32,751 nt of DNA, taken from Anaerococcus senegalensis JC48. GTDB taxonomy: Bacteria > Bacillota > Clostridia > Tissierellales > Peptoniphilaceae. This document shows, one piece after another, positions 1 through 32,751 of the stretch (the first letter of the stretch is position 1; each line of letters begins with the position of its first letter). Below the pieces are notes generated by a model, which ran no database searches, had not been told where the DNA came from, and saw only the letters and a list, made by a program, of their open reading frames with translations. The position numbers and the translations under genes were made by a program. Location of the stretch: assembly GCF_000321005.1 (NCBI RefSeq), contig NZ_HE578907.1, forward strand, positions 1,074,952-1,107,702. The letters are read 5' to 3'.

Positions 1-137
1 TAGATGTGGTGATCTTGGAATACTTCTTGTTTTTCACCTGCTACGTAGTTTCCTTTTGAAGCTGGTTCTCCATTTTCTGAGTCGTATTTTACGCCTAGTT
101 CTTTGGATATGTTTCGTCTTTTGTTCCTTCTTTTACT
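1..137 (-). pseudogene. continuation of the surface adhesin beyond an internal stop
   Basis: On the minus strand the adhesin frame hits TAA at 138-140. In the next frame over, about 18 residues (TITEDGKVKEGTKDETYPK) read as a sensible continuation. From about 104 leftward the original frame becomes sensible again (ELGVKYDSENGEPASKGN..., then FQDHHI), repeating the QEHHIYITKD module seen just upstream. Two opposite small indels, near 150-158 and near 104-110, would explain this. The protein evidently continues past the left edge of the window, where a cell-wall anchor would be expected. A real compensated mutation, phase variation or assembly error in repeat-rich DNA cannot be told apart here. 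Confidence 0.6.
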
Positions 138-1877
138 TTACCGTCTTCTGTTATTGTTTTCTTCTACGATGTTACCATCTTCATCTTTTGTGATGTAGAT
201 ATGGTGTTCTTGGAAGCTACCTGGTTCTTCTGCTGGTTGTCCAGGATCTAGATCTCCAGTTCCTATTGATGGATGTGATGATTGTGTTAAAGTGCTTGAG
301 TGAGATACTACTGTGCCGTCATCCATTATAACCGGGTTCCCATTAGCCTGATTTATAACTGATGATTTGAAAGATACTCCTTTATCTGTAGCATGTCCTT
401 CTTTTAATGTCGGTTCTGCTAAAACTATATATCTTTTAGCAGGTACACTAGGTCCTTTTCCAGCTAAGTTTATACCAACATCTATTAGAGCGGTTCCATC
501 ATCATTTATAATAACAGGTAGATTTTTTACTTCTGTTGCTTTTGATAAGTCTGGAGAGAAACTATCTCTGAATGCTCCATCATCATTTACTTCATATACT
601 TTAATTTGATTAGGATTAGTAAACTTATAGTTATTAGATTCTAATTTTACATAATTTTTACCATATATTTTTTTATTAGGCTGATTAATATATGTTGTTG
701 TACTAATAGAATTATTATCTTTGTATCTATTTACTGACCTAATAGTTTCAATAATAGGCCTATCTTTTTTATTACCATAATCAAACACCATGTCTCTTGT
801 TATAGTTTCACCGGCTACAGTGATGCTTACAGGTACCTTTTGTTTATTATCAGTAATTGTTTCTCTTACAGGCCATAAAGCTTGTCTGAACTTACCACGT
901 ACATTTTTATAATCGTCCAAGTAGTTTGTGAAAACATATTTTGAAGTATTAGTTTCTCTATCATAGTAAGCTTTTGCGATTAATCTGCCATCAACACCTA
1001 CTATATCTGTGGCGCTTCTTGGCTCATTAATCATTCCTGGAAGTACATATTCACCGTAATCTACTGTAAAATAGTCGCCTTCTTTAACTCCATCATCTGC
1101 AGCGAAGTCTGATGTGAATACAGCATGTCCTGCGCTTGTAACCCATACTTCATTAACGTTTGATCCGCCATCCGCATATTCAAGTTTTCCATTAGTTATA
1201 TGAACCTTATCATGAACATCTACACCTTCTCCTGCTTTTTGTGGAGCTTTTTCTTCTTCAGGAGCCACTTCTAATAAATTAGACTCTTGAATTTTCTTAT
1301 TCAATATTGCATCAACGTCAAGATTAGAATCTTCTGCAAGTGAATTTGCTATATCTTCTTCAATTTTTGCAATTTCGCCATCTGTAAAGTTAGCATTCTT
1401 TAATGCTTGTCTTTGAGAATCTGTTAGTTTGAATGATTCTTTTTCCTCTACAACATCTTCTTTGCTATATACTTGAGTTCCATCAGTAGAAGTTTCTGCT
1501 GAATCTTTTTCATCTACTACTGGAGTTTCTTCTTCAGCAGATATTTCTGAATGAGTTTCTGCTGGAGCTTCTTCCTTTGATTCTACTTCTGGTGTTTCTT
1601 CAACTGTTTCTTCAGCTGGTGTTTCTGTTTCTTTGTTTTCTTCTACTAATTCTTCTTCACTTGTAGTCTCTGGCTCAGCATTTTCTTCAGCTACAACTTG
1701 ATTTTCGCTATCAAGTTCAGCTGCTTCTGCTGAAGATGGTGATACTAAAAGTGCATAACCAAGCATACAAGATACTAATCCTATTGATAGTTTTCTTGTT
1801 GCATATTTTGGCTTTCTTTTAGAACCATTTAACTTTTTCTGTTCAATGATTCTTTTTGCAATGTTATTTTTGTCCAT
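138..1877 (-). CDS. YSIRK-signal cell-wall surface adhesin (MSCRAMM-like), interrupted
   Basis: This is the N-terminal 579 residues of a large secreted wall protein. Residues about 25-40 (YATRKLSIGLVSCMLG) form a YSIRK/GXXS-type signal peptide, with cleavage expected near residues 50-53. A Glu/Thr/Pro-rich, strongly acidic segment (about 54-150) follows, then a short helical stretch rich in DSQ/ALKNANF-like residues (about 150-210). From about 220 to 545 lies a beta-rich region with GDYFTVDYGEYVLPG and FTNPNQIKVYEVND, resembling the Ig-like N2/N3 ligand-binding domains of MSCRAMM adhesins. Residues about 553-573 (FQEHHIYITKDEDGNIVEE) start a repeat seen again at 1-30. The start is fixed by AGGAGG at 1886-1891. 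The frame stops prematurely at 138-140 (see the adjoining fragment). Ligand unknown; the surface-adhesin assignment is strong, the exact fold is inference. Confidence 0.8.
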   Translation of the reverse strand: MDKNNIAKRIIEQKKLNGSKRKPKYATRKLSIGLVSCMLGYALLVSPSSAEAAELDSENQVVAEENAEPETTSEEELVEENKETETPAEETVEETPEVESKEEAPAETHSEISAEEETPVVDEKDSAETSTDGTQVYSKEDVVEEKESFKLTDSQRQALKNANFTDGEIAKIEEDIANSLAEDSNLDVDAILNKKIQESNLLEVAPEEEKAPQKAGEGVDVHDKVHITNGKLEYADGGSNVNEVWVTSAGHAVFTSDFAADDGVKEGDYFTVDYGEYVLPGMINEPRSATDIVGVDGRLIAKAYYDRETNTSKYVFTNYLDDYKNVRGKFRQALWPVRETITDNKQKVPVSITVAGETITRDMVFDYGNKKDRPIIETIRSVNRYKDNNSISTTTYINQPNKKIYGKNYVKLESNNYKFTNPNQIKVYEVNDDGAFRDSFSPDLSKATEVKNLPVIINDDGTALIDVGINLAGKGPSVPAKRYIVLAEPTLKEGHATDKGVSFKSSVINQANGNPVIMDDGTVVSHSSTLTQSSHPSIGTGDLDPGQPAEEPGSFQEHHIYITKDEDGNIVEENNNRRR

Positions 1878-1892
1878 TGAATTTTCCTCCTT

Positions 1893-2337
1893 AGATATAT
1901 TAGATATATTTTTAAAAATATATCTGATTACCTTTTCATTCCATTAAAAAATCAAGTTTTTACAAAGTTTGATAAACCTTAAATATAACTATCAATTTAC
2001 ATTTATATTTTATCATTTATATTGATTTTTTCAATATAAATAACCTAGATAGTTACATTATTTTTATATATATATATTTGAATTTAAGAAAATAATGAAT
2101 ATATCTAAAATTACTTTATCATTTCATTGTACATATTTACAAATTTATTTTATAACTAACTTAAATAATTTATTTTAATAATTAAAATACAAAATATTTA
2201 CATAATCTAAAAAAATAAAAATTTATTCATATTTTTCAAAATCTTTATAATTATTTATATAAATAAAAAAATATACTAAAAAACAATGAACTTTGTAGAA
2301 ATTTTATATTCTAATTTTCCTTTAATATCTCTCACAA
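1893..2337. other. AT-rich intergenic region upstream of the adhesin
   Basis: No gene is visible. The stretch is almost pure A/T and must hold the adhesin promoter on the minus strand, but several AT boxes are equally good and I do not pick one. A perfect 22-nt A/T palindrome lies at 1903-1924, about 11 nt upstream of the adhesin Shine-Dalgarno; it overlaps a short direct repeat (TTAGATATAT, TAGATATATT). Confidence 0.5.
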
Positions 2338-2369
2338 AAAAAGACAAGCACATTTAAGCTTGTCTTTTT
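2338..2369 (-). terminator. intrinsic terminator of uvrA
   Basis: Twelve-base-pair stem: AAAAAGACAAGC at 2338-2349 pairs with its complement at 2358-2369, with an 8-nt loop. Read leftward it ends in a run of T. It lies about 120 nt beyond the uvrA stop codon. The A/T flanks also let it work in the plus direction. Confidence 0.8.
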
Positions 2370-2491
2370 ACATTAATAGAGTCAACCGATTTATCTACTT
2401 TTTATTTTTTAAATTATTTTAAATCTAACTATTAGCATTTCTATTAATTTCTATTTTTTTCTATTTAATAAATCAAATTTAAATTATAATC

Positions 2492-5305
2492 TTAAAGCAT
2501 TTTTTTAAGAAATTGACCTGTGTAGGATTTTTTGCATTTGGCTATTTTTTCTGGAGTTCCTGTTACTAGAAGTTCTCCACCACCATCTCCACCTTCTGGT
2601 CCAAGATCTATTATGTGGTCTGCGACTTTTATTACGTCTAGGTTGTGTTCTATTACTACAACTGTATTGTTTTGGTCGACTAATCTGTTTAAAACTTCTA
2701 TTAATTTATGAACGTCTGCCATGTGTAGGCCTGTTGTTGGTTCGTCCAAAATATATAGGGTTTGACCTGTTGATCTTTTTGCAAGTTCGCTTGCAAGTTT
2801 TACTCTTTGGGCTTCTCCTCCGGAAAGTTCTGTTGATGGTTGACCGATTTTTATATAGCCTAGTCCAACGTCATAGAGTGTTTGTAATTTTCTTACTATT
2901 GATGGGTGATTTTCAAAAAATTTGAGGGCTTCTTCTACTGTCATGTCCAAAACTTCTGAAATATTTTTTCCCTTATATTTTACTTCTAGGGTTTCCCTGT
3001 TATATCTTTGTCCGTGACAGACTTCGCAAGGAACGTAGACATCTGGCAAGAACATCATGTCAACTTTTATTGTTCCGTCCCCCTTACAAGCTTCACACCT
3101 TCCTCCTTTTACATTAAAGGAAAATCTTCCCTTGTCAAAGCCTTTCATTTTTGCCTCGGTTGTCATGGCAAAAACGTCTCTGATATTGTCAAATAATTTG
3201 GTGTAGGTTGCAGGATTTGATCTTGGTGTTCTTCCTATTGGGGATTGGTCTATGGAAATTATTTTGTCAATTTGTTCTACGCCTTCAATTGAATCGTGTT
3301 TTCCTGGGTGGGTTTTGGATTTATTTAATTTTTTGGTTATAGCCTTGTACAAAATTTCATTTACTAAGGAAGATTTTCCTGATCCTGATACTCCTGTTAC
3401 TGCAGTAAAGGTTGATAAAGGAAATTTTACATCTATTCCCTTCAAGTTATTTTGTCTGGCGTTTTTTACTTCTATATATTTATCCCAATCTCTTCTTTCT
3501 TTTGGTACTGGAATTTTTTCTTTTCCTGAAAGATAGGCTCCTGTGATTGATTTTTTGCATTTTTTTATATCAGAAAGAGATCCTTTTGCTACAATTTCTC
3601 CTCCGTGAACTCCTGCTTTTGGGCCAATATCTACAAGAAAATCTGCAGCTTTCATTGTATCTTCGTCATGTTCTACTATTATTAGGGTATTTCCAATATC
3701 TGTTAAATTTCTTAATGATTTTATTAATTTGTCATTATCTCTTTGGTGAAGGCCTATTGATGGTTCATCTAATACATAACAAACTCCAACAAGACCCGAT
3801 CCAATTTGGGTTGCAAGTCTTATTCTTTGGCTTTCTCCACCAGAAAGTGTTGAGGCTGACCTTGAAAGTGAAAGATAACCAAGGCCTACGTCTTGCAAAA
3901 ATTTAACCCTTGCCTTTATTTCTTTTATTATCAATTCAGCAATTTTTTCTTTCATTGGTGAAAGTTTTAAATTATCAAAAAATTCTATAGTTTTATCGAC
4001 AGACATATTTGCAATTTCTGAAATTGATTTGCCGTCGACTTTTATGGCAAGAATTTCATCTTTTAGTCTATGACCATGACAGCTTTTACATTCTTCCTCG
4101 CTCATAAAGCCTCTCATCCTTTTCTTTTGAGCATCAGAATTTGTTCTTTCATACCTGTCTGATAAATTTTTAATTGCTCCTTCAAAATGACCAGTGTATT
4201 TTTTTCTTCCAGAAAAATGACTGTCAAAGGTGAAGGAAACTTCTTTTTTTGTTCCGTACAAAATTTCATCAATCATTTTTTTTGGAGCATTTTTTATTGG
4301 CTCATCAAGGGAAAATTTATGATTTTTGGCAATGGCTTTAATCATTTCGTTATAATATGTTCCTTTGCCACTTGTGGCGTATGGGTCGATTGCTCCTTCA
4401 TTTATGGAAAGATTTTTGTCAGGAATTACAAGGTCTGGATCAATTTGCAAATGAAATCCTAATCCGTTACATTCAGGACACATGCCTTGGGGAGCGTTGA
4501 AGGAGAACATATTAGGTGTAATTTCTGGAAGGGAAACGTGGCCGTCTGGACAGGCAAGTTTTGATGAAAGAATAAAATCTTTTCCATCTATTACATTTAT
4601 TTCTACAAGTCCATCTGTTAGCTCTAGGGCAGTTTCCAAGGAATCCGCAAGTCTTGATTCAATCCCATCTTTTATTACAATCCTATCGACAATTATTGAT
4701 ATATCGTGTTTTTTGGTTTTTGAAAGTTCAATATCTTCTTCTATATCGTATCTTTCCCCGTCAATCATAACTCTTACATATCCCATTTTTTGGATATTTT
4801 GAAGTTTCTTTTTATGTTGTCCTTTTTTTTCTCTTACTACTGGGGCAAGGATTTGAATTCTTGTTTTATTTTCAAGTTTTAAAATCCTATCTACCATTTG
4901 GTCAATTGATTGAGCCTCAATTTTTTTGCCACAAACTGGACAATAGGCATCTCCAATTCTTGCAAACAAAAGCCTATAATAATCATAAATTTCTGTTACT
5001 GTAGCAACTGTTGATCTTGGGTTTCTATTTGTAGTTTTTTGGTCGATTGAAATTGATGGAGAAAGTCCTTCTATTGTATCGACATCAGCCTTATCCAAAT
5101 TTCCCAAAAATTGTCTGGCATAAGATGATAGACTTTCTACATATCTTCTTTGTCCTTCGGCATAAATTGTATCAAAGGCCAAGGTAGACTTTCCAGATCC
5201 AGAAAGCCCAGTAAATACAATCATTTTATCTCGGGGAAGGGTCAGATCAACATTTTTTAGATTGTTAGTTCTTGCCCCCTTTATTACTATTTTATTTTCA
5301 CTCAT
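2492..5305 (-). CDS. uvrA: UvrABC excinuclease subunit A
   Basis: DNA-damage recognition ATPase of nucleotide excision repair; it loads UvrB on lesions. At 937 aa it is full length for the family. It has two ABC modules: first Walker A GLSGSGKS at residues 33-40, followed by the UvrA-specific [19 protein letters not shown]; second Walker [10 protein letters not shown] near residue 630. Signature motifs [12 protein letters not shown] and [12 protein letters not shown] mark the two halves. The C-terminal zinc module is CEAC...CEVC. The N-terminal zinc module reads CPDGH...CPEC, with His in place of one Cys. Start ATG is preceded by GGAGG at about 5311-5315. It lies downstream of uvrB on the same strand, but a 214-bp structured repeat sits between them, so co-transcription is uncertain. 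The product goes to the cytoplasm/nucleoid. Confidence 0.97.
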
Positions 5306-5404
5306 TTATACCTCCGCAAATTCTCTTTTTAGTTTTTTATTATATTAATTTGATTTAGTTTGGATTTTTTTAAAAAAAGTAAATTAAAAGATAAGCTTAA
5401 CTCA

Positions 5405-5618
5405 AGAGATCTCTCCATGCGTTCGTTTCACTCACACTAAAACACGTTTGCTTTGCAAATTTTTCCGTGCTTATGAAAACTCATTTGCTTTGCAAATTTT
5501 TCCGTGCTACCGCACTAGTTTTCAGGATTTATAACCGAAATCAACGGTTATAAATCTGCACTAAATTTTAGGGATAAATATGCCAAATCAAGGCATATTT
5601 ATCTAGTCGAGATGGGTT
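5405..5618 (+). repeat. family-1 structured dispersed repeat, long copy
   Basis: The element is bounded by the palindrome AGAGATCTCT (5405-5414) and the end CGAGATGGGTT (5608-5618). It is the longest of three full copies in the window (others 14691-14817, 26032-26154). The segment TTTGCTTTGCAAATTTTTCC occurs twice (from 5447 and 5484). Two 12-bp perfect hairpins (5526-5556 and 5573-5603) have entirely different stems, yet both have the loop AAATCAA. A further small hairpin GTGC-TACC-GCAC lies at 5504-5515. No reading frame is evident. It fills most of the 400-bp gap between uvrB and uvrA. Confidence 0.85.
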
Positions 5619-5704
5619 AAAGCTTGTTGTTTCTATCATAAAAATATTACTTTATTTCTACTTTTTTATTTTGGAATAAAATACTTTTTAAATTTCTTTG
5701 AATT

Positions 5705-7684
5705 TTATACGCCTGCAAATTCTCTTTTCATTTTTGCTATTTGATCTCTTAGTGAAGCTGCTTTTTCAAAATCCAATTCTTCTGCTGCAGCATACATTTC
5801 TGTTTCTAAATTTATAATAATATTTTCAATTTGTTCTTGTGAAAATTCTTCTTTAACTTCTTCAATTTCTTTTGTAGCTTTTGTTACTTGAATAATTTCA
5901 AAAATATTTTTCTTTATTGTTGTTGGAGTAATTCCATGTTTTTTGTTAAATTCTGTTTGGATTTTTCTTCTTCTTTCGGTCTCATCAATGGCTTTTTTCA
6001 TTGATCTTGTAATTTTATCTGCATACATTATTACATGACCTTCTGAGTTTCTAGCTGCCCTTCCTATGGTTTGGATAAGGGAAGTTTCGCTTCTTAAAAA
6101 TCCTTCTTTGTCTGCATCCAAAATTGTAATCAAGGAAACTTCAGGTAAATCTAGTCCTTCACGAAGAAGATTTATTCCTACCAAAACATCAAATTTTCCA
6201 AGTCTTAAATCTCTAATTATTTCACTTCGCTCTATTGTTTTTATATCCGAATGGAGGTATTTTACTTTTATTCCATTTTCCGATAAATAATCGGTCAAGT
6301 CTTCTGCCATTCTTTTTGTAAGAGTTGTAACAAGAACTCTTTCCTTTTTCTCAATCGTTTGATGAATATTTTCTATTAGATCATCAATTTGATTTTCTAC
6401 TGGCTTAACGTCAATTAATGGATCTAAAAGTCCTGTAGGTCTTATGATTTGTTCAACAACTTTTCCACCGGTTTTTTCCATCTCATATGGGCCTGGAGTT
6501 GCTGAAACATAGATTGTTTGATTTATTAATTTTTCAAATTCCGGAAATTTTAAGGGTCTGTTATCAAGAGCTGAAGGTAGTCTAAAGCCAAAATCAACAA
6601 GATTTTGCTTTCTTGACCTATCTCCTTCATACATTCCTCCAACTTGTGGAATTGATACATGAGATTCGTCAACAAAAAGTACAAAATCATCTGGAAAATA
6701 ATCTATTAGTGTGTAAGGTCTTGAGCCAGGCTCTCTTTGGGATAAATGTCTTGAATAATTTTCTATTCCTGAACAAAAGCCAATTTCTTCTAACATTTCT
6801 ATATCATAATTTGTCCTTTGTTCAAGCCTTTGAGCTTCTACTAATTTATTTTCATTTTCAAGTTCAGCTAGTCTTTCTTTTAATTCTTCTTTAATTGTAC
6901 TAATTGCTGCAGCTGCTTTTTCTGCACTTGTTGCATAGTGACTTGCAGGATAAATATATCCGTGGGAGATGTGGCTTATGACTTTTCCTGTCAAGGAATC
7001 AAATTCTGAAATTCTATCAATTTCATCTCCAAAAAATTCCACCCTGATTGCTTTTTCTTCATTTCCTGCTGGAAAAATATCTAAAACATCTCCTCTTTTT
7101 CTAAAAGTTCCACGAGAAAAATCAAAATCATTTCTTACAAATTGTCTTTCAATTAATTCTTTCATGACTTCTTCTGGAGAAATTTCTTGGCCTGGTCTTA
7201 ATGATAAAACTAATTTTCTATATTCCTCTGGATCTCCCAAGCCATAAATACAAGAAACACTTGCAACAATTATTACATCGCGTCTTTCAAAAAGACTCAT
7301 TGTTGCTGAGTGTCTTAATTTATCAATTTCATCATTTATTGATGAATCTTTTGCAATATAGGTATCAGTTGCAGCAACATAAGCTTCTGGTTGGTAATAA
7401 TCATAATATGAAACAAAATATTCAACGGCATTATCTGGGAAAAATTCCTTGAATTCTGTAAATAATTGGTAGGCTAGTGTTTTGTTATGAGCAAGAACAA
7501 GAGTTGGTCTTTGGATATCTTGTATTATATTTGCCATAGTAAAAGTTTTACCAGATCCTGTAACTCCTTGGAGAATTTGATGGTGTTTTCCTTCTTTTAT
7601 ACCATCTGCAAGTTTTTTGATTGCCTCTGGTTGATCTCCTTTTGGAGTGTAGTCTGATTTTATAGTAAATTTATTTTCATTCAT
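5705..7684 (-). CDS. uvrB: UvrABC excinuclease subunit B
   Basis: Helicase-like damage-verification subunit of nucleotide excision repair. At 659 aa it is normal length. Motifs in order: Walker A GVTGSGKT near residue 41, the beta-hairpin region [13 protein letters not shown] near residue 90, Walker B-like FVDESHV near 338, helicase motif IGRAARN near 540, and the C-terminal UVR domain ([13 protein letters not shown]) that contacts UvrC. The start ATG follows AGGAAG. It is oriented toward uvrA. UvrC is not in the window. No terminator is obvious directly after the stop; the structured repeat at 5405-5618 is the first hairpin-rich sequence met by readthrough. Confidence 0.97.
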
Positions 7685-7810
7685 TTTACACTTCCTTTAT
7701 GTAAATTTATCTTTAAATTTCTAATAATTTATATCTGTTTTCGTCTTTTCCAATATACACTTTCACTTTCTAAATTCAACTTATTTACTAGGGATTAAAA
7801 GCCTTATTTC

Positions 7811-7839
7811 TTGCTACAAATCTCCCTTTCTGCTATAAT
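7811..7839 (+). promoter_or_regulatory. promoter of the metal-sensor/ATPase operon
   Basis: TTGCTA at 7811-7816, a 17-nt spacer, then TATAAT at 7834-7839 with an upstream TGC (extended -10). Transcription would begin about 7846, roughly 23 nt before the ATG at 7869. No clear dyad operator for the repressor was seen. Confidence 0.65.
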
Positions 7840-7868
7840 TTTTTGTGAATGAAATTAAAGGAGGGAGT

Positions 7869-8177
7869 ATGGAAAAATCATTTGAAAATGTTTCGAATAA
7901 TGATTTATTTGATTTGGCAGATTTATTTAAAGTTTTTTCTGATTCTACAAGAATTAGAATTTTATTTTCTTTGTTTGAAAATGAAAAAAATGTAAATACA
8001 ATTTCAAAGGAATTAGGCTTAAGCCAATCTGCAATAAGCCGCCAACTAAGATATTTAAAAGATTCAAATTTGGTGAAAAGTAGAAGAAATGGTCAATCAA
8101 TTTTTTATGCTCTTTCTGATAGCCACGTTAAATTTATTATTAAACTTGGTTTGGAACATTTGCATGAAGATAATTAA
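7869..8177 (+). CDS. ArsR/SmtB-family metal-responsive repressor (CzrA-like)
   Basis: 102-aa winged-helix DNA-binding protein expected to bind its own promoter and release on metal binding. The recognition helix region is LGLSQSAISRQLRYLK (about residues 43-58), followed by a wing (SRRNGQSIFYAL). The C-terminal helix has D84-x-H86 and H97-x-x-E100. This is exactly the spacing of the alpha-5 zinc site of SmtB and CzrA, so Zn(II) or Co(II) is the likely signal (inference). The N-terminal cysteine site of CadC/ArsR types is absent. ATG at 7869 is chosen over an in-frame GTG at 7845 because GGAGGG sits 5 nt upstream. It is directly followed by the ATPase gene and presumably regulates it. Confidence 0.88.
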   Translation: MEKSFENVSNNDLFDLADLFKVFSDSTRIRILFSLFENEKNVNTISKELGLSQSAISRQLRYLKDSNLVKSRRNGQSIFYALSDSHVKFIIKLGLEHLHEDN

Positions 8178-8217
8178 TTTTGATTAATTTCAAAATTTTA
8201 TGAGAGGATAGATTTTT

Positions 8218-10065
8218 ATGGAATTATTTAAAAATATTAAAAAGGATAGAAAAAAAGATTTTTTTAAGCTTACTTTTTTTGCTATATTGATTTTTTTTAC
8301 TACTTATTTAGAAAAAATTTATGGTAATAGCTACTTTATTTTTACAGCCTTTCTTTTAATTTATATTTTTTTGATTGAAAATATATTTTTAGATGCGATT
8401 TATGCACTTTCAAAAAAAAATATTACTGATGAAAATTTTCTAATTAGTATTGCTAGTTTTGCTGCATTTATTATGGGACATTTTTCTCAAGCTTGTATAA
8501 TAATTTTTCTTTACAACTTGGGTCAAATTTTTATTAATCTTTCTAATGATAGAATAAATTCAAATATCAAAGAGATTATTGACATCGTTCCAAAAAAGGT
8601 AAACAAACTAAATGCAGATGGATCTTTAGCTCAAATTGATATAAGAAAAATTAAAGTCGGTGATATAATCCTTGCTAAAGATGGAGAAAAAATTGCCGTT
8701 GATGGTATAGTTCTTGATGGAGAAGGGCTTTTGGATACTTCTTTTTTGACAGGCAAAGCAATGCCTGAAGAGGTTAGAAAAAATAGCAAGATTTTGTCAT
8801 CTTCTGTTTTAAAAACTGGAATTATAAAATATAGAGCAGAAAGTATTTTTGATGAGTCTATTGCTCGTAAAGTTATTGATATAATTAAAGATTCATTTAA
8901 GAAAAAATCTGATAGTGAAAAACTAATAAGTAAATTTATAAAAATTTTTACACCTTTTTTTGTAGCTATAGCTATTTTTCTTGCTCTAGTACCTCCAATT
9001 TTGGGAGGAAATTTCTGGAGATTTTTACAAAAATCTGTAAGTTTTTTAATTATATCTATGAATATTTCTCTTATAATAAGCCTTCATTTAACTTATATAT
9101 CAGGGCTAATACTTTGTAGAAAAAATAAGATTATTGTTAAACAATCAAAATATCTTGAAAATTTGATTGATTGTGATTATTTTTATACTGATAAAACGGG
9201 GACTTTGACTTATGGGAATTTTGAAATAAAAGATATTATTTACTACTCTGAATATAAGAAAAATTTGATCTTAGATTATTTATATAATTTATCAAAATTA
9301 TCCAATCATCCAATAGCAAAAGCTATTGTGGAAAATCTAAGAAGAAGGGACAATCCTTCATATTTTATAGCTAGTGAAAATCTAAATGGACTTGGTGTTT
9401 GGGCAAAAACTTATGAAAACGAAGAAATAAAAATTGGTTCAAAAGATTTTGTAAATATTGATGAAAATTCCAAAGATAAGGCTGTTTATATGACTATAAA
9501 CAATATTTTGGTTTGTAAGATAATTTTGGAAGATAAAATTAAAGATGATACAAAAGAAAGCATAGAATTTTTGAAAAATCAATTTTTAGATATTGCTGTT
9601 TTATCTGGAGATAGTGAGGTTAATGTAGAAAATCTTGCCAAAGATCTTTCCATTTCTTATGCAGCAGAACTTAAATCTGATGATAAATTTGAAATAATAA
9701 AAAATGAGCAAAAAAATGGTCATAAGCTTATTTTTGTAGGTGATGGAGATAATGATAGTCAAATTTTGAAAAAGGCAAATCTTGGAATAAGTATGGGCCA
9801 AGTTGGGTCTAACCTTTCTCTTGAAGCATCTGATATCCTTATCTCTGATAAATCTTATTCTAAATTAAAAGATTTAATAAATATCGCAAAAATTGTAGAT
9901 AAAACTGCTAAGAAAAATCTTATTTTTATAATATTTGCAAAAATTCTTATGATAATTTTAGCTCTTTTAGGCTTTGGATCTATGTGGCTTATGAGTCTTA
10001 TAGAAGTTAGTATTTTATTAATTACAATTTTAATTTCTTTAAATATATTAAATAAAAAAATATAG
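8218..10065 (+). CDS. P1B-type ATPase-like protein lacking CPC and TGE motifs
   Basis: 615-aa membrane protein of the heavy-metal P-type ATPase family. Retained: phosphorylation loop D325-KTGTLT, the P1B-specific HP dipeptide (H364-P365) and hinge GDGDND (508-513). Changed: the actuator-domain TGE is T178-G179-K180, so the glutamate that drives dephosphorylation is Lys. The transmembrane CPC metal site aligns to M281-N282-I283. There is no N-terminal heavy-metal-binding (HMA) domain; the protein begins with membrane segments. The frame is intact and about normal length, so it is not simply decaying. It may be a divergent transporter with another substrate, or a non-cycling regulator. It follows the zinc-sensor gene by about 40 nt (likely one operon). 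Start ATG follows GAGAGG. Confidence 0.85.
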   Translation: MELFKNIKKDRKKDFFKLTFFAILIFFTTYLEKIYGNSYFIFTAFLLIYIFLIENIFLDAIYALSKKNITDENFLISIASFAAFIMGHFSQACIIIFLYNLGQIFINLSNDRINSNIKEIIDIVPKKVNKLNADGSLAQIDIRKIKVGDIILAKDGEKIAVDGIVLDGEGLLDTSFLTGKAMPEEVRKNSKILSSSVLKTGIIKYRAESIFDESIARKVIDIIKDSFKKKSDSEKLISKFIKIFTPFFVAIAIFLALVPPILGGNFWRFLQKSVSFLIISMNISLIISLHLTYISGLILCRKNKIIVKQSKYLENLIDCDYFYTDKTGTLTYGNFEIKDIIYYSEYKKNLILDYLYNLSKLSNHPIAKAIVENLRRRDNPSYFIASENLNGLGVWAKTYENEEIKIGSKDFVNIDENSKDKAVYMTINNILVCKIILEDKIKDDTKESIEFLKNQFLDIAVLSGDSEVNVENLAKDLSISYAAELKSDDKFEIIKNEQKNGHKLIFVGDGDNDSQILKKANLGISMGQVGSNLSLEASDILISDKSYSKLKDLINIAKIVDKTAKKNLIFIIFAKILMIILALLGFGSMWLMSLIEVSILLITILISLNILNKKI

Positions 10066-10092
10066 GAGGATATGCCCCCTATATTTTTTTAT
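10054..10092. terminator. bidirectional terminator between convergent genes
   Basis: Hairpin whose arms carry TATAGG-GG and CC-CCTATA around an ATATG loop, flanked by A-run and T-run (10054-10092). It overlaps the stop codon of the ATPase gene (10063-10065) and lies at the end of the convergent membrane-protein gene, so it can serve both. Confidence 0.8.
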
Positions 10093-10850
10093 ACATTTCT
10101 ACTTATAGTAAATTCATTATTTTCATTTTCTTTAATTGGATCTTCTATATCTCCAGTTAAATCTAAATAATTATCAGCAAATCTTGCTGCAATAATTGGA
10201 GAAATTACTACAAAAAATATTCCAAAAATAAACATACCTATAAAGGTCATACCAATAATAGTTTCAAAAGATTTTGAAATATATGCAATTAACAAAGAGA
10301 TACCAACAAAAACTATTAAAGGCAAAACTACAAATAATAAATAAGTCAATATTGTTTTACCAAATAATTTTTTCCCAACTGCAAAAACACTTTTAAAAGC
10401 ATCTGTAATTGATTGGTCTTTATTTCTTGGATCAGAAACAACATGATTTGAATAAGTTGTAAAAATCGCAAGTAAAAGTGTTAGTATAGATCCAACTATA
10501 CCCATTGACATAAAACTTTTTGGATCATCTTTTAAGGCAAAAAATGATGCTCCACTACCAAGAAAGGTTGTAATTAAAATTGTCAAAGCCATAATAATTA
10601 AATTTACTATTATAGCTTTTTTATCTAATCTGTGAATTTGATTAAAATAATCTCCAACGCTACCCTTCCTATTATTAATTAATCCAGAAGCAATTAAAAA
10701 TGACCCAAACCAAGTAATTAATGAACTTATTATACTATATAAAATACTATCACTATTATCCTTACCAAAAGCAAAAAATAGCCCTATTGTTACAATTCCT
10801 AAAATTATTTCAAGTAAAATAATTGATCCATAACTATATTCTCTTTTCAT
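10089..10850 (-). CDS. polytopic membrane protein of unknown function
   Basis: 253-aa protein with about six hydrophobic segments (starting near residues 8-28, 38-55, 80-98, 118-138, 172-195 and 208-230) and a charged C-terminal tail (EDPIKENENNEF). I do not recognise the family. The layout resembles integral membrane proteins of the general DUF4013/YesL-like kind, but no diagnostic motif is visible. ATG at 10850 is chosen because AGGGG lies a few nt upstream; an upstream in-frame TTG would fall inside the inverted repeat at 10896-10944. It is divergent from the GNAT gene. Confidence 0.75.
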   Translation of the reverse strand: MKREYSYGSIILLEIILGIVTIGLFFAFGKDNSDSILYSIISSLITWFGSFLIASGLINNRKGSVGDYFNQIHRLDKKAIIVNLIIMALTILITTFLGSGASFFALKDDPKSFMSMGIVGSILTLLLAIFTTYSNHVVSDPRNKDQSITDAFKSVFAVGKKLFGKTILTYLLFVVLPLIVFVGISLLIAYISKSFETIIGMTFIGMFIFGIFFVVISPIIAARFADNYLDLTGDIEDPIKENENNEFTISRNV

Positions 10851-10895
10851 AATATCCCCTTTTCTTTCAAAAAGTTTCAGCCTTACAAAAGTATT

Positions 10896-10944
10896 TATAC
10901 CCAAATATAATTAATTTTCTATAATTAATATAATTTTGGGTATA
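10896..10944. promoter_or_regulatory. long inverted repeat between divergent genes
   Basis: TATACCCAAA at 10896-10905 is mirrored exactly by its complement at 10935-10944, around a 29-nt A/T core containing -10-like boxes in both directions (TATAAT at 10929-10934 on plus; TATATT from 10909 on minus). It sits centrally in the divergent intergenic region, as expected for an operator shared by the two genes. Confidence 0.55.
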
Positions 10945-10963
10945 AGCAAAAAGAGGTGATATT

Positions 10964-11239
10964 ATGGAATATAAAATTAATGAAAAAGAAAAACAAGTAC
11001 AAGTTTTTGATGAAGATAAAAAAATTGGCTTCATAACTTTGGTAAATAAAGGAGATTTGATAGATGCTCCTCATACAGAAGTTGATAAAGAATATGGCGG
11101 CCAAGGAATTGCAGGAAAATTGGTGGATAAATTGGTAGATTATGCTAGAGAAAATAATAAAAAAATAATTCCAACTTGCCCTTATATAAAAAATAAATTT
11201 GAAAAAGATGACAAATACAAGGATGTTTATTTTAAATAA
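10964..11239 (+). CDS. small GNAT-fold acetyltransferase (YjdJ-like)
   Basis: 91-aa protein. It contains an acetyl-CoA-binding core of the short GCN5-related family: HTEVDKEYGGQGIAGKLVD (about residues 36-54) carries the family's gly-rich motif A, and CPYIKNKFEK near the end matches the conserved C-terminal segment of this family. Its acceptor is not known. AGAGGTG precedes the ATG. It is divergently arranged with the membrane protein across a 49-bp inverted repeat and followed by a strong terminator, so it is probably a single-gene transcript. Confidence 0.85.
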   Translation: MEYKINEKEKQVQVFDEDKKIGFITLVNKGDLIDAPHTEVDKEYGGQGIAGKLVDKLVDYARENNKKIIPTCPYIKNKFEKDDKYKDVYFK

Positions 11240-11251
11240 GTAAATCTAAAA

Positions 11252-11284
11252 AAATCTCTCGATTATTTCGAGAGATTTATTTTT
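11252..11284. terminator. bidirectional terminator
   Basis: Ten-base-pair stem, AAATCTCTCG at 11252-11261 with its complement at 11269-11278, then T-rich sequence on plus and a run of A upstream giving T on minus. It ends the GNAT gene, and the convergent MFS gene's stop codon (11277-11279) lies inside it. Confidence 0.85.
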
Positions 11285-12407
11285 TTCTTCTCCTATAAAA
11301 TATTCCTATAAAAATCAAATAGATTATAATAAATCCAAAAAATCCCTTTGAAAGTGATCTTGTATTTAGGATTTTGTCCATATTTTTCATAAAAATTGGA
11401 GCTATAAATACTCCTATGTTACATCCTATAAAAATTAAATTGGTTGCAATTCTTGAACTATGGCCTTTTACAAATCTTGGAACTTCAGCAAAAATATAAG
11501 GCATGCACATAGATTGACCAAAGGTTAAAAGAAGAATACAAATCAAAAATCCAATTAAATTTTTATCAAAATTAACTATTAACAAATTTGCAATTACATA
11601 AAAACCAAGACCAAAAAATATGGTTTTACTTTTTAGTTTTTGATTAATCGGATTAAATAAAAAAGCTGACACCATTCCAACTATTGGTACAAAATTTAGA
11701 TAAAAACTTATATTTACATCCATCCCACGACTTAGACTTGCTACAAAAGGAAATCTCATAGTCATGGCAGTTGCATTTAACAAAACTATCATGGCAAGAA
11801 TTATAAAAAGAAAAATATTAGAGTTAAAATCAATTTTTGTTCTTTCTTTTTTTATTTTTACATCTCTAACATTCATTTTAAAAAATATCATTATCAAAAA
11901 AGCTGATGAATAAAGTAAAAATGTATAAATATAATTAATTTTTACAAGAATTCCTGCAAGTGTATAAAGGATAATTTGCCCTGTAAATTCTGCTGCATTT
12001 CTTAACCCGTGAAGTTTAGTTCTTTCTTTATTTTCATAATAAAGTAAATTTATATAATTTGCCGAATGACCATTAAACATTCCAAGACCTGCTCCAAGAA
12101 TAAATCTTGAAATAATTATTCCAGGATAGTTTTTAAAAATTACAGGAATAAGTCCACTAAGACCGACAAGACTAAGACCTAAAAGAACAGTTTTCTTAAG
12201 TCCTAAGTAAAGGGCAATATATTCTGCCAAAAAAATAAAAATCATTACAGTAAAACTTGAAAGGGTAATTATAAATTCAGCTTCATTTCTTGTAAGATTA
12301 AAAGCTTGTTGGATATAAACAAGACTTCCTGAAATTATGCTATTGCTTGTTAAAATTAAAGAAATTGATAAAATCGATAATTTTTCTTTTAAAGAATTTT
12401 CTTTCAT
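11277..12407 (-). CDS. MFS transporter
   Basis: 376-aa permease with about 12 hydrophobic segments. It has an arginine/glycine-rich helix start after the first helices (RFILGAGLGMFNGHSANY, about residues 101-118) and a large central cytoplasmic loop rich in Lys/Arg (VRDVKIKKERTK, near 180-192), as in major facilitator proteins. The substrate cannot be read from the sequence. Its ATG overlaps the stop of the HD-domain gene by 4 nt (ATGA), implying translational coupling and a shared transcript. Confidence 0.85.
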   Translation of the reverse strand: MKENSLKEKLSILSISLILTSNSIISGSLVYIQQAFNLTRNEAEFIITLSSFTVMIFIFLAEYIALYLGLKKTVLLGLSLVGLSGLIPVIFKNYPGIIISRFILGAGLGMFNGHSANYINLLYYENKERTKLHGLRNAAEFTGQIILYTLAGILVKINYIYTFLLYSSAFLIMIFFKMNVRDVKIKKERTKIDFNSNIFLFIILAMIVLLNATAMTMRFPFVASLSRGMDVNISFYLNFVPIVGMVSAFLFNPINQKLKSKTIFFGLGFYVIANLLIVNFDKNLIGFLICILLLTFGQSMCMPYIFAEVPRFVKGHSSRIATNLIFIGCNIGVFIAPIFMKNMDKILNTRSLSKGFFGFIIIYLIFIGIFYRRRKK

Positions 12408-13000
12408 TGTTTTTCCATATATTTTTTAAATAATTTATCAGAAAAATCTACCAAATCTAAAGAAAAATCATTTCTCAAATATTTTTCATCCAAATCTCCA
12501 ATCCTAACCCTATCAAGAGCATCAGCATCTTTGAAAAGTTTTGATAAAAATCTAGCCCTATCCATATCTTTTACAAAAAATTCTTCAATAGTTTGATCCA
12601 TTTTACTATCAGATCTTGAGTGAGTAGCAAGAACTGCTTGAAGAATATTTTTATCATTTTCATTTATTTTTGCATAATCAATTGAATAAAGAGCAGCCCT
12701 ATAACCATGTTCTGTGTCATAAGAATCATCCACCCTTTTTGTATCGTGAAGAGATGCTGCAAATCTTAAAATATCTGTGTCATTTTTATCTAATTTATAA
12801 TGATAAGCCAAAAGAATAGAAAGTAAAATTACTCTTTCAATATGACCTTGACCATGAATTTGACTTTGATAAAGTATATCTGTATTTAAATTTTTATATG
12901 TATCTAGCAAAGTTTCATAATAAGATGATTTTTCAAAATCTTTGAAAAATTTATAATCATCAAGCCACTTATCTTCATTTAAAATATCTAAAATAAGCAT
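12404..13000 (-). CDS. HD-domain metal-dependent hydrolase
   Basis: 198-aa protein with the HD phosphohydrolase signature in order: HGQGHIERV (about residues 49-57), SLHDTKRVDD (about 88-97, the His-Asp pair), EHG, THS, then DADALDRVR (about 158-166). These residues would bind divalent metal and hydrolyse a phosphoester; the natural substrate is unknown. The start is preceded by AAGGAG. It is the first gene of a two-gene unit with the MFS permease. Confidence 0.85.
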   Translation of the reverse strand: MLILDILNEDKWLDDYKFFKDFEKSSYYETLLDTYKNLNTDILYQSQIHGQGHIERVILLSILLAYHYKLDKNDTDILRFAASLHDTKRVDDSYDTEHGYRAALYSIDYAKINENDKNILQAVLATHSRSDSKMDQTIEEFFVKDMDRARFLSKLFKDADALDRVRIGDLDEKYLRNDFSLDLVDFSDKLFKKYMEKQ

Positions 13001-13088
13001 AAAAAACTCCTTTTTAATTTCTTTAATTATTTATTATTATATCAAATAGGGTAAATAATTTATAGAAAATTATAAGTAGGTGATTATT

Positions 13089-14018
13089 ATGTTTATGAAA
13101 AGAGAAGATATAGAATTAAAAATTGAAGAATGTATACAAAAGGCTAAAAGATACGAAGGCATTGGAGAAGTTGCCTCCTACATTCCAGAACTTAAAAATG
13201 TAGACGAAGATTCTTTTGCACTTTCAATTGTTACAACAAGTGGAGATATTTATAATTTTGGAGAAAGTGAAAAAATATTTTCAGTTCAATCAATTTCAAA
13301 AGTTTTTACCCTAATGATGGCTTTAATGGATAATACAATTGATGATGTTTTTTCAAAAGTTGGAACAGAGCCAACAAGATATGAATTTAATTCCTTAATT
13401 CCAATTGACCAAAGAGCTGCAAATCCTTTTATAAATGCAGGAGCAATCACAACAACCTCTATGATTCACGGAAAAAATAAAGAAGAAAAATTTAACAGGG
13501 TTATGGAGCTAATTAGCCAAATGAGTAATAATTCTGAATTTAGTTTTATGAAAGATGTATATGAGTCAGAAATTTCTACAACAGATAGAAACAGAGCTAT
13601 TTCTTACTATTTAAAAAGCAAAAATATTTTTGATCAAAACGCTGATGAAGTTTTGGATCTATATGTAAGAATTTGTTCAATTGGTACAAATGTAGAATCT
13701 CTTGCAAAATTTGGAGCAATACTTGCAAATGAAGGATTTGATATTTATTCATCAAATCTAATTGTTCCACAAAACATAGTCCAAATGACAATCGCCCAAA
13801 TGGCATCTTGTGGAATGTATGAAAAAAGTGGAGAATATTTGATGAAAGTAGGAATTCCATCAAAATCTGGAGTAGGCGGGGGAATCTTGGGAGTTGTTCC
13901 AAATAAATGTGGAATTTGTGTGTATTCACCTAGATTAGACAAATCAGGAAATTCAGTAATTGGAAAAAATTTATTAAAAATATTATCAGCTGACTTAGGA
14001 CTTAATATATTTCTGTAG
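13089..14018 (+). CDS. glsA: glutaminase A
   Basis: Hydrolyses L-glutamine to L-glutamate and ammonia. The 309-aa length matches the family. The serine-type active site of the beta-lactamase-like glutaminase fold is visible as S68-I-S-K71 in SVQSISKVFTL. Also present are the conserved PINAGAIT-type stretch (NPFINAGAITTTSMI) and a Ser/Gly-rich SKSGVGGG near the C-terminus. ATG at 13089 is preferred over an upstream in-frame GTG (13080), because AGTAGGTG lies just upstream and would overlap that GTG. It sits opposite a glutamine synthetase gene, separated by repeat elements. Cytoplasmic. Confidence 0.95.
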   Translation: MFMKREDIELKIEECIQKAKRYEGIGEVASYIPELKNVDEDSFALSIVTTSGDIYNFGESEKIFSVQSISKVFTLMMALMDNTIDDVFSKVGTEPTRYEFNSLIPIDQRAANPFINAGAITTTSMIHGKNKEEKFNRVMELISQMSNNSEFSFMKDVYESEISTTDRNRAISYYLKSKNIFDQNADEVLDLYVRICSIGTNVESLAKFGAILANEGFDIYSSNLIVPQNIVQMTIAQMASCGMYEKSGEYLMKVGIPSKSGVGGGILGVVPNKCGICVYSPRLDKSGNSVIGKNLLKILSADLGLNIFL

Positions 14019-14078
14019 AAATATTTGAAAGACTTTCTGAATAAAAAATTTAATAAGATAATAAATTATAATATATTT

Positions 14079-14530
14079 TTAATTCTTCGTTACTAAGGGG
14101 ACAAATTAGGGGACTTCCGATTGTCCCCGCAATTTTTCCCCTTAAACCCCTTTCAACGAACCCCCTTAACCGGCCCTTGCAGGGAGCAAAATCAGAAAGA
14201 AACTTACGTTTCTTTCGTTTTTTAGATTGATTATCCAAATTCAATAAAAATAAGTACCCAAAATAAATAAATTCAAAGTTCATTAAAAGAGAAAAAATAA
14301 ACTCACTACCGTTCAAACAATTTTTTCTCTAATAATTCACTTGAATTTATAGTTATTTTTAAATAGCAGTCAATCTTTAAAAATTTGAGAGAAGCGTTAG
14401 CTTCTTACCTAAATAGCTCCATGCAATGGTCGGTTGCAGGGGGGCAAAAAAGTGGGGGTCGTTAGGGGGAGGAAAAAGGGGGAGAATCGAAACTCCCCCA
14501 TTTCCTCCGCCCTAACATTCCGAAGTATTA
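14079..14530. repeat. family-2 element: two inverted structured repeat units
   Basis: Two homologous units of about 135-140 nt lie head-to-head: unit A on minus (14080-14216) and unit B on plus (14387-14530). They are separated by about 170 nt of A/T-rich sequence. Each unit carries three hairpins in the same order. Hairpin a has 4-nt loops (GTAA, GTTA; arms 14195-14216 and 14390-14405). Hairpin b has loop GCA (14174-14184 and 14419-14429). Hairpin c is long, with loop AATCGGAA or AATCGAAA (14094-14144 and 14462-14515). Stems differ between units by paired changes. The outer ends share CGAAG(A/T)ATTA. G/C-rich hairpins stand out sharply from the AT-rich surroundings. No credible gene is inside. 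It looks like a non-autonomous mobile element. Confidence 0.8.
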
Positions 14531-14561
14531 ATTTTATAAAATGATTTTATTTAAAATTAAA

Positions 14562-14586
14562 AAAAGAAGCTTTTTCAAGCTTCTTA
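14562..14586 (-). terminator. intrinsic terminator of glnN
   Basis: Read on the minus strand, AAGAAGCTT, a 4-nt loop, AAGCTTCTT and a run of T. It lies about 265 nt beyond the glnN stop, with the family-1 repeat between them, so that repeat should be in the glnN mRNA 3' region. Confidence 0.7.
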
Positions 14587-14690
14587 AACTGTTATAAAAA
14601 TAATAGAATTACTCATTTAGAGCAAATAAACTAACTATTATTTAGGTTGCTTGTACAGATTTATCATACTTAGTAATCTGGGAAATCTCA

Positions 14691-14817
14691 TGAGATCTCC
14701 CCATGCGTTCGTTTCACTCACACTAAAACACGTTTGCTTTGCAAACTTCTCCGTGCTTGTGCACTTAGTTTTAGGGATAAATATGCCAAATCAAGGCATA
14801 TTTATCTAGACGAGATG
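14691..14817 (+). repeat. family-1 structured dispersed repeat, medium copy
   Basis: Starts TGAGATCTCC (14691-14700) and ends CGAGATGATT. It contains the GTTTGC-TTT-GCAAAC hairpin (about 14732-14746), GTGC-TTGT-GCAC (14753-14764) and the 12-bp hairpin with loop AAATCAA (14776-14806), all in the same order as the other copies. It lacks the internal duplication of the 5405-5618 copy. CTAAAAC near 14723 can pair with GTTTTAG near 14767-14774 to enclose the first two hairpins. It lies in the 3' untranslated region of glnN. Confidence 0.85.
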
Positions 14818-14850
14818 ATTTTTTTCTTCGCTTTAATAATAATTAAAAAT

Positions 14851-16917
14851 CTATAAAGATTTCAACATATCCACATACCTAGGCATAGAATAATTCTCTC
14901 TTGATATTTCATTTTCTAGTTTATCTGATATTTCTCTAATCTCTTCTGTTATTTTTCTTGTTTTTTCTTGAATAAATATTGCTCTTTCTTCTTGGGTCTC
15001 TATTTTATCTAAATCTTTTAGAATTTCTTTTATTTTATCCCCATATGCAAGAAGTATTTCTACATTTTTATTTATTCTAAAAGCTTTCTCTTTTAATTTT
15101 TCATTGTTTATGAATGAAAGGTAAGATTTTATTTCTTTTACTTCTTTCATTGCTGAAGGTAAAATTTCTTGATAAATTAAATTAGATAAAACTTCTAATT
15201 CTTGTTGGCAGAATTTACATATTTCATCAAATTCTACATTTATAATTGAATCTATTTCTTTTTGACTAAAGATTTTTTCATCTTTGTATAGGTCAAAAGA
15301 TGAATTATTTTTTGCAAAAACTAAAGCATCTATGAAAGTTCTGTGGTTTTCTAATCCTCTTTTTTCAGCTTCTTTTACCCATTCTTTAGAATAACCATCA
15401 CCTTGGAAAAGTATTCTTGAATTTTCTTTGTAAGTTTCTTTTACAATTTTATAAACTTCATTTTTTAAATCCTTATCACTTTTTCCTTCAAGCCTTTGGT
15501 AAAATTCCTTTAAGACTTTTGCCATTGAAAGGTTTATTACTGTATTTAAATCTGCTGCTGATTTTGAAGATCCTAACATCCTAAATTCAAATTTATTTCC
15601 AGTAAAAGCAATTGGTGAGGTCCTATTTCTATCTGATGAATCTGTAGAAAGTTCGCCAAGATGAGGAATTTTGACCTTGTTTTTTATATCTTTAATCTTT
15701 TCATCATTTGCAATTGATTTTAAAATATTTTCCAAATCCTTACCAATAAACACAGAAATTATTGATGGAGGTGCTTCGTTTCCACCAAGTCTATAGTCAT
15801 TTGAAACTGATGAAGAGGAAAGTCTTATTAAGTTTTGATATTTATTGCATACTTTAATCATTGCTGATAAAAATATCAAAAATAGGTGGTTATTTTTTGG
15901 ATCTTTTCCTGGGGAAAAACAATTTTTTCCATAATTTGTAGATAAGGAATAATTATTGTGTTTGCCACTTCCTGCCATATTTTTGAAAGGTTTTTCTTTT
16001 AAAAGACAATATAAATTATGTCTAATAGCAGTTTTTTCCAAAATATGCATCAATAATTGATTATTATCAACTGAAATATTAGCATTTTCAAACATTATGG
16101 CAATTTCAAATTGGTTTGGGCCAACTTCGTTATGCTCAGCTTCCATATATATTCCCAAATCATAAAGTTGTTCATTTATATCTTCAAAAAAATCATTAAC
16201 TCTTTGTGGAATTGCTCCAAGATAATGAGAAATAATTTCTTTTTCAACCATAGGATCACGACCAACTAAACTCATTCCACAATATTCAAGGTCAATTCTT
16301 TTATCAAAAAATTCTTTATCTATTAAATAAAATTCTTGTTCAAGACCAACTTTTGGTTTTACCCTATAAGTTTTTTCCTCTTTCAAAAATAAATTACAAA
16401 TTGGACTAGCATACTTACTAATCCTATTCATTGATTCAATTAGAGGCAATTTTTTGTCAAGTTTTTCTCCATAAAAAGAAACAAAAACTGATGGTATATA
16501 TAAAACTTTATCTTCTATAAAAGAATTTGCTGTCAAATCCCAATATGTATAACCACGTGCCTCAAAAGTTGATCTCATTCCACCAGATGGAAATGATGAT
16601 GCATCTGGTTCTCCCTTTATTAGTTCTTTTCCAGAAAATCTATTTATTGGATTATGTTTATCATCTCTTTTTAAAAAAGCAGTTTTCTTGTTAGCTGTTT
16701 TTCCATTTAAAGGTTGAAACCAATGAGTATAAGAAGTTGCACCTTTTGAAATAGCCCAAGATTTCATGGCGTGTGCAATAGAATCTGCAGTTTCCCTATC
16801 AAGATTATCATTATTTCTAGCAGCTTCTTTCCATTTTAAATAAACAGGAAAGGGTACATTTTCCTTCATAGTCTTTTTATCAAAAGCTAAGTTTCCAAAT
16901 TTTTTTAAATCCATCAT
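14851..16917 (-). CDS. glnN: glutamine synthetase type III
   Basis: ATP-dependent synthesis of glutamine from glutamate and ammonia. About 688 aa, the size of the large GSIII class rather than the 440-470 aa GSI enzymes. Visible landmarks: an N-terminal GSIII region, TSYTHWFQPLNG (near residue 67), RSTFEARGYTYWD, the catalytic-barrel motif EAEHNEVGPNQFE (near residue 263), AGSGKHNNYSL (near 320) and NRTSPIAFTGNKFEFR (near 443). The start is taken at 16917, where two adjacent ATG codons follow AAGAAAGG; 16914 is equally possible. It lies opposite glsA, so both directions of Gln/Glu interconversion are encoded side by side. Confidence 0.95.
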   Translation of the reverse strand: MMDLKKFGNLAFDKKTMKENVPFPVYLKWKEAARNNDNLDRETADSIAHAMKSWAISKGATSYTHWFQPLNGKTANKKTAFLKRDDKHNPINRFSGKELIKGEPDASSFPSGGMRSTFEARGYTYWDLTANSFIEDKVLYIPSVFVSFYGEKLDKKLPLIESMNRISKYASPICNLFLKEEKTYRVKPKVGLEQEFYLIDKEFFDKRIDLEYCGMSLVGRDPMVEKEIISHYLGAIPQRVNDFFEDINEQLYDLGIYMEAEHNEVGPNQFEIAIMFENANISVDNNQLLMHILEKTAIRHNLYCLLKEKPFKNMAGSGKHNNYSLSTNYGKNCFSPGKDPKNNHLFLIFLSAMIKVCNKYQNLIRLSSSSVSNDYRLGGNEAPPSIISVFIGKDLENILKSIANDEKIKDIKNKVKIPHLGELSTDSSDRNRTSPIAFTGNKFEFRMLGSSKSAADLNTVINLSMAKVLKEFYQRLEGKSDKDLKNEVYKIVKETYKENSRILFQGDGYSKEWVKEAEKRGLENHRTFIDALVFAKNNSSFDLYKDEKIFSQKEIDSIINVEFDEICKFCQQELEVLSNLIYQEILPSAMKEVKEIKSYLSFINNEKLKEKAFRINKNVEILLAYGDKIKEILKDLDKIETQEERAIFIQEKTRKITEEIREISDKLENEISRENYSMPRYVDMLKSL

Positions 16918-17060
16918 TTTACCTTTCTTAAATTCTAAAATTTTCAAAAAATGTTTAGTTAATTATATCACAAATAACCTAAATTTAAATTTATTAAAAA
17001 TATATTATTTTATAAAATATTTTTTAGATTAATAAATATTTACAATTAAAATTTTAATAA

Positions 17061-17089
17061 TTGACACTATACAAATATAATGATAAATT
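17061..17089 (+). promoter_or_regulatory. promoter region of the NlpC/P60 gene
   Basis: A perfect TTGACA at 17061-17066 lies upstream of the gene. The best -10 at 17-nt spacing is TAAATT (17084-17089). A better TATAAT (17076-17081) is too close to use this -35. The exact -10 is therefore uncertain. Confidence 0.4.
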
Positions 17090-17127
17090 AATAGTAGTTG
17101 AAATATAAATATTTTGAGGATGGGAAA

Positions 17128-18189
17128 ATGAGAAAAAACAAAAAAATTTTAATATTTTTATCAGGAATTATAGCATTTCAATTTTTTGCTCCTAAAAAAG
17201 TATCTAAAGCTAAGGGAATACTTATAAATTATGATATTACTGAAGGAGTAAATGTTACTGACAAACCAAGTGGTGAAAAAGGAATGAAATTTGTTGGTGG
17301 AATTGACTATCCTGACGTATACGAAATAAAGGGTGAAAAAAACGATTGTTTTGAAATAAAGTTTGAAGGCAAAAAAGCCTACACTGAAAAAGCTTGGTAT
17401 CATGTTTTAGATGATATAAAAGCTATAAATAAAGGAAAAATTTACGAAAAATCCGATGAAAAATCAAAAGAAGTTGCTGATTTTAAAAAAGATGAAAAAG
17501 TTATTTTGGTAAATTTTTCTGATAATGATTTTGTAAAAATAAAAAAAGGCGATAAAACAGGATTTGCAAAAATCGATAATTTTGATATTTCCAAAAAAGA
17601 TTCTAAAAACTTGGATAAAATCAAAGATAAATATAAGAAAATATACGAATCTATAAAAAGATATATGGATTATCTTGATAGAAATAACTTAAGTTTGTAT
17701 CCAGTTGATGAAAAAAATACAGAAGTTCAAAATGAAATCACAAGAATTTATCCTGAAAATAATACAGAAAATAATCATAACGATCAAGGCGAAGAAGTTG
17801 AATATGTTTATTACACAGTTGATGGCGATGATATAGGATCAAAAGCTTATAATTTTGCAACAAACTTTATTGGCAATCCATATGTTTGGGGTGGAACAAG
17901 TCTTACAAATGGAGTTGACTGTTCTGGTTTTACCCAACAAGTATATGGAAAATTTGGAATAGGTCTTCCCCATTTTGCTCAAAGTCAAGCAGACTATGGA
18001 AAAACAATAAATCTTGGTGAGGAAAAAGCAGGAGACTTGGTATTTTTTGGAACAAGCCTTTCAAATATTACCCACGTTGCAATAGCAGATGGTCAAGGTG
18101 GAATAGTTCATGCTGCAAATCCAAGAGATGGAATAATAACATCAGGGATAGGGAATCCTATAATTATAAAAAGATTAATTGAAGAATAA
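17128..18189 (+). CDS. secreted NlpC/P60 cell-wall hydrolase with SH3-like repeats
   Basis: 353-aa exported protein. Residues about 1-30 form a signal peptide (basic RKNKK, then a hydrophobic core, then KVSKA). Residues about 35-170 hold two SH3-type bacterial segments (VNVTDKPSGEKGMKFVGG; GKIYEKSDEKSKEVADFKK) that probably bind wall polymer. A charged linker follows. The C-terminal domain (about 235-350) is NlpC/P60, a cysteine peptidase that cuts peptidoglycan stem peptides: PYVWGG, catalytic VDC265SGF, TH316VAI and a third polar residue near VHAANPRDG. ATG at 17128 is chosen for the GAGG 10 nt upstream over an in-frame start at 17098. It is likely a monocistronic transcript, because a terminator follows. 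Confidence 0.92.
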   Translation: MRKNKKILIFLSGIIAFQFFAPKKVSKAKGILINYDITEGVNVTDKPSGEKGMKFVGGIDYPDVYEIKGEKNDCFEIKFEGKKAYTEKAWYHVLDDIKAINKGKIYEKSDEKSKEVADFKKDEKVILVNFSDNDFVKIKKGDKTGFAKIDNFDISKKDSKNLDKIKDKYKKIYESIKRYMDYLDRNNLSLYPVDEKNTEVQNEITRIYPENNTENNHNDQGEEVEYVYYTVDGDDIGSKAYNFATNFIGNPYVWGGTSLTNGVDCSGFTQQVYGKFGIGLPHFAQSQADYGKTINLGEEKAGDLVFFGTSLSNITHVAIADGQGGIVHAANPRDGIITSGIGNPIIIKRLIEE

Positions 18190-18190
18190 A

Positions 18191-18215
18191 AAACGTCCTT
18201 AGGGCGTTTTTTTAT
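18191..18215 (+). terminator. intrinsic terminator
   Basis: Stem ACGTCC/GGGCGT with a short TTA loop, followed by seven T, immediately after the NlpC/P60 stop codon. Confidence 0.85.
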
Positions 18216-18296
18216 TGTTTATTAGAAAAATAATGCTATAATAATTTAAAATATTAAATTTTATAAAATTTAATTTGTAATTATAAGGAGTAAAAA

Positions 18297-19556
18297 ATGG
18301 CAGATACCTTAAATCCATTAAAGTCAGCACAAAGTTAAATAAAAATAGCTTGTCAAAAATTAAATTTGGATCCAGCTGTTTATGATATTTTAAAAGAACC
18401 TCAAAGATTTATAGAAATTTCTATTCCTGTAAAAATGGATGATGGATCTTTGAAAGTATTTAAAGGGTACAGGTCTGCTCACAACAATGCCCTTGGTCCT
18501 TGTAAGGGTGGAGTTAGATTTCATCAAAATGTAAATATAGAAGAGGTTAAGGCTCTATCAACTTGGATGAGTTTAAAAGCAGGTCTTTTAGAATTCCTTA
18601 TGGCGGAGGAAAAGGTGGAATTTCCGTTGATCCAAAAAAATTATCTGAAAGAGAAATAGAATCTTTATCTCGTGGATATATTAGAGGTCTTCATAAATAT
18701 TTGGGAGAAAGAATTGATATTCCTGCACCAGATGTAAACACAAATGGAAAAATAATGTCATATTTTACAGACGAATGTATAAAATTAAATGGATATAGAC
18801 AAGATGTTGGAACTTTTACTGGAAAACCATTAATTCTTGGAGGAAGCCTTGGTAGAGATGAAACTACGGGTTTTGGAGTAGTAATTACTACAAAATATGT
18901 AGCTAAAAAAATAAGACTTGATTTAAAAAATTCTGAAATTAGTCTTCAAGGTTTTGGAAATGTAGGAAGCTATACTTTAAAATATTTGATAAAAGAAGGA
19001 GCAAAAGATAAATATCTTTCAATTAGAGATGAAAGTGAAAAATGTAGACGCTCTGCCCTTTACTCAGAAAATGGATTTGATTATGAATCTTTAAAAAAAT
19101 ATAGAGAAGAACATAAAACTCTTGCAGGATATCCTGATGCTAAAAAAATATCTGATGAATCGTTTTGGAATACAAAATTTGATATATTAATTCCAGCAGC
19201 TCTTGAAAATATTATTACTGAAGAAATAGCTAAAAATTTAGATGTAAAATTAATAGCAGAAGGTGCTAATGGACCTACGGCTGATAAAATTCTTAAAGAA
19301 AAAAATGTAGAAGTTATAGCCGATATTTTGGCAAATTCTGGTGTAGTTTTGGTTTCATACTATGAATGGATTCAAAATCAATATGGCAATTATTGGTCAA
19401 AAGATGAAGTTCAAGAAAAACAAGTTAAGGATATGAAAAAAGCCCTTGATGGAATTTATCAAATAAAAGAAGAATACAAGACTGACTTAAGGGAAGCTTC
19501 ATATGTTTGCAATAAAAAGAATTGCTCAAGCAATGAAACTTAGAGGATGGTATTAA
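18297..19556 (+). pseudogene. gdhA: glutamate dehydrogenase pseudogene (three lesions)
   Basis: Glu/Leu/Phe/Val dehydrogenase (glutamate + NAD(P) to 2-oxoglutarate + ammonia), about 420 codons in total. A good ribosome site (AAGGAG) precedes ATG 18297. The frame MADTLNPLKSAQS then meets TAA at 18336-18338 where Gln is expected (SAQ-Q-IKIAC). It continues well (GPCKGGVRFH) to about 18588, where one G is missing in LLGIPYGGGKGG. The next frame carries PYGGGKGG, APDVNTNG, LQGFGNVGSYT and SYYEWIQNQYGNYW. Near 19502 two nt are missing (TATATG reads TATG). Beyond this a third frame gives the normal end FAIKRIAQAMKLRGWY and stop at 19554-19556. Substrate and NAD motifs are otherwise well kept, so inactivation looks recent. 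Read errors are unlikely to strike only this gene three times. Confidence 0.88.
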
Positions 19557-19557
19557 A

Positions 19558-19580
19558 AAAATCGGGAATTTTTCCCGATT
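19558..19580 (+). terminator. gdhA terminator, T-run truncated at the transposon edge
   Basis: Stem ATCGGGAA/TTCCCGAT after the gdhA stop. The expected T-run is cut to CCCGATT and then runs straight into CCCCATTGGGG of the mobile element. The equivalent hairpin on the far side of the element (20513-20534) retains its full T-run. Confidence 0.6.
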
Positions 19581-20486
19581 CCCCATTGGGGACGCTCAAC
19601 TTTGGCACTTTTATTTAATTATTAATTTTGTTATTATTTTTACAAATTTCTCCTAGATACTTTTAATTTTTCTCCTACAAATCTTTTGCTAAAACCTAGA
19701 TCTACTAATTTTTTTGCATACTCAATTAATTCTTCTCCTTTCAAATTTTTTGTTTTTATGTATTTCATAATATAATTTTGAGCAAAAATTATATCCTCTT
19801 TTGTATCCATTTCTATAGAAAAAAATCTTTCTTTGTGAAAATCATAAAAGTTTTCTTGATTTTTAAAATTCTCTCTAACTTTATCTACAAATTCCTTCTC
19901 TATTGAATAATTAATATTTCTTATAAAAAAATTCTTGTATGAAGTAAATTCATACCTACCAAGATCATTTTCAATGCCTGCAAAAACTGGATTATTATGA
20001 ATGTATCTTAGGACTTCAAATAATTGCTTATATGATTTTATCTCTACAGACTTATACCTATTTTGAAATAAGTGACCATTTCTATCATTTATATAATTAT
20101 AAAATCTTGAATATTTAACATTTATGCTCTTCATTATTTCTGATAAATCATTGATTCCCTTTACATGTACCAAAAAATGAGTGTGATTATCCATTATTGT
20201 ATAAGCATATATTTTCCAATCATATTTTTCATCAAAATATAAATTTAGAATCGTTTCTTTGTAAGATTTTCTTGAGAAAATTTTTTCATGATTTATTCCT
20301 TTTGTCATTATATGAAAAATATTTCCATTTTGCATTTTTCTAGCTAAACGAGCCATAGCCTTCTCCTAAAATTTAAGATATGAATTTTATAAGATTTTTA
20401 TTTATATACCCAAAGCTTTAAATTGTTATAATATATTTAAAATATTTTAATAAATAAGTGTTCCAATAGTGAACGTCCCCAATGGG
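19581..20486. mobile_element. Y1 (RAYT-type) transposase element with imperfect terminal inverted repeats
   Basis: The left end, CCCCATTGGGGACG (19581-19594) followed by CTCAACTTTGGCAC, is matched in inverse on the right by CGTCCCCAATGGG (20474-20486), preceded by an inverse of a TTCACTATTGGAACAC-like stretch. This gives about 27 nt of imperfect terminal inverted repeats. One transposase gene lies inside on the minus strand. The boundaries coincide with the gdhA terminator on the left and with a second gdhA-like 3' tail on the right. Confidence 0.65.
19640..20356 (-). CDS. REP-associated tyrosine (Y1/HUH) transposase
   Basis: 238-aa single-strand DNA transposase of the IS200-like/RAYT family. 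It begins with the family's N-terminal pattern (MARLARK...IFHIMTKGINHEKIF). The HUH metal-binding motif is H58-T-H60 in MDNHTHFLVH. A Tyr in KYSRFYNYIN (about 81-90) is the likely nucleophile, followed by the conserved GHLFQNRYKS. The C-terminus ends in a short helix-turn-helix-like segment (LGFSKRFVGEKLKVS). Length is within the normal range and all catalytic motifs are present, so it may be functional. Such proteins in other bacteria mobilise REP hairpins; whether this one acts on either repeat family here is unknown. Confidence 0.9.
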   Translation of the reverse strand: MARLARKMQNGNIFHIMTKGINHEKIFSRKSYKETILNLYFDEKYDWKIYAYTIMDNHTHFLVHVKGINDLSEIMKSINVKYSRFYNYINDRNGHLFQNRYKSVEIKSYKQLFEVLRYIHNNPVFAGIENDLGRYEFTSYKNFFIRNINYSIEKEFVDKVRENFKNQENFYDFHKERFFSIEMDTKEDIIFAQNYIMKYIKTKNLKGEELIEYAKKLVDLGFSKRFVGEKLKVSRRNL

Positions 20487-20488
20487 TG

Positions 20489-20510
20489 TGAAACTTCGTG
20501 GTTGATATTA
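20489..20510 (+). pseudogene. 3' tail remnant of a second, diverged gdhA
   Basis: TGAAACTT plus the next 26 nt match the end of the gdhA pseudogene (19533-19566) at 30 of 34 positions. The codons read K-L-R-G-stop-Y-stop against K-L-R-G-W-Y-stop. Arg is CGT instead of AGA and Gly is GGT instead of GGA (synonymous), and Trp TGG has become TGA. Silent changes indicate a diverged paralogous or allelic copy rather than a simple target-site duplication. Homology begins right at the right edge of the transposase element. Confidence 0.6.
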
Positions 20511-20534
20511 AAAAAATCGGGATATACCCGATTT
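20511..20534. terminator. bidirectional terminator (DUF1002 gene / gdhA remnant)
   Basis: AAAAAATCGGG, loop ATATA, CCCGATTTTTT. It is symmetric, with A-run and T-run, and ends just before the stop of the convergent DUF1002 gene. Confidence 0.8.
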
Positions 20535-20535
20535 T

Positions 20536-21516
20536 TTAGTTACTTGCGTTATCATTATTTGAATTTGTAAATGATGAGAATAAGTCTTTAAAAAATTGAA
20601 ATATTTTATCCCAAAGACCTGACTCTTTTACATCATTTCCAACTTTATTTATATCATCTTTATTATCTTCGTAGAATTTTTTACCTTTTTCTGTAAGATT
20701 TCCTGCGAATTTTTTTAGGTTTTCTTCTACATTTTTGCTATCTATTGCAGGACTTTCTTGGTATTTTTCAAAATAATTTACAAGAATTTGTATATTATTA
20801 TTTGAAAGTATATCCCCCATATTTACATTTTTCAAAGCATCTTGAATAAATACTTGGATTTTACCACTATCTGCAGGCTTTCCATTTTGATCTTTGTACT
20901 CTTTTAGATTTTGTTTTACTTCAGCAACAGCTTGGTCTAATTTGTCCTTATCAAAAGATCCATTTCCTTCATTTTCATCACTAATTTTTTTCAAAGTTCC
21001 AAGTTCTTCTTGGGCAGTTTGTGTACTTTGTGTATCAACTTTTTCACCAGTCATTTCAAATGCTTTATAAACTCCAACTAGAGCTGATTCTCCAGTAACT
21101 TTTGTTGGACTTGCTACTTTTATTTCTGCATCACTAATTCCTGAAGTTATGGCTGCATTTGTGTATTGACTTTCTGTAATTGAAGTAATATTTTCAGGTG
21201 TTAAAATATCTACCTTAATTCCACTTCTTTTTGGAAGTTTTTTTACTGAAACTGATGAAATCATATCATAGTCATTTGCCCTGTATCCTAGATATTTTTC
21301 ACAATCAGCTCCATTTACACTTGCCATATTTATATCATCTGAAAGTTCTAATTTATTTTTTACTTGATCAATTTGATTTTGATTTAATCCAATACCATAC
21401 ATGAAAGATTGTTTATCTGAATCAAAATTATCATTAGCTTTTGAAATTTGTGGTATTGATAGAATTATTGCAAATAATAATCCCAAAAACCACTTATTTT
21501 TAAATATTTTTTTCAT
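20536..21516 (-). CDS. secreted DUF1002-domain protein
   Basis: 326-aa exported protein. Residues 1-27 form a signal peptide (KKIFKNK, hydrophobic core, SKA-ND). The body matches the DUF1002 family: YGIGLNQNQIDQVKNKL near the start, then AAITSGISDAEIKVASP followed by VTGESALVGVYKAFE (about residues 118-150). The remainder is helical and charged, ending in a short hydrophobic/aromatic stretch (WDKIFQFFKDLFSSF) and an Asn/Ser tail. Function is not established for the family. It follows the Mrp-like gene by 17 nt (GGAG site), so the two are probably co-transcribed. Confidence 0.85.
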   Translation of the reverse strand: MKKIFKNKWFLGLLFAIILSIPQISKANDNFDSDKQSFMYGIGLNQNQIDQVKNKLELSDDINMASVNGADCEKYLGYRANDYDMISSVSVKKLPKRSGIKVDILTPENITSITESQYTNAAITSGISDAEIKVASPTKVTGESALVGVYKAFEMTGEKVDTQSTQTAQEELGTLKKISDENEGNGSFDKDKLDQAVAEVKQNLKEYKDQNGKPADSGKIQVFIQDALKNVNMGDILSNNNIQILVNYFEKYQESPAIDSKNVEENLKKFAGNLTEKGKKFYEDNKDDINKVGNDVKESGLWDKIFQFFKDLFSSFTNSNNDNASN

Positions 21517-21533
21517 AAATTCTCCATAATATT

Positions 21534-22322
21534 TTATAGATTTTCAATTTTTTCTACTAAATTATCAAGATCTTTTTCATCTATTTCTTCAATATTTCCT
21601 TGATCTATTAAACTTGTAATTTCTGGATTTATGGCAAGTTTTGAAACTGTATCAATTCCAAATTTCTCAGCAGTTTTATCTGTTGATCCTTCTCCAAAAA
21701 TTTTGTAAATATTTCCTGTATCTGGGGCTTTGAAATATGACATATTTTCAACAAGACCCAAAGTTGTTTTTCCCATCATTTTAGCCATATTTAATGATTT
21801 TTCTACAACCATTCCTACAAGATCTTGTGGAGTTGTAACTGCAACTACCCCATCTATATTTAATGATTGGAAAACTGTAAGTGGAATATCACTTGTTCCT
21901 GGAGGCATATCTATTAATAAATAATCAATTTCTCCCCAATCTACATCTGTATAAAATTGTTTTAAAACATTATTTACAATTGATGATCTCCAAACAACTG
22001 GAGCTGATTTATCTTGCAAAACTAAATTAATTGACATAATTTTAATTCCATTTTTACTTTCTGGCGCGATTAATGTACCATCTTCAAGACTTCTTACACT
22101 ATCTTTTATTCCAAAAGCTTGTGGAATTGATGGACCTGTAATATCTGCATCTAAAATTGCAACTTTATTTCCTTTTTTTGCAAGTTTTGCTGCAAGCATA
22201 CTTGTTACAGAAGATTTTCCAACTCCCCCTTTTCCAGACATTACTGCTATAGTTTTTTTAATTTTTGAACCTTCTTTAGGTTTTATAATAAATTTATCAA
22301 AATTCATTTTATTTTCTGTCAT
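21534..22322 (-). CDS. Mrp/NBP35-family P-loop ATPase without the usual CxxC
   Basis: 262-aa ParA/MinD-like ATPase of the Mrp (ApbC) group, which carries and transfers iron-sulfur clusters. Deviant Walker A is GKGGVGKSS (about residues 31-39). Also present are LDADITGPSIPQAFG, Walker B-like YLLIDMPPGTSD, and VENMSYF near residue 192. In typical members the last motif is followed by CPDC, the cluster-binding pair; here it reads APDT, so both cysteines are gone. The protein may be a carrier that has lost cluster binding, or a paralogue with another role. AAGGAG precedes the ATG. It is first in a two-gene unit with the DUF1002 gene. Confidence 0.85.
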   Translation of the reverse strand: MTENKMNFDKFIIKPKEGSKIKKTIAVMSGKGGVGKSSVTSMLAAKLAKKGNKVAILDADITGPSIPQAFGIKDSVRSLEDGTLIAPESKNGIKIMSINLVLQDKSAPVVWRSSIVNNVLKQFYTDVDWGEIDYLLIDMPPGTSDIPLTVFQSLNIDGVVAVTTPQDLVGMVVEKSLNMAKMMGKTTLGLVENMSYFKAPDTGNIYKIFGEGSTDKTAEKFGIDTVSKLAINPEITSLIDQGNIEEIDEKDLDNLVEKIENL

Positions 22323-22494
22323 TTAAAACTCCTTTCAAGTCTTCTAATAAATATATTATATTATATTTTTAGTATTTTTCTATTTATTAAATTTTATTTT
22401 TCAGGCCTATCTTATATTTAAATTGTGTAATAAAAAAGTTTATTAATTTATAAACAAAAATAATATTTTTTCATTTAAAAATATAAATATTTAT

Positions 22495-22523
22495 TTGACA
22501 AATGTAATTTAAGGATGTATTAT
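22495..22523 (+). promoter_or_regulatory. promoter of the T-box transporter operon
   Basis: Consensus TTGACA at 22495-22500, a 17-nt spacer, TATTAT at 22518-22523. The start would be near 22530, just ahead of T-box Stem I. Confidence 0.8.
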
Positions 22524-22544
22524 TAGCTTAAGATTAAATATAAA

Positions 22545-22826
22545 AACTTTGAAAAGAAGAGTAGCTAATAAATTATAAGCACAGAGAATCTTTGGATGGT
22601 GAAAAAAGATCTTATAATCTTAGTGAATAAAGACTTAGAGTTGTATCGAGGATATTTTGATTCGATATCGTGATTTGCACGTTATAGCAAAGGGGTATAA
22701 TTTTGTACTTTCTTATTGGATCCTTTGAAAGTATATTTTGTACTTAATAAGGATATTTTTGTGAAAAAATATTAAATTTGGGTGGTAACACGGTCTTCGT
22801 CCCTTGAGGGATGAGGACCGTTTTTA
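22545..22826 (+). promoter_or_regulatory. T-box riboswitch, Lys (AAA) specifier
   Basis: Leader that reads tRNA charging. Stem I shows the loop-E pair AGTA (about 22560-22563) and GAA (22625-22627). In characterised T-boxes the codon follows GAA by one base. Here that is GAA-T-AAA-G, giving AAA (Lys) at 22629-22631 followed by the usual purine. The distal part (AGAGAATC, GGATGGTG) and the paired TTATAAG/CTTATAA are canonical. The antiterminator core GGGTGGTAACACGG is at 22780-22793; its TGGT would pair with an ACCA tRNA end, fitting discriminator A of tRNA-Lys. A 14-bp terminator (22790-22823) with T-run competes with it. Uncharged tRNA-Lys should turn on the downstream transporter. Confidence 0.88.
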
Positions 22827-22871
22827 TATTTAATTCTTAACTTATAATGAAGAAAAATTTTGGAGGAAAAA

Positions 22872-24434
22872 ATGAAAAAATTATTTAAGTTTCTTATGGC
22901 TATTGTTATTACCTTTGTTTTTACAATGGAAATTTCACATGCTGATGAGGACACATTTAAGGTTGGAATGGAAGTAAATTATGCACCTTTTAACTTTTCA
23001 CAAGTTGATGATTCTAATGGTGCTGTTGAGATAAAAAATTCTAAGGGCGAGTATGCAAATGGATATGATGTTCAAATTGCAAAAAAAATTGCCGATAGAC
23101 TAGGAAAAAAATTAGAAATTTATAAGACTGAGTGGGACGGACTTCCTCCAGCTCTTACTAGTGGAAAAATTGATGCAATTATTGCAGGTATGAGCCCTAC
23201 TGCCGAAAGAAAAAAAGAAATTGATTTTACAAATTCTTATTATGTATCAGATTTGGTTGTAGTTTTGAAAAAAGATTCTCCTTTTGCTAAGGCAAAATCT
23301 TTAAAAGATTTTAAAAATGCAAAACTTACAGGTCAGTTAAATACATTTCATTACACAGTACTTGATCAAATTGATGGACTTAATAAACAAGCTGCTATGG
23401 AATCATTCCCTTCAATGATTTCTGCTACAAAAGCTGGAAATATTGACGGCTATGTTTCAGAAAAGCCTGGAGCAATGTCGGCAGTTTCTGCAAATAATGA
23501 CTTAAGATATGTAGAATTTGAAAAAGGCAAGGGATTTGAAACTTCATCAGAAGATACTTCAATTGCTGTAGGTCTTAGAAAAAATTCTTCTATGAAGGAT
23601 GAAATTAATAAAATCTTATCTGAAATGAATACTAAAGATCAAGATAAAATTATGGAAGAGATGGTAAAGCTATCTGAAAATGATGGAGAAAAACTTTCAT
23701 TTTTTGGACAAATGAAAGAAATTTGGAGTGAGTATTCTCCCCTATTTATAAACGGAATTTTTTCAACACTTTTCATTTCAATAATTTCAACAATAATAGG
23801 ATTTTTTATAGGACTTGTTGTTGCAGTTATTAGAAAAACAAAGATTGACAAAAATAAAAATATTGTAGGATATATCTTACAAAAAATAATAAACTTTATT
23901 CTTGCTGCCTATATTGAAATATTTAGGGGAACTCCTATGATGGTTCAAGCAATCCTAATTTTTTATGGAGCTAAACAATTTTTAGCAATTGATATGTCAA
24001 CCATGCTTGCAGCCTTTATAATTGTTTCAATTAATACTGGAGCTTATTTATCAGAAGTTGTAAGAGGCGGAATAAATTCAGTTGATAAGGGACAATTTGA
24101 AGCTTGTAAGGCTTTAGGAATGACTCACTCACAAACCATGTTTAATGTAATAATACCTCAAACTATAAAATCAATTTTACCAGCAATTGCAAATGAGTTT
24201 GTGGTAAATATAAAAGATACATCAGTATTAAATGTAATAAGCGTAACAGAATTATTCTTTGTATCAAAATCTATAGCAGGTTCAACCTATCAAATTTTCC
24301 AAACATATTTGATAACAGCTATAATTTATTTCATCCTAACATTTATAACTACAAGAATCATCTTGTTAGTTGAGAAAAAATTTAATACAAAAGAGTTCAA
24401 ACTTGAATCAGTAACAGGAGGAATTCATGCCTAG
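22872..24434 (+). CDS. amino-acid ABC transporter, fused substrate-binding and permease protein (probable lysine)
   Basis: 520-aa two-domain protein. Residues 1-27 form a signal peptide ending SHA. Residues about 30-260 are a family-3 solute-binding domain ([52 protein letters not shown]). From about 285 to 505 lies a polar-amino-acid permease with its EAA loop ([21 protein letters not shown]). The binding domain would be held at the outer membrane face by the fusion. Lysine is inferred from the T-box codon and from general resemblance to lysine-type binding proteins. ATG 22872 follows GGAGG; an upstream TTG in frame would overlap that site. The next gene overlaps by 8 nt. Confidence 0.9.
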
Positions 24435-25161
24435 TATAATTAAGGTTAATAATTTAGAAAAAAAATTTGGACAAAATTTAGTTTTAAAAGACATAAACAT
24501 GGAAGTAGAAAAAGGTGAAGTAGTGACAATAATTGGATCTTCAGGATCTGGAAAATCTACCCTATTAAGATGTTTAAATCTTTTAGAAGAACCTACAAGT
24601 GGAGAAATTTTATATGAAAATGAAAATATTTTAGAAAAAAAATTCGACCTTAGAGCTTATAGAACAAAAGTCGGCATGGTTTTTCAAAATTTTAATTTAT
24701 TTGAAAATAAAACAGTATTACAAAATTGCACCCTAAGCCAAGAAAAAGTTTTAAAAATTTCAAAAAATGAGGCTCAAGAAAAGGCAAACAAATATCTTAA
24801 ACTAGTAGGCATGGACCAATATATAAATGCAAAACCATCACAAATTTCCGGTGGACAAAAACAAAGAGTTGCAATAGCAAGAGCCCTTTGTATGGATCCA
24901 GAAGTTTTATTATTTGATGAACCAACAAGCGCTCTTGATCCTGAAATGGTTGGAGAAGTTTTGGAAGTTATGACAAAACTAGCTAAAGAGGGAATCACAA
25001 TGATAGTTGTAACTCACGAAATGGATTTTGCAAGAGAAGTTTCAACTAGGGTTTTATTTATGAATGAAGGAATAATTTTAGAAAACGGATCTCCAGAAGA
25101 AATTTTTACAAATCCAAAAAATCAAAGGACCAAAGATTTCTTAAAAAGATATATGGGATAA
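24427..25161 (+). CDS. amino-acid ABC transporter ATP-binding protein (GlnQ-like)
   Basis: 244-aa cytoplasmic ATPase. Walker [13 protein letters not shown] is at about residues 38-49, Q-loop [11 protein letters not shown] near 84, signature [15 protein letters not shown] near 139, Walker [14 protein letters not shown] near 160, switch His in VVTHEMDFA near 195. It matches the polar amino acid (GlnQ/HisP) subfamily. Its gene overlaps the permease gene by 8 nt and it completes a two-polypeptide transporter controlled by the Lys T-box. A terminator follows at once. Confidence 0.95.
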
Positions 25162-25162
25162 A

Positions 25163-25188
25163 AGCAGGATTTTTCCTGCTTTTTATTT
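25163..25188 (+). terminator. intrinsic terminator of the transporter operon
   Basis: AGCAGGA, a TTT loop, TCCTGCT and five T, starting within a few nt of the stop codon. Confidence 0.88.
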
Positions 25189-25227
25189 TGTTCAAATTTA
25201 GTATAATAAAAGAAAAAAGGGGGACTT

Positions 25228-25734
25228 ATGGAAAATAAATTAGTAGAATTATTAAATAAAGAATCATCCTTTGCATACGGATTTTTATTATATGAAGATT
25301 ATGAAAAAATTTTGATAAATAACCTAGATGACCAAGGAAGATTTGATGGTTATACCCTTATTTCAAAAGACTTGGTCCAAGTAAATAAAAAATCAGATTT
25401 TTTAAAAAAATTAGAGATTTACAATGAATACTGGAAGTCAATAAGTATAGGAAAATCTGATAGCGAGTTTTTTAAAAATGAGCCTAATTTTTATAATATT
25501 ATAAAATATGCTAAAGATAATAAAAAAATAATAAATATAGGAAAAAATTTAGATTATTACGAGTTAATTTGTGGTTATGTAAAGGACATAGAGGATAATT
25601 TTGCCATAATTGATGCTGTTGATCAAAATTCAGGAGAAATTTACGATGAGTTTGAGATTGATATTAAAAATATAAATTATATAGAAGTTGAGTCTATAGA
25701 TAACATTTTGCTTGATTTTGTTAATAAACAATAA
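25228..25734 (+). CDS. hypothetical cytoplasmic protein, two similar beta-rich halves
   Basis: 168-aa acidic protein that I do not recognise. No signal peptide or membrane segment is visible. Two stretches resemble each other: FLLYEDYEKILINNLDDQGR followed by FDGYTLISKDLVQV (about residues 20-52), and a later YVKDIEDNFAIIDAVDQNSG followed by EIYDEFEIDIKNINYIEV (about 114-151). Each looks like a short Sm/SH3-like barrel repeat (inference). GGGGGA precedes the ATG and TATAAT at 25202-25207 could be its -10. It is convergent with the thiamine operon across the repeat cluster. Confidence 0.75.
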   Translation: MENKLVELLNKESSFAYGFLLYEDYEKILINNLDDQGRFDGYTLISKDLVQVNKKSDFLKKLEIYNEYWKSISIGKSDSEFFKNEPNFYNIIKYAKDNKKIINIGKNLDYYELICGYVKDIEDNFAIIDAVDQNSGEIYDEFEIDIKNINYIEVESIDNILLDFVNKQ

Positions 25735-25799
25735 GCTTGGAAATATTATTTTGTAAGTATTTCTTCGAATAATTTTAGATTTTTGACTTAATAAATAAA

Positions 25800-25838
25800 G
25801 AGATCTCTCCACTCCCTATGGTCGGTCTAGATGGGTTA
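25800..25838 (+). repeat. family-1 mini-repeat (REP-like)
   Basis: GAGATCTCTCC at 25800-25810 and TCTAGATGGGTT at the right, with only a short CCCTATGGTCGG core between. It has the two ends of family 1 without the internal hairpins. This is the first member of the alternating cluster. Confidence 0.75.
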
Positions 25839-25966
25839 TTTATTGATGTTTTTTTATTACTAAAGTTTAAATTTAATTATGCTTTATTATTTTTAGATTA
25901 TTTTCAAATTTTTATGATTAAACCTAAAATATTTTTTTCTTTAGTCATCATTTTCATAAAAAAATT

Positions 25967-25996
25967 ACCCATCTCGAGCGCAGTCGAGAGATCTCT
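25967..25996 (-). repeat. family-1 mini-repeat (REP-like), inverted
   Basis: On plus it reads ACCCATCTCGAG ... TCGAGAGATCTCTT, the inverse of the family ends. The arms CTCGA and TCGAG fold around a GCGCAG-like core. Paired head-to-head with the copy at 25800 it forms a REPIN-like unit. Confidence 0.75.
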
Positions 25997-26031
25997 TGAA
26001 TATTATTTAGCTTATAAATTTACTTATTCTT

Positions 26032-26154
26032 TGAGATCTCTCCGCTCGCTTCGCACAAAAACACGTTTATTTCACAAACTTTCCAGTGATATCTCACTTT
26101 GTTTTCGGGGTAAATATTCCAAATCAAGGAATATTTACCTAGTCGAGATGGGTT
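26032..26154 (+). repeat. family-1 structured dispersed repeat, full copy in the cluster
   Basis: Starts TGAGATCTCTCC, ends GTCGAGATGGGTT. The internal order is the same as in the other full copies: AAAACACG near 26059-26066, the small hairpin GTGA-TATC-TCAC (26086-26097) and the 12-bp hairpin with loop AAATCAA (26109-26139). The stems differ from the other copies by paired substitutions. Confidence 0.85.
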
Positions 26155-26297
26155 ATTATTGAATTTTTTTATTCCTAAAGTTTTTTGATTATTAGTGTCT
26201 TTCATTTTATATTTTATTTCGATTAAATTTTTACTTTACGATTTTAATTTTTTTAAAATTTTAATTTAAACTTTAACTTAAAAATAGATAAAAAATT

Positions 26298-26329
26298 CAC
26301 CCATCTCGAGCTATGTCGAGAGATCTCTT
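26298..26329 (-). repeat. family-1 mini-repeat (REP-like), inverted
   Basis: On plus CACCCATCTCGAG, core CTATG, TCGAGAGATCTCTT. Same ends as the copy at 25967 with a different core. Confidence 0.75.
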
Positions 26330-26361
26330 TGGTTCAACTTATCTTTAAATTTAACTCATTT

Positions 26362-26391
26362 TTGAGATTTCTTCGCAAGGTCAAGATGGGA
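26362..26391 (+). repeat. family-1 mini-repeat, degenerate
   Basis: TTGAGATTTCTTCGC and GGTCAAGATGGGA. It has the family ends with several substitutions, just before the thiE stop codon. Confidence 0.6.
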
Positions 26392-26404
26392 AATTTTTTA
26401 TATC

Positions 26405-27016
26405 CTATAATTCTTGAATTTTTTCCTTTAAATCAAGGCTTGTTTGGTAAACATCATCTGCGTCCATTATTGCCCTAACCACACAAATTCCATCAGATTT
26501 TGAATTTTTTAATATATCTACATTTTCAATATTTAAACCACCAATTGCAAAAACATCAATATCAACTGTCTCTTTTATTTTTTTAAAAGTTTCAACAGAG
26601 GTTCTTTTGGTTTTTACGTGGGTTTTTGTTTCAAAAATTGCCCCAACTCCCAAATAGTCTGAACCATCTTCTTGGGCTTTTTTTGCGGCTTTTACTGATT
26701 TTGCAGTAGCACCTATTAGGGCTTTTTCTCCCAAAAGTTTTCTACAAAGTGAAATTGGCATATCATCTGCCCCCACATGGACTCCACATCCAAGAGCCCA
26801 GGCAAGGTGAGGCTTATCGTCAATTAGCATTGGGACTTTATATTCATCGCAGATATTTTTAACTTTTTTCCCTAAATTTAAAATCTCAAGGTCTGTTTTT
26901 TCTTTCTCCCTTAATTGAAGAATATCAACTCCTCCCTTAAGAGCATCTTCAATTCTTTTTAAAAATTCTTCTTCAGTATATTTATCTGAATTTGTTACCA
27001 AGTATAATTTTTTCAA
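26405..27016 (-). CDS. thiE: thiamine phosphate synthase
   Basis: Joins hydroxymethylpyrimidine diphosphate to thiazole phosphate to give thiamine phosphate. 203-aa TIM barrel of normal length. Motifs: YLVTNSDKY at the N-terminus, ILQLREKE (about 33-40), LIDDKPHLAWALGCGVHVGA (about 63-82) with the phosphate/Mg residues, GVGAIFETKTHVKT (about 124-137) and FAIGGLNIENV near 155. It is the last gene of the operon and overlaps thiM by 4 nt. The pyrimidine supply genes thiC and thiD are not in the window. Confidence 0.96.
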   Translation of the reverse strand: MKKLYLVTNSDKYTEEEFLKRIEDALKGGVDILQLREKEKTDLEILNLGKKVKNICDEYKVPMLIDDKPHLAWALGCGVHVGADDMPISLCRKLLGEKALIGATAKSVKAAKKAQEDGSDYLGVGAIFETKTHVKTKRTSVETFKKIKETVDIDVFAIGGLNIENVDILKNSKSDGICVVRAIMDADDVYQTSLDLKEKIQEL

Positions 27017-27834
27017 AATTTTGCCTCTCTTATTTTTGCTCTTTTTAAAATTTCATCATCACTTATACTAGAAATATTATCCATCAAATTTACAAAAAAG
27101 CTATAAAGCTTATCCCTATCAGAAATTTCTCCAGAAATTTCTAAAATCAAAAGTCCCAAAATTGAGGCTTCAATTGGATCGCAAACGGATAAAAAAGTTG
27201 AAATCAAACTTGTTAGCATACAACCTGTAGCTGTGATTTTTGATAGATTTTCACAACCATTTTCTATTAGAAAATATCTATCTTCATCAAGTAAAATATC
27301 AGTCTTTCCTGTAATTAAAACAATAGTTTGGTATTTTTGGCATAATTTTTTGGAAATTTTAATAAATTTTTCAATATTTTCTCTATTTAATCTATCTTTT
27401 TCACCAACATCAATTCCTTTGGCATTTGATTCATATCCACTCATAGCTAAAATTTCTGACCCATTTCCCTTTATTAAAGAAAATTTATAATTTTTCAAAA
27501 GTTTTATAGCAAAATCATATCTTAACTTGCTAGCTCCAACTCCAACCAAATCAATTATTACTGGAATATTTTTTTCGTTTGCAAATTTTACAGCAAGCTC
27601 TATTGATTTTATCCTTGAATCTGTAATATTTCCAAGATTTACTGATAGAGAGTCAGAAATTTTTACTATATCTTCCATCTCATCAGGATGCTCGGCACAA
27701 ATAGCCTTGGCTCCTTGAAATAAAATAGAATTTGCTACCATATTTATGGCTATTGGATTTGTAATTGCATGGATTAAGGGAGATTTTTTCCTTACTAAAT
27801 CTCTATTTGATAGAATTTTTCTTAGATTTTTCAT
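27013..27834 (-). CDS. thiM: hydroxyethylthiazole kinase
   Basis: Phosphorylates salvaged hydroxyethylthiazole. About 273 aa, normal size. Motifs: SPLIHAITNPIAINMVANSIL near the N-terminus, NLGNITDSRI (about 72-81), IIDLVGVGAS, LIKGNGSEI, and the anion-hole/catalytic ITATGCMLTSL (about 198-208, where many members have TGTGCM). Start: ATG 27834 is about 9 nt from AGGAG; an in-frame ATG at 27840 is only 3 nt from it. The gene starts inside the thiW 3' end, suggesting coupling, and ends overlapping thiE. Confidence 0.95.
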   Translation of the reverse strand: MKNLRKILSNRDLVRKKSPLIHAITNPIAINMVANSILFQGAKAICAEHPDEMEDIVKISDSLSVNLGNITDSRIKSIELAVKFANEKNIPVIIDLVGVGASKLRYDFAIKLLKNYKFSLIKGNGSEILAMSGYESNAKGIDVGEKDRLNRENIEKFIKISKKLCQKYQTIVLITGKTDILLDEDRYFLIENGCENLSKITATGCMLTSLISTFLSVCDPIEASILGLLILEISGEISDRDKLYSFFVNLMDNISSISDDEILKRAKIREAKF

Positions 27835-28348
27835 ATACATTTACTCCTAGTTTTTTTTGTATGGTATACAAAACTTTTGATTTTTGTAAAGTTTTTAAAA
27901 AAATTAGGGCAACAGATCCTCCCAAAATTGTTGCGATTATAAATGATGGAAGGTAAAAATACCAAGTTATATCCCCTGTTCCATAAAATAATTTCATTAC
28001 TGGATAAGAAACAAGAGCGCCTATTACTCCAGTTCCAATAATTTCTCCAATAACAGCTGCTAGCAAGGAACCCTTGGATTTTCTATAAAAAACTCCTGAT
28101 AAAACTGCCCCAAAAACTTGTCCAGTTATAGCAAGAGGAGGAATCCCAAGAAAACTCATTCTCAAAAAGGCAGTTATTAATCCATTTAAAAGTGAATACC
28201 AAGGACCCAAAAAAACTGAACAAACAATATTTACAAAGTGAGCCGTTGGAGCAAAACCTTCAAATCTTAAAATTGGAGAAATTACAACTCCAATTGTAAC
28301 AAACATTGATAAAGTTAATAAAACAAGAAGGGAATTCTTTTTTTTCAT
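27803..28348 (-). CDS. thiW: ECF transporter S component ThiW (thiazole precursor uptake)
   Basis: 181-aa membrane protein with about five to six hydrophobic segments. The N-terminal half matches the ThiW pattern: EGFAPTAHFVNIVCSVFLGP (about residues 30-49), then ITAFLRMSFLG and PPLAITGQVFGAVLSG (about 75-90). ThiW proteins are S components proposed to bring in hydroxyethylthiazole, using the shared ECF energising module encoded elsewhere. Its position directly before thiM supports that role. The basic C-terminal tail (YEKSKKNSIK) overlaps the thiM start. Confidence 0.88.
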   Translation of the reverse strand: MKKKNSLLVLLTLSMFVTIGVVISPILRFEGFAPTAHFVNIVCSVFLGPWYSLLNGLITAFLRMSFLGIPPLAITGQVFGAVLSGVFYRKSKGSLLAAVIGEIIGTGVIGALVSYPVMKLFYGTGDITWYFYLPSFIIATILGGSVALIFLKTLQKSKVLYTIQKKLGVNVYEKSKKNSIK

Positions 28349-28356
28349 AATCTCTC

Positions 28357-29511
28357 CTAAACATTTATATAATCAGTAAAAACTGGACTCATGCCAATTG
28401 ATTTTAAATCTTTTATAGCATCTTCACAAGACCTATTATCTGCTATTTCAAATTGTTCGTCCCCCTCGTCTTGAGATTTTTTTGACCTATGACCGATTGA
28501 AGTATCAACTGATGCAGAAATTTTTGTTGCTGCATATTTTACTGCCAAATTTCTAAAATCACGGTCTTCTCTTGTTGAAAGAGTTATTGAGGCAAATGGT
28601 AAAAATATTCTAAGGGCAAGCATAATTTGGAAAAATTTCTTATCATTTACTTCAAAAAATTTAAGTTCATCTGCCCCGTGAGTTGGTCTAATCCTTGGAA
28701 GAGAAATTGCAATTTCTGTGTGGGGATATTTTTTTTGAATTTTTTGAGCATGAAGTCCCAATTTGAAAGCTTCTTCTATTGGGTCATTTAGTCCAAATAG
28801 TGTTCCAAATCCTACTCCCCTAAATCCTGCCATCATTGCCCTTTCTTGGGTATCAATCCTATAAACCCAAGATCTTTTGTGGCCATAAGGATGGTAAAAA
28901 TCATACGTTTTTGGATTGTATGATTCTTGAAAAACTGTTACAAAATCAGCACCTGATTCTTTTAATTTTTTATAATCATCTACATTTGCAGGATAGACTT
29001 CAATTCCTATTGTTTTAAAATATTTTTTTGCAATTTCACAAGCTTTTGCTATATAGTCTACTGATGAAAATTTTTGACTTTCTCCTGTTAAAATCAAAAC
29101 ATCTTCAATTCCAGTCTCTGAAAGAGACTTCATTTCTTCTTCAATTTCTTCAAAATTTAATTTTGCTCTTTTTATATCGGATTTTGCTCTAAAACCACAA
29201 TACCTACAAGAATTTTCACAATAATTTGCTATATAAATTGGTGAGAAAAGACAAACATTATTTCCAAAATATCTTACTCTCTTATCTTTTGCAATTTCTC
29301 CCATTTTTTCTAAATGATTTAAGGCCTTATCAGATAAAAGATTATAGAAATCTTCTTCATCAAGTCTATCTTTTTCTAAACTTGAAAGAATATCAGCATC
29401 GCTTACATTTTTATTTTTTATTTTTTCGTAATGATCTAAAACTTCGGTTTTTATATTTGAATCGATTATATCCATTTCTGGAAAATAATCTGTAACTTTT
29501 TTTATATTCAT
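28357..29511 (-). CDS. thiH: 2-iminoacetate synthase ThiH
   Basis: Radical SAM tyrosine lyase that makes dehydroglycine for thiazole formation in anaerobes. 384 aa, normal length. Cluster motif C-ENS-C-RY-C-GF is at about residues 97-105, preceded by LFSPIYIANY. Further conserved segments: ILTGESQKFSSVDYI (about 140-154), GIEVYPAN, TVFQESYNPKTYDFYHP (about 192-208) and SLPRIRPTHGA (about 267-277). It starts 1 nt after thiG ends. The use of ThiH (oxygen-sensitive) instead of ThiO agrees with an anaerobic host. Confidence 0.96.
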   Translation of the reverse strand: MNIKKVTDYFPEMDIIDSNIKTEVLDHYEKIKNKNVSDADILSSLEKDRLDEEDFYNLLSDKALNHLEKMGEIAKDKRVRYFGNNVCLFSPIYIANYCENSCRYCGFRAKSDIKRAKLNFEEIEEEMKSLSETGIEDVLILTGESQKFSSVDYIAKACEIAKKYFKTIGIEVYPANVDDYKKLKESGADFVTVFQESYNPKTYDFYHPYGHKRSWVYRIDTQERAMMAGFRGVGFGTLFGLNDPIEEAFKLGLHAQKIQKKYPHTEIAISLPRIRPTHGADELKFFEVNDKKFFQIMLALRIFLPFASITLSTREDRDFRNLAVKYAATKISASVDTSIGHRSKKSQDEGDEQFEIADNRSCEDAIKDLKSIGMSPVFTDYINV

Positions 29512-29512
29512 A

Positions 29513-30277
29513 TTAATCGAAAAAATCCCTCAATGGTGATGATGGATCAGCACCAGATTCTAAAACTCTGCCTGGTTTTGAAAGTCTTGCAAGACGACCT
29601 GCTTCGATTCCAAGTTTAAATGCTCTTGCCATTTTTGTAATATCAGATGCACTAGCAATTCCCGTGTTTGCCATAATTGCAGCTGCTCCCATTTCCATTG
29701 CCTCTGCAGCTTGACTTGGAAGTCCGATTCCTGCATCAACAATTACTGGAAGGTCAACTTCATCAATAATTATTTTTATAAATTCTTTTGTAACAAGGCC
29801 CTTGTTAGATCCAATTGGAGCTGCAAGTGGCATTATAGCAGCTGCTCCTGCTTCTTTTAAATCTCTTGCATAATTTAAATCTGGATACATATAAGGAAGA
29901 ACAACAAATCCTTCATCAGCCAAAACTTTTGTAGCCTTCAAAGTCTCTTCGTTATCTGGCAAAAGATATTTGCTATCTCTCATAATTTCAATTTTTACAA
30001 AATTTCCACAGCCCATTTCTCTTGCAAGTCTTGCAATTCTAATTGCCTCATCGGCATTTCTTGCCCCAGAAGTATTGGGAATAATTGTAACGTGTTTTGG
30101 TATATAATTTAAAATATTTGCCACATCTTTTGTATTTGCTCGTCTTAGGGCAACTGTGATCATTTCACATTCTGCATTTTTTACAGCAGCATCAATTAAA
30201 TCTACAGAATATTTCCCACTACCAAGAATAAATCTTGAATTAAATTCCTTGCCACCTAGTATAAATTTATCTTCCAT
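29513..30277 (-). CDS. thiG: thiazole synthase
   Basis: Condenses ThiS thiocarboxylate, dehydroglycine and deoxyxylulose phosphate into thiazole phosphate. 254 aa, normal. Motifs: [12 protein letters not shown] (about 12-23), [16 protein letters not shown], the Schiff-base Lys in NFVKIEI (about 93-99), VLPYMYPDL, then [12 protein letters not shown] and [19 protein letters not shown] for phosphate binding. Its start overlaps the thiF end by 11 nt; thiH follows directly. Confidence 0.96.
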
Positions 30278-30881
30278 AATAATCCTTTCTTATTTTTTTC
30301 AAACACTCAAGAGCCTCAAGACTTGCCATAATTGATACATAGGCAAGATAAAGCCCATCTTTTTTTGCGTCCGATTTGAAATCACCAACCATAGTGATAT
30401 TATTTATTTTTTTTACCTTAATATTTGAAAAATCTCCAAGTCCTGCCATGCCCGATGCTGTAAAAAGAAATTTATTTTCCTTTTTTGAAAAATAATCAAA
30501 GGCCATAACCTTGGACTCTTTATTATCAAAAGCTTCAATAAAATAATCTGTATTTTCTACAATTTCATCCATATTTTTTTCATCCAAATACATATTTCTT
30601 GCATGAATTTTTGTATATGGAATGGTTTCTTCAATTATTTTTTTTGTTGCTAAGACTTTTTCTTTGCCTATATCAGAAATCTTATAATTTTGCCTATTTA
30701 AATTTGAATATTCAACCTTATCAAAATCATACAAGTAAATTTCTCCAATACCTGCCCTTGCCAGAATCATGGCAATATTTGAGCCAAGTCCTCCACAACC
30801 TAAAATCGAAACTTTAGCATTTTTAAATATTTCATTGTCTTTTTTATTTTGTCTTTTTAAAATTTTATCTCTTAAATCCAA
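30267..30881 (-). CDS. thiF: ThiS adenylyltransferase ThiF (short type)
   Basis: Activates the ThiS C-terminus as acyl-adenylate for sulfur transfer. About 205-219 aa, the short clostridial ThiF type. The nucleotide loop is GCGGLGSN, then [17 protein letters not shown] with the conserved Asp and Arg, DKESKVMA-like [12 protein letters not shown], and SGMAGLGD near residue 150. Start choice: TTG 30881 lies 6 nt after GGAGGGG formed by the Gly codons at the end of thiS. The upstream ATG 30926 lies inside thiS with no ribosome site. Either way thiS and thiF are tightly coupled. Confidence 0.9.
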
Positions 30882-30882
30882 A

Positions 30883-31080
30883 TCAACCCCCTCCAACAAA
30901 GGAAAAAACTTCAACCTTATAGCCATCTTTTACAAGAAAGTTTTTGAAATTTTCTCTTTTTACAAGCTCTTCGTTTACTTCAACAGCTACAAAGTGAGGA
31001 TCGAATTTATTTTCTTTTAAAAATTCATACAAAGAAATTTCATTTTTTATTTTTACTTCCTTGCCATTTATTAAAACCAT
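30883..31080 (-). CDS. thiS: sulfur carrier protein ThiS
   Basis: 65-aa ubiquitin-like sulfur carrier for thiazole synthesis. MVLINGKEVKI begins the beta-grasp fold. VAVEVNEELVKRENF is typical, and the C-terminus is FSFVGGG: the terminal Gly-Gly is the site of thiocarboxylation (here three Gly). ATG at 31080 follows AGGAGG (31086-31091), which itself directly adjoins the T-run of a terminator-like hairpin. First gene of the thi operon. Its Gly codons double as the thiF ribosome site. Confidence 0.94.
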   Translation of the reverse strand: MVLINGKEVKIKNEISLYEFLKENKFDPHFVAVEVNEELVKRENFKNFLVKDGYKVEVFSFVGGG

Positions 31081-31091
31081 ATTCACCTCCT

Positions 31092-31147
31092 AAAAAAAAG
31101 AACACAAATAGAAACCATACCCGAGGTGGTATGCCCCATTTGTGTTC
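31092..31147 (-). terminator. second hairpin with U-run, abutting the thiS Shine-Dalgarno
   Basis: GAACACAAAT (31138-31147 on minus) pairs perfectly with 31100-31109, with an inner GCATACC/GGTATG helix. Eight T follow (31092-31099) and AGGAGG starts at the next base. It looks like a full intrinsic terminator about 35 nt downstream of the riboswitch terminator. Alternatively it is a separate regulatory RNA element or a translation-blocking structure. Confidence 0.7.
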
Positions 31148-31180
31148 GACACATAGATAAATAGACATTTATTTAGGATC

Positions 31181-31206
31181 AAAAAAAGACCCTAACTAGG
31201 GTCTTT
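31181..31206 (-). terminator. TPP-riboswitch expression-platform terminator
   Basis: On minus, AAAGACCCTA and TAGGGTCTTT around a 2-nt spacing, followed by further T. It lies a few nt after the aptamer, as expected for transcription control. Confidence 0.8.
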
Positions 31207-31214
31207 AAACTTCT

Positions 31215-31312
31215 TTTAAAAAATTATCGCTTTCTTACGCAGGTTTTAACCTATTCAAGTTTAAAGGGTTAATGGAAATCCATCTCTCAGCAATAAGCAC
31301 CCCTAGCTATTT
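31215..31312 (-). promoter_or_regulatory. TPP riboswitch (THI element)
   Basis: On minus the leader reads CTAGGGGTGC, then GCTGAGAGATGGA, then ACCCTTTAAACTTGAATAGG and CCTGCGTAAGAAAGCG. These are the conserved THI-box blocks in the right order (GGGGUGC, CUGAGA, ACCCUU..GAAC-like, CUGCGUAG-like). Thiamine diphosphate binding should favour the downstream terminator and shut off the thi operon. Confidence 0.92.
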
Positions 31313-31314
31313 TT

Positions 31315-31343
31315 ATTATAGGACAAATCTATTTTATTTGCAA
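31315..31343 (-). promoter_or_regulatory. promoter of the thi operon
   Basis: On minus TTGCAA (31343-31338), a 17-nt spacer, TATAAT (31320-31315), a few nt before the riboswitch. It overlaps the 3' end of the preceding membrane-protein gene. Confidence 0.75.
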
Positions 31344-31715
31344 AATTTTTTTAATTTTTCTTGTTTTTTCAATTGCCTTACAGTATTTAAACAAATAAAC
31401 TGGAGCAAGTAAAGTCGAAATACTATTATAAAATCCAAAATTTGGAATCCAAGACTTTAACTTGTTCGCATCTTCTCTCATTTGAATAGTTTTACAAGGT
31501 AAGGTTGTAAAAAAGGCAAAACTAGCATAAATTAAAATCAGGTATTTTACAAAAATATTAAGTTTATACCTATCTAATAAATAATAAAGTCCAAAAGAAA
31601 ATAATCCTACAATTAAAAAAGATAATATTCTAACTACAATAAAAGCCTTGGAAGAATTTTTAGAGTCAACATCTTGTTTTAATATAAATTTAAAATAATT
31701 TTTTAGAATGTTCAT
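31329..31715 (-). CDS. small membrane protein of unknown function
   Basis: 128-aa protein, not recognised. Two clear hydrophobic segments (about residues 24-46 and 52-71) and a weaker third (about 92-110). The cytoplasmic-looking ends are basic (KTRKIKKILQIK at the C-terminus). AGGAGGG precedes the ATG. It lies between proC and the thi operon on the same strand. No terminator separates it from the thi promoter, which overlaps its last codons. Confidence 0.7.
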   Translation of the reverse strand: MNILKNYFKFILKQDVDSKNSSKAFIVVRILSFLIVGLFSFGLYYLLDRYKLNIFVKYLILIYASFAFFTTLPCKTIQMREDANKLKSWIPNFGFYNSISTLLAPVYLFKYCKAIEKTRKIKKILQIK

Positions 31716-31838
31716 TTTCCCTCCTATAATTAGGGTAACATTTTAAATCTAATTATTTCAAATAAACTTTTCTACAAAAATTAAATATCGATCAAAATGA
31801 AATTCAAAATATTGTAATTATAATAAACAAAAATATAA

Positions 31839-32606
31839 CTACATATTTTTAGACTTGTTAAATGATGCCTCCACGGCTTTTATTAAACTAGCCCTAAAAT
31901 TATTTTCTTCTAAGGCCTTTACTCCTTCAATGGTTGTTCCTTTAGGACTTGTTACCTTATCTTTTAAAAGTCCTGGGTGATCTTTTGAATCTTGCATTAA
32001 TTTAATAGATCCAATTATAGTTTGGGCTATCAATTTATAAGAAATATCTCTTTTAAGTCCACATAAAACAGCTCCATCAGATAAGCTTTCCACAAATAAA
32101 TCTACAAAAGCAGGAAGACAACCATTTACAACACTTGCTGCATCAAATTGATTTTGGTCAATTTTTATAGCCTTGCCAAAGGATGAAAAAATCTCCAAAA
32201 CATTTGAAAATTCTTCTTCATTTATATTTGAATTTGGGCAAAGAATTGACATTCCACATCCAACAGATGCAGGAGTATTTGGCATGGTCATGACAATTTT
32301 TTTGTCAGATCCCAATAATTTTTCAAGTTTTTCAAGACTAAAACCTGCTGCAATTGAAATAAATACTTTATTTTGCAACAAATCTTTTATCTCGTCAATT
32401 ACTTCTTTATAATAATTTGGTTTAACTGCCAAAATTATATAGTTAGAATTTTTAACAACTTCCCTATTTTCCATTATAGAAACATCCTTGTCTTTAAAAA
32501 ATTCTAAATTTGAACCCCTGTTAGATAAAAAAAGCTCATTTTTACCCAAAAGACCCTTAGAAATGGCAGAACCCATATTGCCAATGCCGATAACACCAAT
32601 TTTCAT
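31839..32606 (-). CDS. proC: pyrroline-5-carboxylate reductase
   Basis: Last step of proline synthesis: NAD(P)H-dependent reduction of pyrroline-5-carboxylate. 255 aa, close to the normal 265-275. The dinucleotide fold is GVIGIGNMGSAISKGLL (about residues 4-20), then AVKPNYYKEV, ISIAAGFSLEKLE and MPNTPASVGCGM (about 111-122). The C-terminal signature is HPGLLKDKVTSPKGTTIEGV (about 209-228). SVVNGCLPAF stands where many members have a Ser/Gly-rich GSGPAY, a mild divergence. GGAGG precedes the ATG. It fits the glutamate/proline emphasis of the window. Confidence 0.95.
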   Translation of the reverse strand: MKIGVIGIGNMGSAISKGLLGKNELFLSNRGSNLEFFKDKDVSIMENREVVKNSNYIILAVKPNYYKEVIDEIKDLLQNKVFISIAAGFSLEKLEKLLGSDKKIVMTMPNTPASVGCGMSILCPNSNINEEEFSNVLEIFSSFGKAIKIDQNQFDAASVVNGCLPAFVDLFVESLSDGAVLCGLKRDISYKLIAQTIIGSIKLMQDSKDHPGLLKDKVTSPKGTTIEGVKALEENNFRASLIKAVEASFNKSKNM

Positions 32607-32670
32607 ATTTCCTCCTTATAGAAAAATATATTTATTTGTTTTTATCTTAAATTTAATAATTTTATTAAAT

Positions 32671-32751
32671 TAATTCTTCGTAAGACTTAGGGCGGAAGGA
32701 ACAGGGGACTTCCGATTGTCCCCTTTTTCCTTCCCCCTAAGAACCCCCATC
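32671..32751 (-). repeat. family-2 structured repeat unit, cut by window end
   Basis: Read on minus it ends in CGAAGAATTA like the other units. Hairpin c is nearly perfect: TTAGGG/CCCTAA, GGAAGGAA/TTCCTTCC and AGGGGAC/GTCCCCT around loop AATCGGAA (32687-32740). Upstream of it GGGGGTTCTTAGG matches the corresponding part of unit B (14454-14467). The rest of the unit lies beyond the window. Confidence 0.8.

Follow-up and report, generated by a model that had tools for sequence, protein, structure and literature searches.

Positions 14079-14530 of a 32,751-nt stretch of Anaerococcus senegalensis JC48 DNA (the window, i.e. that whole stretch) hold small hairpins in two mirror-image sets, and the question that they raise is whether such a repeat is a folded RNA, a piece of DNA that spreads, or the debris of template switching. 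Our answer is that the locus is probably one copy of a non-autonomous, multi-hairpin, interspersed DNA element, BOX/BIME/MITE-like and presumably mobile. This answer builds on what could be observed directly, namely the architecture, the paired change in the stems, the repetition, the intergenic siting, the mostly inverted pairing of units and the differences between species at shared loci. An earlier note, made from the letters of the same DNA, had offered a non-autonomous element or a multi-hairpin RNA; its interpretation as a whole is partly supported, the first of its two proposals is the one favored here, and the repeat family is larger than the note had seen.

Architecture and folding of the element

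From the outside inward, each unit consists of an outer end (e.g. TTAATTCTTCG), hairpin c, a linker, hairpin b and hairpin a; the loop of hairpin c is TTYCGATT or a near variant, and the linker ends in AACCGRC or AAACGRC (Table 1). Two head-to-head units, and a third with the same hairpin order, had been claimed, and they were indeed found both by reading and by placement with R1, a covariance model made from 38 units (alignment A3). The model placed them at 14087-14219 (+, 122.6 bits), 14384-14520 (-, 135.8 bits) and 32682-32751 (+, 66.2 bits); since both units of 14079-14530 were training rows of R1, their bit scores serve placement only. The last match stops at the window end, directly behind which there is a run of Ns with further copy sequence past it; thus, the truncation of this third copy is an assembly gap and not natural. 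Reading also agreed with the arms described for hairpin a (AGAAAC/GTTTCT versus AGAAGC/GCTTCT) and for hairpin b (CCCT-TGC-AGGG versus CCAT-TGC-ATGG). The general description of hairpin c stands as well, but the lower stem given for it, GGAAGGAA/TTCCTTCC, is that of the third unit and not of 14079-14530, where the left unit has TAAGGGGA/TCCCCTTA plus AAATT/AATTT.

Table 1 Features of the element and of the third unit, in window positions
Feature	Positions	Strand	Basis or remark
Whole 452-nt near-palindromic element, two head-to-head units	14079-14530	.	inverted pair placed by model R1
Left outer end TTAATTCTTCG	14079-14089	+	direct reading; other copies end similarly
Left hairpin c	14094-14144	+	folds; A3 pairs
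Left hairpin c, apical stem; loop TTCCGATT	14109-14114 with 14123-14128; loop 14115-14122	+	
Left linker ACCCCCTTAACCGG	14160-14173	+	alignments; polarity count
Left hairpin b, CCCT-TGC-AGGG	14174-14184	+	A3 pairing
Left hairpin a, GAAAGAAAC-TTAC-GTTTCTTTC	14195-14216	+	
AT-rich centre, partly palindromic	14222-14389	.	scores orientation
Right hairpin a, AGAAGC/GCTTCT	14390-14405	-	
Right hairpin b, CCAT/ATGG	14419-14429	-	direct reading; A3 pairing
Right hairpin c; loop TTTCGATT on minus strand	14461-14516; loop 14485-14492	-	reading and fold
Right outer end CGAAGTATTA	14521-14530	-	
Third unit, comprising outer end and hairpin c (left portion of another copy)	32670-32751	+	reading; R1

The G+C content is 21% in the centre, 37% in the whole element and 29% in the window, and in one copy checked no ORF of at least 40 aa lay wholly inside the centre. 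RNA folding of 14079-14530 was far stronger than that of dinucleotide shuffles on both strands (z -13.9 and -10.2), as was DNA folding (z -11.6), with none of 100 shuffles doing as well in any of the three; two longer copies also fold strongly as RNA (z -16.9 and -18.5; 0/20 shuffles doing as well). At four loci (L276, L280, L261, L263), the units are framed, outside CTTCG/CTCCGT, by an extra short hairpin (GGTCATTTACATGACC, GTCATCAAGCTGATGAC) and by hairpins like TTATCCNNGATAA; the full length of the element may thus be greater.

Other structured sequences of the window were seen in passing. A second repeat family, with AAAACACGTTTGCTTTGCAAA and GAGATCTC motifs, occurs beside the element and apart from it (14687-14824, 5401-5621 and 26051-26157). 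A T-box leader (22540-22807, +) precedes an apparent amino-acid transporter gene pair, and a TPP riboswitch (31215-31314, -) precedes thiamine-type genes, the genes in both cases being named by eye.

Copies in Anaerococcus and paired change in their stems

The host genome contains a second full copy (C3:33831-34272, 89%), the gapped copy to which the third unit belongs, and a half copy at C1:1310515. With the window copy as a DNA query, matches at E 0.001 came from 17 of 61 genomes, in some cases through the AT-rich centre alone. The pattern GGGGASTTYCGATTSTCCCC was present in 12 of the 31 genomes of the genus and its backward control in none of the 31, and exact hairpin-core matches in the named sequence collection fell in Anaerococcus records, among others. 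The covariance model, an approach that the earlier note had proposed, found further copies in genomes of the genus: among the matches listed, R1 hit at least 26 of 31 Anaerococcus genomes, with up to at least 33 matches per genome, and the rows of A3 had been drawn from 11 of these 26, leaving 15 positive genomes without a training row. It is to be noted that the match counts exceed the unit counts because hairpin c also scores weakly on the opposite strand. In 35 stretches that were read, there were 82 R1 matches (75 after overlap removal); a plus unit was followed by a minus unit in 24 stretches, giving 30 pairs that span 342-837 nt, and no such pair was seen in the other 11, some of which had been trimmed around a single match.

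Individual copies vary. One gut MAG has 13 copies with a common core that diverge further out on the left, some with extra hairpin modules there. In several species (loci L002, L010, L024, L025, L029, L036 and L305), the 3' arm of hairpin c is interrupted at one and the same position by very roughly 130 bp of inserted sequence (..CCGCGGTATAATTATTGAA..), either a nested element or a variant. One copy in genome G010 is interrupted beside the apparent start of an IS3-type gene, as read by eye. Four copies in three genomes (L002, L186, L187, L300) are broken by runs of Ns; the element thus disrupts genome assemblies.

Pairing in the stems was scored against shuffles in A3, a MAFFT alignment that was not fitted to the structure. 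Paired cells amounted to 89.5% against 81.1% in shuffles, cells changed on both sides to 60 against 20, and the covariation score to 0.254 against 0.116, none of 500 shuffles being as high in any of the three. Two other measures gave no support: the number of pairs with change on both sides (7 versus 5.1; 26/500 as high) and that of further pair types (11 versus 13.7; 500/500 as high). When the partners were slid by one to three columns, only 51-60% of cells paired. All four pairs of hairpin b were formed in 38 of 38 rows, three of them with change on both sides; for hairpin a, 74.4% of cells paired, the diverged rows being misaligned.

Since the bulge registers of hairpin c vary between subtypes, a single alignment of the whole hairpin was abandoned in favor of arm swaps. 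Own arms of its lower stem gave a mean of -21.5 kcal/mol versus -14.1 with arms swapped between unlike units, and only 26 of 974 swaps reached the own-arm mean. For 23 distinct stems, own arms formed 6.74 of 7 pairs and swapped arms 3.74; this set scored 38 of 39 listed hairpins (one dropped), four of the 38 picks were another hairpin within the unit, and the own-arm value is inflated because the windows were picked for best own pairing.

The comparison with shuffles was also made for the core in other Clostridia (23 distinct copies), where 99.5% of cells were paired versus 85.6% in shuffles and the covariation score was 0.327 versus 0.054 (0/500 as high); pairs with change on both sides (493/500 as high) and further pair types (453/500) were not above shuffles. 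Pair 9/32 occurs as AU, GC, UA and CG (one row unpaired) and pair 10/31 as GC, UA and CG. The six inner pairs of hairpin c in this set were dictated by the search pattern and carry no evidential weight; copies retrieved with the models instead of the pattern have different stems, with loops including TTTCGCAT and TTCCGTAT.

The earlier note had taken covariation as a sign of selection on a folded molecule, and had named unpaired stem changes or a lack of more copies as findings that would speak against it; what was found is broad paired change and further copies. Paired change stands, far beyond the original three units, but selection itself is not proven, because template switching at quasi-palindromes also writes paired changes (PMC8794818, in its available portion).

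Relatives in other Clostridia and gene context

A pattern scan of the contig collection returned at least 117 stretches, where about four would be expected at random in a collection of that size by our own arithmetic with equal bases. A second model, R2, was made of hairpin c and the linker (29 rows). In searches with stricter filters, this model of the core (loop TTYCGATT, linker and hairpin b) had matches in 24 of the 391 genomes searched for the class, which represent 17 of 222 genera; training rows had come from no fewer than six of these 24 (G000, G124, G134, G242, G251, G330). Under similarly stricter filters, R2 matched two of 398 genomes in the phylum sample, one of them the window's own. 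Copies from two further genera of the same family (L362, L365) have stems that are quite different, and the letters of loop and linker are kept in other genera and families. The linker also keeps its side of the hairpin: among 151 distinct copies in which a perfect 6-bp stem bears the loop TTYCGATT, it lay downstream in 116, on neither side in 35, and reversed upstream of the loop in none. To our knowledge, known bacterial hairpin repeats are mostly restricted to one species or genus. Likeness of loop and linker over many genera of Clostridia, while the stems change, points to a common trans-acting factor, for which the stems across the class offer a natural covariation set. With the shape kept while the letters change, the core relatives in other Clostridia also indicate that the element probably belongs to a family of mobile elements of small size.

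That the earlier note recognized no named family agrees with Rfam 15, which gave nothing at the gathering cut-off over the window element or the 14 related loci submitted; its matches elsewhere in those sequences were T-box, TPP and Molybdenum riboswitches only. The literature searched gave no description of this family, and the window copy had no match in the plasmid and phage collections. Two IMG/VR viral contigs (L377, L378) carry a hairpin core with linker and hairpin b.

The element is sited between genes. None of 43 Anaerococcus hits and four of 97 other pattern hits fell inside an ORF of at least 150 aa; at one locus (L281), all five elements are situated between larger ORFs, and a mechanically called ORF of 147 aa overlaps one element. 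Convergent gene gaps made up 16 of 50 element gaps against 28 of 183 others (p 0.013), and divergent gaps 4 of 50 against 37 of 183 (p 0.058), kinship being ignored in both comparisons. The 783 neighboring ORFs of at least 100 aa within 3 kb of hits (at least 117 stretches) were clustered, and no transposase was seen among 25 clusters inspected by eye, one member each. An autonomous version beside the element is accordingly not favored, as these 25 look like housekeeping genes by eye.

Shared loci and competing explanations

Seven closely related species (G000, G001, G003, G007, G008, G013 and G030) were compared copy by copy. The listed copies resolve into four loci common to all seven species, and two half copies are private; similarity of the element linked loci II and III, which flank matches set apart. 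Orientation, i.e. the direction of the centre relative to the flanks, was found in both senses at all three shared loci that could be scored, the centre at locus IV being too worn. At locus I, G000, G001, G008 and G030 point one way and G013 the other (G003 and G007 could not be scored); at locus II, those same four again agree and G003, G007 and G013 point the other way; and at locus III, G003, G007 and G008 have one direction and G000, G001 and G030 the reverse, with a solo hairpin in G013. The glutaminase genes of G008 and G030 are 98.2% alike, yet the two differ in orientation at locus III, where identity is 90.6% between their inverted interiors but 95.6% and 98.9% in the flanks; interiors less alike than flanks make replacement likelier than one clean flip.

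Interiors have been lost from some copies in these species. Solo hairpins occur at L059 and L327 where relatives keep the full element; in A. porci, locus II consists of a solo hairpin. In another clade, G019 and G002 show one G015 locus in the inverted direction, and at a second G015 locus G019 has a solo hairpin c. Three of five G015 loci are common to G019 and G002, so many copies are old, which counts against the explanation preferred here. At the glutaminase locus of G013 (L009/L184), half of an older hairpin c with the tail of the nested insert lies downstream of the full element, which it adjoins and which has the opposite orientation.

The two private half copies lie within insertions of 596 bp (G030) and 542 bp (G013), both at terminator-like hairpins. 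The site of the former is without the insert in G000, G003, G008 and G013 and has other sequence in G001 and G007; that of the latter is without it in G001, G007, G008 and G030 and has extra sequence in G000 and G003. Flank overlap, as would mark a target-site duplication, was 19 nt for L298 and 2-3 nt for L306 at these composite insertions, the only ones that could be dated. The inserts resemble each other, and the 596-bp one shares sequence with another common repeat; the half copies thus moved inside another repeat, and the dated insertions show composite movement rather than movement of this element alone. No empty site of a full copy was found among the loci compared, which likewise counts against the preferred explanation.

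The preferred reading, a non-autonomous interspersed DNA element, has parallels among known repeats. In the accessible part of PMC3049150, BOX, RUP and SPRITE of Streptococcus pneumoniae are described as non-coding, structured intergenic repeats that are over-represented between convergent genes, with about half of the insertions common to all strains, and are thought to be non-autonomous parasites. The present element is similarly non-coding, structured, intergenic and commoner between convergent genes. Unlike BOX, described there as a row of modules (boxA-boxB(n)-boxC), it is mostly a head-to-head c-b-a palindrome, with unit ends up to 837 nt apart, and has a core found in many genera of one class, and by description it is set apart from BOX. 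With MITEs, as far as the same excerpt characterizes them, it shares inverted terminal parts, strong base pairing, lack of coding and multiple copies, but its hairpins are richer in G+C than the genome, and the 25 neighbor clusters inspected offered no parent insertion sequence. Like REP, BIME and REPIN in the available portions of PMC2817692 and PMC3116915, it has inverted pairs of hairpin units, intergenic siting and paired stem changes; unlike them, it has three hairpins per unit, of which a minority carry a GTAG head. Furthermore, where REP/REPIN sources portray a RAYT gene flanked by two inverted repeat copies, no unit of the element was seen at the Y1 genes examined, and some carriers of the element are without any Y1 match.

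On this reading, two inverted units (hairpins c, b and a) enclose a non-coding centre, and copies would spread in trans by a putative recombinase or transposase that recognizes the folded hairpins, with loop and linker as candidate recognition letters. Copies may settle mostly between genes and then be inherited in place, and recombination and slippage between arms and copies could reshape them by change of orientation, replacement, or reduction to one hairpin. A bolder version, which we regard as possible though rather doubtful, is a Clostridia-wide family of mobile DNA with folded multi-hairpin single-strand ends, whose loop TTYCGATT and linker AAACGRC are read by a putative recombinase and which flips or is replaced in place via its palindromic arms. 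If true, the neighboring genes would meet the element in either orientation.

A cis-acting or free structured RNA, in which transcribed hairpins protect, end or regulate the neighboring mRNAs and their pairing is maintained by selection acting on the RNA, would account for the stem covariation, the lean to gaps downstream of genes, and the retention of the same four loci in seven species. We nevertheless consider it unlikely, as the units are mostly inverted pairs, such that a transcript would read one unit as sense and the other as antisense, and orientation at one locus differs between close species; Rfam has no match either. Mismatches on the unit strand were also more often A-C than G-T (290 versus 47, or 40 versus 19 when flanked by pairs), a count from related rows with outer ends out of register that weakly fits an RNA of the other strand.

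Neutral quasi-palindromes, the repeats being debris of template switching, need no selection at all, since one arm copied onto the other produces paired changes. As far as the consulted text of these papers goes, RNA hairpins are reported to arise and to be maintained by template switching (PMC8794818), which is also reported to homogenize arms and invert spacers (PMC8604942); this favors such an origin, and the solo hairpins and remnants likewise point to slippage. However, spacer inversion should reverse the loop relative to the linker, and it is reversed in 0 of the 151 copies; the letters of loop and linker persist across genera and families, and dispersal is left unexplained. The fixed polarity of the loop and the retained unpaired linker disfavor template switching as the sole cause, and this origin is accordingly quite improbable.

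Finally, we judge it very unlikely that the repeat is of REP/REPIN type and is mobilized by a RAYT (Y1) enzyme like that encoded at 19640-20356 of the window, as there are carriers without Y1 and no unit at the Y1 loci examined. The inverted pairs of hairpin units do resemble REPINs, a RAYT-like gene is within the window, and GTAG or GTGG, the head as defined in the available text of PMC2817692, stands no more than 8 nt ahead of hairpin a in 20 of the 73 units and no more than 12 nt past it in 24, as counts without a shuffled control. The motif was found in the last 45 nt of 8 of 38 A3 rows, but before hairpin b in none. A Y1 match was absent from R1-positive G002, G003, G004, G008, G014, G016, G017, G025 and G030, including the rich carriers G002 (at least 21 R1 matches) and G017 (at least 15), and from 7 of 12 other carriers, in drafts and MAGs that may be incomplete. 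Conversely, the R1 unit was absent from 20 Y1 loci (12 in Anaerococcus, 8 elsewhere) and from the RAYT gene of the window; the long Y1 genes that G013 and G023 possess lie outside this set, and forms from beyond Anaerococcus may escape R1.

The RAYT-like Y1 transposase gene of the window encodes 238 aa, is near inverted CCCATTGGGGACG ends, and sits between two 34-nt direct repeats (19534-19567 and 20489-20522, 88%). Among the matches listed, Y1 matches in frames of about 240 aa also occur in G013 and G023.
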